Below, one piece after another: positions 1 through 64,000 of a stretch of 64,000 bases of DNA; within the stretch, counting starts at the first letter, position 1, and each line of letters starts with the position of its first letter. The notes below the pieces were generated by a model. It ran no database searches. It was not told the origin of the DNA and saw only the letters and a program-made list of their open reading frames with translations. Location: NCBI RefSeq assembly GCF_904067545.1, contig NZ_LR881183.1, positions 1,740,277 to 1,804,276 on the forward strand. Direction: 5' to 3'. Made by a program: the position numbers and the translations under genes. Source of the stretch: Thermococcus camini (GTDB lineage: Archaea; Methanobacteriota_B; Thermococci; Thermococcales; Thermococcaceae).

Positions 1-1
1 G

Positions 2-154
2 GAGCTCGTGAGGAATGCCTTGGTTGACAGCTACTGGCAAATGCTCATAATGCTCGGAGCCATGAGGAAGGCTGAATTCGAGCTAAAGGAGAGTGCCTAC
101 GCGTGCCCGACCTACTTCGGCATGGCGGGGGCGCTGTGGGTGAGGAAGGGCTAA
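2..154 (+). CDS. C-terminal end of an unidentified protein (partial)
   Basis: An open frame enters from the left edge and stops with TAA at 152-154, giving the last 50 residues of a protein. It contains a segment reading [17 protein letters not shown] at its end and a hydrophobic stretch before it. I do not recognise the family from this tail, and the start lies outside the window. Its stop codon overlaps that of the convergent alaX gene by three bases. Only the reading frame itself is supported. Confidence 0.6.
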
Positions 155-612
155 AGAACGTCAAAGCTGATCTCCAAAAGCTCTTTGCTCCTCCTGAAGC
201 GGACTTTCCTGATCTTTATCTCCCCTATTTCTCCCGTCGTTGATGTGTGCTCCTTGTTGCATGCGTTGACGTTCCATCCCTCGATGACGACGACCTTTAG
301 GGTTCTCACCTCCTGCGGGATAGGGAAGAGGTCGTACATGTCCTTGCCGAAGCGCTTTTCAGCCTCATCTCTCGGAAGCTCGTAGACCCGAACCGGAACG
401 TTTTCTTTTACCTTCTCGTTGGCAAGGCGCTCTATCTCTCTAACCTCTTCGGGCGTCGGCTTCCGGTCGAACTTGACCGTTAATCTTCCGTGGTTCACAC
501 TAACATAAACGCTCGCCGTCCACTTGGCATTTTCACCCAGAACCTTTACAACGGCACCCTTGACGACGTGAAGAGCGGTGTGGGTTCTAACCTCCAACGA
601 TGGCATAGGCAT
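151..612 (-). CDS. alaX: Alanyl-tRNA editing protein AlaX (short form)
   Basis: Free-standing editing-domain protein that hydrolyses mischarged aminoacyl-tRNA(Ala) (Ser-tRNA for this class). The 153 residues carry the HTALHVV segment near residue 11 (HxxxH zinc motif) and the second half-site, a Cys with a His four residues later (CNKEH), near residue 118, as in the AlaRS editing domain. The length fits the AlaX-S subclass, which lacks the N-terminal beta-barrel of longer forms. A TATA-like TTATTAA near 633-640 on this strand lies about 25 bp before the ATG at 612, suggesting a leaderless transcript; ATG at 606 is the alternative start. It is convergent with the partial gene at the left edge. 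Confidence 0.9.
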
Positions 613-791
613 CGTTTTATCTTCTCGGAGGACTTATTAACGGTTGCGGACGTTAGGGAAGGCCCGGCAGGTTATTAATCTCACAGGTAAATTCAAACGG
701 AGATTATCCAGCGGCTCTTGAATGTTTTTCAGTCCACTGATGGCCGTACCGAATAATTCCCGCCAGAAGCTTGCACCATTAAACAAAAACC

Positions 792-801
792 GTTATAAAT
801 G
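792..801 (+). promoter_or_regulatory. TATA box of the cyclic-DPG-synthase-like gene
   Basis: GTTATAAAT lies about 55 bp upstream of the ATG at 851. Transcription would start near 820, leaving a short leader that contains the GAGGTGGT ribosome binding site at 839-846. Confidence 0.6.
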
Positions 802-850
802 CCAAAAACGATACACCAGTGCCTGATTAAAAACTTTTGAGGTGGTCACC

Positions 851-2194
851 ATGGCCGAAAAGAAGAGAAAGAGGGTTCTCATTTTGGGCGCCGCAGGTAG
901 GGACTTCCACAACTTCAACGTGTTCTTCCGCGACAACCCCGACTACGAGGTCGTTGCCTTCACCGCCACTCAGATTCCTGACATCGAGGGAAGGGTCTAC
1001 CCGCCTGAGCTCGCCGGAGAGCTCTACCCGAACGGAATTCCGATATGGAGCGAGGATGACATGGAGAAGATCATCAAGGAGCACGACATCGACGTCGTCG
1101 TCTTCGCCTACTCCGATGTTCCGCACGAGCACGTCATGCACCTCGCCTCTCGCGCTCACTCAGCTGGCGCTGACTTCTGGCTCCTCGGCCCGAAGAGCAC
1201 CATGCTCAAGAGCACCAAGCCGGTCATAGCAGTTACCGCCGTCAGAACCGGCTGTGGAAAGAGCCAGACCAGCAGAAAGGTCGCTCAGCTCCTCCAGGAG
1301 ATGGGCTACAAGGTCGTCGCGATAAGGCACCCGATGCCCTACGGCGACCTCAGAAAGCAGGTCGTCCAGCGCTTCGCCAGCTACGAGGACCTCGACAAGC
1401 ACGAGTGCACCATCGAGGAGAGGGAAGAGTACGAGCCCTACATCGACAGGGGCATGGTCGTTTACGCTGGAGTGGACTACGAGAAGATCCTCCGCGAGGC
1501 CGAGAAGGAGGCAGACATAATCCTCTGGGACGGCGGAAACAACGACTTCCCGTTCTACGTTCCGGACCTCTGGATAGTCGTTACGGACCCGCACAGGCCC
1601 GGCCACGAACTCAAGTACCACCCCGGTGAGACCAACTTCCGCGCGGCTGACGTCATAATCATCAACAAGATTGACACCGCCAACAGGGACGACATTCAGA
1701 AGGTCCGTGAGAGCATCGAGAAGGTCAACCCGAACGCCATCGTCATCGACGGTGCCTCACCGCTCTACGTGGACAAGCCGGAGCTCATCAAGGGCAAGCG
1801 CGTTTTGGTGGTTGAGGACGGCCCGACCCTCACCCATGGCGGCATGAAGTACGGTGCCGGCTACATCGCCGCCAAGAAGTACGGCGCGGCCGAGATAGTC
1901 GACCCGAGGCCCTACGCCGTTGGCTCAATCGTCGAGACCTACAAGAAGTACAGTCACCTCGACGTCATCCTTCCCGCTATGGGCTACGGCGCCAAGCAGA
2001 TCAAGGAGCTCGAGGAGACCATCAACAGGGCTGATGCAGACGTCGTCATCATGGGCACTCCAATCGACCTCAGGCGCGTCATGAAGCTCAACAAGCCGGC
2101 CGTCAGGGTCAGGTACGAGCTTGAGGAGATCGGCGAGCCGAAGCTCAAGGACGTCCTCAAGGAGTTCGTCGAGAAGCACGTCAAGAAGGAGTGA
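851..2194 (+). CDS. Cyclic 2,3-diphosphoglycerate synthetase-like P-loop GTPase
   Basis: A 447-residue protein of the family that includes cyclic 2,3-diphosphoglycerate synthetase of methanogens (about 460 aa). The N-terminus has a Rossmann-type start (VLILGAAGRDFHNF). A P-loop-like VTAVRTGCGKSQTSR lies near residue 133, an acidic WDGGNNDFPFY segment near 225, and NKID, a guanine-specificity-like motif, near 272. A cDPG-synthesising role is unproven in Thermococcales, so only family membership is firm; a nucleotide-dependent kinase or cyclase is likely. The ATG at 851 is chosen because GAGGTGGT sits 4 bases upstream; an in-frame GTG at 842 would overlap that site. A T-rich terminator-like run follows the stop. 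Confidence 0.85.
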   Translation: MAEKKRKRVLILGAAGRDFHNFNVFFRDNPDYEVVAFTATQIPDIEGRVYPPELAGELYPNGIPIWSEDDMEKIIKEHDIDVVVFAYSDVPHEHVMHLASRAHSAGADFWLLGPKSTMLKSTKPVIAVTAVRTGCGKSQTSRKVAQLLQEMGYKVVAIRHPMPYGDLRKQVVQRFASYEDLDKHECTIEEREEYEPYIDRGMVVYAGVDYEKILREAEKEADIILWDGGNNDFPFYVPDLWIVVTDPHRPGHELKYHPGETNFRAADVIIINKIDTANRDDIQKVRESIEKVNPNAIVIDGASPLYVDKPELIKGKRVLVVEDGPTLTHGGMKYGAGYIAAKKYGAAEIVDPRPYAVGSIVETYKKYSHLDVILPAMGYGAKQIKELEETINRADADVVIMGTPIDLRRVMKLNKPAVRVRYELEEIGEPKLKDVLKEFVEKHVKKE

Positions 2195-2206
2195 TTCTTC
2201 TTTTTC
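2195..2206 (+). terminator. Oligo-T terminator after the cDPG-synthase-like gene
   Basis: The stop codon is followed at once by TTCTTCTTTTTC, a pyrimidine/T-rich run typical of archaeal intrinsic termination. No strong hairpin precedes it. The same stretch forms the tail of the small opposite-strand reading frame at 2205-2331. Confidence 0.45.
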
Positions 2207-2331
2207 ATTCTCTTCTTCTCAGAACCAGCCAGACGTCGTTTCCCTCAAACCCAAAGCGCCGGTAGCGAGGACAGACCTTCCTCCGAGGACCTCCGGGGGC
2301 ACAGTCCGGTTAGTGCCGTTTTAAAGTCCAT
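2205..2331 (-). pseudogene. Small (41-residue) cysteine-containing protein gene, frameshifted in a G5/C5 run
   Basis: On the minus strand an ATG at 2331 begins MDFKTALTGLCP and then loses frame. If the C5 run (plus-strand G5 at 2295-2299) had four bases, the frame would continue as GGPRRKVCPRYRRFGFEGND and end ...VWLVLRRRE with a stop at 2205-2207. The resulting 41-residue basic protein would have CPGG and VCPRY, a possible half zinc ribbon. A TATA box at 2351-2360 is centred about 25 bp from this ATG, as expected for a leaderless gene, which argues that the start is real. Either this copy is inactivated or one base is a sequencing error. The family was not identified. Confidence 0.5.
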
Positions 2332-2350
2332 GAGAGCCGTACTCCCGAGA

Positions 2351-2360
2351 AATTTAAACC
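2351..2360 (-). promoter_or_regulatory. TATA box for the small frameshifted gene
   Basis: AATTTAAACC (minus-strand GGTTTAAATT, including a purine-rich BRE-like GG) is centred about 25 bp from the ATG at 2331. This is the spacing of a leaderless archaeal gene. Confidence 0.5.
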
Positions 2361-2414
2361 TTAGGGTTACGGAAAGCTTTTTTATCGCGGGATGTCATAT
2401 AGGCGGGTGGTTGT

Positions 2415-2684
2415 ATGGGAGACGCAGTCTTTCTAGGGACGGTATGGGCGCTTGGCATGTTCCTAATGGCGCTCCAGCTGCTCGCCCTCGTGTGGGTAAT
2501 CTACGACGTCCTCACAAAGCAGAAGAGAATGTCGGACGTTGAAAAGGTGCTCTGGATAGTCCTGGCGTTCCTTTTCACGATACTGGGGGCGCTGGTGTAC
2601 TACCTGATCATCAAGAGAAGCGGCAAATACGAGGAGAAACCTGCAAAAGCCGTCTCCTCCGAGGACCCCATCAGAGTGTACTGA
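2415..2684 (+). CDS. Small membrane protein, PLDc_N-like
   Basis: An 89-residue protein with two transmembrane helices (about residues 5-30 and 45-66) joined by a short charged loop (LTKQKRMSDVEK). The pattern, including WVIYDVL and ALVYYLIIKR, matches the 'phospholipase D nuclease N-terminal' small-membrane-domain family, seen in many archaea and bacteria as stand-alone proteins of unknown role. The ATG at 2415 follows GGGTGGTT. TTTTTTATCG near 2377 could be its TATA box. The C-terminal tail is probably cytoplasmic. Confidence 0.7.
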   Translation: MGDAVFLGTVWALGMFLMALQLLALVWVIYDVLTKQKRMSDVEKVLWIVLAFLFTILGALVYYLIIKRSGKYEEKPAKAVSSEDPIRVY

Positions 2685-2944
2685 CCGGAAGCCTTTTAGG
2701 CATGATGACCAACGCACTCTGCCCGGGGAGTGCCGCCGAAGGCGGAGCCGATGAACTTGGGCGGGTTATTACCCCCTTTGTGGTTTTTCTGAGGAATCAA
2801 GGTTGAGTCATGCTCTAAGCCAGATGTTATATTCCCTGGGGGAAGGAATACAGAATCTATTCATCGCTGCCTTAAATGCTCCAAATGAGAGCATATGAGA
2901 GAAGAGTCATGAGAATCAACGGCTAGAGGGTTAAAATCAAAAGA
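2685..2944. other. Intergenic stretch with small hairpins, no gene recognised
   Basis: This 260-bp gap contains two adjacent short inverted repeats near 2715-2745 (GCACTC..GAGTGC, then CGCC-GAA-GGCG) and an ATGATGA resembling a C box at 2702-2708. No matching CTGA D box is placed to make a C/D guide RNA. The right half is AT-richer and holds no supported reading frame. A small RNA at 2700-2780 is possible but unsupported. Confidence 0.3.
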
Positions 2945-3445
2945 CTAAGCCCTCATAACCCAGTACCTTTCCCTTCTCAGCCCCTTCTTTTTCATCTCTT
3001 CGAACTTTTTCTTGGCCATGCCATAGAACCCGTTGTCGTGCAGGACTATTCCATCCTTCATAGCATCGAGGGCAGATGGCGAAAGGTTTTCGAGCGCCTT
3101 CAAGAACTCCCAAAGAGTGTAAGCGATTATATCCACATCCAAAAATTCCTCGTTCAGCTCGTAGAGAGGGCGCGTCCTCTGGAGCGGGTTCCCTCCCAGT
3201 TTTTTCGAGATTACCACGAGATCGTAATCACTTGTCCTGTTGAAATCACCCCTCGCTCTCGAACCGAAGAGGATTATAGTAACGTCACCATCGAAGTAAT
3301 CCACGAGTCTTTTGACGAAAGGCTCAAGTTCTCCCCCATCCACGAGCCCCCTGATGTAGTCACCACCGTCCAAATCCCTGAGTGCCGATTTTAGTGTCCT
3401 CTCCGCCTGCCTCATCCAGCGCTCATACTCACTAAGCTTCATCAT
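2945..3445 (-). CDS. Nucleotidyltransferase (MNT) domain fused to a truncated HEPN helix
   Basis: A 166-residue protein. The middle holds a DNA polymerase-beta-type nucleotidyltransferase core: GSRARGDF near residue 77, DYDLVV about 15 residues later, and a third acidic position in FLDVDIIAY. The first 30 residues (YERWMRQAERTLKSALRDLD then GGDY) look like the first helix of a HEPN domain, but the rest of HEPN, including its RX4-6H motif, is missing. HEPN and MNT proteins normally form a toxin-antitoxin pair in which MNT AMPylates HEPN, so this looks like an internally deleted fusion. The start is taken at the ATG ATG around 3445 because TTAAATATT at 3466-3474 is 25 bp upstream. TTG at 3466 lies inside that TATA box. 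Confidence 0.75.
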   Translation of the reverse strand: MMKLSEYERWMRQAERTLKSALRDLDGGDYIRGLVDGGELEPFVKRLVDYFDGDVTIILFGSRARGDFNRTSDYDLVVISKKLGGNPLQRTRPLYELNEEFLDVDIIAYTLWEFLKALENLSPSALDAMKDGIVLHDNGFYGMAKKKFEEMKKKGLRRERYWVMRA

Positions 3446-3463
3446 GTTGAATAATACGGCAGG

Positions 3464-3475
3464 CAATATTTAACG
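3464..3475 (-). promoter_or_regulatory. TATA box of the MNT-domain gene
   Basis: Minus-strand CGTTAAATATTG is centred about 25 bp from the ATG at 3445. This supports a leaderless transcript and argues against the upstream TTG start. Confidence 0.55.
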
Positions 3476-3491
3476 CCTTCGCCTTATTATA

Positions 3492-3503
3492 CCCTCCGGG
3501 AGG
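3492..3503. promoter_or_regulatory. Perfect 12-bp palindrome over the RBS of the split membrane gene
   Basis: CCCTCCGGGAGG is a perfect dyad located between the TATA-like TTATTATAC (3483-3491) and the ATG at 3508. It includes the purine-rich ribosome binding site. It could bind a regulator, or fold in RNA and hide the RBS. Confidence 0.4.
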
Positions 3504-3507
3504 GGGA

Positions 3508-3801
3508 ATGAGTTCCAAAGAGGAATGCGACAAATATCTTGATCCAAACTCTTCAATGGGTGACTCCTTTATGGGCTATATTTTCGGGTTATTGCTTTTT
3601 GCCGGCGCTCCCTTTCTCTTCATACTTTCGATGCTCTCCAACGATGCAGGGAGCGACATAATATGGCGACTCATACTTGCAGTATTCAGTGCTTTAGCCA
3701 TTGTAATGCCAAACATAACAGCAACAGCTTATACACCATTGGCCCTCGATGAACCAAACATCGCCCTGCAAAGATGTGAGAAAGAATGGGAAGGGCGATA
3801 G
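3508..3801 (+). CDS. N-terminal part of a membrane protein interrupted by an in-frame TAG
   Basis: 97 residues starting at ATG 3508 after an AGGGGG ribosome binding site. Two hydrophobic segments (about residues 20-43 and 52-75) suggest membrane helices, and the frame ends ...CEKEWEGR-TAG at 3799-3801. The same frame stays open from 3802 to 4131, so this looks like the front half of one ~207-residue protein. No family was recognised. The sequence is AT-richer than the flanking genes, which suggests acquired DNA. Confidence 0.55.
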   Translation: MSSKEECDKYLDPNSSMGDSFMGYIFGLLLFAGAPFLFILSMLSNDAGSDIIWRLILAVFSALAIVMPNITATAYTPLALDEPNIALQRCEKEWEGR

Positions 3802-4131
3802 GTAGGTTTTGAAAAAGATAAATCCAAAATCGAGAAACTTGAGACTGTCTATTCAGTTGCCGTTAAAAACACCTTTAATGGGTTTAAACAGGCGCTATTC
3901 GCCTGGATCGCATCTGGCGTGGGGCTAACTATCATTGAATACGGCCTGTTAAGCGGAAATATCTATCCATCCTGGATAACATCGCTATCAATAATCCTGT
4001 TCCCAATATTCGGGTTTATCAACTTTGTTCTAATGATTTGGGCATATCTCCGCTACAGGAGATACAGCAAACAGCTCTTCGCAATCCAGCTTAAGAAAAA
4101 CGACAAGGCTGAGATTTCCATCAAGATTTAA
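3802..4131 (+). pseudogene. C-terminal part of the same membrane protein, downstream of the amber codon
   Basis: Directly after the TAG at 3799-3801 the same frame continues VGFEKDKSKIEKLETVYSVA with no stop until TAA at 4129-4131. It adds an amphipathic charged stretch and two further hydrophobic segments. No ATG or good start follows the TAG; the first usable start is GTG at 3919, which would cut into the first hydrophobic segment. A nonsense mutation in one gene is the simplest reading. A separately translated downstream protein from 3919 (70 aa) is possible but has no visible RBS. Confidence 0.6.
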
Positions 4132-4171
4132 CTCCCACTTTTTAAACCCTGGGAACCCACACTTCTCAACA

Positions 4172-4180
4172 TTTATAAAG
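4172..4180 (+). promoter_or_regulatory. TATA box of the ATPase gene at 4212
   Basis: TTTATAAAG lies about 35 bp before the ATG at 4212, and the expected start site falls near 4200. That places the adjacent dyad at 4184-4202 between TATA box and start site, where a bound protein would block transcription. Confidence 0.6.
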
Positions 4181-4183
4181 ATG

Positions 4184-4202
4184 TGAGAACTAATAGTTCT
4201 CA
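4184..4202. promoter_or_regulatory. Perfect dyad operator candidate (7-bp arms)
   Basis: TGAGAAC-TAATA-GTTCTCA is a perfect 7-bp inverted repeat with a 5-bp centre, lying between the TATA box and the start codon of the ATPase. A partial half-site (TTCTCA) occurs at 4163-4168. The position is typical of an archaeal repressor operator. The cognate regulator is unknown. Confidence 0.55.
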
Positions 4203-4211
4203 GGTGTTGGT

Positions 4212-5390
4212 ATGAGGCTCGGGGATTTGACTTATATGAACCCCTGGTGGGAGGGAAAGGAGGACTACCACGCGAGGCGCTGGAGAGAGCAGAGAATCCG
4301 CTGGTGGCCAAAATGGACTGGTAAGCTCTCACTTAAGCCATTCTCGCTCAACTTCGTCCTCGGCCCGAGGCAGGTAGGAAAGACAACGGGGATAAAGCTC
4401 CTCATCCAAGAGCTCCTGAGAGAAAATCCGCCCGAATCAATTCTGTACATCAACGTCGAAATCCTCCCAGACTATAGAGAGCTTTCAGCCCTGCTGAGAG
4501 AATTTCATGAGCTGAAGGAAAGGGAAAGAATCAGAACAGGATACATTTTCCTGGATGAAGCATCGTCACTTGAGGGCTGGTGGAGGGGAGTTAAGCCCCT
4601 CATTGACGCAGGTATCTTAGAGAACGACGTTATCACGGTTACAGGGTCAAGCTCTCTGAGGGTAAAAAGAGACATAGAATTGTTCCCGGGAAGGAGGGGG
4701 AAGGGAAAGACCATTGATGTCATGCCGCTCTCTTTCAAGGAATACGTCGAAGTGATGGGCCTGAAAAGGCCAGGACTTCAGGGAGAAAAGACGCTGAAAC
4801 TCTTTGAGAAGTACCTAAAAACAGGAGGCTTTCCGGGAGCAATAAACGGCCTTCCGATGGATGACCTTCTTGGGGCTTACATAGGGGAATTCGTCCGCTT
4901 CGGAAAGAGTCTGGAGATAGTGAAAGAGACTTTTTCAGCAATAATAAGGAGCGCGCCCTCAGCGACGAGCTTCAGAGCGTTGGCTGGAATGACCTCTGGC
5001 TACTCCTACAAGGTGGTTCAGGACTACATAGAGTTCTTCGTCGAGCTGTACATTCTCGGAATAGCGTACCTCAGGCAGGGAGAGCAGGTGCTCTACAAGC
5101 GGGAGAAGAAGTTTTTCTTCCGCGACCCGCTTTTGGCAAGGCTTTTCTCCACCTGGAGCGGAGCAGAGCTTAGGGAGGAGGCGCTGTACGAATGGGTCGT
5201 CCAGGAGCATCTATACCGGAGGTTCGGGAAAGTTTACTATTACAGGAACTCATACGAGGTGGACGCGATAGCCGGAAACCTGAAGGTTGAGGTGAAGGCC
5301 GGGAAAGCCCATAGGAGATACCCAAAAAACGTCATCGTGCTCGAAAAGGAGGACGTACCCTTTTTCCTCCTCGACATTATTCTCCCATGA
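4212..5390 (+). CDS. AAA-family ATPase with DUF4143-type C-terminal domain
   Basis: A 392-residue P-loop ATPase of the archaeal AAA_14/DUF4143 group. Walker A is LGPRQVGKTTG near residue 53, Walker B YIFLDEAS near 115, and VTGSSS near 141 is a sensor-like motif. The C-terminal part has a nuclease-like end: YRNSYEVDAIAG then LKVEVKAGK resembles the DxxE-K pattern of the restriction-endonuclease fold found in this family. The function of these very common archaeal proteins is unknown; defence or genome-maintenance roles have been suggested. ATG 4212 follows AGGTGTTGG. The gene sits alone behind its own dyad and overlaps the convergent yjbQ by 14 bp. A second family member lies at 47563-48873. 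Confidence 0.85.
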   Translation: MRLGDLTYMNPWWEGKEDYHARRWREQRIRWWPKWTGKLSLKPFSLNFVLGPRQVGKTTGIKLLIQELLRENPPESILYINVEILPDYRELSALLREFHELKERERIRTGYIFLDEASSLEGWWRGVKPLIDAGILENDVITVTGSSSLRVKRDIELFPGRRGKGKTIDVMPLSFKEYVEVMGLKRPGLQGEKTLKLFEKYLKTGGFPGAINGLPMDDLLGAYIGEFVRFGKSLEIVKETFSAIIRSAPSATSFRALAGMTSGYSYKVVQDYIEFFVELYILGIAYLRQGEQVLYKREKKFFFRDPLLARLFSTWSGAELREEALYEWVVQEHLYRRFGKVYYYRNSYEVDAIAGNLKVEVKAGKAHRRYPKNVIVLEKEDVPFFLLDIILP

Positions 5391-5790
5391 GCTGCACTAT
5401 AACGCGCCTGTGCCTCGGCCTCACGTCAAGCTCGACGAAGAAAATCTGCTGCCAGGTTCCGCGCACGAGCCTGCCGTTCACAACGGGAAAGCACTCGCTC
5501 GCGCCGAGGAGTGTGGCACGAAGGTGGCTGTGGGCGTTGTCGTCGATCCTGTCGTGGAGGTAGCCTTTGCCCTTTGGGATAAGCTCCTTCAAAGCCCGCT
5601 TGAAGTCCTCAAGAAGGCCGGACTCGTGCTCTATCGTGACTATTGCTCCAGTGGCTCCGGGAACGAATACCAGAACCTGGCCGTTCTCGATTCCGGATTC
5701 CTCGACGATTCTCTCCACCTCACGGGTTATATCCACAAGGTCAATCTCCCCCTTCGTTTGAAACCTCAGTTCCCTCGTGAGAACCTTCAT
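5377..5790 (-). CDS. YjbQ/UPF0047 family protein (secondary thiamine-phosphate synthase type)
   Basis: 137 residues of the YjbQ family, some members of which have weak thiamine-phosphate synthase activity. Signature pieces are PGATGAIVTIEHESGLLEDF around residue 47 and DDNAHSHLRATLLG near 88, carrying the conserved histidines. ATG 5790 is preceded by GGGGTGGT; an in-frame upstream start (5814) would lie further inside the vanZ-like gene. It is third in an apparent operon with the HTH-ThiN regulator and a VanZ-like protein. That context fits thiamine metabolism, although the activity is inferred. Confidence 0.85.
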   Translation of the reverse strand: MKVLTRELRFQTKGEIDLVDITREVERIVEESGIENGQVLVFVPGATGAIVTIEHESGLLEDFKRALKELIPKGKGYLHDRIDDNAHSHLRATLLGASECFPVVNGRLVRGTWQQIFFVELDVRPRHRRVIVQLMGE

Positions 5791-6070
5791 ACCACCACCC
5801 CGCAATGAGTCCAAGGGTGAAGCCTATTAGGTTTGCGCCCATGTCTGCGAAGGAGAACGTTCTCCCTGGGACGAAGAGCTGAAGAAACTCCAGGAGAACC
5901 GGCAACGGAAGCATGTAGGTCCACAAACGCCATCCGAGAAAGCCCAGGATCGCGAATTCAAATAGATGAGCCAGCTTATCCCCGTTGGCTACGGGCGACG
6001 ATGGAACCCTCGGCGTCAGGTTCAGGAACAGAAGAAGGAGCAGGTAGAGGAAGAGAAGTCTCCGCCTCAA
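5741..6070 (-). CDS. VanZ-like small membrane protein
   Basis: 109 residues with three to four hydrophobic segments: the N-terminal LLFLYLLLLLFLNL, then AHLFEFAILGFLGWRLW, and the C-terminal ANLIGFTLGLIAGWW. DKLAHLFEFAILGFL and FADMGANLIG match the conserved parts of the VanZ family. The role of stand-alone archaeal VanZ-like proteins is unknown. Its ATG overlaps the stop of the HTH-ThiN gene (ATGA, 6067-6070), and its end overlaps the yjbQ start by 50 bp, so the three genes are translationally coupled. Confidence 0.75.
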   Translation of the reverse strand: MRRRLLFLYLLLLLFLNLTPRVPSSPVANGDKLAHLFEFAILGFLGWRLWTYMLPLPVLLEFLQLFVPGRTFSFADMGANLIGFTLGLIAGWWYEGSHEGTEVSNEGGD

Positions 6071-6957
6071 AGGTTCCCCACCAGCCTTTTGAGCTTCTCA
6101 ACGACGTCGAAGGGCGTCTCGCCGAATATATAGACCAGCGGTTCGACCCCAAGCCCACCCACGTCAACGACTGCGTCGTAGGCGTCCTGCCTGAAGACGT
6201 CGGCTATAGCCCTCACGGCCTCCTCCTCGCTCAGTCCACCGGTTTTAACCTTCCCAATCGTGAACCCGGCCGCAGTCAGGGCGGATTCTATGTCCGGTCC
6301 GTACCTGATGTTGAGAACGCTCCGTATCCCAGGCCTGACCTCGGCCAGCTTAACGAGTATGCTCGCAGTAAAGCCGCTAGCCCCGAACTCCGGCGGCAGA
6401 GCAAAGGCCTTTCCCTTGGCGGCGGTTATCCTTCCTGGAATCGCCGCAACGTCTTCGATGCCCCGCGGGGACGGAAGGGAGTAGGCGAAATTGCTCCTGA
6501 CCTCCGGGATGAGTGAGGGGAACTTTTCATCCCTGAGGAGTTCGTTGAGGGCCATGTTCAGAACCTCAAGTATCTCGCTCCTCAGCGGCTGGACCTCAAA
6601 GAGCGACCTGCAGGAGTCCTCGCTCACCCCTGCGTATTCAGCGTAGAACCTGCACAGAAAACCGGTTTGAAACAGATCAAAAATGTGCTTCGCCACGAGA
6701 AGGACGGCATCTCCCCTGCTCCCCCCGAAGAGAATGAAGGAAGACACGTCGTTGGCCATGTCTTCGAGCCTCTCGGCCACCTCCGAGGGGGGCACCTTAT
6801 ACTTCCCGGCCAGATATTTGCTGACCATCGCCTGGGTTATGCCGAGGTACTCGGCTATCTGGGACTGCTTCATGCCCTCGCGGTAAAGCCTCTCGGCTAT
6901 CTTGGCCCTCAGAAAAGGCATTAGCTCCTCGGCTACGTACACGCTGGGCGTCCTCAT
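6067..6957 (-). CDS. HTH-ThiN transcriptional regulator (ThiR-like)
   Basis: 296 residues. An N-terminal Cro-type helix-turn-helix (residues about 29-52, MKQSQIAEYLGITQAMVSKY) is joined to a C-terminal ThiN domain (about 125-290, with FALPPEFGASGFTASILVKL, IRYGPDIESAL and DAVVDVGGLGVEP). ThiN is the archaeal thiamine-phosphate synthase domain; fused to an HTH it serves as a ligand-sensing repressor (ThiR) of thiamine genes in several archaea. The ATG at 6957 follows GGGTGGT. Its promoter carries AACCC-N9-GGGTT around the TATA box, which could mediate autoregulation. It is divergent from pyrB. Confidence 0.85.
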   Translation of the reverse strand: MRTPSVYVAEELMPFLRAKIAERLYREGMKQSQIAEYLGITQAMVSKYLAGKYKVPPSEVAERLEDMANDVSSFILFGGSRGDAVLLVAKHIFDLFQTGFLCRFYAEYAGVSEDSCRSLFEVQPLRSEILEVLNMALNELLRDEKFPSLIPEVRSNFAYSLPSPRGIEDVAAIPGRITAAKGKAFALPPEFGASGFTASILVKLAEVRPGIRSVLNIRYGPDIESALTAAGFTIGKVKTGGLSEEEAVRAIADVFRQDAYDAVVDVGGLGVEPLVYIFGETPFDVVEKLKRLVGNL

Positions 6958-6991
6958 GCTACCACCCTAAAACCAGGTTATGGAAATTTTG

Positions 6992-7010
6992 AACCCGTCT
7001 TTAAAGGGTT
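6992..7010. promoter_or_regulatory. Inverted repeat enclosing the TATA box of the HTH-ThiN operon
   Basis: AACCC-GTCTTTAAA-GGGTT encloses the likely minus-strand TATA element (CTTTAAAGA). A further AACC/GGTT pair lies at 6972-6979. A regulator bound here would block TBP; the adjacent HTH-ThiN protein is the obvious candidate. This is inference from position only. Confidence 0.4.
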
Positions 7011-7043
7011 ACCGTCGACAAGTTTATGTTAAAAAACGTTTAA

Positions 7044-8012
<969 letters not shown>

Positions 8013-8468
8013 ATGGCCGAGCTCAAGGTTACCGCGATTAGAGAGGGAACCGTCATAGACCACATCCCTGCCGGGAAGGGGCTGAAGGTCATCGAGATAC
8101 TCCGCCTCAACAGGCCGAACGGCGGCGTTCTGCTTCTCGCCTCGAACGTCCACAGCGGGAAGCTCGGAAGGAAGGACATCGTCAAGATAGAAGGGAAATT
8201 CCTGAGCGAGGAGGAGGTCAACAAGATAGCCCTCATCGCCCCGACGGCCACTGTGAACATAGTGCGGGACTACAGGGTGGCCGAGAAGTTCAAGGTCGAG
8301 ACTCCCGATGAGATAACCGGAATCCTCCGCTGTGCCAATCCAAACTGCGTCAGCAACCACGAGTACACCGTTTCAAAGTTCTACGTCGTCTCAAGGGAGC
8401 CCCTAAAGGTGCGCTGCCACTACTGCGAGAGGACGATGGAAGAGGAAGAGATACTCGGGAATCTCTAA
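8013..8468 (+). CDS. pyrI: Aspartate carbamoyltransferase, regulatory subunit
   Basis: 151 residues that bind nucleotides in the N-terminal half and zinc in the C-terminal half. The zinc ligands are visible as CANPNCVSNHE and CHYC near residues 110 and 137. VIDHIPAGKGLKVIEIL is the typical N-terminus. It starts with ATG immediately after the pyrB stop. With PyrB it forms the allosteric dodecamer known from enteric bacteria and thermophilic archaea. Confidence 0.97.
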   Translation: MAELKVTAIREGTVIDHIPAGKGLKVIEILRLNRPNGGVLLLASNVHSGKLGRKDIVKIEGKFLSEEEVNKIALIAPTATVNIVRDYRVAEKFKVETPDEITGILRCANPNCVSNHEYTVSKFYVVSREPLKVRCHYCERTMEEEEILGNL

Positions 8469-8492
8469 CCATTTTTTAAAATCTTTCGAAAA

Positions 8493-8502
8493 GCTTTTTA
8501 AC
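8493..8502 (+). promoter_or_regulatory. TATA box of the C5-epimerase-like gene
   Basis: GCTTTTTAAC is centred 25 bp before the ATG at 8523. This points to a leaderless transcript and decides that start over the GTG at 8514. Confidence 0.55.
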
Positions 8503-8522
8503 TTTTTCAGATAGTGTTAACC

Positions 8523-9752
8523 ATGAGTTCCAGGAGAAAAACAGCAACAGTAATTTTGGTAACGCTCCTTATCGTAGCCTCCGGTTGCTTGGGAACGGGC
8601 GAAGAAGAAAAAGACCCAACCCATTCCAACCCGGTGACTGGTACAGCCACGCCCATTCACACACCTCCGATTAAACCCCAGCCCGCCGGACCTGGGGACT
8701 ATGAACTCCTCATGGAGGAATATCCCTCCCTACGGGAGGTCATAGGGAAAGCGTTCAATGCCTCCCTGGAATTCCCGGACATCCATTATCCCATCGAGGT
8801 GTTCTCCTCAATCGCACGGAAACGACGTCTTACTCGGGCCGAGCTGGAGATACTGAACCTCACCCTCCGCGCCGACCTCTGCTACTTCTCGAAGAGCGAG
8901 CCGCCGGATACCGATTACCACGTCGTCTCATTCTCCAGGGAGCGACCCCTCGAAAGCATTCCCTACGTGGAATGTCAGAACTTCACGAGCACGCTGCCCT
9001 TCGTGTACTACAGGGGGCGCGGTTTTCAGTATTACCCTGTGACGGCCTCCAACTGGGCGTACCACTACCTGAAGACGGGCCAAGATAGAAAGGCTGAGGC
9101 ACTTCTAAGGGAAATGCTCCCCCTTATGGAGGTGGTTAATCAAAGCACCGGCGAAGCGGGCATCTTCAACGTTTATTTCGAGCCACCAGGCACAAGGGGA
9201 ATCCATCTGCCATGGGCCTCATCGTTTTCACAGGGAATGCTCGCCGGCCTTTACGCATGGCTATACAACGAGACCGGCAACGAGACGTACCTGCGCGCGG
9301 CCCATCGGCTCTTTAACTCGTTCTACCTGTCCCCCGAGCACGGCGGTTTCGTCGAGAACACGGAATACGGGATCTGGTTTCTCGAGTATCCATACCGCCC
9401 GGACTTTCTCGTCCTCAACGGCCACATCATCACTATGAAGGGGCTGTGGCTCTACCATAGATTCACGGGCGATGAACGGGCACTGGAGCTCTTCAACGCG
9501 GGCGTGGAAAGCGTTAAACAGACCCTTCCAGACTGCGATAGTGGTGAGTGGAGCCTCTACTCGGTTAAAGGACCAGAGGCCAGGGAAGACTACCACCGGC
9601 TCCACATCAAGCTCCTCGTCTGGCTCTACGTCAAAACCGGCGACGAAACCTTCTTGGAATACGCGGAGAAGTGGAACGACTACCTAGAAGAAAGAGGTCT
9701 CAAAAAAGAAAACCTGGAAGCACTACTCCAGCAGGTGCGGAACGCGCCTTAA
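8523..9752 (+). CDS. Secreted lipoprotein with D-glucuronyl C5-epimerase-like domain
   Basis: 409 residues. The N-terminus has a positively charged start, a hydrophobic segment and an ASGC lipobox near residue 22, so it is a lipid-anchored exported protein. A Thr/Pro-rich linker follows. The C-terminal two thirds resembles the D-glucuronyl C5-epimerase C-terminal (alpha-barrel) domain: YPVTASNWAYHYLKTG, SFSQGMLAGLYAWLY, EYPYRPDFLVLNGHIITMKG. In animals this enzyme converts GlcA to IdoA in heparan sulphate. The substrate here is unknown; a surface or extracellular polysaccharide is likely. The gene is monocistronic and overlaps the convergent ECF gene by 30 bp. Confidence 0.8.
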   Translation: MSSRRKTATVILVTLLIVASGCLGTGEEEKDPTHSNPVTGTATPIHTPPIKPQPAGPGDYELLMEEYPSLREVIGKAFNASLEFPDIHYPIEVFSSIARKRRLTRAELEILNLTLRADLCYFSKSEPPDTDYHVVSFSRERPLESIPYVECQNFTSTLPFVYYRGRGFQYYPVTASNWAYHYLKTGQDRKAEALLREMLPLMEVVNQSTGEAGIFNVYFEPPGTRGIHLPWASSFSQGMLAGLYAWLYNETGNETYLRAAHRLFNSFYLSPEHGGFVENTEYGIWFLEYPYRPDFLVLNGHIITMKGLWLYHRFTGDERALELFNAGVESVKQTLPDCDSGEWSLYSVKGPEAREDYHRLHIKLLVWLYVKTGDETFLEYAEKWNDYLEERGLKKENLEALLQQVRNAP

Positions 9753-10307
9753 CACTGGTATTGTGGCCGCCAGTCCAACAAAGACGTCGATGGCGCTCTG
9801 AATGGCGTTCGGAAGGCCTATTGCAACCCAGAAAGGAACACCAGTCCAGCTCTCGACGGCCTGAATCACCTGCTCCCTTGGAAGGCCGAGCCATATCTCA
9901 AGGGCAACGTAGTAGTTTAGGGCCAGCATGAGGGGTATCCTTATCGCTATTCCGGCGAGGTAAGCAACTACCGCAAACAGGAGGAACCTCTGCCTCGCCC
10001 CATTGCCAAGGTCAAAGCGCGTGAGTTTCCGGGCCGCTTCAAAGCCCACGATGACCGAGAGGGTGGCGAGGGACTTCATCATGGCCCCGAGCCAGCTTGC
10101 CGATGATACTACGCTGAGACCGGCGAACAGGAGTATAACCGCGGTTAATCCCCCGGTGAATCCGGTGAGCAGGTAGACCATTACAATCGGAACCGCAACA
10201 AGGTCTATCTTCATACCCCAAACGGTGGGCATCTCAATAGGCATGACATCAAAGAGCAGTGAAAGGCCGAGCATCATACCGATTAGAGCTATCTCCCTCG
10301 AACTCAT
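9723..10307 (-). CDS. ECF transporter substrate-binding (S) component
   Basis: 194 residues, about six transmembrane helices, with the small hydrophobic fold of energy-coupling-factor S-components (ALIGMMLGLSLLFDVMPIEM at the start, VYLLTGFTGGLTAVILLFAG in the middle). Such proteins bind a vitamin or metal and use a shared EcfAAT motor encoded elsewhere. The substrate cannot be assigned from sequence; riboflavin, thiamine or another vitamin are candidates. ATG 10307 is preferred, with GTG 10313 as alternative, after a GGTGA-type site. Its promoter is flanked by TTTGTTCC-type repeats, so it is probably repressed when the vitamin is present. Confidence 0.8.
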   Translation of the reverse strand: MSSREIALIGMMLGLSLLFDVMPIEMPTVWGMKIDLVAVPIVMVYLLTGFTGGLTAVILLFAGLSVVSSASWLGAMMKSLATLSVIVGFEAARKLTRFDLGNGARQRFLLFAVVAYLAGIAIRIPLMLALNYYVALEIWLGLPREQVIQAVESWTGVPFWVAIGLPNAIQSAIDVFVGLAATIPVLRRVPHLLE

Positions 10308-10331
10308 CCTCACCTACATCACCGGAGGGAG

Positions 10332-10375
10332 TTTGTTCCATATTTTATAAATTTTTGTTCGTATTTTGGAACAAA
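10332..10375. promoter_or_regulatory. Operator-like repeats flanking the ECF gene promoter
   Basis: TTTGTTCC at 10332-10339 and GGAACAAA at 10368-10375 form a perfect 8-bp inverted repeat around the minus-strand TATA box (about 10343-10356, AATTTATAAAATA). A third, direct copy, TTTGTTCG, sits at 10354-10361; each direct copy is followed by TATTTT two to four bases later. The array looks like a cooperative operator. Confidence 0.5.
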
Positions 10376-10427
10376 TTCCCAGCCGAGAACCTTAAAAGTC
10401 CGCTCCTTGAGGTAGAAGGGAAGAACC

Positions 10428-11228
10428 ATGTTCACGGTCGGAGAGATATCGGAGCTTGTCAGGGAAATAAGGCGCGGGAACGGCTTTCCTGAGAGCCCGT
10501 TCAGGATAGACGAAGTTCGCTACGACCCAGAAGGCGACAAGCTCTTCATAATCGCCCACGACAGGACGGACAAGAGCGTCGTCATAGGCAACAGCTTCGT
10601 CATCGGGAAGCTCCGCGAGAGGCTTGGAGTCAGACAGGTTACGGTTTATTCTAACCTCGACCTCGAGATAAAGCGGAGGAAGCTTGAGGAAGCCGAGAGA
10701 CTGGTTAGGGGGACGGAGCTTGAGTTCCTCCTCCCGATAATCGAGGCGGAGAAGAGGTTTCCACCGAGGAAGTGGCCGGAAGTTAGAGGAGACATCAAAA
10801 CGCTCGTCTTCCTGAGCTTCAACGCGAAAGCCCTGCTCGGCTTTGCCGAGAGGCTGAAGCTTCCCCACGAGGCCGTTGGAATCAGGTACGCCTTTCCAAG
10901 GCTGAAGTACGAGCCGATAGATGCCAGACCGGAGGAGATTTTCTTCCCGGACGAGAGGAAACTGGTCTCCCTCGCGGAGGAAAGGGGAGCAAAGCTGGTT
11001 CTGGCGGATTTTTCCTTCGGCCTTAAGTCCGAAGGGAGGGTTTATCTCCTCAACCCCTTCAGGTTACTTCACATAGGCTTCTTCGAGCTGAAGTACCTCC
11101 TCGGCTTCGATATGCCGGCAGTTTACGACAAAACGGCGTTGATCAGGTTCGTAACTTCCCTTACCTACGAGGGGCTTATGGAATCGACCGATGGAGCCAA
11201 TCTGATCTGGAGGATGTGGAGAAGATGA
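10428..11228 (+). CDS. Conserved hypothetical protein, upstream of a nucleotide kinase
   Basis: 266 residues, soluble, mixed alpha/beta, with no motif that I can assign. The N-terminal half has FRIDEVRYDPEGDKLFIIAH and a possible DRTDKSVVIG loop; the C-terminal half is rich in hydrophobic and aromatic residues. It overlaps the following kinase by an ATGA, so the two are co-translated. TTAAAAG near 10391 is a plausible TATA box and GAGGTAGAAGGG precedes the ATG. The function is unknown. Confidence 0.75.
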   Translation: MFTVGEISELVREIRRGNGFPESPFRIDEVRYDPEGDKLFIIAHDRTDKSVVIGNSFVIGKLRERLGVRQVTVYSNLDLEIKRRKLEEAERLVRGTELEFLLPIIEAEKRFPPRKWPEVRGDIKTLVFLSFNAKALLGFAERLKLPHEAVGIRYAFPRLKYEPIDARPEEIFFPDERKLVSLAEERGAKLVLADFSFGLKSEGRVYLLNPFRLLHIGFFELKYLLGFDMPAVYDKTALIRFVTSLTYEGLMESTDGANLIWRMWRR

Positions 11229-11803
11229 TAGTCGGTGTCGTTGGAAAGATTGCCGCCGGAAAGACCACCGTTGCCAAGTTCTTCGGGGAGAGGGGATTCT
11301 GCAGGGTTTCCTGCAGTGACCCGCTGATTGATTTACTCACCCACAACGTTTCCGAGTATTCCTGGATTCCGGAGCTGCCGGAGAAGGCCGAGCCAACCCG
11401 CGAGAGGCTCATAGAGTTCGGGAAGCACCTCAAGGAGAGACACGGCGAGGACATACTCATAAGGCTCGCCGTGGACAAGATGAGGCACTGCGAAAAGGTA
11501 GTCATAGACGGCGTCCGCTCGCGGGAGGAGATAGAGGCCATCAAACGGCTCGGGGGAAAGGTCATCTACGTCGAGGCGAGGCCAGAAATAAGGTTCGAGC
11601 GCCTGATGAGGAGGAAGGCCAGGAAGGACAAGACAATCAAGAGCTTCGCCGACTTCAAGGCAATGGACGACGCCGAGGAGCGCTTATATAAAACGAGCGA
11701 GCTGAAGGGTTTAGCTGACTACGTGATGGTCAACGAGGGGACCTTAGATGAGCTGAGGGAGAAGGCCGAGAGGATAATTGAGGAAATCACAGGGAAGGTT
11801 TAA
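11225..11803 (+). CDS. AAA-type nucleotide kinase (UPF0200/dephospho-CoA-kinase-like)
   Basis: 192 residues of the P-loop kinase group that includes archaeal UPF0200 and bacterial dephospho-CoA kinase. Walker A is VGKIAAGKTT near residue 5; VVIDGVRSREEIEAIKRLGG near 95 holds a DGxR motif. A lid rich in Arg and Lys (ERLMRRKARKDKT) follows. The substrate is unproven; archaeal dephospho-CoA kinase is known to be an unrelated DUF359 GTP-dependent enzyme in Thermococcus, so a CoA role is not assumed. ATG 11225 overlaps the preceding stop; GTG 11216 is possible. Confidence 0.75.
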   Translation: MIVGVVGKIAAGKTTVAKFFGERGFCRVSCSDPLIDLLTHNVSEYSWIPELPEKAEPTRERLIEFGKHLKERHGEDILIRLAVDKMRHCEKVVIDGVRSREEIEAIKRLGGKVIYVEARPEIRFERLMRRKARKDKTIKSFADFKAMDDAEERLYKTSELKGLADYVMVNEGTLDELREKAERIIEEITGKV

Positions 11804-11836
11804 AGGGAGTTGGAATAATTCATGCACGGTGGGAGG

Positions 11837-12061
11837 ATGGGTGAGATAGTTGTGAAGGTACCGGACGAGATTGAAAAGTACCTCACGCCCGCGCTCAGAA
11901 GAAGAATAGAGCTGGAGGCCATCAGGGAAATCGAAAAGAGGCTCAGGAAAGCCAGCAGGTTCATCAAGCTGGCGGAGAAAAGCGAACTCAGCCAGGAAGA
12001 AGCGGAAAAGCTCGCCGAGGAACTCAAACAGGATCTCGCAAAGAGGTACGGGGTAGATTAG
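11837..12061 (+). CDS. Antitoxin-like small protein paired with a PIN-domain toxin
   Basis: 74 residues, basic and helical, starting with a short strand (GEIVVKVPDEIEKYL) followed by two charged helices ending QDLAKRYGVD. It resembles antitoxins that precede PIN toxins in archaea. The next gene begins directly after its stop. ATG 11837 is preferred after GGTGGGAGG; ATG 11822 is 15 bp further up. TTTAAAGG at 11799-11806 may be its TATA box. Confidence 0.7.
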   Translation: MGEIVVKVPDEIEKYLTPALRRRIELEAIREIEKRLRKASRFIKLAEKSELSQEEAEKLAEELKQDLAKRYGVD

Positions 12062-12493
12062 ATGGAGGTTGTTCTAGATTTCAACCTCGTCTTCTCAGCC
12101 CTGCACAGCAGGGGCAAAGTTCATCTGATTTTCGCCTGGAACTACGTTGTTAGGAAGGTTGATTTTCTCGTTCCAGAGTTCTTCTGGGAGGAGATTGAGG
12201 AAAATTGGAAGAAGATTCTCCGCCTCACAAAACTCACCGAAGATGAGCTCTTTGAGATGCTTGAGATTATCAAAATCCAAACTGTAACGGTCCCCAAGGA
12301 AGAGGTAAACCCATATCTCGATAGGGCCATGGAAATAACGCCCGACCCAAAAGACGCCCCATACGTGGCGCTGGCTTTAGCTTTCAACGTTCCCCTTGCA
12401 ACGGGAGACAAAGGCCTGATAGACGGGTTAAAAGGGAGTGAAGTTCAAATACTCACACCCCACGACCTCGCAAAAATAGTGATGGGTGAGTAA
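12062..12493 (+). CDS. PIN-domain ribonuclease toxin (VapC-like)
   Basis: 143 residues with PIN acidic positions: VLDFNLVFSAL (D6), FFWEEIEENW near 39, PKDAPYVALAL near 101 and TGDKGL near 119. The fold is a Mg-dependent RNase; partners of this type cleave tRNA or rRNA in other organisms. It starts at the base after the antitoxin-like gene's stop. Its stop is followed one base later by the next gene. Confidence 0.85.
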   Translation: MEVVLDFNLVFSALHSRGKVHLIFAWNYVVRKVDFLVPEFFWEEIEENWKKILRLTKLTEDELFEMLEIIKIQTVTVPKEEVNPYLDRAMEITPDPKDAPYVALALAFNVPLATGDKGLIDGLKGSEVQILTPHDLAKIVMGE

Positions 12494-12494
12494 G

Positions 12495-13145
12495 ATGAAG
12501 CTCCTCATCATCGCACCCTGCCTTTTAAGCCCCTTCTATGTCTACCGCGGGCCGAAGGAGAAGGAGTACGAGACGGCGAAACTTTTGAGGGAGCTGATTG
12601 GAGAGCTCGGCGAGGACTGGCAGGTGTTGGCCTACCCGTGCCCCGAATACGAGCTGATTGGCTGGCCAAGGGCACCGGCAAGCAGAGAAGTCTACGAGAG
12701 GCTCGGCATGCGCGAGAGGGCAAAGATAATAGCGGACTTCATAGGGAGAGTTATAACTGAGGAAAGGCCGGAAAAGGTCGTCTTCCTCGGTGTTAAAGGC
12801 TCCCCGACCTGCGGCGTCTTCCACACGAGCTCAAGCGACCCGGAAGGCTATCCCTACAGGGCCATGGGGGAGTTCTTCTACCTGAGCAAGGAGGAGAGGC
12901 TGAAGCGTTCGAAGGAGATAGTCGAGGGACAAAACTTCCGGCTGGTGAAACTGCCGGGGATACTCTTTGAGATACTCATGGCCAGGTTTCCGGAGGGAAC
13001 CTACATCGAGTTCGACAAGGACGACATCGAGGGGAGCATCGAGAGGCTGAGGAATGTCCTATGGGGTTCGGCACGCCACAGGAACGAGGGAAACGGAGCA
13101 AGGGTAGAAGGCTCAGAAGAGAGCCTAAGCGGTCAAAAGCGTTAA
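12495..13145 (+). CDS. DUF523-related (2-thiouracil desulfurase-like) protein
   Basis: 216 residues. Three cysteine regions resemble the DUF523 family: PCLLSPFYVYRG near residue 9, CPEYELIGWPR near 51 and VKGSPTCGVF near 102. That family includes a desulfurase that recycles 2-thiouracil using an iron-sulfur cluster. The assignment rests on the motif pattern only. The C-terminal ~30 residues (after residue 185) are rich in Arg/Glu/Gly and atypical. ATG 12495 is chosen after GGTGA (12485-12489); an in-frame GTG at 12486 overlaps the RBS. Confidence 0.65.
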   Translation: MKLLIIAPCLLSPFYVYRGPKEKEYETAKLLRELIGELGEDWQVLAYPCPEYELIGWPRAPASREVYERLGMRERAKIIADFIGRVITEERPEKVVFLGVKGSPTCGVFHTSSSDPEGYPYRAMGEFFYLSKEERLKRSKEIVEGQNFRLVKLPGILFEILMARFPEGTYIEFDKDDIEGSIERLRNVLWGSARHRNEGNGARVEGSEESLSGQKR

Positions 13146-13181
13146 ATCCTCCTAAGCTAAAGAGCCGTTGGATGATGCAGC

Positions 13182-13748
13182 ATGATGTGGTACACGCACG
13201 TGGTTTTTGGGGTTCTGTTCTACCTGACGGCGATTCTCCTTGGAGCCCCCATGAACCCTCTGGACATCGGTATAGCCGCCTTCGGGGCCCTGATGCCGGA
13301 CATAGACCACCCCAAGTCGTACATATCGACAAAGCTGCCCGGCGGGAACGTCATGCCCCGGTTCGTGGAGCACAGGGGTGTTACACACACGGTGGAGGCG
13401 GCCCTTTTAATGACGGCCCTCGTTGGCGGTTTAGCATACTGGATAACCAACAGCTACTGGCCGGCGGTGGCGTTCCTCATCGGCTATGTCTCGCACCTCT
13501 TCGCGGATACGCTGACGGTTTCGGGCATCAAGTGGAGCCGCTTCTCAAGCTTTCACCCAAGGGGGAAGATAAGGACTGGAACGAGGGGAGAAGGGGTCGT
13601 CCTCATCGGAGTGACGTTCCTCACGGTTATGCTCTTCGCCTATATCGTCATTCCAGAGGAAACGAGCAAGAACCTCGGCTGGGTCGTGCTTGTGGCGTTC
13701 ATAGCAACCTTTGCGATAATAGGAAAGAAGCTGAAGAGGTTGAAGTGA
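13182..13748 (+). CDS. Membrane-bound metal-dependent hydrolase (YdjM/DUF457 family)
   Basis: 188 residues with four hydrophobic segments. It carries the His/Asp metal-site pattern of the family: ALMPDIDHPKSY near residue 36, VEHRGVTHTVEAALL near 62 and GYVSHLFADTLT near 101. Bacterial relatives are SOS-induced membrane proteins; archaeal ones are uncharacterised. The C-terminal helix ends in a basic tail, KKLKRLK. ATG 13182 or 13185 could serve. Confidence 0.85.
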   Translation: MMWYTHVVFGVLFYLTAILLGAPMNPLDIGIAAFGALMPDIDHPKSYISTKLPGGNVMPRFVEHRGVTHTVEAALLMTALVGGLAYWITNSYWPAVAFLIGYVSHLFADTLTVSGIKWSRFSSFHPRGKIRTGTRGEGVVLIGVTFLTVMLFAYIVIPEETSKNLGWVVLVAFIATFAIIGKKLKRLK

Positions 13749-13828
13749 GAAACCAAGCCAGAAGCAAAATTCCTTTCGACTATCTTTCCCTGCTCTCCTG
13801 CTTGTTCTTCTGCTTCTTGTCCGTTTCA

Positions 13829-15223
13829 TCACTTGGGTTTCTTTCCAGACTTCTCCGAGACCTCTTTCTGATCGGAATTGTTTTTATTTTTAGAATTATT
13901 TTCGGAAGTCATATATAATCCTTCCTCAACAATCTGAAGAACCTCTATTTCGTCCCATGGAACGGATAGAGAGTTTTCTTGCTTATTGGGCGGAACTTCA
14001 TGGGAAACGATCTTTCCAAGTGTGTTTGTTACATCTTGCCCACCATGAATAACAAGCTTCGCATTCCGAATGATGAGGAGCTTGTCATCAAGAGGGTCAT
14101 ATAGTTGACCGAAGAATATGTTGCCTGTTTTGGTTTTCACAAGTAGATGGGGCAATTTATCCGAAAACTCTGGAAGTTTAACCTTCCATAAAAGACGTAC
14201 TGCAACACTCTTAACATCACTAACAATATAAGCTAAAATGACCATTCCAATGGCTCCAATCAAGATGAGATGGTTCATAGAAGATGGCAAAGACCAAACC
14301 CAAAGAATAGTTAATACTCCAGAAAGGGCAAACGTCAAGAGTAGGCCAAATACAGAACGTTTTATCTTATCCTCATTCAACGTTGAAATCCACTGTCCCT
14401 CAGAAATCAGCGATATTCTCGAAATTCCGATCAACGTCAGCACTTCTAATAAATACGCAACTATAGAACCAATAGCTACGGCGGTAGAGTTTTGTCCAGG
14501 ATTATTGCTAAAACGAGAACTTGAATTACAAACCTTGAATTTGCAAGAAGAGCGCAATGTTATGAAGAGATTTGTAGTACAATTATCCACAGAGGATTCT
14601 TCAACGGGCTGAACAAGAATCCATGAGTTTCCTTTAGTTGTGATGTCTTTAAATGCTAAAAAAGGTTCAGTAGAGTTATTTGAATATAACCTAGAAGCAT
14701 TATACAGAAAACTAGTATAATCCCCACAGTGGAAAGAAGCTGAAGAGTAAAGAAGAGGTATGAAAAGAAAGAATGCTAGCACCAGTACAGGAAGTGAAAC
14801 ATTAAGAAAAGCCCTTCCAATTATAGTTTTTGCATCTTTCTCTGTTTTTCTCTGTCTATCTCCTAGTATTCTCCTATGAACGAGAAAAGACTCAACTGAA
14901 GCAATTATAGGGGCAATTATCGGGGACACTAAAATACCAAAAATAACAGCATCCCTTAATTTGAATCCTAACCTCCATGCCACAAGAGAAGTAATAATAA
15001 GCAATATCACTAAGAGAATTTTAAATACATCCCCTTCAAATTCTCTCTCAATTTTCATATTAACATTTGCATATTGCTCAAAAGCAGTACCATGAAACAT
15101 CAATGTCGAACGTAAGGATTTTTCACGTCTATGAATACGCTCTCTCAATAGCACAAATATTCCCGGAAGGATTGAAGATAACGCCTCAAGACCATCTACT
15201 AGTAATCCAAACTCCGGATTCAT
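13829..15223 (-). CDS. AT-rich orphan multi-pass membrane protein
   Basis: 464 residues with seven or so hydrophobic segments (for example about residues 70-90, 95-115 and 145-170). An extracytoplasmic region holds four Cys (HCGDY, NCTTN, SCKFKVC) and several NxS/T sequons, which suggests a disulphide-bonded glycosylated loop. The C-terminal ~110 residues are soluble and end with a lysine/serine-rich tail. Codons are strongly AT-biased compared with the neighbours, a sign of foreign origin. ATG 15223 follows GGTGATG. I do not recognise a family. Confidence 0.7.
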   Translation of the reverse strand: MNPEFGLLVDGLEALSSILPGIFVLLRERIHRREKSLRSTLMFHGTAFEQYANVNMKIEREFEGDVFKILLVILLIITSLVAWRLGFKLRDAVIFGILVSPIIAPIIASVESFLVHRRILGDRQRKTEKDAKTIIGRAFLNVSLPVLVLAFFLFIPLLYSSASFHCGDYTSFLYNASRLYSNNSTEPFLAFKDITTKGNSWILVQPVEESSVDNCTTNLFITLRSSCKFKVCNSSSRFSNNPGQNSTAVAIGSIVAYLLEVLTLIGISRISLISEGQWISTLNEDKIKRSVFGLLLTFALSGVLTILWVWSLPSSMNHLILIGAIGMVILAYIVSDVKSVAVRLLWKVKLPEFSDKLPHLLVKTKTGNIFFGQLYDPLDDKLLIIRNAKLVIHGGQDVTNTLGKIVSHEVPPNKQENSLSVPWDEIEVLQIVEEGLYMTSENNSKNKNNSDQKEVSEKSGKKPK

Positions 15224-15281
15224 TCCCAAATTACATCACCACAGAATAATAGGAATAAATTCAACTTAAAAAAGTTATCCT

Positions 15282-16631
15282 TCAAGCCCTTTCAATCGCC
15301 TCCTTCACCAGCCTCTCTGCCTTCTCCATCAGCTCTCTAGCTTTCTCCTCCGTATGTGCCTCCAGAGTTATGCGCATTATCGGCTCGGTTCCGCTCGGTC
15401 TAAAGAGAATCCACCAGTCGTCGTTTTCAATCCTGACGCCGTCTATGTCTATGAGCCCCTTGTAATCGAAGGCATTGAGGACTTCCTGGGCTATAATCTC
15501 CATTGCCCTCGCTTTCTTCTCGTTGGGGCAGGGTATCTTTTTGCGCAAAGTCACGTAGCGCGGGACTTCTTTAGCGAGTTCGCTAAGCGGGCCGAGCCTG
15601 TCAATCATCTCAAGAACTAAAGCACCGGCGAAGATGCCATCGGGCGTCAGGTTCCACTGGGGCATTATCCAAGTTCCAGAAGGCTCACCGCCAAAGACGC
15701 CACCGTGCTTTGCCAGCTCCTCGGCAACGGCAACGTCGCCAACGCGGGTCCTTATAACCTCACCGCCGAGGGGTTTAACGTAGTCATCTAAGGCAAAGCC
15801 GGCATCAACGGTGGTAACTATTTTACCCTTCCCGAACTTTCTGATCATGTAGCCGGCTATAAGCGAGAGCATGACCTCGTATTCCACGAAGTTCCCCTCA
15901 TCATCGACGACGCCAATCCTGTCGGCGTCGCCGTCGTGGGCTATTCCAACGTCGGCATTCATTACCCTCACTGTTTTTGCCAGCATTGAAAGGCTCTTAG
16001 CGTTCGGCTCAAGCTCCCTGACGAAAAACCCGCTCGGGTGAGAGTTGAGGCTTATCACGCGGTTGCCAAGCTCTCTCTGGAGGTATGGGGAAATAATGCT
16101 TCCAGCACCGTTGCCCGTGTCGAGGACAACCGTGTAGGAGCTTTTCAGCTCAATCATCTCAAGGGCTTTTCTTATGTACTCCTCCCTCGGGTCAGCCTTT
16201 CTGATGCTTCCAATCTCGTTCCACGCAACTTTCCTGAAGTTCCCTGATTCGAGAATTTTTTCAAGCTCGTTCTCCATTTCTGGAGTATAGGCCATCCCGT
16301 TGGCCTGCCAGACCTTTATGCCGTTGTATTGGGGGGGATTGTGGCTGGCCGTTATTGTAACGCCGGCATCTGCCCCATAGAGCTTTATGGCGAAGCCCGT
16401 CAGCGGAGTTGGGGCGAGGCCGATGTCTACTACGTCAACCCCGGTCGATAGGAGACCACTTACCAATGCTTTTTTCAGCATCTCCCCGCTCGTTCTGGTA
16501 TCCCTACCAACGACAACGGTGCCCCCTCCGAGGTATGTTCCTAACGCTTTTCCAACGTTGAGGGCAAGCTCTGGAGTGAGTTTCTCGTTGACGACCTCAC
16601 GAATTCCACTCGTCCCGAAGTACTTTCCCAT
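15282..16631 (-). CDS. glmM: Phosphoglucosamine/phosphohexose mutase
   Basis: 449 residues of the alpha-D-phosphohexomutase superfamily. The active-site serine is in TASHNPP near residue 93, the Mg loop is DGDADRIG near 235, the sugar loop GEPSGTW near 320 and the phosphate loop [10 protein letters not shown] near 412. GlmM (glucosamine-6-P to glucosamine-1-P) is likely, but archaeal relatives can also act on mannose or glucose phosphates. ATG 16631 has GGTGGT 4 bases upstream; the in-frame start 9 bases earlier does not. GGTTATATC near 16674-16682 is the TATA box. Confidence 0.9.
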
Positions 16632-16747
16632 GAGCACCACCCGTGAGAGTGATGCGATGAAATCAAAAAGCAGAGATATAACCCTTTCGCCATTAGGGAG
16701 TACCCGACACCATGGGAGATAGCACTACTTCATTATCATTACTGAAA

Positions 16748-17533
16748 CTAGGGATTTTTCTCCCGCAGTTCTTTGGCCAGCTCGACCAGTTTTCTCGCCC
16801 TCTCGAGCGAGACCTCGTTCTCGACCTTACCGTCGTGCTTTATCCACGTGCCAACTATGAAGCCGTCGGCGTATTTCCAGAGCTCCTGGAGATTGTCGTA
16901 GGAAGTGCCCGAACCCACTACAACTGGCACCGGCGAGATTTTCTTCGCGAGAGCGAGCTTTTCCACATCGACGGGTTTTCCCGTCGCCCTGCCGCTGACG
17001 ACGATTGCATCGGCAAGGCCTCGCTCAACGGTGTCCCTCAGTGAGTCCTCAAAGTCCCCGAAGTGTACCGCGTGCTTGACGTGAACATCTGCGAAGACCT
17101 TTATTTTGCTCTGCAGGAGCTTCCTCAGCTTGGCAAGCTCATAGGCGATGCCCTCTATAACCCCCTGGTCGGTGTAAGCTACACCGCTCAGCACGTTCAC
17201 CCTTATGAAATCCGCCTTCACGGCATAGGCTATGGAATAGGCGGCAAGGCCATCGTTCCTCAGGACGTTTATACCGAGGGGAAGGTCAACCCCGTCGCGG
17301 ATTGCCTTGGCGACGGCGGTGAATGCCGCAACTGTGGTTTTGTCCACGTACTTCGGGAACGGGACGTCGCCGAAGTTCTCCACCATAATCGCGTCGAATC
17401 CGGCCTCTTCGAGGGTCTTCGCGTCCTTTAGGGCAGACTCTATCACGTCATCAAAGTTCCCGCCGTAGAGGTACGATCCTGGAAGGGGTTTCAGGTGAAC
17501 CATGCCTATGAGGGGTTTCCTTTCGAATTCCAT
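16748..17533 (-). CDS. BtpA family TIM-barrel protein
   Basis: 261 residues of the BtpA/SgcQ family: LIGMVHLKPLPGSYLYGG at the N-terminus, VENFGDVPF near residue 51, DVHVKHAVHF near 147 and VGSGTSYDNL near 205. BtpA was found as a factor for photosystem I stability in cyanobacteria; the archaeal role is unknown and a phosphosugar-like ligand is plausible. It is divergent from the large transglutaminase-fold gene. Confidence 0.9.
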   Translation of the reverse strand: MEFERKPLIGMVHLKPLPGSYLYGGNFDDVIESALKDAKTLEEAGFDAIMVENFGDVPFPKYVDKTTVAAFTAVAKAIRDGVDLPLGINVLRNDGLAAYSIAYAVKADFIRVNVLSGVAYTDQGVIEGIAYELAKLRKLLQSKIKVFADVHVKHAVHFGDFEDSLRDTVERGLADAIVVSGRATGKPVDVEKLALAKKISPVPVVVGSGTSYDNLQELWKYADGFIVGTWIKHDGKVENEVSLERARKLVELAKELREKNP

Positions 17534-17647
17534 ACCACCACCAACTCAAAGACGACCCGCCCGTAGTTAAGGGTTTTGGGCAGGAATGTTCAACATAATA
17601 CATTGATGCAAAGCCTTATATAACCCGCGGTTGAAGTAAGGAACATC

Positions 17648-20600
17648 ATGGTGAGGCGGAAATACATCGCCTTTCTCACGCTAACACTGCTCTCCCTCCT
17701 CCTTGTCTCCGTCGTGCTTGGACCAGCCCTCATCGAGGCTCCCCCAGGAACCAAGAGCATCGAGGAGATATTCTCCCCAAAGCTTCCGCCCGGGAACGAG
17801 ACCAGCGAAACTGCTAAGGTCGAGGTTCCGGCTTCGCCCCACTTCGTTCTCCTCGTAACGGGAGCGGCCCACACCCACTACCTCAGGCTCAACGTTTACA
17901 CGGACTACGTGAACGGAAGGTGGCTGACGAGAAACGCCACGAGGGTTCCGAGCAACGTCATCGCGCCCCCGGAAATAAAAGTCCCCCATCACGCCGGAGG
18001 GGACAGAATAACCGTCATCTCGTTTCTTCCCCTCAGCGGGAACCTCTTCACCCCCCTCTACACGACCCACGTTGACGGTGCCGGGGCAGAGGCTATTCCC
18101 GAGTACAACCTCTTCAGAACCCCCCTGAACGTGACCGCGTACTCCCTCTCGACGGTGAGCTACACCTTTGAGTGGCCGTATCTGATGAACCTCACGGCAG
18201 GAAACCAGACTGAGTATCTCTCAGCCCCCAACGACACCCGGCTGGTGACCCTGGCGAGGAGCATAACAACGGGGGCACGCTCGGACTACTGGAAAGCGCT
18301 CAGTATAGTTAGATACCTGGCCAGCAACTACAGGAACGTGGAGAACGCAACTCCACACGAGGAGGCTGACAGGCTGAAGTGGTTCCTGTTCGAGTCCAAG
18401 GCAGGGAGTTCCTACGACTTCGCCTCGGCCTTCGTGGTCCTGGCCCGGCTGAACGGCCTTCCCGCGAGACTCGTCGAGGGGGTTTACATCGATGCAATCC
18501 CCCAGACCCAGGTCGTGACCGAAAAGAACAGGCACTTCTGGGCGGAGGTTTACTTCGAGAACGCCGGCTGGCTCGTCTTTGACCCCCTGCACCCCACGGA
18601 TCAGAACGTGTACATGCCTTTCGAACTGGAGGCACCTGGAGTTCTGATGCCCCTGGAGCGGGGTTCATCTGGAACGGTCACGATAAAGTTCGAGCGGGTC
18701 GCGAGAGGGGCAAACGCGAGCGTTACCGTGGACGTTCCAACCCTCGGGAGGATAGCGGTCATCAACGAGTCGGGGATATACAACCTGACGGTGGGGCCCT
18801 TCGGGGAGCCAGGCTACTATCCCGTCATGGTCAGGGCAACGGACGGGGAAGGAAACTCGCAGACCCTGATCGTTCCGGTTACTGTCCCGGGAAACGTGAG
18901 TGCCCTGCCAGACCCAGTTACGGCGTACCTGCGCAAGAACGATGCACTTACCGTGGAACTCACCGTGCCCGGCACCGGAGGGGTGGGCCTCAAAACGGGA
19001 TCCCCCCTGGTGGATTCCTGGTTCTCCATCGAAACCCTGCGAAACGAGACCAGGATGTACGTCAGGCTAATTCCACCCGACGACTACCCGAACGGCTGGC
19101 ACATCGAGAACCTCACCGTCACGAGAGAAGCGGACGAATACAAAATCCACCTCCCGATTTTCGTGGTGGAGCGAACCGAAATCAAAGCGGAGGCACCTGG
19201 AGCGGTGACCGCGGGGGACTCGTTCGTTATAAACGGGACCGTGGAAGGTAGCGCCAGGGGCGAACGACCGCGCCGGGGAAGCGTGGCGGCGTTCATAAAC
19301 GACGGGGAAAGGGACGTCCTGATAGGCTACGCAAACGTATCCAACGGGACCTTCACGCTCCCCGTTAACATCCCGGTGTACCTCTCCCCCGGGACTAAGC
19401 AGGTCTTCATATACTACCTCACTCCCCCCGGATATCCTTACCTCCCATCCGGGGCTACATTCACGGTCGAAGTCAGGGGGCTGGCCAGATTCTCGATGCC
19501 TGGGCTGATACTGGCCAGACCAGGCAACGTCACGGTCATCGGCAGCCTCCTAAGCGGGGCTGGGAAACCGATAGCCAATGCCAGCATCGAATACTACCTC
19601 GATGGAAGGCCCCTCGGGGAGACCTCCACCCTCACGGACGGCAGGTTCTCCCTGGTTCTCCGGCTCCCCACGATTGAGAGGCACGTGCTGACAGTGAGGT
19701 ATCCAGGAAGTCCGGAGTACTCTCCATCCGCCATGAACGTCACGGTGGCGACCGTTGAGCTGGATGTTCCGGAGAGGATAACCGGAGAAATCGGGGAGCC
19801 CATCAGAATCGGTGGAAAGGTCGCTGGAATCGAGGACGTGGCCCTGCAGGCCTACGTGTTTCCGGGGAAGACGTATCCAGTAGACGTGACCAACGGAAGC
19901 TTTGAGCTGACGATCGAACCATTCCAGACGGTCGGGGAAAGGCCCGTGGAATTCCGCCACGGTACCAGAACCCTTGGGAGAACGACGGTGGTGGTTCTTT
20001 CACCGGTGGAAATAGAGCTCCTGACGCCGAGGGCGGAGGGCGAAAAAACCGCGGCGCTGAGGTTCAGGGTCGTTGATCCCGTCAACAATCCGGTGAGCGG
20101 GGTTTACCTCAACGTCAGCGTGGACGGCTTCGCGATGCGGGTAATGACCAACGGCTCCGGAGTAGCCACCCTCGAAGTTCCTGTGCCAGAGGAGGAAACC
20201 AACACAACTGTGGTTGTTGTCTTCGACGGCTCATCCTACTACCTGCCCGCGAGCGGGAGGTTCCATGTCGTGATAGCCAGAAGACGGGGAATCCCCTGGG
20301 CCTACATCGCCATAGCTCTGGTCATCGGCGCATTGATAGTTAGATACCGTCTCACGAGAAGAAGACCTGAGAGAAGGAGGGCGGAGAATGTTCTGAAAAT
20401 TATCTTCAACAACGGCATTCCCGTATTCAGGGAGGGGGAAACGGTGGAGCTGAGCATCGAATGCGAGGGGGAGGCAGAGCTTTACGTTGATGGAAAACTT
20501 GTAGGGAGGGGGCGGGACTTTACCCTGGCCCCGAAAGTTGGGGAACACACCATAGAGGCACGCTGTGGGGAGCTCATCGAACGTGCGACCGTGAGGATAG

Positions 20601-20866
20601 TGCCCCGCTACGACGACGCAGTGGTCGATTACTACGAGAGGTGCTTCCTGCCGTGGGCCAGAGGGGCCGGCCTGGACGTCGAGGGAATGACCCCTCGGGA
20701 GATAGCCGCGGCGCTGACGGACATGATGTACCCCTGGGAGCCCCTGGATACCCTAACGGAGGTCTTCGAGAGGGCCAAGTACAGCACGGTTGAGGTGTCG
20801 CGGGGGGAGTTCATCAGATTTTACCGCTCGCTCCTCGAGCTGGTTGGAGGTGGTTGCGTTGTTTAA
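17648..20866 (+). CDS. Large exported transglutaminase-fold protein with Ig-like repeats and C-terminal cytoplasmic domain
   Basis: 1072 residues. An N-terminal signal anchor (about 7-26) precedes an ectodomain. The transglutaminase-like core (about 200-320) includes FLFESKAGSSYDFASAF, RHFWAEVYF and WLVFDPLHP. The usual catalytic Cys is Ser in GSSYDF, while His and Asp remain. Several beta-rich segments follow (about 340-870), with many NxS/T sequons. One transmembrane helix lies near 880-897, then a basic stretch and a cytoplasmic part with a small beta domain and a helical end like DUF4129. It is the first gene of an operon with MoxR and DUF58 genes, where such proteins are common in archaea and bacteria. 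CTTATATAAC at 17612-17621 is the TATA box. Confidence 0.85.
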   Translation: MVRRKYIAFLTLTLLSLLLVSVVLGPALIEAPPGTKSIEEIFSPKLPPGNETSETAKVEVPASPHFVLLVTGAAHTHYLRLNVYTDYVNGRWLTRNATRVPSNVIAPPEIKVPHHAGGDRITVISFLPLSGNLFTPLYTTHVDGAGAEAIPEYNLFRTPLNVTAYSLSTVSYTFEWPYLMNLTAGNQTEYLSAPNDTRLVTLARSITTGARSDYWKALSIVRYLASNYRNVENATPHEEADRLKWFLFESKAGSSYDFASAFVVLARLNGLPARLVEGVYIDAIPQTQVVTEKNRHFWAEVYFENAGWLVFDPLHPTDQNVYMPFELEAPGVLMPLERGSSGTVTIKFERVARGANASVTVDVPTLGRIAVINESGIYNLTVGPFGEPGYYPVMVRATDGEGNSQTLIVPVTVPGNVSALPDPVTAYLRKNDALTVELTVPGTGGVGLKTGSPLVDSWFSIETLRNETRMYVRLIPPDDYPNGWHIENLTVTREADEYKIHLPIFVVERTEIKAEAPGAVTAGDSFVINGTVEGSARGERPRRGSVAAFINDGERDVLIGYANVSNGTFTLPVNIPVYLSPGTKQVFIYYLTPPGYPYLPSGATFTVEVRGLARFSMPGLILARPGNVTVIGSLLSGAGKPIANASIEYYLDGRPLGETSTLTDGRFSLVLRLPTIERHVLTVRYPGSPEYSPSAMNVTVATVELDVPERITGEIGEPIRIGGKVAGIEDVALQAYVFPGKTYPVDVTNGSFELTIEPFQTVGERPVEFRHGTRTLGRTTVVVLSPVEIELLTPRAEGEKTAALRFRVVDPVNNPVSGVYLNVSVDGFAMRVMTNGSGVATLEVPVPEEETNTTVVVVFDGSSYYLPASGRFHVVIARRRGIPWAYIAIALVIGALIVRYRLTRRRPERRRAENVLKIIFNNGIPVFREGETVELSIECEGEAELYVDGKLVGRGRDFTLAPKVGEHTIEARCGELIERATVRIVPRYDDAVVDYYERCFLPWARGAGLDVEGMTPREIAAALTDMMYPWEPLDTLTEVFERAKYSTVEVSRGEFIRFYRSLLELVGGGCVV

Positions 20867-21851
20867 GCTCAACTGGGGGCGGATAGGCATTTACTTTGGA
20901 GTGGTTGCCCTCGTCTACGCCCTTTCATCCCGGGCGGAGCCCCTCAGTACCATCAGGGAGCCATCGGTAATTTTAGCGCTGTTTATGACCGCGCGTGAGG
21001 TGGCGAAGGGAGTGGGGAGGGAGCTCCTCGCTGGGTTTCTCGTGCCGCTCGGCCTCTCGACCGCGGCCCTTCTCATCCCGATCCCGGAGTGGCGCATCCC
21101 GCTGGCCCTGATTTCATTCGGCACGGGGGTTGCACTCACCGCGCCGAATCTGGAGGAGCGGGCCAGGGTCGTTAGGGGAGTTGGGGTCTTCCTGGCCCTC
21201 TATGGTCTGTCCAGAACGCCCCCGCTGATGACCTACGGAAGCGTCTTCAGCTACACCGGGGCCGCGTTCCTGCTCGGCTACGCCACCTCAGAACTCGTCG
21301 AAAGGTACCCCTGGGTGGAGGTCATCGAGAGGAACCTTCTTGGAATAGGTGCCCTCGGCGGTGTTTTGGGCCTTTACGTTTCCGTCAGAGGTGAACTCAG
21401 CGAGAGCCACCCAGAGCTGGTCTTCTACGGGGAGTGGCTGGTGCTCGTCCTGGGCGTCGTTCTGGCCGGATCGATGGTGTACTCCCACGTGGCTGAACAT
21501 GACCCGGAGCGCTACCTCCTCGAGCAGTGGCGGAGGCACGAGGCAAAAACGCTGGAGAGGCTGGGCCCCGAGATGATGGAAGCCAGAAGGGCCGTTGAGG
21601 ATTTCGTCGTGCGCGGCAGGAGGGGACCGCTGGTGGCATTCGTAACCTATTACGGTGCGAGGCTCTTCGGGGACAGGGAGGAGTTCGGAGCGCTCATCTC
21701 GAAGGTGGCGGACTACGAGGGAAAAACGGTCTCCCCCCTCATGCCGCTATGGATAAGGCGGCGCTATGAGAGGGCCGAGCTCGAGAGGAGGGAGAGGATT
21801 GTGAAGGAAGTTTTTGAAGGATTGAGGGACCTGATGGGGTGGAAGCCATGA
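20859..21851 (+). CDS. Integral membrane protein of the MoxR-DUF58 operon
   Basis: 330 residues with about eight hydrophobic segments in the first 210 residues and a charged helical C-terminus. I choose TTG 20859 as start because GGAGGTGGT lies 4 bases upstream, overlapping the end of the preceding gene by 8 bp; no ATG fits. The family was not recognised. Its place between the transglutaminase-fold and MoxR genes suggests a structural or anchoring role. Its stop overlaps the next ATG (ATGA). Confidence 0.7.
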   Translation: MFKLNWGRIGIYFGVVALVYALSSRAEPLSTIREPSVILALFMTAREVAKGVGRELLAGFLVPLGLSTAALLIPIPEWRIPLALISFGTGVALTAPNLEERARVVRGVGVFLALYGLSRTPPLMTYGSVFSYTGAAFLLGYATSELVERYPWVEVIERNLLGIGALGGVLGLYVSVRGELSESHPELVFYGEWLVLVLGVVLAGSMVYSHVAEHDPERYLLEQWRRHEAKTLERLGPEMMEARRAVEDFVVRGRRGPLVAFVTYYGARLFGDREEFGALISKVADYEGKTVSPLMPLWIRRRYERAELERRERIVKEVFEGLRDLMGWKP

Positions 21852-22816
21852 CCGAGATTGAGGAAGCCTCCAAGAAGCTTGAAGAGATTGTGGAGAGAAT
21901 TTCAACCGTCTACATCGGCAACGAGGAAGTCATAAGGAAGACCCTGGCGGCGGCTCTCGTCAACGGGAACGTCCTCTTCGAGGACTACCCCGGCCTGGGA
22001 AAGACACTCCTGGCCAAAGCCTTTGGGAGGGTTCTGGGCCTGAAATACACCCGCGTTCAGTTCACCCCGGACCTGCTCCCTGCGGACATACTGGGAACGA
22101 AGGTGTGGCGCCAGAACCTTGGAACGTTCGAGCTCATTAAAGGCCCGATCTTCACCCACGTCCTTCTGGCGGACGAGATAAACCGCGCTCCACCAAAGAC
22201 TCAATCAGCTCTGCTCGAGGCAATGGAGGAACGGCAGGTGACCATAGAGGGTGAGACCTTCCCCCTGGAGCGGCCGTTCTTCGTCATCGCAACACAGAAC
22301 CCGATAGAGTTCGAGGGGACCTATCCTCTCCCCGAAGCCCAGCTCGACAGGTTCCTCCTCAGGTTGCGCGTGGGCTATCCAAAGAGCCTGGAGGATGAGA
22401 TGGCAATCCTTGAAGCGCGTTTGAGCTGGAGAAAGGACGACCCAACCGCTGACATGGAACCGATGATCGACAGGGAGACGTTCGTAAGAATCCAGGACCT
22501 CGTGGAGGAGAGAATTTTCACCAGCAGGGACATCGTGAGGTACATCTCGGAGCTCGTGAGGAACGCCCGAGCGGATTCCAGGGTGGAGGCCGGCCCGAGC
22601 CCCAGGGGCGGAATCGCATTGATGAAGGCGGCAAAGGCAAACGCCCTCCTTGAGGGCAGGGACTACGTTCTTCCGGACGACGTCAAGGCCTTCGCCATCG
22701 ATGCCCTGGCCCACAGGGTCGTCATCAGGGCGGAGTACTCCTTCGAGGGCATCAGAGGCGAGGACGTTATAATGGAAGCCCTGGAAAAGACCCCAGTTCC
22801 CAAAGGGGCGGAATGA
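21848..22816 (+). CDS. MoxR family AAA+ ATPase
   Basis: 322 residues. Walker A is DYPGLGKTLLAK near residue 48, Walker B LLADEINRAPPKTQSALLEA near 106 and sensor 1 ATQNPIEFEGTYPLPEAQLD near 149. SPRGGIALMKAAKA near 250 and the C-terminal winged segment are typical of MoxR. MoxR proteins act as chaperone-like ATPases with VWA/DUF58 partners. It overlaps both neighbours by ATGA, so translation is coupled. ATG 21848 is used, since an upstream ATG at 21839 lies deeper in the previous gene. Confidence 0.95.
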   Translation: MTEIEEASKKLEEIVERISTVYIGNEEVIRKTLAAALVNGNVLFEDYPGLGKTLLAKAFGRVLGLKYTRVQFTPDLLPADILGTKVWRQNLGTFELIKGPIFTHVLLADEINRAPPKTQSALLEAMEERQVTIEGETFPLERPFFVIATQNPIEFEGTYPLPEAQLDRFLLRLRVGYPKSLEDEMAILEARLSWRKDDPTADMEPMIDRETFVRIQDLVEERIFTSRDIVRYISELVRNARADSRVEAGPSPRGGIALMKAAKANALLEGRDYVLPDDVKAFAIDALAHRVVIRAEYSFEGIRGEDVIMEALEKTPVPKGAE

Positions 22817-24072
22817 AGATGAGGAAGAACCTGACGGGCTACCTCCTGTGGGCACTCCTCCTGGGGACGCTTTTTCTCTCCCCGGGGATGATAGGCCTGG
22901 CCACGGTGCCCCTATCCATCCTGGCCCTGGGAACGCTGATCGAACCACCGAAGGGCATAACCGTGGTGAGGAGGATATCCCGGAGGGAGGTGCGGCTCGG
23001 CGAGGAGGTCGAGGTCAGGGTGCGCGTCACAGTCGAACGCGGTATGGGTATAGTGGTCGTCAGGGATCCCCTGCCAGGGAGCGTGGCGCTGACCGGGGGC
23101 AGCAGCGTCGGGGTGTTCTTCAAGGGCCCCAAGTCACTGCGGGTTGAATACACATACAGGATAAAGCCCGTCCTCAGGGGCGTTTACACCCTGCCCAGGA
23201 GCGAGGTGACCACAAGGAGTCCCCTCGGAACCCGCTATCTGTGGGGACTCTACGGGGAGGAGCTGAAGATAAGGGCCGTTCCCAGGGTGCTGAGAGAGGT
23301 ATCGGTGATTGAAACCCGGAGAAAGGCGAGGATAAGCGTTCCGGAGACGAGCTACTCCATAAGGGGGCCCATCTCAACGGACTTCAAGGAGATAAGGAAC
23401 TACCAGACGGGGGATCCGATGAAGCTCATAAACTGGAAGGCGACCGCGAGGATGGGGGAGGTGCTCGTCAACGAGTTCGAGAGGGAAGGAAAGAAGACCG
23501 TGCTCTTCATTGTGGACGCCCGGGAGGCGATGAAGATAGGAAAGGAGAGCGAGAGCCCCTACGAGAAAGCGATGAACCTCGTCGCGTCGATGGCCCACCG
23601 CTTCCTGAGAAAGGATTACCACGTGGGGCTCTATCTGCTGGGAGCGGGAAAGTTCATCCCACCTGCCACGGGGCCCAGACAGCTCCACGAAATCGTTAGA
23701 ACCATGATGAGCTTTGAGAGGGTCCAAACCGGGGAGGAAAGGCTTGACGACGCGGTGGAGAGGCTGAGGAGGATACTCATCCAGTACACCCCCCTGGTGG
23801 TCTACGTCTCCAACATCCTGGAGGGAACGTGGGCCGAGACGAGGAGGGGAATGCTCGCCGTGAGGGCCATGGGGCGGGGCAGGACGAGGCCGATGGTGGT
23901 GGACATCTCGGTCTATCCAACCCTCGACCCGGGGACCGGGACGCTGATGGAGATGGAGAAGAGGGCGATAATGGAAGACCTGGAGAAAACCGGAGCTTAC
24001 GTCGTCCGCTGGCTGCCCGGCGAGGAGGAAACGGGCAGGATAGTAACCAGGCTTCTGGGGGAGATAAGATGA
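22813..24072 (+). CDS. DUF58 domain protein (MoxR partner)
   Basis: 419 residues. Two membrane helices at the N-terminus (about 8-40) are followed by a beta-rich segment and the DUF58 core: DFKEIRNYQTGDPMKLINWK near 192 and TVLFIVDAREAMKIG near 232, which has a degenerate VWA/MIDAS-like start. DUF58 proteins pair with MoxR ATPases. It overlaps both neighbours by ATGA. Confidence 0.92.
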   Translation: MKMRKNLTGYLLWALLLGTLFLSPGMIGLATVPLSILALGTLIEPPKGITVVRRISRREVRLGEEVEVRVRVTVERGMGIVVVRDPLPGSVALTGGSSVGVFFKGPKSLRVEYTYRIKPVLRGVYTLPRSEVTTRSPLGTRYLWGLYGEELKIRAVPRVLREVSVIETRRKARISVPETSYSIRGPISTDFKEIRNYQTGDPMKLINWKATARMGEVLVNEFEREGKKTVLFIVDAREAMKIGKESESPYEKAMNLVASMAHRFLRKDYHVGLYLLGAGKFIPPATGPRQLHEIVRTMMSFERVQTGEERLDDAVERLRRILIQYTPLVVYVSNILEGTWAETRRGMLAVRAMGRGRTRPMVVDISVYPTLDPGTGTLMEMEKRAIMEDLEKTGAYVVRWLPGEEETGRIVTRLLGEIR

Positions 24073-24935
24073 GCCTCACCCCCGCAAAATTCACTGTTGT
24101 TCTTCCCGCGGCGGCTCTGACCGCGCTGGCGTATTCCAGCGTCGCTGGGATGAGCGGCTACGTACTTCCCACCGCGCTCGCGGCGATCCTGCTGGGAGTC
24201 TTTCTATCCAGCGGCTCCGCCAGCAGGGCCGTCTCCCTCTCGATGACCCTCTACGCAGTCCCGTACACGATCGGGGCGTCGCAGTTCCTGCCCGTGGCAT
24301 TTCCCGAAGCCTACAGGAACCTGGGGGAGGCGATACTGGCCAGCCCGTACTTCTCATCGGCGATCCCGATATTCGCCCTCGTTGCCCTGGGAATCACCGC
24401 GGACTACGTGGAGACCGCAGAGGAGTGGGAGGGCGTTCTGAAGGTACTGGGAGGGCAGGAAGTAGGAAAGAGAACGCTGCTCTACGGCCTTCTCTTTCTG
24501 CTGGCTGCATTCGTTCTCTCCCTGGCGGTCTTCTGGGCGGGCAACCATCTGGGAATCCCGGCGGCCGGCTCCCTGCTGCCGCTGATTCTCCTCACGGTGG
24601 GGCTGGTCGTCGCATACTCCTCCATCGAGAGCGGGAGCTACAGGAGGGTGGTCGTTGCAGTGGAAACCCCCCCATTCAACGGGAGCGTGGTTATCCAGAC
24701 CCCAAAAAGGACGCTGACCCTGCCGGTGAGCCGCTCTATGGGCTTCGAGTGGGAGACCGTGAGACTGGAGGCCGAAACGGGGGAGAGACCGAGGAGGGTC
24801 ATTCTCAGAACTGGAGAAAAGGAAGAAGCCCTGAGCCCCCTGATTGAAAGCGTCGATCAGGAGACCCTCTTCCTGCTCTACCGGGTGGAAAAAGAGAAGG
24901 TTAATATAGGCTGGCGCCGAAGAATATGGGGGTGA
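24069..24935 (+). CDS. Integral membrane protein of the MoxR-DUF58 operon
   Basis: 288 residues starting at ATG 24069, which overlaps the DUF58 stop. There are about six hydrophobic segments in the first 185 residues, then a soluble C-terminal part of about 100 residues rich in beta-type sequence and charges, ending WRRRIWG. The family was not recognised. It is probably part of the same membrane complex. Confidence 0.75.
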   Translation: MSLTPAKFTVVLPAAALTALAYSSVAGMSGYVLPTALAAILLGVFLSSGSASRAVSLSMTLYAVPYTIGASQFLPVAFPEAYRNLGEAILASPYFSSAIPIFALVALGITADYVETAEEWEGVLKVLGGQEVGKRTLLYGLLFLLAAFVLSLAVFWAGNHLGIPAAGSLLPLILLTVGLVVAYSSIESGSYRRVVVAVETPPFNGSVVIQTPKRTLTLPVSRSMGFEWETVRLEAETGERPRRVILRTGEKEEALSPLIESVDQETLFLLYRVEKEKVNIGWRRRIWG

Positions 24936-24940
24936 GAGTA

Positions 24941-25516
24941 GTGGGCAACGACCTTCCAAAGTCCGTTCTGAGACACCTGGAGCCGAATGAGGATGTTCTG
25001 TTCACCGTCCGCAAGAAGATAAGCGTGGAGAAGCCAAAGTGGCTCATAGTAACTAACAGGAGGATAATCTACCTCGACGAAAAAATTCTGGGCAGGTACG
25101 ACATAAAGGCCCTGCCATACCAGAAGCTCGAGGAGGTAACGATAGAGCTGGGCATCATCTCCTCGGAGTTCATAATAAAGGGCGAGGAGGACATAAGGCT
25201 CAAGCTCGGCTGGATGAACAAGGAGCAGGCGAGAAAGACGATAAACGCCATAAAGGACGCCCTAAACGCTATAGCCATCGAGCCGGTCACGATAGAGGTC
25301 AAGAAAGGCCTGACCCACGAGACATGGGTTCTGAAGAAGCCAAAGGAACTTGTGAGCAGGGTCGTCCCGGGATCGACTGTCCAGCACGCGCCCCCTGTGG
25401 AGAAGGAGGAAGACCCGCTCGAAAAGCTCAAGAAGCTGAAGGAACTCTACGACATGGGTGTGATAAGCCAGGAGGAGTACGAGGAAAAGAGAAAGAAACT
25501 TTTGGAACAGATTTAG
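24941..25516 (+). CDS. PH-domain protein with C-terminal SHOCT motif
   Basis: 191 residues. The N-terminal part (about 15-105) looks like a bacterial-type PH domain: WLIVTNRRIIYLDEKILGRY near 32. After a linker the last 40 residues read DPLEKLKKLKELYDMGVISQ then EEYEEKRKKLL, a SHOCT motif (short C-terminal oligomerisation segment). I prefer GTG 24941, preceded by GGGGGTGA at a 5-base gap; ATG 24926 would overlap the previous gene. It lies at the end of the operon and is convergent with the GH13 gene. Confidence 0.8.
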   Translation: MGNDLPKSVLRHLEPNEDVLFTVRKKISVEKPKWLIVTNRRIIYLDEKILGRYDIKALPYQKLEEVTIELGIISSEFIIKGEEDIRLKLGWMNKEQARKTINAIKDALNAIAIEPVTIEVKKGLTHETWVLKKPKELVSRVVPGSTVQHAPPVEKEEDPLEKLKKLKELYDMGVISQEEYEEKRKKLLEQI

Positions 25517-27681
25517 CCCCTTTTCTTCCAGATTATCAGAGCCGCCCCGAGCAGGAGAGCCGCGAGGAGGTAGGGAAGAGGGTTCTTTCCAACTGGTCTG
25601 TGGATTATTGTCGTTGTTGGCATCGTCGGGGCTGTTTCGGTGGCATGGGGTTCCTCCCGCAGAACCACCACCGTGGAGTTCACGAAGCCGTAGAGCTTCA
25701 CCCCAAGGGGCCTGAGCTCACCCCAGTAGGGGCCCTCGTAGAGCTCCACGGAGAAAGCAGCCCCTTTGGGGAGCGGGGCGACGGTGAAGTAGTAGCCCGT
25801 TGAGGACCTGAGCAGGGGTCTTGGCTCGGCAAGCTCTGATAGGTTGCCTTTAATCCAGAGGTTCGCCCTGGAGAGGTTCACGGAACTGGCGTTGAGTGAT
25901 ATTAATGCAGGAACGTCATTTCCCGAATAGTAGCGGAGCTTAGCAACGTTGCTGGCCTTTCCACCCGTCTCCACCACCACGTCAAGCCAAGCCTTTCCGG
26001 TATTTATTGCTGGAACCTCAACCAGTATCTCTGTTGAGTTCCAGGAGAGAACCCTCGCTTCAACGCCGCCGATGGTAACCCTTCCACCGCTTCCAAAGCC
26101 GGCCCCGGCTATGAGGATTTCCTGGCCGGGTCTTGCGGTGTAGGGGGTTAAGGAACCTATTAAAGGCTCCCCCTGCTCGCGCTCAATGTGGAAGACGTAG
26201 AAGCTGTTTCTCGGCAGTTCTACCGTCGCTTTGCCTTTCTCAACCACCATCTCTGCTCCGTAGAGGACATCTACATAAGTTCCGTCGGGCCAGTCGATGT
26301 TGATGCTGAGCTCCGCCGGCGAGCCCTTGTTCATCACAACCAGAAGTCTGTGCGCTCCAAAGGTTCTCTCGAAGGCCCAGACCGAGTAGTTTGCGTAAAG
26401 CGTTTTAAAGTCTCCGAAAGCCAGGGCATCGTTGGTCTTTCTCAGCTCAGCTAAAGTTCTGATTATCCTTGCCGCTTCCGTGGTGTTGTTGAAGGCCATC
26501 ATAGGCCTGTTGTAGGGGTCGCCCTTTCCGTCTTTGCTCACCAGATAGCTCTCGTCGCCGTAGTATATCACCGGGATCCCTGGCAGGGTCATCGTCAGTG
26601 CCAGTGCCATGTGGAAGCGCTCTACGGTGTCTTCCCTCCTCGCCCCGTTGAGGAAGCGGATTAGGTCGTGGCTGTCGAGGAAGTTCAGTTGCTTGTTTGG
26701 ATAGAGGAAACGGGAGTAATAGTCCTCAAGCGTTCTGGAGAGCGTCTCAAGGCTTCCCACGAAGCCAAAGGTTTTCACTATATCGGCCCTTATCGGTATG
26801 TTCAGAACCGGCGAGACATTGGAGTAGCGGTAGAGCTCGTATAAATCGTCGCTCCTTTCCGGCGAGAGCGAGTAGTACTCCCCGTAGATTAAGAGGGGTC
26901 TCTCAGAGTAGAGGCGGAGGTAAAAGGTCTCAAGCCAGCCGAGCTCCATGTGCTTGACGGCGTCGATCCTGAAGCCGCAGGCGCCCGAATTGGCAAAGAG
27001 CATCGCCCCCTCGGTGAGATAGGAATCGACCCAGGGGTTGAGCTGGTTGAAGTCTGCTAAACCGTAGAGGTTGGCGTACTTGAGGGGGATTCCAGACCAG
27101 GTGAAAATGTTGCCGTTGTGGTGGTAGATGTCCTCTCTTATGCCCGTTATCGGGTTCACCGTGGCGTTCTTGGTGTCCTCAAAGTAGTCAGTGATTTTGG
27201 TCCCGTTGTCGTAGAGCGCTCCAAACTCACCGTCGGTTGATGGGTTTGAGTGGTTGGGGACGTAATCAACCACGATGCATATTCCCCTCTTTCTGGCCTC
27301 CTCTACCAGCTTAAGGAAGTCCTTCCAGGTTCCGAAGTGCTCCTCTATGCGTTTGTAGTCCCTCGTCCAGTAGCCGTGGTAGGGGGCGGAGCCGTGTGCC
27401 ATCCTGTTTATGTTGTCGTTGAGCGGGGAGACCCATATCATGGAGACGCCGAGGCTCGCTATGTAGTCGAGCTTTTCCGTTAGTCCCTCTATGTCCCCGC
27501 CCCAGTAGAGGCGGTAGTTGGTGTGGGTCGGGTCATAAAAGGGCTCGTTGTTGCTCTGGTTCCCATCGTAGAAGCGGTCAACCATGATTTGATAGACGAC
27601 GCCCCTTTCAGGGACCTGGTAGGCACCCACCAGCGGTATCAGGAGCAGCAGAATGACAGCCGCAGCCAGTGCTCTCCTCAC
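25513..27681 (-). CDS. GH13 cyclodextrin glucanotransferase/alpha-amylase-like enzyme, membrane anchored
   Basis: 722 residues. A signal peptide (1-21, ...LLLLIPLVGA) leads to a GH13 barrel. Catalytic motifs are GFRIDAVKHM (nucleophile Asp), LIYGEYYS (acid Glu) and FLDSHD (third Asp). ANLYGLADFNQ matches the CGTase aromatic-loop area. A beta-sandwich follows, then a TIG/IPT domain (PLIGSLTPYTARPGQEILIA), and a last beta domain in place of CBM20. A Thr/Pro spacer, one helix and KKRG end the protein, so it stays on the cell surface. The start is GTG 27681 with GGTGAT upstream. Starch or maltodextrin conversion outside the cell is likely; transferase versus hydrolase activity is unsettled. Confidence 0.88.
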   Translation of the reverse strand: MRRALAAAVILLLLIPLVGAYQVPERGVVYQIMVDRFYDGNQSNNEPFYDPTHTNYRLYWGGDIEGLTEKLDYIASLGVSMIWVSPLNDNINRMAHGSAPYHGYWTRDYKRIEEHFGTWKDFLKLVEEARKRGICIVVDYVPNHSNPSTDGEFGALYDNGTKITDYFEDTKNATVNPITGIREDIYHHNGNIFTWSGIPLKYANLYGLADFNQLNPWVDSYLTEGAMLFANSGACGFRIDAVKHMELGWLETFYLRLYSERPLLIYGEYYSLSPERSDDLYELYRYSNVSPVLNIPIRADIVKTFGFVGSLETLSRTLEDYYSRFLYPNKQLNFLDSHDLIRFLNGARREDTVERFHMALALTMTLPGIPVIYYGDESYLVSKDGKGDPYNRPMMAFNNTTEAARIIRTLAELRKTNDALAFGDFKTLYANYSVWAFERTFGAHRLLVVMNKGSPAELSINIDWPDGTYVDVLYGAEMVVEKGKATVELPRNSFYVFHIEREQGEPLIGSLTPYTARPGQEILIAGAGFGSGGRVTIGGVEARVLSWNSTEILVEVPAINTGKAWLDVVVETGGKASNVAKLRYYSGNDVPALISLNASSVNLSRANLWIKGNLSELAEPRPLLRSSTGYYFTVAPLPKGAAFSVELYEGPYWGELRPLGVKLYGFVNSTVVVLREEPHATETAPTMPTTTIIHRPVGKNPLPYLLAALLLGAALIIWKKRG

Positions 27682-27727
27682 AGTATCACCAGAAGTGATA
27701 AGAAATGGGGGCTTAAAAATTTTCACA

Positions 27728-28390
27728 TCAAGCCCGCGAGATGTCCTTGAAGCCCAGGGAAATGCGGGAACCAACAAGAGAGCTGTTGGCGGCCTTGATA
27801 ACCTCAAGCCGGTACTTGCCACCCCCAAAATTCCAGTGAAGAACGGTACTGGCAGTTTCCTCGAAGAGAGGGAGCAGCTCCGGGGAGTACCTCTCCATAA
27901 TGTCCCGGTTAAGGAAGTACAGCGCCACGCGGCTCTTCTTCCCGACGAAGGTCGAGATGTTGCGGATCAGCCGTATAACCTCGTGCCGCTCAAGGGCGAT
28001 AAAGAGCTTGTGGATCCCGAGGACGGGGTTAAAAACAACCTCCTCCGGGACTATCTTCTCGTAGATCTCATCGTAGTACCTGAAGTCCAGGGAGTATTTG
28101 TCCACCTCCACCCTTCCAAAGATGTTTCCGATGTCTCTGCTCCCCCCAATCTTTATGACCGGAGCGTTCCTGAGGCCCTCAAGCTCCAGTCCCATTAAAT
28201 CCAGGCGGATGATGCTCTCCGCGAAGGCATCCGAGATGTCGTCGATTATGAGAGGTGTTCTCCTGCCCCTGCCCCTGCGGCAGATCAGGTAGAGGAGAAG
28301 CTCGGGGGAAGAAACCGCACTGTACTCAATGAGGACTGTCTCACCGGGTCTGAGCCCGAAGAGAACCTGATCCACGGCATGAGCGCCCAT
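27728..28390 (-). CDS. DUF257 family protein (Thermococcales-specific)
   Basis: 220 residues: PGETVLIEYSAVSSPELLLY at the start, LIIDDISDAFAESI near 47, and a regular alternation of strands and helices. This matches DUF257, a KaiC/RecA-like fold without an intact Walker A motif, found in multiple copies in Pyrococcus and Thermococcus. The function is unknown. ATG 28390 follows GGTGATATAACA and CTTTTATAC upstream is a fitting TATA box. Confidence 0.8.
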   Translation of the reverse strand: MGAHAVDQVLFGLRPGETVLIEYSAVSSPELLLYLICRRGRGRRTPLIIDDISDAFAESIIRLDLMGLELEGLRNAPVIKIGGSRDIGNIFGRVEVDKYSLDFRYYDEIYEKIVPEEVVFNPVLGIHKLFIALERHEVIRLIRNISTFVGKKSRVALYFLNRDIMERYSPELLPLFEETASTVLHWNFGGGKYRLEVIKAANSSLVGSRISLGFKDISRA

Positions 28391-28454
28391 TGTTATATCA
28401 CCGGATACATTTTACAATGGCAAAGTATAAAAGGTTACCGCGGCGGCCACTGTT

Positions 28455-29744
28455 TTACACTATTCTAGCCACCGTCAGGACTCTCGGGGAGACAAAGGAA
28501 CCCCTGCGAACCGTTTCATGTCCAACGGCGAGGATTGACCTCAGAACCTCGAAGGCGTTTCCCACAAGCATGTTGTCCCTGAAGGGCTGAAGCTCCCCGT
28601 TCCTCACGACGTATCCCAGCTCAACCGTCAGTGAGAAGTCACCGCTGACGGGGTTGGCGGTGTGCTCGCCGAAGACCTTCTTAACCACAACCCCCTCGAA
28701 GTCGCGGAGGCTCTCCCTCCCAGGTTCGACCAGCAGGTTGCTCGTCCCTATGTGGGGCATTGTTCTGAAGTCCCGAACCGCGTTTCCAGTGCTCTCCATA
28801 CCAAGGAAAGAGGCGTACGTGTGGTCAAGAAGGAAGGATTTCAGCACACCCTCCTCAACGAGAACAGTCCTCCTGGAGGGGGTCCCCTCACCGTCGAAGG
28901 AGTAGCTCCCAGGGAGACCCTCGATCGATGGGTCATCGATGAGGGTAAGCCCCTCGGCGGCCGCGGGCTCACCGGGCCTGGAGAACCTGCTCCTGCCAAA
29001 GTAAACGCTGTCGCCGTAGAGGTTCTCGAGCAGGATCCCCAGGATCGCCCCAAATGCCTCGGGCTCAAGAACCAGTTCGCCGGAATATCCGTCGAGCTTT
29101 CCGGCGGCGCCGCTCAGCTCCGCCTCCTCAATGGCAAGAGTTACAGCCCACTCGAGCTCCTCAAAGGGCTGAAGAGAGCGGTACGACTGATAGTATGAGC
29201 CGGTTCCCGCTCTCCCGCCCTCCTTGACCGCGTAGGCGGAAACACTCATCCCAGTGGAGCGCTCCTCGAGGAAAACACCGTTCGAGTTCGCAACGCCGTA
29301 GGTGTTGACGCCGAAAGCCAGCGAGCCGGAGAGGGTAATTCCCTCGCCCTTAAGCTCGACCATCCTGGACGCAAAGTCGCCCGCGAGGGCGTAGGCGTCT
29401 TCAAAGGGAATCTCGTCGATGAGCCTGTCGTAGAGTCCACCGACGGGGCGCGGCTTTTCCCCGGAGGGAAATCCCGCGAAGGGCACCTCACTTATCCTCG
29501 CAAGCTTTATCGTTCTTTTCACAAAGTTTTCAAGCGTTTTGCGGTCGTGGTTCAGGCCGGTTATGTAGGAGAAGCCGAGTTTGCCCCTGTAGCCGATGCG
29601 GAGGCCTATCCCCGAATGGAACTTTCTCTGGGAGCGCTCAAGTCTCTCGCGCTCTATCCTGAAGGAGCCTCCCCTGCCCCTCTCCCAGTAAAGCTCCCAC
29701 TCCACGTTCTCGCGCTCGAGGATTCCAATAAGTTCATCTATCAT
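28455..29744 (-). CDS. tldE: TldE/PmbA-type metallopeptidase subunit
   Basis: 429 residues of the TldD/TldE family, without the zinc-binding HExxxH helix, so the TldE (PmbA) type. GLRIGYRGKLGFSYITGL near residue 47, DDPSIEGLPGSYSFDGEG and a conserved R-rich segment near 285, and RTMPHIGTSNLLVEPG near 326 are typical. With TldD it forms a protease that acts on unfolded or modified peptides. It is separated from tldD by a ferritin-like gene in the same orientation. Confidence 0.9.
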   Translation of the reverse strand: MIDELIGILERENVEWELYWERGRGGSFRIERERLERSQRKFHSGIGLRIGYRGKLGFSYITGLNHDRKTLENFVKRTIKLARISEVPFAGFPSGEKPRPVGGLYDRLIDEIPFEDAYALAGDFASRMVELKGEGITLSGSLAFGVNTYGVANSNGVFLEERSTGMSVSAYAVKEGGRAGTGSYYQSYRSLQPFEELEWAVTLAIEEAELSGAAGKLDGYSGELVLEPEAFGAILGILLENLYGDSVYFGRSRFSRPGEPAAAEGLTLIDDPSIEGLPGSYSFDGEGTPSRRTVLVEEGVLKSFLLDHTYASFLGMESTGNAVRDFRTMPHIGTSNLLVEPGRESLRDFEGVVVKKVFGEHTANPVSGDFSLTVELGYVVRNGELQPFRDNMLVGNAFEVLRSILAVGHETVRRGSFVSPRVLTVARIV

Positions 29745-29789
29745 CGGTTCACCGGGGAGAGTTCGAAGGGGAATTTAAAAGGTATTCTG

Positions 29790-30275
29790 CTACTCTCCAA
29801 TGACCTCATTGTACAGCCGGAGGAGCCGCTCGTAGGCGTTTTCCTTTATTGCAGCCAGCTCCCCAAAGAGCGTCGCAACCCCCTCATCCCCCGCCATCCT
29901 CTGGAGCTTTCTGTAGATGTCCCTGCCTATTGCCTCGGAAATCAGGGCCAGCGCCAGGGCGTTTTCGACGTCCTCCACCCTCATCATCTCATCACACACC
30001 GGCAGGGTGTCCAGCGGAGGGGCATTGAACTCGAGGGGCTTCATACCGGGATAGAGCCTCTCGAACAGCTCAGACATCTGGACCGCGTGCTTCCTCTTCT
30101 CCCCCGCCAGCTGCAGGAACTCGTCGGCAAGCATTCCTTCAACGCGCTTGGCCAGCCACTCGTAGGTCTCGGCCCCACACCTCTCGTTGCATATGGCGTA
30201 GCTGAGGAGCTCGTACCCGTTCAGGTTCTTCAGCAGGATCTCCACATCCTGTATAATATCAACGTCTATCGCCAT
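29790..30275 (-). CDS. Ferritin-like (rubrerythrin-type) diiron protein
   Basis: 161 residues forming four helices. Candidate iron ligands are Glu in CNERCGAETYEWL, EKRKH, SEAIGRDIY and KENAYERL; the last position where His is usual is Tyr. No rubredoxin domain is attached. The role is likely peroxide or iron handling. ATG 30275 has GGTGAC 6 bases upstream; GTATATAC near 30307-30314 is a suitable TATA box, so it has its own promoter between tldD and tldE. Confidence 0.75.
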   Translation of the reverse strand: MAIDVDIIQDVEILLKNLNGYELLSYAICNERCGAETYEWLAKRVEGMLADEFLQLAGEKRKHAVQMSELFERLYPGMKPLEFNAPPLDTLPVCDEMMRVEDVENALALALISEAIGRDIYRKLQRMAGDEGVATLFGELAAIKENAYERLLRLYNEVIGE

Positions 30276-30359
30276 TTTCGTCACCATACATAAAATTGAA
30301 GGTTGATGTATATACGCTTTGCTTTCGGGTCTCGCGGATCCAAAACAGAAACCCATCCT

Positions 30360-31721
30360 TCAGCGAAGCCCACCCACCAGAGCCCTCGTGAGGACGTGCG
30401 GGCCGCCGTCGTCAACCGGAACCCACTGCCCCTTACCGCAGTAGCCCGGAAAATCGACCTTCAGGTCGTTCCCGATGGCGCGGATGTTTTTCAGGACGTC
30501 CAGTATGCTCCCGGACAGGGCCACGTCGCGAACCATCTCCTTTACCTCGCCGTTTTTAATTAGGTAGCCCTCCCTCGCGCCGAAGGTGAAGGTACCTCCT
30601 GCCGTATCAACCTCGCCGCCCTTGTCCCCGATCATGTAGAGGCCGTTCTTAACCTCCTCAACCATCTCCTCAAAGCTCCAGTCGCCGGGCTCAACGTAGG
30701 TGTTGCTCATCCTCACGAGGGGCTGATAGTTGTAGCCCTGCGCCCTCCCGTGGCCGTTCGGCTCGAGGTCAAGCAAAGCGCTCGTCTCGCGGTCGTTGAG
30801 GTAGTTCACGAGAATGCCGTCCCGGATTATCTCGACGCGCCTCGCCTTGATGCCCTCATCGTCGTACACGTAGGAGCCAAACCTGCCTGGCAGTGTCGGG
30901 TCGTCAACGACCGTAAGCCCCTCAACGGCTATTCTCTCCCCCAGTCTGCCCGCGAGTATGCTGTCGCCGTTCTTGACGGCGTCCGCCTCAGCGGCGTGAC
31001 CGAGTGCCTCGTGGATGAAGACTCCGGTAAGTTCCGGGTCCATTACCACATCGAACTCGCCCGAGGGTGGCGAGCGGGCGTGGAGGAGGGAGACGGCTTT
31101 TTCCTTAATTATGTCCGCCCATCGGGGGAAGTCTATCCCCTCCACCAGCTCCCAGCCAGCTGTTCCGCCAAAGCTCTTCCAGTAGCCCTGCATCTCGCCG
31201 TTCTCCCTGGCGGTGACCGAGAGGGCGATGCGAAGGCGAGGGGTCACCGTCTCTATCTCGCTTCCCAGGGAGTTGAAGTAGAAGGTCTCCTTGAGACCGT
31301 CCCCGTAGTGGACGCGCCTGCTTGAGATGGCATCCCCTCTCAGAAGGGAATCGATCTCCTTCACCAGGGCGAGCTTATCCTCGATGTCGACCTCCGTGAA
31401 GGGCTTTTTAACACCGATCACCGCCCTGTCCTTCACGGGGTCGCCCAGATAAATCTCCGATTTCCCTCTTGAGAGCCTCGCAATTTTCATCGCGGTTTTT
31501 ATAGCGTCCTCCGCCCGCCCCATGTCGTTCGCACTGGAGAAACCCCAGGCGCCGTTGAACGCCCTGACACCTATTCCCATCTCGGTGTTGAGGGAAAGCT
31601 CCTCCAGCTGGCCGTTCTGCATGCCGAGATGGGCGGCCGTGACACGGGTTATCCTGATCTCATAATATGGTATGCCGTAACGTCCCGCAAGTTCCTCGGC
31701 CTTTCTCACCAGTTCCTCCAT
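30360..31721 (-). CDS. tldD: TldD metallopeptidase
   Basis: 453 residues. The zinc motif HEALGHAAEAD (HExxxH) is at about 242, followed by VVDDPTLPGRFGSYVYDDEG and PLVRMSNTYVEPGD. TldD is the metal-bearing subunit of the TldD/E protease. ATG 31721 is chosen because of GGTGTG upstream; ATG 31739 lies close to the expected transcription start from the TATA box ATATAAAGG (31752-31760). Confidence 0.93.
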   Translation of the reverse strand: MEELVRKAEELAGRYGIPYYEIRITRVTAAHLGMQNGQLEELSLNTEMGIGVRAFNGAWGFSSANDMGRAEDAIKTAMKIARLSRGKSEIYLGDPVKDRAVIGVKKPFTEVDIEDKLALVKEIDSLLRGDAISSRRVHYGDGLKETFYFNSLGSEIETVTPRLRIALSVTARENGEMQGYWKSFGGTAGWELVEGIDFPRWADIIKEKAVSLLHARSPPSGEFDVVMDPELTGVFIHEALGHAAEADAVKNGDSILAGRLGERIAVEGLTVVDDPTLPGRFGSYVYDDEGIKARRVEIIRDGILVNYLNDRETSALLDLEPNGHGRAQGYNYQPLVRMSNTYVEPGDWSFEEMVEEVKNGLYMIGDKGGEVDTAGGTFTFGAREGYLIKNGEVKEMVRDVALSGSILDVLKNIRAIGNDLKVDFPGYCGKGQWVPVDDGGPHVLTRALVGGLR

Positions 31722-31791
31722 ACGCACACCGATGGACATAAAAGGGAGTTCCTTTATATGGGTTGTTATAGAGATCCGGTATAGATGGATG

Positions 31792-31803
31792 AACCATATG
31801 GTT
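31792..31803. promoter_or_regulatory. Perfect 12-bp palindrome at the promoter of the two-wHTH regulator
   Basis: AACCATATGGTT is a perfect dyad that runs into the TATA-like GGTTTAAGG (31800-31808), only about 15 bp before the ATG at 31817. Upstream, ATCC-GGTATAGAT-GGAT (31775-31791) is a second imperfect dyad. The arrangement suggests autoregulation. Confidence 0.45.
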
Positions 31804-31816
31804 TAAGGGTTGGTTT

Positions 31817-32326
31817 ATGGAGAGGCGTAAAGAGATACTCGAAACTATCACGGACAAGCCGGGGATAACCTTCCGGGAGCTGGCAAGGGAGCTCGGAATA
31901 GGCATAGGCGACCTGCAGTATCATCTCCGGAAACTCGAGAAAGAGGGCAGGGTATTCTCAAAGAAAACCGGCAAGAGGCGCTACCTGTTCCCAAGGGGAT
32001 TCGAGGAGAAGGCGCAGAGGCTGCTCATAGCAATATCAACGGAGACACGGAGGAAGATTCTCCTGCTCCTCATGGAGGGGCCGAAGAACCAGAAGGAGAT
32101 GGCGGGGAGCCTTGGACTCAGCCAGCCGACGGTGAGCTATCACATGAACGAACTGATAAAGCTCGGCGTCGTGACCGCGGAGAAGGAAAGCAGGAGCGTC
32201 ATATACACCCTCTCTTACGACCCCGAGCTGATAGCAAGGCTGATAAAGGAGTACCGGCCGAGCCTGTGGGATAAGCTGGCAGACAACCTGATAGACCTGC
32301 TGACGAGCGTGGGTGATGGAGAATGA
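31817..32326 (+). CDS. Transcriptional regulator with two tandem winged helix domains
   Basis: 169 residues. The first winged helix covers about 1-60 (TFRELARELGIGIGDLQYHL), the second about 68-140 (NQKEMAGSLGLSQPTVSYHM). Both are ArsR/MarR-like, and two-winged-helix regulators of this build are frequent in archaea. No sensor domain is present. The adjacent membrane protein starts inside its stop codon (ATGATGG), so the pair probably works as a regulator with a membrane-bound signal partner. Confidence 0.88.
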   Translation: MERRKEILETITDKPGITFRELARELGIGIGDLQYHLRKLEKEGRVFSKKTGKRRYLFPRGFEEKAQRLLIAISTETRRKILLLLMEGPKNQKEMAGSLGLSQPTVSYHMNELIKLGVVTAEKESRSVIYTLSYDPELIARLIKEYRPSLWDKLADNLIDLLTSVGDGE

Positions 32327-32577
32327 TGGAAACCCTACTCGCTATTACGGCACTGATCCTTGCGCTGACACTGGCGGGGATCTCGTTCATCGCGTACAGG
32401 AAGAGCCATCTGCGCCCTGCAATGTACCTGATGATAGCCTTCCTCCTGCTGGCGATCAAAAAGACGATAGAGACCGCCAAACTGGCGGCGTGGATAGAGC
32501 GGGACGTGGGGCTGGTGGTGAGTTCTCTGGAGGTGGTCGTTCTGGCCCTGCTGGTGCTCTCGCTCTGGAGGCGCTAA
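32323..32577 (+). CDS. Small three-helix membrane protein coupled to the wHTH regulator
   Basis: 84 residues that are mostly hydrophobic: helices at about 3-24, 32-50 and 60-80, joined by short loops with KSHLRP and ERDVG. It overlaps the regulator by four bases, a layout repeated in archaeal regulator/membrane pairs. It ends on the convergent Usp gene's stop. No enzymatic motif is visible. Confidence 0.75.
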   Translation: MMETLLAITALILALTLAGISFIAYRKSHLRPAMYLMIAFLLLAIKKTIETAKLAAWIERDVGLVVSSLEVVVLALLVLSLWRR

Positions 32578-33023
32578 CGAACCACCATGGCAGGAGGGCC
32601 TATGAGACCCACTACCTCCTCAAGGAGGCTCCCTATCCTCGTTTTTCCGCTCCTGCCGTAGGCGCCCATGACGACCAGACTGTAGCGACCGGAGTTGGCC
32701 TCTTCGAGGATCTTTTCCTTGGCGGAACCCTCGACTATCCTGAAGGAGCAGTTCACGCCCTCCTCCTGACAGAGCTCCAGAAGGTTCGTCATCAGGTGCT
32801 TGATGCTCCTCTTCATGTCGTTCCATATCTCCTCCTCAAACCTCTCGACCTCCGAGAGGTTCTCGCTGAACATTCCCAGGTTGAAGGCCATGGCCCTGGC
32901 TTCCCTCCTGTCCAGGACCGAGAAGAGTATGACCTTTCCCCTCTTCTTCTTGGCTATGGCGATGGCGTGGAGAGCAGCCTTCTGGCTCCACTTCGAACCA
33001 TCAACGAGGACGAGTATCCGCAT
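32574..33023 (-). CDS. Universal stress protein (UspA family)
   Basis: 149 residues. [20 protein letters not shown] opens the fold, and the C-terminal ATP loop reads VVMGAYGRSGKTRIGS, two residues shorter than the usual G-2X-G-9X-G(S/T). It probably binds a nucleotide. It is the last gene of an operon behind a 12-13-helix transporter and another Usp-like gene, 4 bp after the transporter stop, so it likely modulates that transporter. Confidence 0.9.
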   Translation of the reverse strand: MRILVLVDGSKWSQKAALHAIAIAKKKRGKVILFSVLDRREARAMAFNLGMFSENLSEVERFEEEIWNDMKRSIKHLMTNLLELCQEEGVNCSFRIVEGSAKEKILEEANSGRYSLVVMGAYGRSGKTRIGSLLEEVVGLIGPPAMVVR

Positions 33024-33027
33024 GACA

Positions 33028-34314
33028 TCACACCCCTATGTATCTTATCCAGAGCAACCCCATTCCAATGGCAACGGTAACGAACATTATAACGAGCCCA
33101 ACCTTGAGGAAGTCCATAAACGTTATCCGAACTCCCTCTCTGCCCGCGATACCGATGACGACCACGTTGGCGCTCGCACCTATTGCGGTTCCGTTGCCGC
33201 CGAGGCAGGCTCCGAGGGAGAGGGCCCACCAGAGCGGGTAAACGTTCATCGAACTCCCCATTGCCTTTATGAGGGGTATCATCGCCGCTGTGAGAGGGAT
33301 ATTGTCCACTACGGCGGAGGAAACCGCGGAAAACCAGGTTATTATAATCAGCGCCTCGCCGGTGTTCCCGATATACCCCAGTATCCAGCGGGCAACCCCG
33401 TCGATGATGCCGGTCTCCACGAGGGCACCAACGAGTATGAAGAGGCCCATGAAGAAGAATATCGCCGTCCACTCGACCTTTTCGAGGATCTCCTCAGGAT
33501 CCATCCCGCTCCACAGGAGGAGAACGGAGGCGCCGGTGAGGGCAACCACTGCGGGCTCAATCCCCAGCCGATCGTGGATGAAAAAGAGCATGACCACGCC
33601 GAGTATAACCGCCACGGACTTCTTAAAAAGTGAGTAGTCCCTTATGGCATCTCTCTCATCGAGCTCACCAATGGTTGAGAGTATCCTGTCCCTCTTGGCG
33701 TCGCTGATCCTCATGGCGTTCCGGTAGACCAGGTATATTATCCCGAGGGAGGTGAATAGGTCAACGAGCGCTATCGGCCCCATGTTGAGGAGGAACTCGT
33801 TGAAGCTCAGCCCGGCCGCGGAGCCTATCATTATGTTAGGGGGATCCCCAATGAGGGTGGCGGTTCCGCCGATGTTGGAGGCGAAAACCTCTGCCAGGAG
33901 AAACGGGACGGGATTGATGTCCATCAGGCGCGTTATGTAGAGGAGCATCGGGGTCAACAGCAGGACGGTCGTAACGTTGTCAAGAACCGAGCTTATGACG
34001 GCGGTGACGACGGAGAACAGCAGGAGAACCTTCATAGGACTCCCCCTGGCAAACTTGGCGGTCTTTATGGCTATGAACTCGAAGAGACCGCTCTCCTTGG
34101 CGGTGTTGACGATTATCATCATACCGATGAGGAGGAAGAGCGTGTCGAGGTCGAGGTGTTCGGGAAGCGCTTCCCACGGCACTATGCCGAGGAATAACAC
34201 AACGGCCGCACCAAAGAGGGCCGCAACCGTTCTGTGAACCCTCTCGCTGATTATCATGGCGTATGTTATCAGGAACACTGCTACGGCTATTCCTGCTGCG
34301 ATGGTCTGCTCCAT
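33028..34314 (-). CDS. Ion transporter of the ArsB/NhaD (P-permease) superfamily
   Basis: 428 residues with about 11-12 membrane helices. Signature pieces are DNVTTVLLLTPM near 115, GGTATLIGDPPNIMIGSAAG near 150 and the repeat copy VDNIPLTAAMIPLIKA then LGGNGTAIGASANVV near 380. Members export arsenite or exchange Na+/H+. ATG 34314 follows GGTGATGACC; GTG 34323 and ATG 34320 are alternatives. Flanked by two Usp-type genes in one operon, which is unusual and points to nucleotide-controlled transport. The ion cannot be assigned. Confidence 0.88.
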   Translation of the reverse strand: MEQTIAAGIAVAVFLITYAMIISERVHRTVAALFGAAVVLFLGIVPWEALPEHLDLDTLFLLIGMMIIVNTAKESGLFEFIAIKTAKFARGSPMKVLLLFSVVTAVISSVLDNVTTVLLLTPMLLYITRLMDINPVPFLLAEVFASNIGGTATLIGDPPNIMIGSAAGLSFNEFLLNMGPIALVDLFTSLGIIYLVYRNAMRISDAKRDRILSTIGELDERDAIRDYSLFKKSVAVILGVVMLFFIHDRLGIEPAVVALTGASVLLLWSGMDPEEILEKVEWTAIFFFMGLFILVGALVETGIIDGVARWILGYIGNTGEALIIITWFSAVSSAVVDNIPLTAAMIPLIKAMGSSMNVYPLWWALSLGACLGGNGTAIGASANVVVIGIAGREGVRITFMDFLKVGLVIMFVTVAIGMGLLWIRYIGV

Positions 34315-34327
34315 GGTCATCACCCAA

Positions 34328-34879
34328 CTAGTAGATTATAACCGGGCTTTCAAGATGCTGGACTATCCTCAGAACGACGGGACTCACCGGGGACGTCCTG
34401 GTGACCTCCGAGCCATAGCTCCGGGACACAACCAGGAGGTCGAAGTTCTCATCCCTCATAAGCCTTATGACGTCGTCACTCTTGCTCCCGATGAAGTGCC
34501 TCCGCTCTGTTTTAAGGCCCAGGGCCTCCAGCCTGGGGGCCATCTTGAGAACGAGGTTCCGGGCAAATTCCATTTTGGCATTCCTGAGCCTTTCAGCCTC
34601 CTCTTTCCCAAGGGTCTGCTCGATGAGCTCCAGAGTTCTTTTCTCAGAGATGTAAACGAGCGTCACCGAGGCACCACTGTAGGCGCTCAGCGTCTCGTAG
34701 AGCTCATCGGGTATCTCACCTGAGAACCTGTCAATGGGGATCAGAATCGAACGAACCTCCGGAAGCACGAACTCCTCGGGGAGGAGCAGAAACTCCCTGT
34801 ACCGCCGGGTTATTTCCTCGTACCTGTCCGCGGCGATGTTCTGAAACTTCCTCTGGATGAGCCTGCTGAATATGTCCAT
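34328..34879 (-). CDS. Universal-stress-fold protein upstream of the transporter
   Basis: 183 residues. The first ~50 residues form a helical segment (MDIFSRLIQRKFQNIAADRY). A Usp-like fold follows from SILIPIDRFSGEIPDELYET to the end, FDLLVVSRSYGSE... with no G-2X-G loop, so nucleotide binding is doubtful. It is the first gene of the operon, and its promoter is CTTATATATT near 34913-34922. ATG 34879 or 34885 could be used; both follow GGTGGGG. Confidence 0.7.
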   Translation of the reverse strand: MDIFSRLIQRKFQNIAADRYEEITRRYREFLLLPEEFVLPEVRSILIPIDRFSGEIPDELYETLSAYSGASVTLVYISEKRTLELIEQTLGKEEAERLRNAKMEFARNLVLKMAPRLEALGLKTERRHFIGSKSDDVIRLMRDENFDLLVVSRSYGSEVTRTSPVSPVVLRIVQHLESPVIIY

Positions 34880-35033
34880 TCCCATCCCCACCTTCCGAAG
34901 GGAGACGAGGAATATATAAGCTTTTTCCGGTGCCGACTTCGAAAAGAAAACGGTCATCCAGACGAGATTTCATTAAACGGATGAACCACAAACCCTTTAT
35001 TAAAAGCCGCAGAGATAGGTGCGGGGTGAGAGT

Positions 35034-36971
35034 ATGAAACGAACAGCAGCCGTGCTTCTCATAGTCCTGCTGGTTCTTCCGTTCGCAGGATTTGCAGCGG
35101 CCCAGTGCCCAGAAGAGGGACACACGGTTGTTCTGAAGGCACCGGCAGTCTCAAAGACTTCCAGCGGGGAGCTCGTCGGAGTGGCCACCGACTTCGTGAT
35201 AACAGTTGCACCCGGGACCGGACACGTCTACGTGGAGACCTGGCCCCTGGCGGAGGTCGATATGCAGGCCAGCGCGAGACTTGCCGCTCAGATAGCTGGC
35301 AAGGTTCTCGGCGTGGACATGGACAAGTACGACGTCTTCATTCAGATAAAAGCCGATTCTCCAATCATCGGCGGGCCCTCCGCGGGAGGAACCATGACCG
35401 TCGGAATAATCGCGGCCCTCGAGGGATGGAAGGTCAATCCAAAGGTCATGATGACGGGAATGATAAACCCCGACGGCACCATCGGCCCGGTTGGTGGAAT
35501 ACTGGAGAAGGCATCCGCCGCCCACGACGTCGGGGCCAACGTGTTCCTCATCCCCGAGGGACAGCGGGTTCAGTACGTTCAGGAAACCCAGAAGAAGGAG
35601 ATAGGGGGCATAGTTGAGATAAACACCCAGACGAAGAAGGTGGATGTGGTAGATTACGCAAAAGAGCGCTGGGGTCTGACGGTTATTGAGATAAAGGACA
35701 TATATGACGCCGTTTACTACTTCACAGGGCACAGGATACCGAGGCCCGAGACCCCCTCCTACGTCAGCGTTGATACGTCATTCCTCAGAGACGACGCTCT
35801 GAGCGACTACGACAACACCACCGCATACTACAGGGAGACCCTCGGGAAGCTCAAGGACAGCGACGTGGGCTACGCGACGTACACCACTCTGATGGAGGCC
35901 CTGAACCAGGCCAGTGCAGTTCTCAACCAGTCCAGGGAAGCGATCGATGATGGCATGTACTACACCGCACTAAGCAAGGACTTCCAGGCAAGGATAATGA
36001 TACGGCACGTTGACTGGTACCTGGACGTGAAGTCCCAGGACGATGTTCAGAGGCTCCTCAAGACAGCCGGGAACCGGATAAACGCGTCGGAAAGCACCGT
36101 CTCCGGGATAACCATAAAGGGCGTCACGATGCTCCAGGCAATAGCTGCCGCGGAGGAGAGGGTGGAGCAGGCCAAGGGGCTGCTTGAGGAAGCGTGGAAG
36201 TACTACTACAGCGGCGACTACTGGGACGCCGTGGGCGATGCGGCATACGCCTACGAGAGGGCCAAAACTGCAGAGTTCTGGGCGCACCTCGGGGAGAGGT
36301 TCGCCGGAAACGACGAGATAAGCAGGGAGGTCGTCAAGGCCACAGCGAGGGACTACATAGATGAGTCCAGCCTCATCGTCACCTACATCGAGTCGATGTA
36401 CGGCACCGTTGGGGGCGACCTGAGTCAGAGCATCCAGCAGGCGGAACAGTACTATGAGGACGGCAAGTACTCGGCGGCACTGTTCACGGCAATGGAGGCA
36501 CGCGTGAGGGCGCAGGTCTTCCTCGACACGCTGGGTATAGAAAACAGGAGCGTGCTGATGGACAAAATGAAGGCCATGAAGGACGACGCTAAGACGGCCA
36601 TAGGAGTGGCCCAAAGCCAGGGTGTCACGCCAGTCCTCGCAATGGCCTACTACGAGTTCGCCGAGAGCTACGAGAAGAGCGCCGAGGGTAACGGAAGTAT
36701 CGAAGACATGCAGACTGCGATGATATTCTACCAGTATGCCAGGGAAACCGCCGGCCTCTTCCTCAGCGCTCCGTCCCAGCAGACCCCACTGCCCCAGGAC
36801 AACTCAACCGACGTACCCCAGATAATCATACCAACCGGCGCGTCCACTCCGACCGATGGCTCCCCCAGTGCCCGGTCGGAAGGTACGTCTGAGGGATTCC
36901 CCGCCGCGGTTCTGGCGGCAGCGGCGGTGGGGGCGTTCCTAGTCGGTGCGCTGATTGGAAGAAAGCTCTGA
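35034..36971 (+). CDS. Exported Lon-type (S16) serine protease without ATPase domain
   Basis: 645 residues. A signal peptide (MKRTAAVLLIVLLVLPFAGF, cleaved near AAAQC) precedes an S16 domain (about 30-230) with the catalytic Ser in GGPSAGG near 116 and Lys in GPVGGILEKASAA near 160. The middle (about 250-560) is helical and repeat-like (EAWKYYYSGDYWDAVGDAAY, AEQYYEDGKYSAALFTAMEA). A Pro/Thr/Ser spacer, one helix and GRKL end the protein, so it faces outward and is anchored by its tail. ATG 35034 follows GGGGTGAGAG. Its stop codon lies inside the 52-bp IS605-end relic at 36968-37019. Confidence 0.88.
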   Translation: MKRTAAVLLIVLLVLPFAGFAAAQCPEEGHTVVLKAPAVSKTSSGELVGVATDFVITVAPGTGHVYVETWPLAEVDMQASARLAAQIAGKVLGVDMDKYDVFIQIKADSPIIGGPSAGGTMTVGIIAALEGWKVNPKVMMTGMINPDGTIGPVGGILEKASAAHDVGANVFLIPEGQRVQYVQETQKKEIGGIVEINTQTKKVDVVDYAKERWGLTVIEIKDIYDAVYYFTGHRIPRPETPSYVSVDTSFLRDDALSDYDNTTAYYRETLGKLKDSDVGYATYTTLMEALNQASAVLNQSREAIDDGMYYTALSKDFQARIMIRHVDWYLDVKSQDDVQRLLKTAGNRINASESTVSGITIKGVTMLQAIAAAEERVEQAKGLLEEAWKYYYSGDYWDAVGDAAYAYERAKTAEFWAHLGERFAGNDEISREVVKATARDYIDESSLIVTYIESMYGTVGGDLSQSIQQAEQYYEDGKYSAALFTAMEARVRAQVFLDTLGIENRSVLMDKMKAMKDDAKTAIGVAQSQGVTPVLAMAYYEFAESYEKSAEGNGSIEDMQTAMIFYQYARETAGLFLSAPSQQTPLPQDNSTDVPQIIIPTGASTPTDGSPSARSEGTSEGFPAAVLAAAAVGAFLVGALIGRKL

Positions 36972-37019
36972 CATTTTTCTTTTCACAAGCCTCGCCCTTC
37001 ACGGCGGGGAGGAGGTCAG
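36968..37019 (+). repeat. 52-bp relic of an IS605-type element (left end joined to right end)
   Basis: The first ~42 bp (CTGAC, T-run, TTTTCACAAGCCTCGCCC) match the left end of the TnpB element at 38348-38389 with three differences. The last 13 bp (GGAGGAGGTCAG type) match the right end at 39810-39822. Nothing lies between the ends except one hairpin (CCTCGCC/GGCGGGG). It reads as a minimal element or an excision scar. The TGA stop of the S16 gene (36969-36971) is part of it. Confidence 0.7.
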
Positions 37020-37053
37020 TTCATCCAGACGCCTTCATCTATTCTTTTTGTCT

Positions 37054-38160
37054 TTAAACAAGCGCCTTCAGGAATTCAACGTAGACGCGCTTTACCCTCT
37101 CCAGGGATTCAACGCTCACCCACTCGTCGCTCCCGTGCCAGTTGCCCCCGACAGGTCCATAAACCAGGGTCGGCTTGTTGAGGTAAGTTCCAAAGTAGTT
37201 GAAGTCCCCCACGCTCCGGCCGTAGATTATCTCGGGCTCCCCGCCAAGGACGGTCCTGTGGGCGGACTTGAAGATGTTCACAAAGCGGTCGTTCTCCCTG
37301 ACGACGTATGGAAGCATATCGGGCGTCGGCCTCTCAAACTTCGAGATCCTGATGTCCCCCTTCAGCTTTACCCTCTCCGCGAGGTTGAGAAGCTCTGAGC
37401 TAACCCTCTCCCAGTCCTCGCCGATGACTATGTGCCTGTCTATTATTGCCCTGGCGTAGTCCGGGACGCTCAGGCCGTCGGCGGAGCCCTCAATACGGAG
37501 GGTGCAGTAAGAGCCAACCCCAAGCTTTCTGTGGTTCCTGAAGCGTATCTTCCAGAGTGAGCCGACGAACCTCCCCAGCTCCTCTATGGCGTTGAGCCCC
37601 TCGTGTGGCCTCGCCGCGTGAGCCTTCTTCCCGAAGACCTCCACCTGAACAACGAAGCGCCCCCTCGCACCGAGCATGAGCCTCTCGTTCGTCGGCTCGG
37701 CGACAAGAACAACGTCAGCCTTATCCAGTCTCCCGCTTCGTATCAGTTCCCAGGCACCCCTGGAGTAGCCCTCCTCATCGACGACTGCGGTGAAGATCAC
37801 GGTGGGCCGCTCCTTCCGGGGAAGCTCCGCCATCTCAACGAACGCAGCCAGGAGCGCCGCAAGGCCCGCCTTCATATCCGCACTTCCCAGGCCGTAAAAG
37901 CGGTCGCCTTCCAGCTCGCCCTTGGGGTTCTTCGTCCAGCCGGGGGATAGGTTGACGGTATCCATGTGGCCGTTCAAAACGACGGTGTAGCTCCTTCCAG
38001 GAAGATAGGCTACCACGTCGCTCCCAAAGCCCTCAACCGGAAGGAGCTCCACGTCAAAGCCGTGCTCCTCGAGAAACGAGGCGATGAATCTGGAGATTTC
38101 CTCCTCTTTTCCAAACGGGGAGCTGATGGACACCAGCTCCTTCAGGAGGTCAAATTCCAT
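37054..38160 (-). CDS. M20 family metallopeptidase (ArgE/DapE/CPG2 type)
   Basis: 368 residues. Metal ligands appear in LNGHMDTV near 65, GSADMKAG near 97, DEEGYSRG near 129 and AEPTNE near 157; a dimerisation domain with KKAHAARPHEG near 182 follows. The substrate cannot be set: amidohydrolase, carboxypeptidase or amino-acylase roles are possible. ATG 38160 has GGTGATGGT upstream. The gene is monocistronic. Confidence 0.9.
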   Translation of the reverse strand: MEFDLLKELVSISSPFGKEEEISRFIASFLEEHGFDVELLPVEGFGSDVVAYLPGRSYTVVLNGHMDTVNLSPGWTKNPKGELEGDRFYGLGSADMKAGLAALLAAFVEMAELPRKERPTVIFTAVVDEEGYSRGAWELIRSGRLDKADVVLVAEPTNERLMLGARGRFVVQVEVFGKKAHAARPHEGLNAIEELGRFVGSLWKIRFRNHRKLGVGSYCTLRIEGSADGLSVPDYARAIIDRHIVIGEDWERVSSELLNLAERVKLKGDIRISKFERPTPDMLPYVVRENDRFVNIFKSAHRTVLGGEPEIIYGRSVGDFNYFGTYLNKPTLVYGPVGGNWHGSDEWVSVESLERVKRVYVEFLKALV

Positions 38161-38347
38161 ATAACCATCACCGGATGATAAAAACGACAAAGTGCTTAAG
38201 TAATTTTCCCTAATCACATTGAACAAAGCTTGACCAAAGCCCCAGTTTTTTTCAATAAATGCCAAAGGAATCCCTGAATTTCACGGGAAAGGATTATACA
38301 TCTATCAAGGCGAGTACTAAGCCCACCACACCCACAAAGGGGAGCCC
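38161..38347. other. Intergenic region between the M20 gene and the TnpB element
   Basis: About 190 bp with the M20 promoter region (a TTACTTAAG element near 38194-38202 on the minus strand). The right half, from about 38260, holds no reading frame or repeat that I can support. Host sequence meets the element at CTGAC, 38348. Confidence 0.4.
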
Positions 38348-39822
38348 CTGACTTTTTTCTTTTCACAAGCCTCGCCCTTTAGGGCGGGGTACGGTGTTTG
38401 ATAAATTGGCCTCAACGAGGAAAGCAACACTCTTTTAAAGCCTAAAACGCATACCATACTTTGAAATGAGGCGGGCAGTAACGGTAAAACTCCAACCCTC
38501 AAAGAAACAAGAGAAAGCCCTTTTTGAATTAGCTCAAGCCACAGCCATAATCTGGAACAAACTCAATTACCAACGCTTGAAACAGTTCAAAGAATTCGGC
38601 AAAACCGACTTCTCAACGACAGAAAAAGAAGCTTACCACGAGTTCAAGAACTGGATTGGTGGCTCAACAGTTCAACAGTTAGCCCGAAAGAACGCCGAAA
38701 GCTGGCGTTCGTTCTTCTCACTCAACAGGAGGAAAAAAGAATGGCGAGCTCCCCGAATGGTTCAAGCCAAGACCGCCCAAATTCGTTAGGGAAGAGGACG
38801 GCAGAAAACTCTTTGTAATTCCCCTGAGAAACGACCAGTACAGGATTAATGGAAACGTCCTCGAATTGAGGAGACTCGGCAAGTTTGGAAAACTCAAAAT
38901 CCAGTTCAAGGGCAGAATACACTTGAAGGGCAAGCAGGGGAGGTTGGAAATAATCTATGATGATGTCAAACGCAAGTGGTACGCCCACATTAGCCTTACC
39001 GTTGATGAAAAACTTGAAGGTGAAGAATGGGTTAAAGTTCCAAAAGAACCGTTGGGCAACCTTTCAGCTGGAATTGACCTTGGAGTGAACAACTTAATGG
39101 CCGTTTACGTTGAGAACGGCGAAAGCTTCCTCGTGAACGGGAGATCACTCAAAAGCATTGATTTTTACTGGAGGGGGAAGATTGCCGATTACCAGTCCAA
39201 ACTCAACAAGTCGGGAGCCAAGACGAGCAGAAAGCTCAAGAGAATGCACGAGAAGGCTAAACTTCAGGCAAAGCATTACATTAACACGGCAGTTAGACAA
39301 ACTGTTAAAAGGCTTTATGAACTCGGTGTTTCAAGGATTGTCGTCGGTTATCCCAAGGGTATCGCCAGAAACTCTGGGAAGGGTAAGAGGCGGAATTTCC
39401 TTCTCTCCCACGTCTGGCGGTTTAATACTGTCATCAAACGCTTAACTGAAGTTGCTGAAGAGTATGGTATCTCTGTTGTGGTTGTTGGTGAGGCTTTTAC
39501 TTCTCAAACGTGCCCTCTCTGCGGCCAACGCCATTCTGATGCTCGCTTTGTTAGGGGTTTGTTTAAGTGCCGTAGAGAGGGCGTTGTTATGAATGCTGAC
39601 CTTGTGGGAGCTTTTAACATTTTGAGGAAGGTTAAAGCTATAACCCCAAGCCTTGAGGGTTTGAAAGCCTTCAAGGTGAGGGGTAACTGGCCTAAGACCG
39701 GGCCAGAGGGGTCGAAGACCCAATTTGTTTTGGGTCTAAATGAGACCCCTCAAACCTCCCTGCCTTTAGGGTAAGGGGTTCTCCGGTGGAACCCCCGCCC
39801 TTCAGGACGGGAAGGAGGTCAG
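38348..39822 (+). mobile_element. IS200/IS605-family element carrying only tnpB
   Basis: The element begins CTGAC (38348) and ends GTCAG (39822). A left-end hairpin lies at 38370-38389 (CCTCGCCC..AGGGCGGGG). A right-end hairpin lies at 39793-39811 (CCCGCCC..GGACGGG), followed by GAAGGAGGTC. Only a tnpB-type gene is inside; there is no tnpA transposase, so movement would need one in trans. The right end stops 33 bp from the 3' end of tRNA-Ala. As in other tnpB loci, the gene's 3' end plus right end could encode a guide RNA whose spacer would start at 39823. Confidence 0.8.
38466..39774 (+). pseudogene. tnpB: TnpB RNA-guided nuclease / IS605 OrfB, interrupted by a frameshift
   Basis: From ATG 38466 the frame reads MRRAVTVKLQPSKKQEKALF and runs to an A6 run at 38733-38738, where it is lost; it would stop at 38787-38789. 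Reading five A instead of six gives NRRKKNGELPEWFKPRPPKF and an unbroken 435-residue protein to TAA 39774. The RuvC residues are in GIDLGVNNL and VVVGEAF; the zinc finger has CPLCG and FKCRREG with one Cys fewer than usual; NADLVGAFNIL holds the last Asp. TATA CTTTTAAAG lies near 38432. Either a dead copy or one rescued by slippage on the A6 run. Confidence 0.75.
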
Positions 39823-39854
39823 CGCCAGGGTACAAGAAGGGAAGGTTTGTTTTC

Positions 39855-39932
39855 TGGTGGACCGGGCGGGATTTGAACCCGCGGCCTCCGCCTTGCGAGG
39901 GCGGCGCTCATACCAGGCTGAGCTACCGGCCC
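39855..39932 (-). tRNA. tRNA-Ala (anticodon CGC), CCA encoded
   Basis: The minus strand reads GGGCCGG for the 5' acceptor strand, a D arm with AGCTCAG, the anticodon stem-loop CCGCC-CUCGCAA-GGCGG (anticodon CGC), GGTTCAAATC in the T arm, and CCGGTCC plus discriminator A and an encoded CCA. All stems pair, and no intron is seen. It decodes GCG. GCTTTTAAACC upstream (39961-39971) is the TATA box at about the expected distance. Confidence 0.96.
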
Positions 39933-39960
39933 ACACCCGGTATTAGGAACTGACCTGGGG

Positions 39961-39971
39961 TTTAAAAGCTT
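39961..39971 (-). promoter_or_regulatory. TATA box of tRNA-Ala
   Basis: Minus-strand AGCTTTTAAACC lies about 30-40 bp before the tRNA 5' end at 39932. This is the usual distance for archaeal tRNA promoters. Confidence 0.55.
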
Positions 39972-40070
39972 TTGGTCTGAAAGGCGGCAGTGGTGGACAG
40001 ATTTGAGTTAAATTTCCAGTGGAGAAGAAGGATTTTTAACGTACAAGTGACAAATAACCGCGGTGGTTGA

Positions 40071-41354
40071 ATGGACGCGAGGGACTTCCACAGAGACAAC
40101 TTCCCTGGAAACGGGAAGATTGAAGTTATCCCCAAGGTTCCCCTCACGAAGGAAACCCTCAGCCTCGCCTACACCCCCGGTGTGGCGGAGGTATCGATGG
40201 CGATAGCAAACGGAGAAGACCCCTGCGAGTACACCAACAGGTGCAACACGGTCGCTGTTGTAAGCGATGGCACGAGGGTGCTGGGCCTCGGCGATGTCGG
40301 AGCTTCGCCGGCACTCCCCGTCATGGAGGGAAAAGCTCTGCTCTTCAAGGCCTTCGGTGGGGTGGATGCTTTCCCGCTCGTTCTGGCCGAGAAGGACCCT
40401 GACAAGTTCATAGAGGTCGTAAAAGCCATTTCGCCCTCCTTCGGGGGGATAAACCTTGAGGACATAGCATCGCCAAAGTGCTTCTACATCCTCGAAAGGC
40501 TCCGCAGCGAGCTGGACATCCCAATCTTCCACGACGACCAGCAGGGGACGGCTTCGGTTGTTCTGGCAGGGCTGATAAACGCCCTCAAGGTCGTTGGCAA
40601 GAGGCTGGACGGGATAACCGTCGCCCTCTTCGGTGCCGGGGCGGCCGGCTTCGCGACGCTGAAGATAATAACCAGGGCAGGGGTAAGGCCGGAGAACATC
40701 AGGGTTGTGGAGCTGGTCGATGGGAAGCCGAGGGTTCTGACCCCTGACCTGCCGATTGAGGAACTCTTTCCCCACAGGGGAGAACTGCTCTCCAAAACGA
40801 ACGGTGAGGGAATCGAGGGCGGCCCAGTGGAAGCCCTAAACGGCGCCGACGTGCTCATATCCTTCACGAGGCCCGGGCCCGGCGTTATAAAGCCGGAGTG
40901 GATAGAGCTCATGGCCGACGACGCGATAGTCTTTCCGCTGGCAAATCCAACCCCCGAGATACTTCCGGAGGAGGCGAAGAAAGCCGGGGCGAGGATAATA
41001 GCGACGGGAAGGAGCGACTACCCAAACCAGGTGAACAACCTCCTCGGCTTTCCTGCGATTTTTAGGGGAGCACTTGACGTCAGGGCCAGAACCATAACCG
41101 ACGGCATGATAATAGCGGCTTCAAAGGCGATGGCGTCGGTAATAGAGCCGAGCGAGGAGGAGATAATCCCGTCCCCCTTCCACCCGGAGGTCCACCCGAA
41201 AGTTGCTAGAGCGGTCGCAGAGGAAGCGATGCGTGAAAACGTTGCAAGAATACGCGTGCGCGGGGAAGAGGTGGAGGAGAGGCTGAGGCGCTGGAGGGAG
41301 TTCTACGAGCGGGAAATAGCACTCCTCAACGACCGTAGAGGGAGCTACCGTTAG
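40071..41354 (+). CDS. Malic enzyme (oxaloacetate-decarboxylating malate dehydrogenase)
   Basis: 427 residues converting malate to pyruvate and CO2 with NAD(P). SLAYTPGVAEVSMAIA near residue 33, an acidic FHDDQQGTASVV metal-binding region near 148 and the nucleotide-binding VALFGAGAAGFAT near 184 are present. Short archaeal/bacterial type without the C-terminal phosphotransacetylase domain. ATG 40071 follows GGTGGTT. It is convergent with, and overlaps by 29 bp, the fumarase beta gene, which supplies its substrate pathway (fumarate-malate-pyruvate). Confidence 0.95.
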   Translation: MDARDFHRDNFPGNGKIEVIPKVPLTKETLSLAYTPGVAEVSMAIANGEDPCEYTNRCNTVAVVSDGTRVLGLGDVGASPALPVMEGKALLFKAFGGVDAFPLVLAEKDPDKFIEVVKAISPSFGGINLEDIASPKCFYILERLRSELDIPIFHDDQQGTASVVLAGLINALKVVGKRLDGITVALFGAGAAGFATLKIITRAGVRPENIRVVELVDGKPRVLTPDLPIEELFPHRGELLSKTNGEGIEGGPVEALNGADVLISFTRPGPGVIKPEWIELMADDAIVFPLANPTPEILPEEAKKAGARIIATGRSDYPNQVNNLLGFPAIFRGALDVRARTITDGMIIAASKAMASVIEPSEEEIIPSPFHPEVHPKVARAVAEEAMRENVARIRVRGEEVEERLRRWREFYEREIALLNDRRGSYR

Positions 41355-41841
41355 CGTCTATCGCCACAATCAGCGGGAAGTCCTCGACTTCAAGAACCCA
41401 CACCGCCTCAGGAATACCGAGCTCCTCCAGCCAGAGAACGTCAACGACGTGCTTTACGCTCTTCGCCGCGAGGGAGCCGGCTCCACCGGTGAAGGCGAAG
41501 TAAACGGCGCGGCCTTTAAAGGGCTCCGGGTTCATGCCTCCCTTTCCTATTATCCCGCGGACGCCGAGGGAGAGAATCCCCTCCAGGTAGCGGTTCATTC
41601 TTGAACTCGTAGTCGGGCCTGCAGAGACTACCTCATAGCCCCCACCGCCTTTCCTCACGACTGGCCCGCAGTGGTAGATTACCGCGCCCTCAAGGTTGAG
41701 GGGAAGCTCTTTCCCGGCCAGCTCAAGGATTTTTCTGTGTGCCGAATCCCTGGCGGTGTAAACTGTCCCGGAGAGGTAAACGACCTCGCCGGCCCTGAGA
41801 TTCAGGACGTCCCTCTCGCGCAGGGGAGTTCTCAGTCTCAT
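41326..41841 (-). CDS. Fumarate hydratase class I, beta subunit
   Basis: 171 residues like the C-terminal part of class I fumarase: GEVVYLSGTVYTARDSAHRK near 18, IYHCGPVV near 55, SAGPTTSSRMN near 73, and IIGKGGMNP near 96. The alpha subunit, which holds the 4Fe-4S site, is at 46715-47566, 4.9 kb away on the same strand. The two subunits are adjacent in many archaea and bacteria. With the neighbouring malic enzyme it links fumarate to pyruvate. Confidence 0.92.
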   Translation of the reverse strand: MRLRTPLRERDVLNLRAGEVVYLSGTVYTARDSAHRKILELAGKELPLNLEGAVIYHCGPVVRKGGGGYEVVSAGPTTSSRMNRYLEGILSLGVRGIIGKGGMNPEPFKGRAVYFAFTGGAGSLAAKSVKHVVDVLWLEELGIPEAVWVLEVEDFPLIVAIDANGSSLYGR

Positions 41842-41944
41842 AATAGGCCCTGATATGGAGTCCTTAAAGCAGTTTCGGGTTTGGCAGGTGGAGTCAAACC
41901 GACCCCATAAGTACGAGCCCGCGGATTTTTAATTAGGTGATTCC

Positions 41945-43567
41945 ATGAAAGCCAAAGTTGTTACTTCCGCGATGCTGGCCCTTCTTCTCGTGGTCTCGAT
42001 AGCCGGCTACGCCGGGGCCTTCGAGAAGGGCGGCATGGGAAAGCTTGAGTACAAGGTATACTCAAAGGACCAGGTAATGTCCGGGGCCTACAAGGTTTAC
42101 GGCAACCCGAAGCTCGACTTCTGGGCGACGAAGACGGTTCTGACGAACGATGGGAAGGGAACCATAAAGAACATCCGGATAAAGTATTCGATCGACAACT
42201 ATGCTCCAGAGACCGAGAGGAGATACCCCCTCCTCCTGCCGGGTGAAACCATAGTCGACCTCTACTACCCCATCCTTTCGAGTGACGTCACCCGTTTATC
42301 GGCCTCAACCCCATCAAACGTACGTATAACCGTGACCTACGAGGTGAACGGTGAAACAAGAGAGGAGAGCGTTACAAAGCCCCTTTCAATACTTGGAGCC
42401 AATGACTTCGTCTTTTCCTCGCTCAACCCCGAAGAGAGCACGGGGAGCTTCTACGACACCTTCAGCAACGCCCCGCTTCTTGCTGCGTGGGTAACGCCAA
42501 GTGACCCCGTTGTCAGAGAATTCGCTGACCTCGGCAACAAGCTGGCCGGAGGTGCGGGGGCAAGCTTGAGCGACGATGAGGCGATAAAAAGCCTCAGCGG
42601 CATGTGGGAGCTCGCCGTGAGAAACGGTTTCTCCTACAAGACCGAGGGGGAAGGCTACTGGACGGGCAAGTTTGCAGAGCACATAATGTTTCCGAGGGAC
42701 GTGATTCGGGACAAGAGCGGAACCTGCGTTGACCTGGCCCTCTGGTTCGCCTCCCTGGCGATGTCCCAAGGACTCAAGGCGTACATAGTCCTCATACCAG
42801 GGCACGCCTTCCCGCTGATAGAACTGCCCAGCGGCGCCATAATACCCGTTGAGGCAACCGCCATAAACCAAGGGGTTTCATTCCAGGAAGCCGTCCAGAT
42901 CGGCATGGAGAAGAGCTGGAAGATGGCAATGAACGGCCCGCACGACATCATAGACGTCGCGGAGGAACACTCCAACGGAATAGTCCCGCCGGAGCTTCCA
43001 TCCCTCGAGGCGGATATCCTCTCAAAGTGGGGAATAGGCCTGTACGCTGGAGCGGGCAACGCGGGTGAAAACGGGGCAAACAACGGGGGCGCCGGTGGAA
43101 ACGGAGGGAACCCCGGAGGTGGAAACGGCGGAGATGATGTCGGAAACGGTGGATGGGACTCCTACCACGGCGCCTATTTCTCATTCAACTATCCGGCCAA
43201 CTGGGACACGCCGGAAGACTACGGCGGCTACGTCTATCTCCTGAGCCCCGACGGGGAATTCGAGTTTATCGTTCTCTACTCCCGGGGGGCGAGCGTTGAA
43301 GACATGGCCCAGGCCTTCGAGGAAAGTCTGGTAGATGCAGGGGTCGAGATAACAGACCGCCAGGATGGCGAGGCGAGCTTGATGGGCCAGAGTGTGTACG
43401 CGGTAGCGTATAGCCTTAGAACGGACTACGGGAAATACTCCGCCGCTGCGAGGTATTTCACGGCAAACGGGGTTGGCTTCGCTGTTATCTACGATTTCCC
43501 TGCCGGAAACAGCGAGTACAACCAGATGGGCGAACACATCGTAGAAACGTTCAACATGGGGGGATGA
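41945..43567 (+). CDS. Exported transglutaminase-like protein with C-terminal PsbP/DUF1795-like domain
   Basis: 540 residues. A signal peptide (to about 25, ...GYAGA) is followed by a beta-rich region and a transglutaminase-like domain (about 220-340) with RDKSGTCVDLALWFASLA (catalytic Cys) and LIPGHAFPLIEL (His). After a Gly/Asn-rich linker (about 368-402) a C-terminal domain (about 405-540) starts AYFSFNYPANWDTPE, like the PsbP-like/DUF1795 family. No membrane anchor is seen. Unlike the 1072-residue protein at 17648, the active-site Cys is kept. It overlaps the next gene by ATGA. GGTGATT precedes the start. Confidence 0.82.
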   Translation: MKAKVVTSAMLALLLVVSIAGYAGAFEKGGMGKLEYKVYSKDQVMSGAYKVYGNPKLDFWATKTVLTNDGKGTIKNIRIKYSIDNYAPETERRYPLLLPGETIVDLYYPILSSDVTRLSASTPSNVRITVTYEVNGETREESVTKPLSILGANDFVFSSLNPEESTGSFYDTFSNAPLLAAWVTPSDPVVREFADLGNKLAGGAGASLSDDEAIKSLSGMWELAVRNGFSYKTEGEGYWTGKFAEHIMFPRDVIRDKSGTCVDLALWFASLAMSQGLKAYIVLIPGHAFPLIELPSGAIIPVEATAINQGVSFQEAVQIGMEKSWKMAMNGPHDIIDVAEEHSNGIVPPELPSLEADILSKWGIGLYAGAGNAGENGANNGGAGGNGGNPGGGNGGDDVGNGGWDSYHGAYFSFNYPANWDTPEDYGGYVYLLSPDGEFEFIVLYSRGASVEDMAQAFEESLVDAGVEITDRQDGEASLMGQSVYAVAYSLRTDYGKYSAAARYFTANGVGFAVIYDFPAGNSEYNQMGEHIVETFNMGG

Positions 43568-44193
43568 AGATGAAAACGATTGTGACCCTTGTTATACTGC
43601 TCCTCCTGGCGGCGCCCCTCGTCGCGGGGGAGGTCAAGATAGTGGAGTATAAGATAGACGGAACGATGAAAGTTACGCTGGACAACGTGGGGAACGCCCA
43701 TGTGGAGGAGGCATGGCACCTCACCCCCAACCTCTACCTCCAGATGAAGGAGACGTACCCGACCACATACATGCTGAGGAGGGAGTTCGAGAACAGGAGA
43801 AGCGACACCGAGTACAGGGACATGAAAATCGAATGGGACGACTCCAACAACGGCGTCAAAGCAACGTACACCATGCTCGGAGCGGCTATCAACAGGGGTG
43901 ACCACTGGGAGCTTGACCTCGGAGACGGCGACATGACCCTCTCAAGTCAGAACGGGAACACGGTGGTCCTAACCCTGGTCCAGCCGATTTCAGGGGGTGA
44001 TGGGAGGCTCATCGAAACCGCAACGATAGTCCTTCCGGATGGGGCAAAGAACGTGGGGATTGACGGGGGAATGCTCAGATATGAGCTTCCCAATAAAGAG
44101 AACGGAAGAAACCCCGCCTTCCTGGGCCTGGCGCTCATCTCGCTCGTCGGCCTGATTCTCCTCAACGTGCCCCTAAAGAGGGGAGGAGAATGA
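43564..44193 (+). CDS. Exported protein with C-terminal membrane anchor
   Basis: 209 residues. A signal peptide (about 1-22) is followed by a beta-rich ectodomain and a C-terminal helix (about 182-202, FLGLALISLVGLILLNV) with KRGGE. No catalytic motif was recognised. It overlaps the transglutaminase-like gene and the following 47-residue gene by ATGA, so all three are one translationally coupled unit. Confidence 0.75.
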   Translation: MKMKTIVTLVILLLLAAPLVAGEVKIVEYKIDGTMKVTLDNVGNAHVEEAWHLTPNLYLQMKETYPTTYMLRREFENRRSDTEYRDMKIEWDDSNNGVKATYTMLGAAINRGDHWELDLGDGDMTLSSQNGNTVVLTLVQPISGGDGRLIETATIVLPDGAKNVGIDGGMLRYELPNKENGRNPAFLGLALISLVGLILLNVPLKRGGE

Positions 44194-44333
44194 TAAGGGA
44201 GATAAAGAGGGAGATGGTGGACTACATAACGAGGGAAACGGGGGTGAACAGGGAAACAGTTGTCAAGGTTCTCCGGGCGGAGGAGAAGTACCTCCTGACC
44301 GAGATTCAGGATGCCCTGGGGCGGGTCGGATGA
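44190..44333 (+). CDS. 47-residue basic helical protein
   Basis: ATG 44190 overlaps the preceding stop (ATGA) after GGAGGAGA, and TGA is at 44331-44333. The sequence begins MIREIKREMVDYITRETGVN and continues RETVVKVLRAEEKYLLTEIQ. The middle (DYITRETGVNRETVVKVL) has helix-turn-helix spacing. It may be a DNA-binding or antitoxin-like protein. The coupled start supports its being real, although no homologue was recognised. Confidence 0.65.
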   Translation: MIREIKREMVDYITRETGVNRETVVKVLRAEEKYLLTEIQDALGRVG

Positions 44334-44424
44334 CCCTCCCATTTTCCGGCAACTATAAAAACTTTGAAAGCGTAATAAACTAAAAACCGGCCGCGGGTTA
44401 ACCACCGGTTCTGGAGAGGGTTGA

Positions 44425-46725
44425 GTGAACTTTTCGAACGACGTGTCCGTGCTGAAATCGATTCTCAGCGAGACGAACCTCCAGATAATCTCACTCCTCA
44501 GGACAGACTCCCTGAACACAAGAGAAATAGCCCGGCTTCTCCAGAAGGACGAAACGCAGATCTCCAGGGGATTAAGGGGCCTTGAGAGGATGGGCATCGT
44601 TGAGGGAAGGTGGGTTCGGCTGAGGGGCAGAAACGTCAAGTTATACTCCCTCAAGTGCGATGAGTTCAGCGTCCGTTTCACAGCGGGGGGAGTCGAGGTG
44701 GTTATGGGGGAGACCGTTTACCACCGCCCCCAGCCGCTCCCGGCATCCAGCGCTCCGGAGGTGGAGAACTTCGTCGGGAGGGATGAGGAACTGAAACTCC
44801 TCAAAGGAAGCTCCCCTGTCGTAGCCGTGTTCGGGATAGCCGGGATAGGGAAATCCAGCCTCGTGGCAAGGGCCTTCGATGACGCCTTCTGGTATTCAAT
44901 GGATGGGAGCGAGAGCCTTGAGTACATCGCCTGGCGGATGGCACTCCACCTGAACATGAAGGGATTCCCGGAACTGATCGAATACCTGCGCGCCGGAGGG
45001 CGGGATACCAAATCCATAAAGGGGCTGATTCTCGAGGGGATCGAGGAAACACGCTCAGTCATAGTCTTCGAGGACGTCCACAAGTGCACCGATGGTGAAA
45101 TCGAGTCGTTCCTGCGGTTCCTATCCTCCAGAGTCGAGAGGGGAAAGCTCGTTCTCATATCAAGGGAAAAACCACGGGTGGATTACGAGAGGGTTCTTTT
45201 CATACACCTCAGGGGGTTGAAAGTCGAGGAGTCTCACAGGCTTTTGAGTCTCAGGATACCGGGCATAACACCAGAGGAGGCGGTAAGGTTACACCACTTA
45301 ACCCTGGGTCATCCCCTGCTTCTAGCTCTCGCCGCGGAGGCCCGGGGAGTAGCTGGGGACAGGACTTCCCTCTTCGAATACCTGCTGGGGGAGATATACG
45401 AGAAGCTGGACGAGAGGGAGAGGCTTGTGCTCCAGGTTCTGGCACTGTTCGATGAGCCCGTGGAGTTATCGGCCCTCAAGAGAATGACGTACGGAAGCGC
45501 ATTCCTGGTCCTGTACTCCCTCCTGAACAAGGGACTCGTGGAGAGAAAGGGCGAGAGCTATTACCTCCATGACCTCCTCAGGGCGTTCATAAGGGAAATC
45601 AGTGAGGTTGATGAGAAGAGCCATTACAGGGAGTACATCTCGTATCTCCTGGAGAAAAACACCGCCAGGGATTTCTTAACGGCCTTTAAGTATGCCATCA
45701 GGCTAGGAGACGAGGAGATGATAGCTGATATCACCGAACTGAGGATAAGAAGGCTCTGGAGGGTTGCACTGGACTTTCCGACGGCATACATGAGGCTCCT
45801 CAGAAAGGTGGAGGATAGTCCCTACGCAAAGAAGGAGATGGCAAGGCTCTACTTCAACAGAGGATTCTTCGAGAGGGCGCTGGGTCTCTGGCATAAAGCC
45901 CTGGAGGACATCGAAGGGGACTTTCACAGATTTGACGTCCTAATGATGCTCGTCGACGTCCACTGCGAGATGGGAAACATCGAACTGGCGGAAGGGACTC
46001 TCAGCGAGCTCGAGGGAATTTTCAGAAGCCACAAAGACGACCCGTACATCAAGCTGGGGTACTACATCGAGCTCACGAAGGTGCGGACGTTCAAGAGGGA
46101 GCGCGAGAAGGCCCTAGAAGGCGCCTTCAAAGAGCTTGAGGCAGTGAGGAGCTACCCGGAGCCGTATCCCGAACTCGAGGCGCTGATCCTCTACCACATA
46201 GGCTACCTCTACGTCGAGCTTGGCGAGCTTCAGCGGGCGCTGACATACTACAGGGAGGGTCTTGAGACGGCTAAGGCCTACAGCCTCCCATTCATGATGA
46301 ACCTCGGATACCTTCAGATGGGTATAGTCCAGTATTACCTCCGGAACTTCAACGAGGCCACTGGCAACGCAGGGAAGGCGGCTGAGTACTTCCTGGGGGT
46401 TAGAAACTATCGCAGAGCTCTGGACGCGCTCTTCAGGCTGACGGTGTCCCTCATGGGGCTGGGGGAGTATGGAAAAGCCGAGAACCAGGCTAAGAAAATG
46501 GCGGAGATAACACAGAGCACGAACTACCCCCTGGGATGGACGGCATACTTACTCATCGGAATCCTGAGAGAGCTCAGGGGGGAAGATGGGGAGCAATATC
46601 TGGAAACGGGCCTGGAAAAGCTCCGGGAAAACGACTACCTCTGCAGAGGGTTCTTTGAAGAGCTCACAGTGCTCTTCGACGAGAAAGACGTCAATTCCTG
46701 GCTTTCCAGAGGTTCTAACCCCTGA
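44425..46725 (+). CDS. STAND-type ATPase/TPR protein with N-terminal winged helix
   Basis: 766 residues. The winged helix is at about 10-75 (NTREIARLLQKDETQISRGL). A STAND NTPase core follows (about 105-380) with Walker A FGIAGIGKSSLVARAF near 134 and Walker B VIVFEDVHK near 213. The C-terminal part (about 400-760) is made of TPR repeats (YLYVELGELQRALTYYREGL, LMGLGEYGKAENQAKKMA). The build resembles MalT/signal-responsive regulators, and also STAND defence proteins; the attached wHTH favours transcription control, possibly of the block upstream. GTG 44425 is the start, after GAGGGTTGA. Confidence 0.85.
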   Translation: MNFSNDVSVLKSILSETNLQIISLLRTDSLNTREIARLLQKDETQISRGLRGLERMGIVEGRWVRLRGRNVKLYSLKCDEFSVRFTAGGVEVVMGETVYHRPQPLPASSAPEVENFVGRDEELKLLKGSSPVVAVFGIAGIGKSSLVARAFDDAFWYSMDGSESLEYIAWRMALHLNMKGFPELIEYLRAGGRDTKSIKGLILEGIEETRSVIVFEDVHKCTDGEIESFLRFLSSRVERGKLVLISREKPRVDYERVLFIHLRGLKVEESHRLLSLRIPGITPEEAVRLHHLTLGHPLLLALAAEARGVAGDRTSLFEYLLGEIYEKLDERERLVLQVLALFDEPVELSALKRMTYGSAFLVLYSLLNKGLVERKGESYYLHDLLRAFIREISEVDEKSHYREYISYLLEKNTARDFLTAFKYAIRLGDEEMIADITELRIRRLWRVALDFPTAYMRLLRKVEDSPYAKKEMARLYFNRGFFERALGLWHKALEDIEGDFHRFDVLMMLVDVHCEMGNIELAEGTLSELEGIFRSHKDDPYIKLGYYIELTKVRTFKREREKALEGAFKELEAVRSYPEPYPELEALILYHIGYLYVELGELQRALTYYREGLETAKAYSLPFMMNLGYLQMGIVQYYLRNFNEATGNAGKAAEYFLGVRNYRRALDALFRLTVSLMGLGEYGKAENQAKKMAEITQSTNYPLGWTAYLLIGILRELRGEDGEQYLETGLEKLRENDYLCRGFFEELTVLFDEKDVNSWLSRGSNP

Positions 46726-47566
46726 TTACAGCCCTCCCGTCGGGCTCTATCTCGATGAACGCCCTCCTGTTGGCCCAGCACTGGACGACCAAGCCAAGGG
46801 GAAAGCTCGCGGGGTGCCTGTGGGCGACCTCTACCTTGACGTCCAGGGCGGTTGTTTTCCCGCCCATTCTCATCGGACCTATTCCCAGGGAGTTGACCTC
46901 CTCCCGGAGCTCGGCCTCGATCCTCGCTATTCTCCTATCTGGATTCCTTTCCCCCACTTTTCTCAGCAGGGCCTTTTTGGCCAGGAGCAACGCATAATCC
47001 GCACTACCACCAACGCCTATCCCCAGGACAATCGGAGGACAGGGCTTCCCGCCGCAGGCCTTAACGTGCTCGACGACGAAGCGCTTTAGTCCCTCCCAGC
47101 CCTCGGAGGGAGTCAGCATAGCCAGAGCAGAGCAGTTCTCGCTTCCCCCTCCCTTGGGAAGAACCGCTATCCTTATCGCATCCCCCGGAACAAGCTCCCA
47201 GTGGATTAGGGGAACGTCCCTGCCCGTGTTGTCGCCGGAGTTCCTTCCGGTAAGGACGTCGACGGCGTTTGGCCGGAGGGGAATCTCATGAGTTGCCCTC
47301 CTCGTAGCCTCGGTGAGCAGGTCTCTGAGTCCACCGAGGTAGGGACTCTCAACGCCGGCCTCGACGAAGAAGGTCACCGTGCCCGTGTCCTGGCAGACGG
47401 GAATGGACTCGATTTTACCAATCTCTATGGCCTTGAGAATGTTCCTGAGGTTGAAGCGCGCTATTTTGCTCTCCTCTCGCTCGTAAGCCTCCCTGAGGGC
47501 CAAAACGACATCATCGGGAATCCTCGTGACGGCCAGCCTTATCGCCTCGACGACGGCATCAATCAA
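46715..47566 (-). CDS. Fumarate hydratase class I, alpha subunit
   Basis: 283 residues with conserved cysteines of the 4Fe-4S site: IPVCQDTGT near 57, GSENCSALAML near 142, KACGGKPCPP near 170-175. RPNAVDVLTGRNSGDNTGRD near 98 is typical. The start is TTG 47566, overlapping the stop of the upstream ATPase (TTGA), with GGTGA upstream; no ATG fits. The beta subunit is 4.9 kb downstream beyond a plus-strand block. The stop region overlaps the STAND gene's end by 11 bp. Confidence 0.92.
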   Translation of the reverse strand: MIDAVVEAIRLAVTRIPDDVVLALREAYEREESKIARFNLRNILKAIEIGKIESIPVCQDTGTVTFFVEAGVESPYLGGLRDLLTEATRRATHEIPLRPNAVDVLTGRNSGDNTGRDVPLIHWELVPGDAIRIAVLPKGGGSENCSALAMLTPSEGWEGLKRFVVEHVKACGGKPCPPIVLGIGVGGSADYALLLAKKALLRKVGERNPDRRIARIEAELREEVNSLGIGPMRMGGKTTALDVKVEVAHRHPASFPLGLVVQCWANRRAFIEIEPDGRAVIRG

Positions 47567-48873
47567 TTGGCATTCACCTGTTGAAAGTTGCGTTTGGGAT
47601 TAAAAAGTTTGACGCAAAAATTTAAAAGCCACCTCCAAAGCGGAACGGCCTTAACAGTTAGGCGGTCTCGCCTTATCTCACCGGAGTAATCCCACGTCAC
47701 GAGCGTTCCAGTTTTCACACGGAACAGTTTCATAACCCTGAAAAGGTTTTCCACTTCCCTTGAAGCTACCTCATCCTCACCCGAGGCATACGTAACCTGT
47801 ATGAGTTCGGTCTCCCCTTTATCCCTAACAACAAAGTCCACCTCGCCCTTAGCGTCCCGATAATGGTAAAGTTCAAGGCCGGGTCTCCTGTAATATTTGA
47901 ACCGCAGGAGTTCAAGAAAGACTGCATTCTCCATGAGCCTACCGATGTTTTCCGAAACCTTTGGAAGGACCGCATTGAGCATTCCCGTGTCAACTGCGTA
48001 GACCTTCTTATCGCTCCTCACGACCTCTTTGGGCTTGAAGGAGAACTTGGGAAGCTCAAAAATCAGGTAGGCGGATTCAAGGTACTCAACGTAGTTCTTC
48101 ACCGTCTCGATGTTGCCGATTCCGAGGGCGTTCTTTGTCTTGCTGTATGTAAACCGTCCGGCGAAGTTCGAGAAGAGGTAGAAGGCAACCTCCTTCAGCT
48201 CACGGACGTTTCTAACGCCATAGCGGACTATGACATCCCTCGTGATGATATCGTTGTAGAGATTTATGAGGTACTCCCTGCCGAAGTGCAGAGCCTCCGG
48301 GAAGCCACCGCGCTCGATGTACTCCGTTAGGGCCCTCTTTATCAGAGCCTCGTCTCTCGTTGTCTTAACATCCGGCTCAATTTTCCGGTACGTTAAAAAC
48401 TCCCTGAACGAAAACGGCAGGAGTGTATAGCTCAGGTATCTTCCAGTCAGATACGTTGCGAACTCCCGTGAAAGAAGCCGGGCATTGCTCCCGGTAACGA
48501 CTGTTGGATAGTCGTCCCTAAGAACCGAAACCATCCTCTCCCAGCCCTCGACTTCCTGAACCTCGTCAAGAACCACGTAATCAAACTGACCAAAAAGCTC
48601 GTAACCTGCCTGCATAAGCCTCCTATAGTCCCCAATCGCGAAACCCGCCATCGCAGGATCCTCAAAGTTTACATAGAGGGGTCTGCCGGGAAGGGTCGCC
48701 GAGAGAACGGATTTTCCGGAGCGCCTCGGCCCGGTTATTATGTGAGCCGTTGGGCTGAAGCTAGCAAGGATCCTCCCCTTCAGTTCTCTCCCGACGATGT
48801 TCTCCCGCTCAAGCTTCCTGCTCAGGGTATCCCACTGATCAGCTAATACTCTCTTGAGTTCTTCAACGTTCAT
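47563..48873 (-). CDS. AAA-family ATPase with DUF4143-type C-terminal domain
   Basis: 436 residues. Walker A is ITGPRRSGKSVL near 46, Walker B YVVLDEVQE near 98 and VVTGSNARLL near 126, then a winged middle and a C-terminal nuclease-like portion with AKGEVDFVVRDKGETELIQV near 349. This is the same family as 4212-5390 but of the other subgroup. The stop overlaps the TTG of the fumarase alpha gene. Its promoter (minus-strand ACTTTATAGG, 48897-48906) is overlapped by the first of three 34-bp repeats, so it is probably strongly regulated, maybe by itself or an unlinked repressor. Confidence 0.88.
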   Translation of the reverse strand: MNVEELKRVLADQWDTLSRKLERENIVGRELKGRILASFSPTAHIITGPRRSGKSVLSATLPGRPLYVNFEDPAMAGFAIGDYRRLMQAGYELFGQFDYVVLDEVQEVEGWERMVSVLRDDYPTVVTGSNARLLSREFATYLTGRYLSYTLLPFSFREFLTYRKIEPDVKTTRDEALIKRALTEYIERGGFPEALHFGREYLINLYNDIITRDVIVRYGVRNVRELKEVAFYLFSNFAGRFTYSKTKNALGIGNIETVKNYVEYLESAYLIFELPKFSFKPKEVVRSDKKVYAVDTGMLNAVLPKVSENIGRLMENAVFLELLRFKYYRRPGLELYHYRDAKGEVDFVVRDKGETELIQVTYASGEDEVASREVENLFRVMKLFRVKTGTLVTWDYSGEIRRDRLTVKAVPLWRWLLNFCVKLFNPKRNFQQVNAN

Positions 48874-48902
48874 GGAAGGAACTAGTTCAAACTCCCTATA
48901 AA

Positions 48903-49004
48903 GTTTACCACTATACTGTCAAACTTTTCATCAAAATCGTACCACCATACTGGTAAACTTTTCCAGCGAACGTTACCAGCATGCTGACAAGTTTGCGAGA
49001 AGTC
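48903..49004. repeat. Three tandem 34-bp operator-like repeats upstream of the ATPase
   Basis: Copies start at 48903, 48937 and 48971, exactly 34 bp apart. Each has the core TACCA-N6-TG-N2-AA. Copy 1 is GTTTACCACTATACTGTC then AAAC. Copy 2 is GTACCACCATACTGGTAAAC and contains the perfect dyad TACCA-CCATAC-TGGTA. Copy 3 is CGTTACCAGCATGCTGAC. Copy 1 overlaps the minus-strand TATA box. The spacing is just over three helical turns, as expected for cooperative binding of a repressor. Confidence 0.65.
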
Positions 49005-49031
49005 GAAGATGAACTAAAGAGAAGAGGGGCA

Positions 49032-49949
49032 TCAGCCCTTCAGAGCCTCGACTATCTGCTCCGCGACCTGGACTCCAGCGCGCATCTGGGCCTCGACGGT
49101 TGAGGCCCCTATGTGGGGAGTTAGAACCACGTTGTCGAGCTTTGTGAGCGGGTGATCCTTCGGGAGGGGCTCCTCCTCGAAGACGTCCAGGCCAGCTCCA
49201 GCGATCCAACCCTCCTGGAGGGCCTTAACGAGTGCTCCGGTGTCAACCACAGCCCCTCTAGCCGCGTTTATGAGTATCGCCGTCGGCTTCATGAGCTTAA
49301 GGCGCTCCTCGTTTATGAGGTGGTAGGTCGCATCAATGAGCGGAACGTGGAGCGTTACAACGTCGCTCTCCCTGAGGAGGTCCTCAAGGGAGGCGAAGGT
49401 TCCACCGACTTCTTTGGCCCTCTCCTCGTTCGGGTAGGGGTCGTAGAGCAGGACTTTCATGCCGAGGGCGTGGGCTATCCTGGCGACCTCGTAGCCTATC
49501 CTTCCGAAGCCGACTACGCCTATGGTCTTGCCCTCAAGCTCGATTCCCATGGCCTGCTTCTTGGCCCAGATACCTTCCCTCATCTTCCTGTCGGCGAAGG
49601 CTATCTTCCTGGCCACGCTGAACATGAGCGCAACGGCAAGCTCGGCGACGCTTCTGCTCGAGGCGCCGGGGCTGTTGACGACTTTAATGCCCCTCTCCTT
49701 AGCGGCTTCGAGGTCTATGTTGTCCAGACCGACGCCGGCCCTTCCGATGACCTTGAGCTTTGGAGCCGCCTCGATGACCTTTCTCGTCACCTTCGGCTTG
49801 CTCCTGACGACTATAGCCTCAACGTCCCCGACGAGCTCCAGAAGGCGGGTCTCATCGGGATACTCCTCGTAAACGATTTCAAAGCCTGCGTTCTTCAAAA
49901 CCTCTATCGCCCTCTCGTGCAGAGGTGCCGCAACCAAAACCTTCACCAT
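49032..49949 (-). CDS. serA: D-3-phosphoglycerate dehydrogenase
   Basis: 305 residues catalysing the first step of serine synthesis. The NAD-binding GVVGFGRIGYEVARIA motif is near 145; ILINAARGAVVDTGAL near 227 and PLTKLDNVVLTPHIGASTVE near 265 hold the catalytic Arg and His. It is the short form without a C-terminal ACT domain, as usual in Thermococcales. ATG 49949 follows GAGGTGATGG. It is last in the panE-DUF47-serA operon. Confidence 0.95.
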   Translation of the reverse strand: MVKVLVAAPLHERAIEVLKNAGFEIVYEEYPDETRLLELVGDVEAIVVRSKPKVTRKVIEAAPKLKVIGRAGVGLDNIDLEAAKERGIKVVNSPGASSRSVAELAVALMFSVARKIAFADRKMREGIWAKKQAMGIELEGKTIGVVGFGRIGYEVARIAHALGMKVLLYDPYPNEERAKEVGGTFASLEDLLRESDVVTLHVPLIDATYHLINEERLKLMKPTAILINAARGAVVDTGALVKALQEGWIAGAGLDVFEEEPLPKDHPLTKLDNVVLTPHIGASTVEAQMRAGVQVAEQIVEALKG

Positions 49950-49959
49950 TTCCATCACC

Positions 49960-50607
49960 TCATCCCCTTCTCTTTATCGCCATGAGCATGACCTGATCCG
50001 ACGCGTCCTCGGCGCGGTCTGCTATGTCACCTATCTTCGTCAGTATCTGGTTCCAGATAAGCTTGGCGTAGGTCGTGATTGTCTCGCTCTCAAAAACCTT
50101 GCCCTTGACGTCGTACTCAACCTCGTCGGCTATCTCCTCGGCATCCTCCACGGCCTTGGCCAGCTCTATCGCCCTGTCAACATCTGAGTTCATAGCGTTC
50201 ACAGCCTGAACGAGAACCCCGTAGGTCTCAACGGCGGACTCCACAAGCCTTAGGATTTCCGCCCTCAGCTCCTTCGGAACCTTAGGCTTGGCCAGTATGA
50301 GGGTGTGGGCCGCGCTCTCAGCAGCGTCAGCCACCTGGTCGATGAGCTCGCTCAGCCTCACGTAGTCCCCCCTGTTGGCGGGCAGAAAGGCCCCCTCGTA
50401 GAGCATTGTCTCTATGCCTCTCCTGAGGGTGTCGGCCTTGCTCTCCAGCTGGTCAACTTCCCTCTCAAAGGCCCTGGCCCTCTCCAAGTCATCGTTGAGG
50501 TAAGCATCAACCAGCTCCCTGAAGGCAACAAGAGACTCGCCCACGACCTCAAGGTGCTTGTCTATGGCTTCAAAAACGCTGCTCTCCTTACCCCCGAATA
50601 TGGGCAT
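49960..50607 (-). CDS. PhoU-like DUF47 family protein
   Basis: 215 residues, almost entirely helical, with the DUF47 start MPIFGGKESSVFEAIDKHLE, the metal-binding type EREVDQLESKADTLRR near 50 and DIADRAEDASDQV at the end. DUF47 proteins commonly accompany PiT phosphate transporters and may control them. Here the PiT gene is 5.6 kb away. ATG 50607 follows GGAGGGG; an in-frame start upstream is inside panE. Confidence 0.9.
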   Translation of the reverse strand: MPIFGGKESSVFEAIDKHLEVVGESLVAFRELVDAYLNDDLERARAFEREVDQLESKADTLRRGIETMLYEGAFLPANRGDYVRLSELIDQVADAAESAAHTLILAKPKVPKELRAEILRLVESAVETYGVLVQAVNAMNSDVDRAIELAKAVEDAEEIADEVEYDVKGKVFESETITTYAKLIWNQILTKIGDIADRAEDASDQVMLMAIKRRG

Positions 50608-50623
50608 CTTTGACCCCTCCAGT

Positions 50624-51538
50624 CTATACTTCACCGCCCGGTTTATTTAGATTTTCCCTGGCTTTGATCAGGGCCCACAAAAGCTCGTTTCTGGGCGCCT
50701 CCAGACCCACGGAGTGGGCGTACTCCACTATCTTTCCATGGATGTAGTCCACCTCGGTCCGCTTACCGCGCCGTATATCCTGGAGCGTTGAGTTGTAGTT
50801 CTCCCGCGTCCGCTCTATCGTATCCCAGAGGAGCTCCAGGGGGTGTATTTCGAACTCCACACCCAGCTTCTGGGCCACGAGGCAGCCCTCGCGCGCCAAG
50901 TCCACGGACACCGCTTCGAGATAAGGGTCGTCCTTCAGAAAGCCGTTTTTGACCTCAAGAACCGTTCCGAGCCCGTTGATAACTGAGTTCACTATGGCTT
51001 TCGCCCACTTCCAGCCGATAACGTGCTCCGTAACGGACGTTTCAAGGCCAGCAGTTCTGAAAACTTCGGCCACCCTTTCCACGAAGGGATCGGCCCCCGT
51101 AGGGTACCTCCCGATAACCGTGAGTCCGCGCCCGGTCCAGCGCACGTGCCCCCACTCAACGAGCATGGCACCGTTCGTGGTTATTCCTCCTATGACATTG
51201 GGCGCAACCTTCAACGCAAGCTCCTCGTTGCCGAGGCCGTTCTGCACGCTGAGTATCCACGTATCCGGCCCTATGCATCCTCTGGCGCATTCCAGGGCAG
51301 TCTTCGTAGAGTACGACTTCGTGGCCAGAATCAGCAGATCAGGAGGCTCATCCGGGGCGGTGAGGCTGGCCCGGGGACGAACCGTGAACTCCTCAACCCC
51401 CGAAACGTGCAGACCGTTCTCGTTTATCGCCCTCACCTGGTTTTCCCGTCCTATCAGGGTGACCTCGTTCCCCGCCCTCGAGAGGAGCGCGCCAAAAAGC
51501 GAGCCTATGCTTCCGGCCCCGAGCACGTAAATCTTCAT
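50624..51538 (-). CDS. panE: 2-dehydropantoate 2-reductase (ketopantoate reductase)
   Basis: 304 residues. The Rossmann motif [19 protein letters not shown] is at the N-terminus, [14 protein letters not shown] near 70 and SVQNGLGNE near 96. [20 protein letters not shown] near 175 holds the catalytic Lys, with the end of the family at ~300. It makes pantoate for coenzyme A; the NADH-dependent Thermococcus enzyme is feedback-inhibited by CoA (established for T. kodakarensis). It is the first gene of the operon with DUF47 and serA. Confidence 0.93.
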
Positions 51539-51591
51539 CCCACCACCGCAACCGTTTAAAGCGCTACCCTTAAAGCGTTACCGATGGGGTT

Positions 51592-52128
51592 ATGCTGAGC
51601 ATTGAGAAGTTTCGGATAGCCGACAGGGAAGTCTGGATAGCTGTGCTTTTTGAGGACGGGATTCAGGGAATAACCTTCGCGCTGGACTGGGAGCAGTTCG
51701 AGAGGAACCTCAACCGCCTCACGGGATTTCTGAGGAAACGGGGCGTGGACGTCAGTACCGAACGCGGAAGGCAGGACTACCCCATCCTCGTCAGAGACGT
51801 CATCATCGGCAGGATGAGTAACGCCGAAATTCTGCCGGAGCTCTCCTTTGAGGGCGTAACGGCCTTTGAAAGGAGGGTTTACGAGTGGCTCACGAAAAAC
51901 GTTAAAAGAGGGAGTGTTATAACGTATGGTGGCCTTGCCAGGGCTATTGGCACGTCACCACGGGCCATAGGCGGGGCGATGAGGAGGAACCCGTACCCGA
52001 TAGTCGTTCCCTGCCACAGGGTTGTGGCCAGAGATAACATCGGTTACTACACTCCAAGGCTGGAGGAGAAGATGTTCCTGCTCGAAATCGAGGGGGTGGA
52101 AGGATGGACAAGCTCAAAGCGTACCTAA
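51592..52128 (+). CDS. ogt: Methylated-DNA--protein-cysteine methyltransferase (O6-alkylguanine repair)
   Basis: 178 residues. The active-site segment is PIVVPCHRVV with Cys at about 141, preceded by VITYGGLARAIGTSPRAIGG, the DNA-binding helix-turn-helix with the Arg finger. The suicide enzyme moves methyl groups from O6-methylguanine to its cysteine. GTTTAAAGC near 51555 is the TATA box. Its end overlaps the start of the TPR gene by 25 bp. Confidence 0.96.
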   Translation: MLSIEKFRIADREVWIAVLFEDGIQGITFALDWEQFERNLNRLTGFLRKRGVDVSTERGRQDYPILVRDVIIGRMSNAEILPELSFEGVTAFERRVYEWLTKNVKRGSVITYGGLARAIGTSPRAIGGAMRRNPYPIVVPCHRVVARDNIGYYTPRLEEKMFLLEIEGVEGWTSSKRT

Positions 52129-53138
52129 TCGGTTTCCTGATAGCAATCCTAGCAATAGCCGCTGGAATAGTCTGGTACGGCGGCTGGAAGCTGCTGCTCC
52201 AGGTGATACTCACCCTCGGCTTCCTCGGCGTCACCCTGATGCTGCTCTTCTTTACCGGACTGACGCTCTACGCCGAGAGCTGGAAGTACGGGGCGATACT
52301 CGCGATATTCACCGCGATAAGCGGCTACGGCCTCTACCTGAGCGCCACCTGGCGGAGCCTCAACGTCGTCGCCGGAATAATAGTCTTCTTCATAGCAATT
52401 GTTGCCTTCGGCATCTGGTACATCAGCGAGCCGGATTTAAGCCTGACAGACCGCTTCCGCTCGGCGGAAAAACTCGAAAAGATGGGCAAATACAAGGCCG
52501 CGGCAAGGAAGTACGAGAAGGCCGGAAACTACCTGAAGGCCGCTGAGATGTACGAGAAGCTCGGCTGGATGGAGAGCGCCGCCTGGGCCTACGAGAAGGC
52601 CGAGAAGTACGAGAAGGCGGCGGAGATTTATGAGGCCCTCTACGACAAGGAGAAGGACACCTACTACCTCAAGGAGGCCCACGAGTACTGGAAGAAGGCG
52701 GGAAACATGGAGAGGGCAGCTAAAGCCCTTGAGCGCTACGCCGAGGAGGAGCCGTGGTTCTGGGAGGACGTGGCAAAGCTCTACGAAGAGTTGGGCAACG
52801 AGGAGAAGGCCAGGGAAGCATGGGAAAGGGCCCTTGAGTACTACCAGAAGGAAGCCGGGGAGGAGGGTGTCTTTTACGAAGACGTCGGCAACATAGCGAG
52901 AAAGCTTGGAAAGGAGGAGCTGGCGAGGGAGGCATACCAGAAGTTCCTTGAATACTGCCTGAAGGAGGCGGAGCAGGACCCCATGTGGTGGAAGCACGTG
53001 GCTGAGGCCTACGACTACCTGGGAGAGAAGGACAAGGCGGAAGAGGCCAGAAAGAAGTACGAGGAATACAGGGCAAAGATCATGAAGGCCAACGAGGAGA
53101 CCTCGAAGTTCCCGGAGGAGAAGGAGAACCAGAGCTAA
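52104..53138 (+). CDS. Membrane-anchored TPR protein
   Basis: 344 residues. Four hydrophobic helices in the first ~115 residues are followed by a cytoplasmic TPR array (about 125-325) with repeats such as MGKYKAAARKYEKAGNYLKA and YEKLGWMESAAWAYEKAEKY. The tail is charged. It is a likely scaffold at the membrane. The ATG lies within ogt; GGGGGTGGAAGG precedes it. Confidence 0.85.
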   Translation: MDKLKAYLIGFLIAILAIAAGIVWYGGWKLLLQVILTLGFLGVTLMLLFFTGLTLYAESWKYGAILAIFTAISGYGLYLSATWRSLNVVAGIIVFFIAIVAFGIWYISEPDLSLTDRFRSAEKLEKMGKYKAAARKYEKAGNYLKAAEMYEKLGWMESAAWAYEKAEKYEKAAEIYEALYDKEKDTYYLKEAHEYWKKAGNMERAAKALERYAEEEPWFWEDVAKLYEELGNEEKAREAWERALEYYQKEAGEEGVFYEDVGNIARKLGKEELAREAYQKFLEYCLKEAEQDPMWWKHVAEAYDYLGEKDKAEEARKKYEEYRAKIMKANEETSKFPEEKENQS

Positions 53139-53509
53139 AATACCCTCTCTATTCCCTCAATTTTGTCGAAGTCCCTGTCGTTCGAGAGTATCCTCTTCAC
53201 GCCGTACTTCTTCATTGTGGTGTAGTGAATGGCGTCATCAAAATCCAGCTTTTCTACTCCCTCCGCTTCCACGAGAATTTCAGGCGTCAGCGGGACGACT
53301 CGAATCCCAAGTTCCGGAAGTATTTCCATAAGGTCAAACCTTCCGTTACTGTTCAGCCTTCTGAGGAGTATATAGAGCTGCCAAACGGTCAGAGATGAGG
53401 TTATCATTGACCCGTAATGTTCTTCCAGCAAATCGGTGGCCCTATCAGAGAACTCGGGGTTATCAATAAGGTGGTAGTAGATCACGTTAACATCAACGTA
53501 GGCCCTCAC
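53135..53509 (-). CDS. vapC: PIN-domain toxin (VapC)
   Basis: 124 residues: D6 in YVDVNVIYYHL, a mid acidic region, DFDDAIHYTTM near 89 and SNDRDFDKIEG near 110 give the PIN active site. It starts with GTG 53509, overlapping the stop of the upstream AbrB-type gene by four bases. It forms a type II toxin-antitoxin pair. Confidence 0.87.
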   Translation of the reverse strand: MRAYVDVNVIYYHLIDNPEFSDRATDLLEEHYGSMITSSLTVWQLYILLRRLNSNGRFDLMEILPELGIRVVPLTPEILVEAEGVEKLDFDDAIHYTTMKKYGVKRILSNDRDFDKIEGIERVF

Positions 53510-53748
53510 AGCTCTCCCCTCAGGAGCTTTTCAGTTTCTTCGTCCACGATTTTGTCAATATCCTCCCCGGTAAGGTTTTCCCCCCGGAAAATTCCCCGGT
53601 ATTTCATCAGCTTCTCCCTGACGGGAATCAGGATTATCCTGCCGTCCTTCTCCTCGACGTAGAACTCCCTGGAACGGAGATTTTTCCTGATGCTGGCGGG
53701 GAGGTAAACCCTCCCGTTGTCGTCGAGCCTCACAACTTCCACTGCCAT
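53506..53748 (-). CDS. vapB: AbrB/SpoVT-type antitoxin (VapB)
   Basis: 80 residues. The N-terminal swapped-hairpin domain reads VRLDDNGRVYLPASIRKNLR, followed by YVEEKDGRIILIPV, and a helical tail neutralises the toxin (IDKIVDEETEKLLRGEL). ATG 53748 is chosen because an upstream in-frame ATG at 53793 lies before the TATA-like CTATTTATTTT (53767-53777). Confidence 0.85.
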   Translation of the reverse strand: MAVEVVRLDDNGRVYLPASIRKNLRSREFYVEEKDGRIILIPVREKLMKYRGIFRGENLTGEDIDKIVDEETEKLLRGEL

Positions 53749-53799
53749 GGTAAAGATTAGATTTTTGGAAAATAAATAGTTTTTGGCAAACACGATTCC

Positions 53800-53982
53800 C
53801 TAATACACTTCTCCCGTTTCCTCAAGCTCCTCAAGTTCCTTCGCTATTTCCCTCTTCTTTTTCTCGGCATAGCGCTCCATCCAGTCGAAGAAGAGCCAGG
53901 TCGCCAGGAGAAGCAGGGCTACACTCAGGAACCCCACCACAATCTGAAAATCCGTGGGAACGGTCTGGGGGATGTAGGGCAT
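53800..53982 (-). CDS. 60-residue single-helix membrane protein
   Basis: One transmembrane helix (about 13-33, VVGFLSVALLLLATWLFFDW) precedes a charged cytoplasmic tail rich in Lys/Glu (YAEKKKREIAKELEELEETG). ATG 53982 follows GGTGGGAGC. The gene is small but well formed; no function is known. Confidence 0.65.
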   Translation of the reverse strand: MPYIPQTVPTDFQIVVGFLSVALLLLATWLFFDWMERYAEKKKREIAKELEELEETGEVY

Positions 53983-54071
53983 GCTCCCACCGAACGGGAT
54001 TTTGCGGAGCACCTAAAAAACTTTGCCAACCTTTTTAAAATCCGGGTGAAACTCTCCCCAGGTGGTAGGCG

Positions 54072-54407
54072 ATGATGGGGATGAACCCGCGGCAGATGAA
54101 GAAGCTCATGCGCCAGATGGGCATCAAGATGGAGGAGCTCAATGACGTCAAAGAGGTGGTAATCAGGCTTGAAAACAAGGAGATCATCATAAAAGACCCG
54201 GCAATTACTATAATCACCGCACAGGGCGAGAAGAGCTACCAGATAATCCCCGGAAGTGAAGAGGTCAGGGCGATAGTCAGCATCCCTGAGGAGGACATAA
54301 AACTCGTGATGGAACAGACCGGCGTTGACTACGAGACAGCAAAAAAGGCCCTCGAAGAGGCAAACGGCGACCTTGCGGAGGCGATACTGAAGCTGACGGA
54401 GGAATGA
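54072..54407 (+). CDS. nac: Nascent polypeptide-associated complex protein
   Basis: 111 residues. The NAC beta domain spans about 25-75 ([20 protein letters not shown]), then a UBA domain ([20 protein letters not shown]). The archaeal NAC is a homodimer that binds ribosomes and nascent chains. CTTTTTAAAATCC near 54030-54042 is the TATA box and GGTGGTAGGCG the RBS. Confidence 0.95.
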
Positions 54408-54446
54408 GCCAGACCAAAGAAGAGAACAAAACGAAAACGTCGAGGT

Positions 54447-54806
54447 TCACTCCTCCCCCTTCTCCTTCTGGAAGGTCTCTATGGCCTTCATGAGGGGTAT
54501 GAGGTGCATCAGGGCAGGACCACCGGCCATGAGAACCGCAACGAGACCTGCCTCGATAAGCTCTTCCGGCTTTGCACCGGCGGCGAGGGCCTTCTGGGTG
54601 TGGAGGTAGATGCACCACTCGCAGCCCGCGGATATGCCGAGGGCCAAAGCGATCAGCTCCTTCTCGCGCGTCGTCAGGGCCTTGTTGTCGAGGGTTTCAC
54701 GCAGGAAGCGGGAGAAGGCCGATATCTCCTTCGGGTGCTGCTTACCCAGCCTGTCAAGGAGCTCCTCTATCTCCCCAAGTTTGACGTTAACATCGTCGTA
54801 ATCCAT
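54447..54806 (-). CDS. AhpD-like carboxymuconolactone decarboxylase family protein
   Basis: 119 residues, helical, with the CxxC-x3-H-type redox motif GCEWCIYLHTQKALAAGA near 68. Members reduce peroxides or disulphides. ATG 54806 is preceded by GGTGGTTCCC; an in-frame start at 54815 overlaps that site. It is convergent with nac and divergent from hflX. Confidence 0.88.
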   Translation of the reverse strand: MDYDDVNVKLGEIEELLDRLGKQHPKEISAFSRFLRETLDNKALTTREKELIALALGISAGCEWCIYLHTQKALAAGAKPEELIEAGLVAVLMAGGPALMHLIPLMKAIETFQKEKGEE

Positions 54807-54916
54807 GGGAACCACCGTAAATAACTCGCGTTCTGGGTTTAAAGGCGTATCTCAAACTTTAGGTTAAAAACCGGCCGTTCCAAAAGACTATAAACCCCAG
54901 AGGAGAGGTATGACCG

Positions 54917-56227
54917 ATGAGGGCGATAGGCGTAATAAGAAAATCCAGGCGGGACAGGGTTAGCCGCGAGGAGTTCGAAGAGCTTTTGAGAAGCGCCGGC
55001 TACGAGGTAGTGGCGATACTCGAGCAGAACAGGGAGGAGCACCCGAAGTACAACATCGGAAAGGGGAAGCTGGAGGAGCTCAAGGAGCTGGTTCGGGAGC
55101 TGGAACCGGACAAGGTTGTGTTCGCCAACAAGCTCAGCCCGAGCCAGGCGTACAACCTCTGGAAGGAGCTCCGCGTTGAAGTCATCGACCGCTGGCAGCT
55201 CGTTCTCGAAATCTTCGAGAAACGCGCCCACTCAAAGGAGGCCAAACTCCAGGTGGAGCTCGCTTCACTTCAGTACGAGGTTCCGCTCGTGAAGGAAGCG
55301 ATTAGGAGAATCAAGCTTGGCGACAGGGCGGGTTTCAAGGGAATGGGCGAGTACCAGACCCAGCAGTACCTCAAGCACATCCGCTACCGAATGGGCCGGA
55401 TAAGGCGGGAGCTGGAGAGGGTCAAAGCCGATAGAGAGGTGAAACGGAAGCGCCGCGAGGAGGTCGGCTTCATACTCATCGCCCTCGCCGGTTACACCAA
55501 CGCAGGGAAATCGACCCTTCTCAACGCCCTCGCCGGGGAGGATATAGAGGCGAGGAACCAGATGTTCACCACCCTGGACACGACGACGAGGCGCTTCAAG
55601 CTCGGCGGGAAGAGGGTTCTCGTGACAGATACAGTTGGCTTCATCGACGGTCTGCCGCCGTTCATAGTCGAGGCATTCCACTCGACGCTCGAGGAGATAG
55701 TGAAGGCGGACATAATCCTGCTCGTCCTGGATGCGAGCGAACCATGGGGGGAGATAAGAAGAAAATTCCTGGCGTCCCTGGGCGTCCTGAGAGAATTAAA
55801 AACCCTGGACAGGCCGATGGTGGTTGCACTCAACAAGATGGACCTGACCGGCAGGGAAGACGTCCGCGACAAGGCCGAGAGGGTTAGGGAGATAGCGGAG
55901 GAGAAGGGCATCAACCTCCGCCGCGTGGTGTCGATCTCCGCGAAGCTGGGTGAGCTTGGGGAGCTTTACGGTGCGCTCGAGGATGCCGTGCTGACCCTGC
56001 CGAAGTACGGGGCCTTTGAGATAAGGGTAAATGAGCCGGAGAAGGTGTCAAAGGCAATCGCTCTGATAAACGCCATCGGTGAGGTCTTAAATGTGGAATA
56101 CGGCGAGGAGACCAGGATAGAGGCCTACATACAGACGGGGATGATAAAGGAGCTGACGAGGCTCGGCGTGGGGATAAGGAGGTTAAACCAGCCCTACGAG
56201 GGAGAAGGCCTTGAAGATGGCCAGTGA
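54917..56227 (+). CDS. hflX: GTPase HflX
   Basis: 436 residues. The HflX N-terminal domain covers about 1-170 (AHSKEAKLQVELASLQYEVP), then a G domain: G1 AGYTNAGKST near 198, G3 DTVGF near 245, G4 NKMD near 311 and G5 SISAK near 345. HflX binds the large ribosomal subunit and can split stalled ribosomes. Its 3' end overlaps the convergent PiT gene by 45 bp. Confidence 0.95.
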   Translation: MRAIGVIRKSRRDRVSREEFEELLRSAGYEVVAILEQNREEHPKYNIGKGKLEELKELVRELEPDKVVFANKLSPSQAYNLWKELRVEVIDRWQLVLEIFEKRAHSKEAKLQVELASLQYEVPLVKEAIRRIKLGDRAGFKGMGEYQTQQYLKHIRYRMGRIRRELERVKADREVKRKRREEVGFILIALAGYTNAGKSTLLNALAGEDIEARNQMFTTLDTTTRRFKLGGKRVLVTDTVGFIDGLPPFIVEAFHSTLEEIVKADIILLVLDASEPWGEIRRKFLASLGVLRELKTLDRPMVVALNKMDLTGREDVRDKAERVREIAEEKGINLRRVVSISAKLGELGELYGALEDAVLTLPKYGAFEIRVNEPEKVSKAIALINAIGEVLNVEYGEETRIEAYIQTGMIKELTRLGVGIRRLNQPYEGEGLEDGQ

Positions 56228-57145
56228 TATCGCTATGGCCGTGAGTGGCGTTGCTATCCATCCAAAGACTATATCCCTGATGACCGATTTCTCAACACCC
56301 TGACCCATCAATAACCCAACACCCACCACGCCTCCGACTATGGACTGGCTTGAGCTTACCGGGAGGCCGAAGAGGTTGGCGAGGCTGACGGCTATTGCCG
56401 AGCCGAACTGGGCGGCGAAGGCTGATATTGGGCCAAGGGCCGTTATCTTCTTCCCAACGGTGTGCATCACCGCGTAGCTGAAGGTGAGGGCACCGAGGGA
56501 GAGCGCTATCGCCCCGAAGATTCCCGCCACCTTCGGCTCCATGAAGCCCGCGCCGACGAGGGGTCCTGAGGCGTTGGCCACCTCGTTGGTTCCAAAGTTG
56601 AATGCCATGTACGAACCCCCGAGTATCGCCAGGGCCTTGTAGAGGGATTCGATGGTAGAGACGCTCCCGATTCTCGACACCACAAAGGAGTAGAACCTGT
56701 ACAGGACTATCGCAAGCAGGCCCGAGAGCACGGGAGAAACAATCCACGCGGCGGCGATTTTGATGAGGGTGTACCAGTTCACTGGAGCATGGGTGGCGAG
56801 GCCCACTCCGATGACCCCTCCAACTATCGCCTGGGTAGTGGAAACGGGGAGGCCCTTCACGGTGGCTATCGTCACCCACACGCCTGCGGCAAGGAGCGCT
56901 ATGACCGCCATCTCCATCGTGAGGTACCCTTCAGGCACTATGCCCTTCCCGACGGTCTTCATAACCTTGTATCCCCTGAGGTAGACCCCCATGAGGACGA
57001 AAATCGCTATCGTAAGCGTGGCCTGGCGGAAACTCAGTATTCCAGCCCCAACCGCGGTGCCCATGGCATTGGCGGAATCGTTGGAGCCTATGTTCCATGC
57101 AATGTAGAATGCAACCGCAACAGCCGCTACCGCCAGGCCATCCAT
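56183..57145 (-). CDS. pit: Inorganic phosphate transporter (PiT family)
   Basis: 320 residues, about ten membrane helices in two halves. Signature repeats are GSNDSANAMGTAVGAG near 20, GLPVSTTQAIVGGVIGVG near 108, FGTNEVANASGPLVGAG near 195 and GLPVSSSQSIVGGVVGVG near 265. It carries phosphate driven by H+ or Na+. ATG 57145 follows GGTGGTTAA; the TATA area near 57160-57175 repeats TATATAG. Likely regulated with DUF47 at 49960. Confidence 0.93.
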   Translation of the reverse strand: MDGLAVAAVAVAFYIAWNIGSNDSANAMGTAVGAGILSFRQATLTIAIFVLMGVYLRGYKVMKTVGKGIVPEGYLTMEMAVIALLAAGVWVTIATVKGLPVSTTQAIVGGVIGVGLATHAPVNWYTLIKIAAAWIVSPVLSGLLAIVLYRFYSFVVSRIGSVSTIESLYKALAILGGSYMAFNFGTNEVANASGPLVGAGFMEPKVAGIFGAIALSLGALTFSYAVMHTVGKKITALGPISAFAAQFGSAIAVSLANLFGLPVSSSQSIVGGVVGVGLLMGQGVEKSVIRDIVFGWIATPLTAIAISLAIFKAFSLVGLV

Positions 57146-57312
57146 TTTAACCACCACTATATAGACTATATACCCGCGTGGGGTTTGCGGATTTAAAAAT
57201 TTAGCGGGCGAACTTTTTTCGGGAAATGATGACCGCTTTTTACCATTGGCGACTGACAACGTTCACGCCTACCCAAAGACACCTGCCGAAGGAAGCTTAA
57301 GCCAATACCGAA

Positions 57313-57324
57313 ACTTAAATAAAT
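57313..57324 (+). promoter_or_regulatory. Promoter of the VOR/POR operon
   Basis: ACTTAAATAAAT, preceded by purine-rich CGAA (BRE-like), lies about 50 bp before the porG ATG at 57369. It leaves a ~25-nt leader containing GGAGG at 57357-57361. A strong promoter fits the abundance of these enzymes. Confidence 0.55.
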
Positions 57325-57368
57325 GCATTGGATGAATAAACTTTGACAAATTTAAGGAGGCAGAGAAG

Positions 57369-57926
57369 ATGATCGAGATTCGTTTTCACGGTAGAGGTGG
57401 ACAGGGTGCCGTTACCGCTGCCAACATACTAGCCTCAGCTGCTTTCCTTGAGGGCAAGTACGTCCAGGCGTTCCCGTTCTTCGGTGTTGAGAGGCGTGGA
57501 GCGCCGGTTACGGCTTTCACCAGGATAGACGAGAAGCCGATAAGGATAAAGACCCAAATCTACGAGCCGGACATAGTGGTCGTCCTCGACCCGAGCCTTC
57601 TCGACACCGTCGACGTTACCGCGGGTCTCAAGGACGGCGGAATAGTTATCGTCAACACCGAGAAGAGCAAGGAGGAGGTCCTCGAGAAGCTCAAGAAGAA
57701 GCCGGCCAAGCTCGCCCTCGTCGATGCTACCACCATAGCCCTTGACGTCCTCGGACTGCCGATCACCAACACCGCAATCCTCGGTGCGGTCTCCAAGGCC
57801 ACCGGCGTCGTTACCCTCGAGCATGTCCAGAAGGCCATCCAGGACGTCTTCTCCGGCGCCCTCGGAGAGAAGAACGCCAAGGCCGCAGAGGAAGCCTTTA
57901 ACAAGACCGTCATCTACGAGCTCTGA
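57369..57926 (+). CDS. porG: Pyruvate/2-ketoisovalerate ferredoxin oxidoreductase, shared gamma subunit
   Basis: 185 residues: [20 protein letters not shown] at the N-terminus, [20 protein letters not shown] near 36. This subunit is shared by POR and VOR in Pyrococcus and Thermococcus. It is the first gene of the seven-gene set. The RBS is GGAGG. The product acts in the cytoplasm, passing electrons from 2-oxoacid oxidation to ferredoxin and forming acyl-CoA. Confidence 0.96.
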
Positions 57927-57968
57927 TCTTCTTTCCTTACCCTTAACCCAAGCAAGGTGGTGATAAGG

Positions 57969-58286
57969 TTGAACACGCTGTTTGGTGAAAAGAAAGAAGG
58001 GGCCACCAAAATCGTCCTCAAGAGCGTGGACGAGTATCCAGAGGCCCCGGTGAGTCTGGGAACAACTCTCAGCAACTTCACGGGAGACTGGAGGACCTTC
58101 ATCCCTGTCATTGACGATGAGAAGTGCGTTAAGTGCTACATCTGCTGGAAGTTCTGCCCGGAGCCGGCCATATTCATCCGCGAGGACGGCTACGTGGGAG
58201 TTGATTACGACTACTGTAAGGGCTGCGGCATCTGTGCGAACGAGTGCCCGACCAAAGCGATAACCATGGAGAAAGAGGAGAAGTGA
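57969..58286 (+). CDS. vorD: 2-ketoisovalerate ferredoxin oxidoreductase, delta subunit
   Basis: 105 residues. It has two 4Fe-4S ferredoxin motifs: CVKCYICWKFCPEP near 55 and CKGCGICANECPT near 85. The start is TTG 57969 with GGTGGTGATAA upstream; the expected family start LNTLFG and length (about 105) support it over the GTG codons at 57957/57960, which are part of the RBS. Confidence 0.93.
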   Translation: MNTLFGEKKEGATKIVLKSVDEYPEAPVSLGTTLSNFTGDWRTFIPVIDDEKCVKCYICWKFCPEPAIFIREDGYVGVDYDYCKGCGICANECPTKAITMEKEEK

Positions 58287-58296
58287 GGTGTTGGTT

Positions 58297-59484
58297 ATGG
58301 AGTACAAACCCATTAGGAAGGTCGTGAGCGGTAACTACGCGGCCGCTTACGCCGTTAAGCACGCGCGCGTTGAGGTTGTGGCCGCTTACCCGATCACCCC
58401 TCAGACCAGCATCATTGAGAAGATAGCCGAGTTCATAGCCAACGGCGAGATCGAGAACATCCAGTACGTCCCCGTCGAGAGCGAGCACTCCGCCATGGCG
58501 GCCAGCATAGGCGCCTCAGCAACCGGCGCCAGAGCCTTTACTGCAACCTCCGCCCAGGGTCTCGCGCTCATGCACGAGATGCTCCACTGGGCCAGCGGTG
58601 CGAGGCTCCCGATAGTCATGGTCGATGTGAACCGTGCCATGGCTCCTCCCTGGAGCGTCTGGGACGACCAGACCGACAGCCTCTCCCAGAGGGACACCGG
58701 CTGGATGCAGTTCTACGCCGAGAACAACCAGGAGGTTTACGACGGGGTTTTGATGGCCTTCAAGATAGCCGAGACCGTCAACCTTCCAGCCATGGTGATT
58801 GAGAGCGCCTTCATACTGAGCCACACCTACGACGTCGTCGAGATGATTCCCCAGGAGCTCGTTGATGAGTTCCTTCCGCCGAGGAAGCCGCTCTACACCC
58901 TCACCGACTTCGACAACCCGATATCAGTGGGTGCCCTCGGAACCCCGAACGACTACTACGAGTTCCGCTACAAGCTCGCCAAGGCCATGGAAGATGCCAA
59001 GAAGGTCATCCACGAGGTCGGCAAGGAGTTCGGCGAGCGCTTTGGAAGGGACTACAGCCAGATGATCGAGCTTTACCGCACCGAGGATGCCGACTTCGTC
59101 TTCATGGGCATGGGCTCGCTCATGGGAACCGTCAAGCAGGCCGTTGACGTTCTCCGCGAGGAGGGCTACAAGGTCGGCGCGGCCAAGGTGCGCTGGTTCA
59201 GGCCGTTCCCGAAGGAAGAACTGCACGAGCTCGCCAAGGACGTCCAGGCCATAGCGGTTCTCGACAGGAACTTCTCCTTCGGCCAGGAGGGAATACTCTT
59301 CAACGAGTCCAAGGGGGCGCTCTACAACACCGATGCTAAGCCGCTCATGAAGAACTACATCGTCGGCCTTGGAGGAAGAGACTTCACGGTGAACGACGTC
59401 AGGAAGATAGCCGAGAACATGAAGGCAATCATCGATAAGGGAGAGCTTGATGTAGAGGTGGACTGGTACCACCTTAAGAGGTGA
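58297..59484 (+). CDS. vorA: 2-ketoisovalerate ferredoxin oxidoreductase, alpha subunit
   Basis: 395 residues: MEYKPIRKVVSGNYAAAYAV, YPITPQTSIIEKIAEFIANG near 33, and [20 protein letters not shown] near 88. It carries the pyrimidine-binding half of the TPP site. ATG 58297 follows GAGGTGTTGG; an in-frame start 9 bases earlier is part of that leader. Confidence 0.95.
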   Translation: MEYKPIRKVVSGNYAAAYAVKHARVEVVAAYPITPQTSIIEKIAEFIANGEIENIQYVPVESEHSAMAASIGASATGARAFTATSAQGLALMHEMLHWASGARLPIVMVDVNRAMAPPWSVWDDQTDSLSQRDTGWMQFYAENNQEVYDGVLMAFKIAETVNLPAMVIESAFILSHTYDVVEMIPQELVDEFLPPRKPLYTLTDFDNPISVGALGTPNDYYEFRYKLAKAMEDAKKVIHEVGKEFGERFGRDYSQMIELYRTEDADFVFMGMGSLMGTVKQAVDVLREEGYKVGAAKVRWFRPFPKEELHELAKDVQAIAVLDRNFSFGQEGILFNESKGALYNTDAKPLMKNYIVGLGGRDFTVNDVRKIAENMKAIIDKGELDVEVDWYHLKR

Positions 59485-59489
59485 GAAAG

Positions 59490-60425
59490 ATGGAGATTCC
59501 CGAGAACGTTAAGAAGAGGTTGAGCATTCCAGCTGATGAGCACTTTTACGCGGGCCACACCGCCTGCCAGGGATGTGGCGCTTCCCTGGGTCTTCGCTAC
59601 GTGCTCAAGACCTACGGCAAGAAGACCATCTTCACAATCCCCGCGTGCTGTTCGACCATTATAGCCGGTGCGTGGCCGTACTCAACCCTCGACGCCCCGC
59701 TCTTCCACACGGCCTTTGAGACCACCGGTGCGGTTATGAGCGGTGTCGAGGCGGCCCTCAAGGTCAAAGGGTACAAGGTCAAGGGCGAGGACGGTGTCAT
59801 GGTCGTCGGCTGGGCCGGCGACGGTGGTACCGCGGACATAGGTCTGCAAGCTTTGAGCGGATTCCTCGAGAGGGGCCACGACGCGCTCTACATAATGTAC
59901 GACAATGAGGCCTACATGAACACAGGAATTCAGAGGTCCGGTTCGACCCCGTACGGTGCCTGGACCACCAACACCCCTGGCGGAAAGAAGCACTTCCTCG
60001 AGAAGAGGCACAAGAAGAAGGTCATAGACATCGTCATCGCCCACGAGATACCCTACGCGGCAACGGCAAGCGTCGCCTATCCTGAGGACTTCATAAGGAA
60101 GCTCAAGAAGGCCAGGGACACCCCGGGACCGAGCTTCATCCAGCTCTTCGCCCCGTGCCCGACCGGCTGGCGCTCACCAACCGACAAGAGCATCGAGATT
60201 GCCCGCTTAGCCGTCCAGACGGCCTACTTCCCGCTCTTCGAGTACGAGAACGGAAAGTACAAGATCAACATGCCCTCACCGAAGAAGGAGCCGAAGCCGA
60301 TAGAGGAGTTCCTCAAGTACCAGGGCAGGTTTAAGTACATGACCAAGGAGGACATAGAGATCCTCCAGCAGTGGGTCAACCACGAGTGGGAGAAGCTCAA
60401 GAAGCTCGCCGAGGTCTTCGGCTGA
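59490..60425 (+). CDS. vorB: 2-ketoisovalerate ferredoxin oxidoreductase, beta subunit
   Basis: 311 residues with cysteine ligands for the proximal 4Fe-4S cluster: ACQGCGASLG near 25 and PACCST near 50. TPP-binding motif [20 protein letters not shown] near 110 and [20 protein letters not shown] near 143. ATG 59490 follows GAGGTGAG; it lies 5 bp after vorA. Confidence 0.96.
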   Translation: MEIPENVKKRLSIPADEHFYAGHTACQGCGASLGLRYVLKTYGKKTIFTIPACCSTIIAGAWPYSTLDAPLFHTAFETTGAVMSGVEAALKVKGYKVKGEDGVMVVGWAGDGGTADIGLQALSGFLERGHDALYIMYDNEAYMNTGIQRSGSTPYGAWTTNTPGGKKHFLEKRHKKKVIDIVIAHEIPYAATASVAYPEDFIRKLKKARDTPGPSFIQLFAPCPTGWRSPTDKSIEIARLAVQTAYFPLFEYENGKYKINMPSPKKEPKPIEEFLKYQGRFKYMTKEDIEILQQWVNHEWEKLKKLAEVFG

Positions 60426-60486
60426 GCTTTCCATCTTTACCCCAAGGTTTAAGTTTCCATCTGATAAGTCACCCGAGGTGATAAGC

Positions 60487-60804
60487 ATGGCCGAGAGTCC
60501 GTTTAAGGCCGACATTGAGAGGGTTGGGAAGGAGTATAGCGAAAAGATGACCCCCGGAGCGATAGCAACGATTCCTGGAAGCAGCGTCATAAACAAGACC
60601 GGTTCCTGGCGTGTTTTCATGCCCGAGTTCAACCGGGACAAGTGCGTCCGCTGCTACCTCTGCTACGTCTACTGCCCGGAGCCGGCCATCTACCTCGACG
60701 AGGAGAACTACCCCGTCTTTGACTACGACTACTGTAAGGGCTGCGGCATCTGCGCGAACGAGTGCCCGACGGATGCAATAATAATGGTTAGGGAGAGCAA
60801 GTGA
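60487..60804 (+). CDS. porD: Pyruvate ferredoxin oxidoreductase, delta subunit
   Basis: 105 residues starting MAESPFKADIERVG. Two ferredoxin motifs: CVRCYLCYVYCPEP near 54 and CKGCGICANECPTD near 83. ATG 60487 follows GAGGTGATAAGC. A 60-bp gap after vorB (GGTTTAAG near 60446) could contain a second, internal promoter. Confidence 0.95.
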   Translation: MAESPFKADIERVGKEYSEKMTPGAIATIPGSSVINKTGSWRVFMPEFNRDKCVRCYLCYVYCPEPAIYLDEENYPVFDYDYCKGCGICANECPTDAIIMVRESK

Positions 60805-60815
60805 GGTGGTGAACG

Positions 60816-62000
60816 ATGCCGATGAGAAAGGTTATGAAGGCCAACGAAGCCGCCGCCTGGGCGGCCAAGCTCGCCAAGCCGAAGGTCATAGCGGCGTTCC
60901 CGATTACACCTTCAACTCTCGTTCCGGAGAAGATCAGTGAGTTCGTCGCCGATGGGGAACTCGACGCCGAGTTCATCAAGGTCGAGAGCGAGCACTCGGC
61001 GATTTCAGCCTGTGTCGGTGCCTCTGCGGCAGGTGTTAGAACCTTCACCGCGACCGCTTCCCAGGGTCTGGCACTCATGCACGAGATACTTTTCATTGCA
61101 GCAGGCATGAGGCTCCCGATAGTCATCGCCGTTGGAAACCGCTCCCTCTCAGCCCCGATCAACATCTGGAACGACTGGCAGGACACCATCAGCGAGCGCG
61201 ACACCGGCTGGCTCCAGTTCTACGCCGAGAACAACCAAGAAGCTTTAGACCTCATACTCATCGCCTACAAGGTCGCCGAGAACGAGAAGGTCCTTCTCCC
61301 GGCGATGGTTGGATTCGACGCCTTCATCCTGACCCACACCGTTGAGCCGGTCGAGATACCGGACCAGGAGCTCGTTGACGAGTTCCTCGGCGAGTACGAG
61401 CCTAAGTACGCATACCTCGACCCAGCCAGGCCGATAACCCAGGGTACTTTAGCGTTCCCGGCCCACTACATGGAGGCCCGCTATACCGTCTGGGAGGCCA
61501 ACGAAGCAGCGAAGAAAGTCATCGATGAGGTCTTTGAGGAGTTCGAAAAGAAGTTCGGCAGGAAGTATCAGAAGATCGAGGAGTACAGGACGGACGACGC
61601 TGAGATAATCTTCGTCACCATGGGCTCCTTGGCTGGAACCGTCAAGGAGTACGTTGACATGCTCCGCGAGAAGGGCATCAAGGTCGGTGCTGCAAAGCTC
61701 ACCGTTTACAGACCGTTCCCGATCGAGGAGGTCAGGGAGCTGGCGAAGAAGGCCAAGGTTCTTGCTCTGCTTGAGAAGAACATCACCTTCAGCGTCGGTG
61801 GGGCACTCTTCCAGGACTTCAGCAGAGCTTTGATAAACGAGAGCGAGAAGCCCATCTTAGTAGACTTCATCCTCGGCCTCGGAGGCAGGGACGTCACCTT
61901 CAAGGACCTCGACGAGGCCCTGGCCATAGCGCAGAAGGCCCTCGCTGGAGAGGAGTTTGATGAGGTCAACTGGATCGGCCTGAGGAAGGAGATTCTGTGA
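60816..62000 (+). CDS. porA: Pyruvate ferredoxin oxidoreductase, alpha subunit
   Basis: 394 residues: [40 protein letters not shown] near 29, and [20 protein letters not shown] near 86. It is a paralogue of vorA and arose by duplication of the D-A-B unit. ATG 60816 follows GAGGTGGTGAACG. Confidence 0.96.
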
Positions 62001-62010
62001 GGTGATGAAG

Positions 62011-63006
62011 ATGGCAGTTAGAAAGCCCCCGATCACAACTCGCGAGTACTGGGCACCCGGTCACGCCGCCTGTGCCGGCTGCGGCTGTGCCACCGCTCTC
62101 AAGCTCGCCACCAAGGCCTTCAGCGAGGCCATGGAGGAGAAGTACGGCGATCCAAACGCCTTCGCCATAGCCCAGGCCACCGGATGTATGGAGGTCGTTA
62201 GTGCCGTCTTCCCGTACACCGCCTGGAAGGCCCCATGGCTTCACGTGGCATTCGAGAACGCGGCTGCAGCTGCCAGCGGTGTTGAAGCAGCATGGAAGAA
62301 GCTCGGAAGGAAAGGCAAGATACTCGCCATAGGCGGTGACGGCGGTACCGCCGACATCGGTATGCAGGCGTTAAGCGGTATGCTCGAGCGCTGGCACAAC
62401 GTCGTTTACCTGATGTACGACAACGAGGCCTACATGAACACAGGAATCCAGAGGTCAAGCTCCACCCCCTACGGTGCCTGGACCACCACCAGCCCGCCGG
62501 GCAAGTACTCCATCGGTGAGGACAAGCCCAAGAAGTGGGTCGCCCTCATAGCTGCCGCCCACCAGGTTCCCTACGTCGCAACCGCCAGCATAGGCAACCC
62601 CTTCGACTTCGTCAAGAAGATGAAGAAGGCCGCCAAGGTGGACGGCCCGGCTTTCGTCCAGGTCCAGTGTACCTGCCCGACCGGCTGGAAGAGCCCGCTC
62701 GAGAAGGGCGTTGAGATAGCTCGCCTCGCCATCGAGACCGGTGTCTGGCCGCTCTTCGAGATCGAGAACGGCGACATCTGGAACATCAAGATACAGGCTC
62801 CGGGAGGAGGCGCCAAGGTCAAGCGCGAGGGAGGAAGGGTCGTCGCTATCGAGTTCAAGAAGCCCATCGAGGAGTACCTCAAGCTCCAGGGCAGGTTCAA
62901 GCACCTCTTCAAGCAGCCGGAAGCAATAGACGTCATGCGCGAGCAGATAAAGGCAATGTGGAAGACCATCGGCGTTGAGGTCACCCTTCCGAAGCCGGAG
63001 GAGTGA
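62011..63006 (+). CDS. porB: Pyruvate ferredoxin oxidoreductase, beta subunit
   Basis: 331 residues: [13 protein letters not shown] near 19 holds two of the 4Fe-4S cysteines, [15 protein letters not shown] near 54 another; TPP motif [20 protein letters not shown] near 109 and [23 protein letters not shown] 62011 follows GAGGTGATGAAG. It is the last gene of the operon. POR makes acetyl-CoA from pyruvate, supplying reduced ferredoxin for hydrogenases. Confidence 0.96.
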
Positions 63007-63117
63007 GTTCCTCCCCTTTTGTTTCCCATTTTAATGCCCCGATAAAAGGGAAGCAACGTCAGCCGGCGGTTCTTTTAGTGAGGTATTCTCAAAGCAACCC
63101 GTTCTGAGGTGTGAGGC

Positions 63118-63699
63118 GTGATCGGGGCGGTCCTGGCGGGGGGCAGGAGCAGGCGCTTCGGGGGCGACAAGCTCCTCGTCAGAATCGACGGCAAGCCCCT
63201 TATTCTCCACACGATTGAGAGGCTTGAGCTGGCGAGGGGAATAGACAGAGTAGTGATAATCCCATCCAGGGAGAACACCGACAGGATTCAAGCGCTCGGC
63301 TACGACATCCTCGTCGATACACTCATGATCGGCCCGATAGGCGGCATCTACACCGCGCTGAGCCTCGGCGATGTCTTCGTGGTGGCAGGGGACATGCCTC
63401 TTATCGTCCCCGATTTCATTGATTTCATCATTGATGTGTTTCAAAGGGCAAAAAAGCCGGCTTGTGTGCCCAGATGGGCAAACGGTTACCTCGAACCGCT
63501 CCATGCAGCATATTCTCAGGATTTCCTCCCGCTTCTTGGGGAAAAGATCGAGGGAGGAAACTACGCTATAAACCAGGCCGTGCGGGAAAGCGACTCCTGT
63601 TACGTGGACATCGATGAACTGCCGGAGGAATGGCGGGGGAGCCTCTTCAACGTGAACACCCGCGGGGACGTTGGAAAGCTGATGGGAAGAAACGTTTAG
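63118..63699 (+). CDS. mobA: Molybdenum cofactor guanylyltransferase-like protein
   Basis: 193 residues. The nucleotide-binding start is VLAGGRSRRFGGDKLL near 5, with GPIGGIYTALSLGDVFVVAG and DMPLIVP near 92. MobA adds GMP to molybdopterin for Mo/W enzymes. The start is GTG 63118 after GAGGTGTGAGGC. The adjacent FmdE-family gene fits a molybdo- or tungstoenzyme context. Confidence 0.9.
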   Translation: MIGAVLAGGRSRRFGGDKLLVRIDGKPLILHTIERLELARGIDRVVIIPSRENTDRIQALGYDILVDTLMIGPIGGIYTALSLGDVFVVAGDMPLIVPDFIDFIIDVFQRAKKPACVPRWANGYLEPLHAAYSQDFLPLLGEKIEGGNYAINQAVRESDSCYVDIDELPEEWRGSLFNVNTRGDVGKLMGRNV

Positions 63700-63763
63700 A
63701 TCCCCCGGTGCCCTCCCGGGAGTTGTCCCGGGCCAAAGACCCGACTATCCAACCTTTTGTTTA

Positions 63764-63788
63764 TAACACCAATATCAAAAAAGTGTTA
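63764..63788. promoter_or_regulatory. Inverted repeat at the promoter of the FmdE-family gene
   Basis: TAACAC (63764-63769) and GTGTTA (63783-63788) form a dyad with a 13-bp spacer. The left arm overlaps the TATA-like GTTTATAAC (63759-63767), 60 bp before the ATG. A metal-dependent regulator such as a ModE-type protein could act here, but the site is a prediction. Confidence 0.35.
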
Positions 63789-63823
63789 AAAATCGTGCTA
63801 CTTGATCTGAAATTGGTGATACA

Positions 63824-64000
63824 ATGCTTGAGCTCAACCGGTTGGTGGCGGAGAGAAACGCTGATGGAATACTGGAATACGCGAGAGAGTTCCACGGCCA
63901 CGTTTGCCCCTACCTCGCCCTGGGAATACGGGCGTCGCTGATAGCGATGGAGGAGCTCGGGGTTGGGAGGCTCGACTACTCCGGCAGCGTCGATGAGTCG
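63824..64000 (+). CDS. FmdE-family protein, N-terminal part (cut by window end)
   Basis: 59 codons from ATG 63824, with GGTGATACA upstream. EFHGHVCPYLALGIRAS near residue 22 is the FmdE signature of formylmethanofuran-dehydrogenase subunit E-like proteins, with the His/Cys pair that binds metal. In Thermococcales, which lack methanogenesis, such proteins occur near molybdopterin genes and formate enzymes. The rest lies beyond the window. Confidence 0.85.
   Translation, partial: MLELNRLVAERNADGILEYAREFHGHVCPYLALGIRASLIAMEELGVGRLDYSGSVDES

Follow-up and report, generated by a model that had tools for sequence, protein, structure and literature searches.

In archaea, helix-turn-helix regulators of the Ss-LrpB type are autoregulated via several regularly spaced dyads at their own promoter. 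Antitoxins, ParA/ParB, and the C proteins of restriction-modification systems also have palindromes at their own promoters, usually bound by a small partner or adaptor protein. In the archaeal order considered here, the TrmB/TrmBL1 operators and the TGM are likewise palindromes at the BRE/TATA or start site; TrmB (TACTN3AGTA) and TGM (TATCACN5GTGATA) sites belong to separate regulator genes with many-gene regulons (PMC4158304). PDC-S01 is a very common phage-defence candidate: as given in the available part of its description, it combines an ATPase with a PD-(D/E)XK domain and is the fourth most common prokaryotic defence system, with ~10,000 archaeal and ~29,000 bacterial copies, and that part describes neither an operator nor autoregulation (PMC12988326). 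A mechanism for PDC-S01 was not found in the literature searched.

In this study, we analyzed a PDC-S01 promoter in a 64,000-nucleotide stretch of Thermococcus camini DNA (hereafter the window). Our findings suggest that PDC-S01 proteins recognise and regulate the promoters of their own genes. Compared with PDC-S01 as outlined in the available part of its source, the locus has the same protein match and the same ATPase/PD-(D/E)XK architecture; here, however, the lysine of the nuclease motif is absent, and an internal winged helix-turn-helix (wHTH) domain and cognate dyads are added. Ss-LrpB is alike in its several own-promoter dyads, yet it is of the Lrp family rather than an AAA+ ATPase, and its site sequence is unrelated. 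Antitoxins, ParA/ParB, and C proteins similarly pair cognate, locus-specific palindromes with mobile defence or maintenance genes, whereas here the large ATPase itself is the likely binder. The promoter contains a real, conserved set of palindromic putative binding sites, with the following elements:

48900..48927, minus strand: dyad copy 1, proximal, -54 to -27 from the ATG, 11/14 base pairs symmetric, one arm overlapping BRE/TATA
48934..48961, minus strand: dyad copy 2, with a perfect TACCA/TGGTA core, 9/14 base pairs symmetric
48968..48995, minus strand: dyad copy 3, distal and more degenerate, 9/14 base pairs symmetric
48866..48893, minus strand: fourth copy, degenerate, keeping to the 34-bp register (left half-site ACCAGTNTRR)
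48896..48903, minus strand: TATA box CTTTATAG of the ATPase gene, from the sequence

The ATPase gene (47563-48873, minus strand) is separated by 158 bp from the end of a gene resembling D-3-phosphoglycerate dehydrogenase (PGDH; 49032-49958, minus strand), and upstream of it lie three 28-bp imperfect dyads with the consensus AAAGTTTACCAGTATRRTGGTAAACTTT. Pairwise, the three copies match at 57/84 positions, against a mean of 33.6 (sd 2.2) and a maximum of 43 in 2000 dinucleotide shuffles with the period left free between 28 and 44. The original prediction described TACCA-N6-TG in every copy, with a perfect TACCA/TGGTA dyad in the middle one, at a strict 34-bp period, all of which stands; its starting positions (48903, 48937, and 48971) are displaced, with TACCA at 48906, 48940, and 48974, 3 bp to the right. 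The dyad core is likewise sustained, though the symmetric unit spans 28 bp and is longer than first described. Copy 1 had been thought to cover the TATA box; its overlap with CTTTATAG is limited to the outer arm AAAG (48900-48903), and the 18-bp core ends just upstream, on the BRE side. Downstream of the TATA box, the degenerate fourth copy spans the predicted start site and the ATG. Its half-site fits best at register -20 across 19 genomes (7.0/10 matches vs <=5.1 in the other registers tried), reaching 9/10 in six genomes and 5/10 in the window itself; since it lies beyond the TATA box, the latter has sites on both sides. The constant spacing suggests that binding may be cooperative.

An orthologue search in 94 genomes of the family retrieved orthologues at 76-98% identity within the same genus, in a PGDH-ATPase-fumarase context wherever both sides were readable. 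Each of the 19 orthologues whose gene is intact and whose promoter is readable has the dyads, with the proximal dyad at 54-55 bp from the ATG and further copies at steps of 33-34 bp upstream; the TATA box adjoins the array in each of these ATPase-bearing genomes. At the match threshold used, arrays comprise two or three copies, copy 3 being detected in 13/19 orthologues, and copy number differs by whole 34-bp units (three in G050, two in G055). Core columns hold 1.3-1.5 bits in the two proximal copies (1.47 in copy 2), against 0.41-0.57 in the 6-bp spacers; the flank upstream of the array holds 0.2 bits per column. The motif is also confined in the genome: allowing <=3 mismatches, the core occurs in the 2.02-Mb genome of the window only in the array and at one odd 3-mismatch site, and nearly all <=2-mismatch matches in the family genomes sit at the PGDH/ATPase junction (2 matches in total for the reversed-pattern control). 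Repeats scattered away from promoters were not observed, and a dispersed repeat or MITE was rejected, many-copy dispersal not being seen in the own genome. With core and 34-bp spacing kept upstream of every intact orthologue and a motif that is not scattered, an operator array, as first proposed, is the best reading; our literature search, too, found no earlier description of an operator with such a pattern.

Arrays also occur where the gene does not. About 16 relatives without the ATPase gene still carry recognisable 34-bp arrays, mostly weaker; nine retain the array between PGDH and fumarase, and further arrays, again mostly weaker, are seen in G029, G031, G041, G049, G052, G067, G068, and G070 (34-bp-spaced arrays at L047, L050, L052, L054, L059-L061, L067, L069, L093, and L096, the last, in G070, with five copies). 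The median array score is 1.39 without the ATPase vs 1.56 with it (p 0.013), and in most ATPase-less genomes the TATA box beside the array is missing. These persisting arrays speak against a simple autoregulation story; they may be relics or have a second role. Might the array instead belong to the flanking fumarase/PGDH genes, or be a selfish or relic repeat unrelated to the ATPase? In its favour are the ~16 ATPase-less genomes with arrays either in the PGDH-fumarase interval or downstream of PGDH, yet we judge this rival highly improbable. Nine genomes with a short PGDH-fumarase gap have neither array nor ATPase, with the fumarase promoter intact in most; thus, fumarase does not need the array, and an operator of the adjacent PGDH and fumarase genes was rejected on these grounds. 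Furthermore, G060, G063, and G072 hold ATPase remnants, and therefore the gene is being lost, repeatedly so as the remnants and split copies indicate, while arrays at other loci accompany the ATPase family and not PGDH/fumarase. In close genome pairs, dyad positions change at least as fast as the bases beside them whether the ATPase is there or not, a pairwise test that is uninformative. As for the flanking genes themselves, the fumarase promoter of ATPase-less relatives is CACGTCAAACTTTTTAA, and its counterpart in the window (47596-47616) encodes the ATPase C-terminus (CVKLFNP); thus, the window's fumarase promoter is probably located within the ATPase gene. At L026 and L027 (G039 and G015) the ATPase is split or shortened, with the transposon-end-like sequence CCCGCCCT...AGGGC nearby, apparently as a result of insertions into the gene.

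The protein encoded downstream of the array displays the following parts:

47563..48873, minus strand: AAA_14-DUF4143 ATPase of 436 aa, PADLOC PDC-S01 (Pfam, PADLOC, AlphaFold2)
47989..48210, minus strand: winged helix-turn-helix domain, ~residues 222-295 (predicted structure, Foldseek)
48076..48120, minus strand: predicted DNA-recognition helix, ~residues 252-266 (covariation with the operator)
47614..47961, minus strand: PD-(D/E)XK-like domain, E-x-D-F ... Q-V-T, canonical lysine missing (alignments)

Its predicted identity as a 436-residue AAA_14/DUF4143 ATPase is borne out by Pfam (AAA_14, PF13173, 7e-28, 97.6 bits vs a gathering threshold of 27; DUF4143, PF13635, 4e-28, 98.5 bits vs 28.1), and residues 40-418 match the PADLOC PDC-S01 model PDLC04787 (E 3.4e-107). 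The NCBIfam search of the ATPase returned no match, and a search of solved structures by sequence gave no relative (best E 0.09). In the AlphaFold2 model (pLDDT 86) a wHTH, at pLDDT 88 when modelled alone, lies between the AAA+ core and the PD-(D/E)XK-like domain. The leading Foldseek matches of this wHTH are MepR/MarR, Phr of Pyrococcus, CodY, and Fur/PerR, weak singly (E 0.003-0.06) and consistent; as modelled, it resembles dyad-binding repressors and is a predicted DNA-binding domain fitting the dyads. The canonical lysine of the E/Q-x-K motif is replaced, by Q-V-T in all 18 sequences of a Thermococcus-centred alignment and by Q-V-[TC], with few S or other residues, in a wider one; thus, the branch of the 436-aa ATPase is probably not a canonical nuclease.

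With the whole model, Foldseek yielded generic AAA+ matches only, at TM below 0.4, the best being Cdc6/Orc1 (2qby, TM 0.28). Cdc6/Orc1 with its origin boxes is also alike in joining AAA+ to a wHTH and in having repeats beside its own gene. This likeness, and the standing of PDC-S01 as a defence candidate, favour the view that the dyads, instead of or besides forming an operator, serve the ATPase as a functional target, either a loading site akin to an iteron or centromere or a self-marker in its defence reaction. Yet the TM is low, there is no origin evidence, and the repeats hug the promoter, at fixed, operator-like positions around BRE/TATA and the start codon; moreover, a single genome can hold as many as 13 of these genes at unrelated loci, which is unlike origins or centromeres. 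Nor is the exact core noticeably enriched in viral contigs, where 10 single matches, about chance by estimate, led us to reject a viral target of the same sequence. We therefore hold a functional target to be unlikely, and an operator read by the ATPase is preferred.

The window holds a second gene of the family:

4212..5390, plus strand: gene for a second PDC-S01 ATPase of 392 aa, whose nuclease motif EVD...EVK is canonical
4184..4202, plus strand: perfect 19-bp dyad TGAGAACTAATAGTTCTCA of the second ATPase, between TATA and start, just downstream of TATA

The TGAGAACTAATAGTTCTCA dyad has a partner half-site, TTCTCA (4163-4168), at a distance of 34 bp on its upstream side, which gives the second gene the same architecture as the array of the 436-aa gene in a different sequence. 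In a blind scan of the 59 gene starts of the window, the two top promoters were those of the two PDC-S01 genes, both at spacing 34; none of 200 shuffles was as good for either, while p<=0.05 was reached by 4/57 of the others, none at 31-35 bp. Elsewhere in the window, two adjoining small genes (53135-53793, minus strand) have a VapC/VapB-type toxin-antitoxin look (PIN-like and AbrB-like, translations judged by eye).

The original prediction saw one case; an operator array now appears to be the rule for the PDC-S01 ATPase family, with a different spelling from gene to gene. Paralogues of the same genome have other dyads at their promoters: four TGAAAG-N4-CTTTCA copies ~32 bp apart at L004, and TGTCCAGTATATTGGACA at L002. 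In a single-dyad test (best dyad in the region -160 to +30), p<=0.05 was reached by 24/40 Thermococcales paralogues vs 2/58 ordinary promoters of the window. A joint test looked for two symmetric windows of 18-20 bp that resemble each other and lie 21-60 bp apart, as compared with dinucleotide shuffles; it was positive for 31/40 Thermococcales paralogues and 40/64 loci of other archaea and bacteria, vs 3/56 and 8/63 control stretches from the same loci (5-13%); many loci are related by descent, and therefore these counts are not fully independent. Several gene starts in these loci were set by alignment. The spacing was 31-35 bp in 30/31 Thermococcales and 33/40 other positives, against 0/11 control positives. 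The joint statistic was designed after examples had been seen, whereas the window scan and a plasmid/virus sample (12 plasmid and 9 viral loci) came later; the latter gave 11/21 vs 2/12 controls, with a less regular spacing of 21-51 bp. At other family members paired dyads ~33-35 bp apart lie around the TATA box. For example, L126 has TGGTACGGTATAGTGTACCA twice, 35 bp apart; Methanoregula (L241) has TACTCATTGCTAATGAGTA and TGCTAATTAGTAATTAGTA, 33 bp apart; and Pedobacter (L242) has TGTATTTTACTAAAATATA and TGTATTTTAGTAAAATACA, 23 bp apart, a spacing of some loci that is about one helical turn less. In the clade of L127, L128, L131, and L133 a single ~50-bp inverted repeat, GTTAAGTATGGAGGTAAA...TTTTACCTCTATACTTAAC, has the TATA box at its centre.

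What, then, binds the dyads? The one element common to the dyad loci is the ATPase, and the neighbours vary. Among 28 loci outside Thermococcales, operator distance follows the distance between recognition helices when the AAA domain is controlled for (partial r 0.39; permutation p 0.0005), as it does with the nuclease domain controlled for (0.41); the nuclease domain itself, once AAA is accounted for, does not track operator distance (0.07). In an unbiased scan of 122 protein windows the main hot spots were residues 179-197 and 245-269, the latter being the recognition helix; residues 179-197 score as high, and the covariation is not exclusive. Given that the AAA domain also correlates with operator distance, covariation is support for, not proof of, self-recognition. 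As TrmB and TGM illustrate, dyads at BRE/TATA are targets of known regulators in Thermococcales, and a separate transcription factor might similarly bind the array and control the ATPase. However, the array consensus TTACCAGTATRRTGGTAA fits neither of those palindromes, whose regulons were rejected, and has no other clear genomic site; a different dyad per paralogue would demand a different factor for every ATPase, and the loci share no constant partner gene; and operator sequence varies together with the helix of the ATPase itself. We find a separate factor improbable, somewhat less so than a functional target. Autoregulation, with each ATPase binding its own dyads, is the best explanation and, on this comparative evidence, a likely one.

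Under autoregulation, the ATPase, which combines AAA+ with an internal wHTH, would bind the dyads in the form of a symmetric oligomer, with a dimer on each 28-bp dyad, and neighbouring dimers would touch across the fixed 34-bp interval. Occupied copy 1 would cover the edge of BRE/TATA, with the start site covered by the degenerate copy downstream, most likely leading to autorepression of the leaderless promoter. We infer that binding by the ATPase may be both cooperative and nucleotide dependent, with release tied to a stress or phage signal. Family-wide, each PDC-S01 ATPase would recognise its own dyad pair or array ~33 bp apart around the promoter. More tentatively, and with more doubt than belief, we hypothesize that PDC-S01 ATPases of archaea and bacteria are self-addressed DNA-binding machines: the wHTH would read the gene's own dyad pair, ~33 bp apart at the promoter, helix and dyad would change together in new family members, avoiding cross-talk, and dyad occupancy could act as the switch through which ATP state or phage attack activates the defence.

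A cognate operator at most sampled loci offers a biochemical handle on the family, that is, a defined DNA ligand for each PDC-S01 protein and a testable autoregulatory circuit, and the dozens of natural protein-operator pairs are material for recognition rules. Own-dyad recognition would also be a simple explanation of how up to ~13 paralogues coexist in one archaeon without cross-regulation. Among the plasmid relatives of PDC-S01, the one from Treponema (L291) has HsdR on one side and a class I DNA methyltransferase on the other, that of Arcobacter (L300) stands beside cas3/cas4, and that of Enterococcus gilvus (L301) is found near an HsdS gene.
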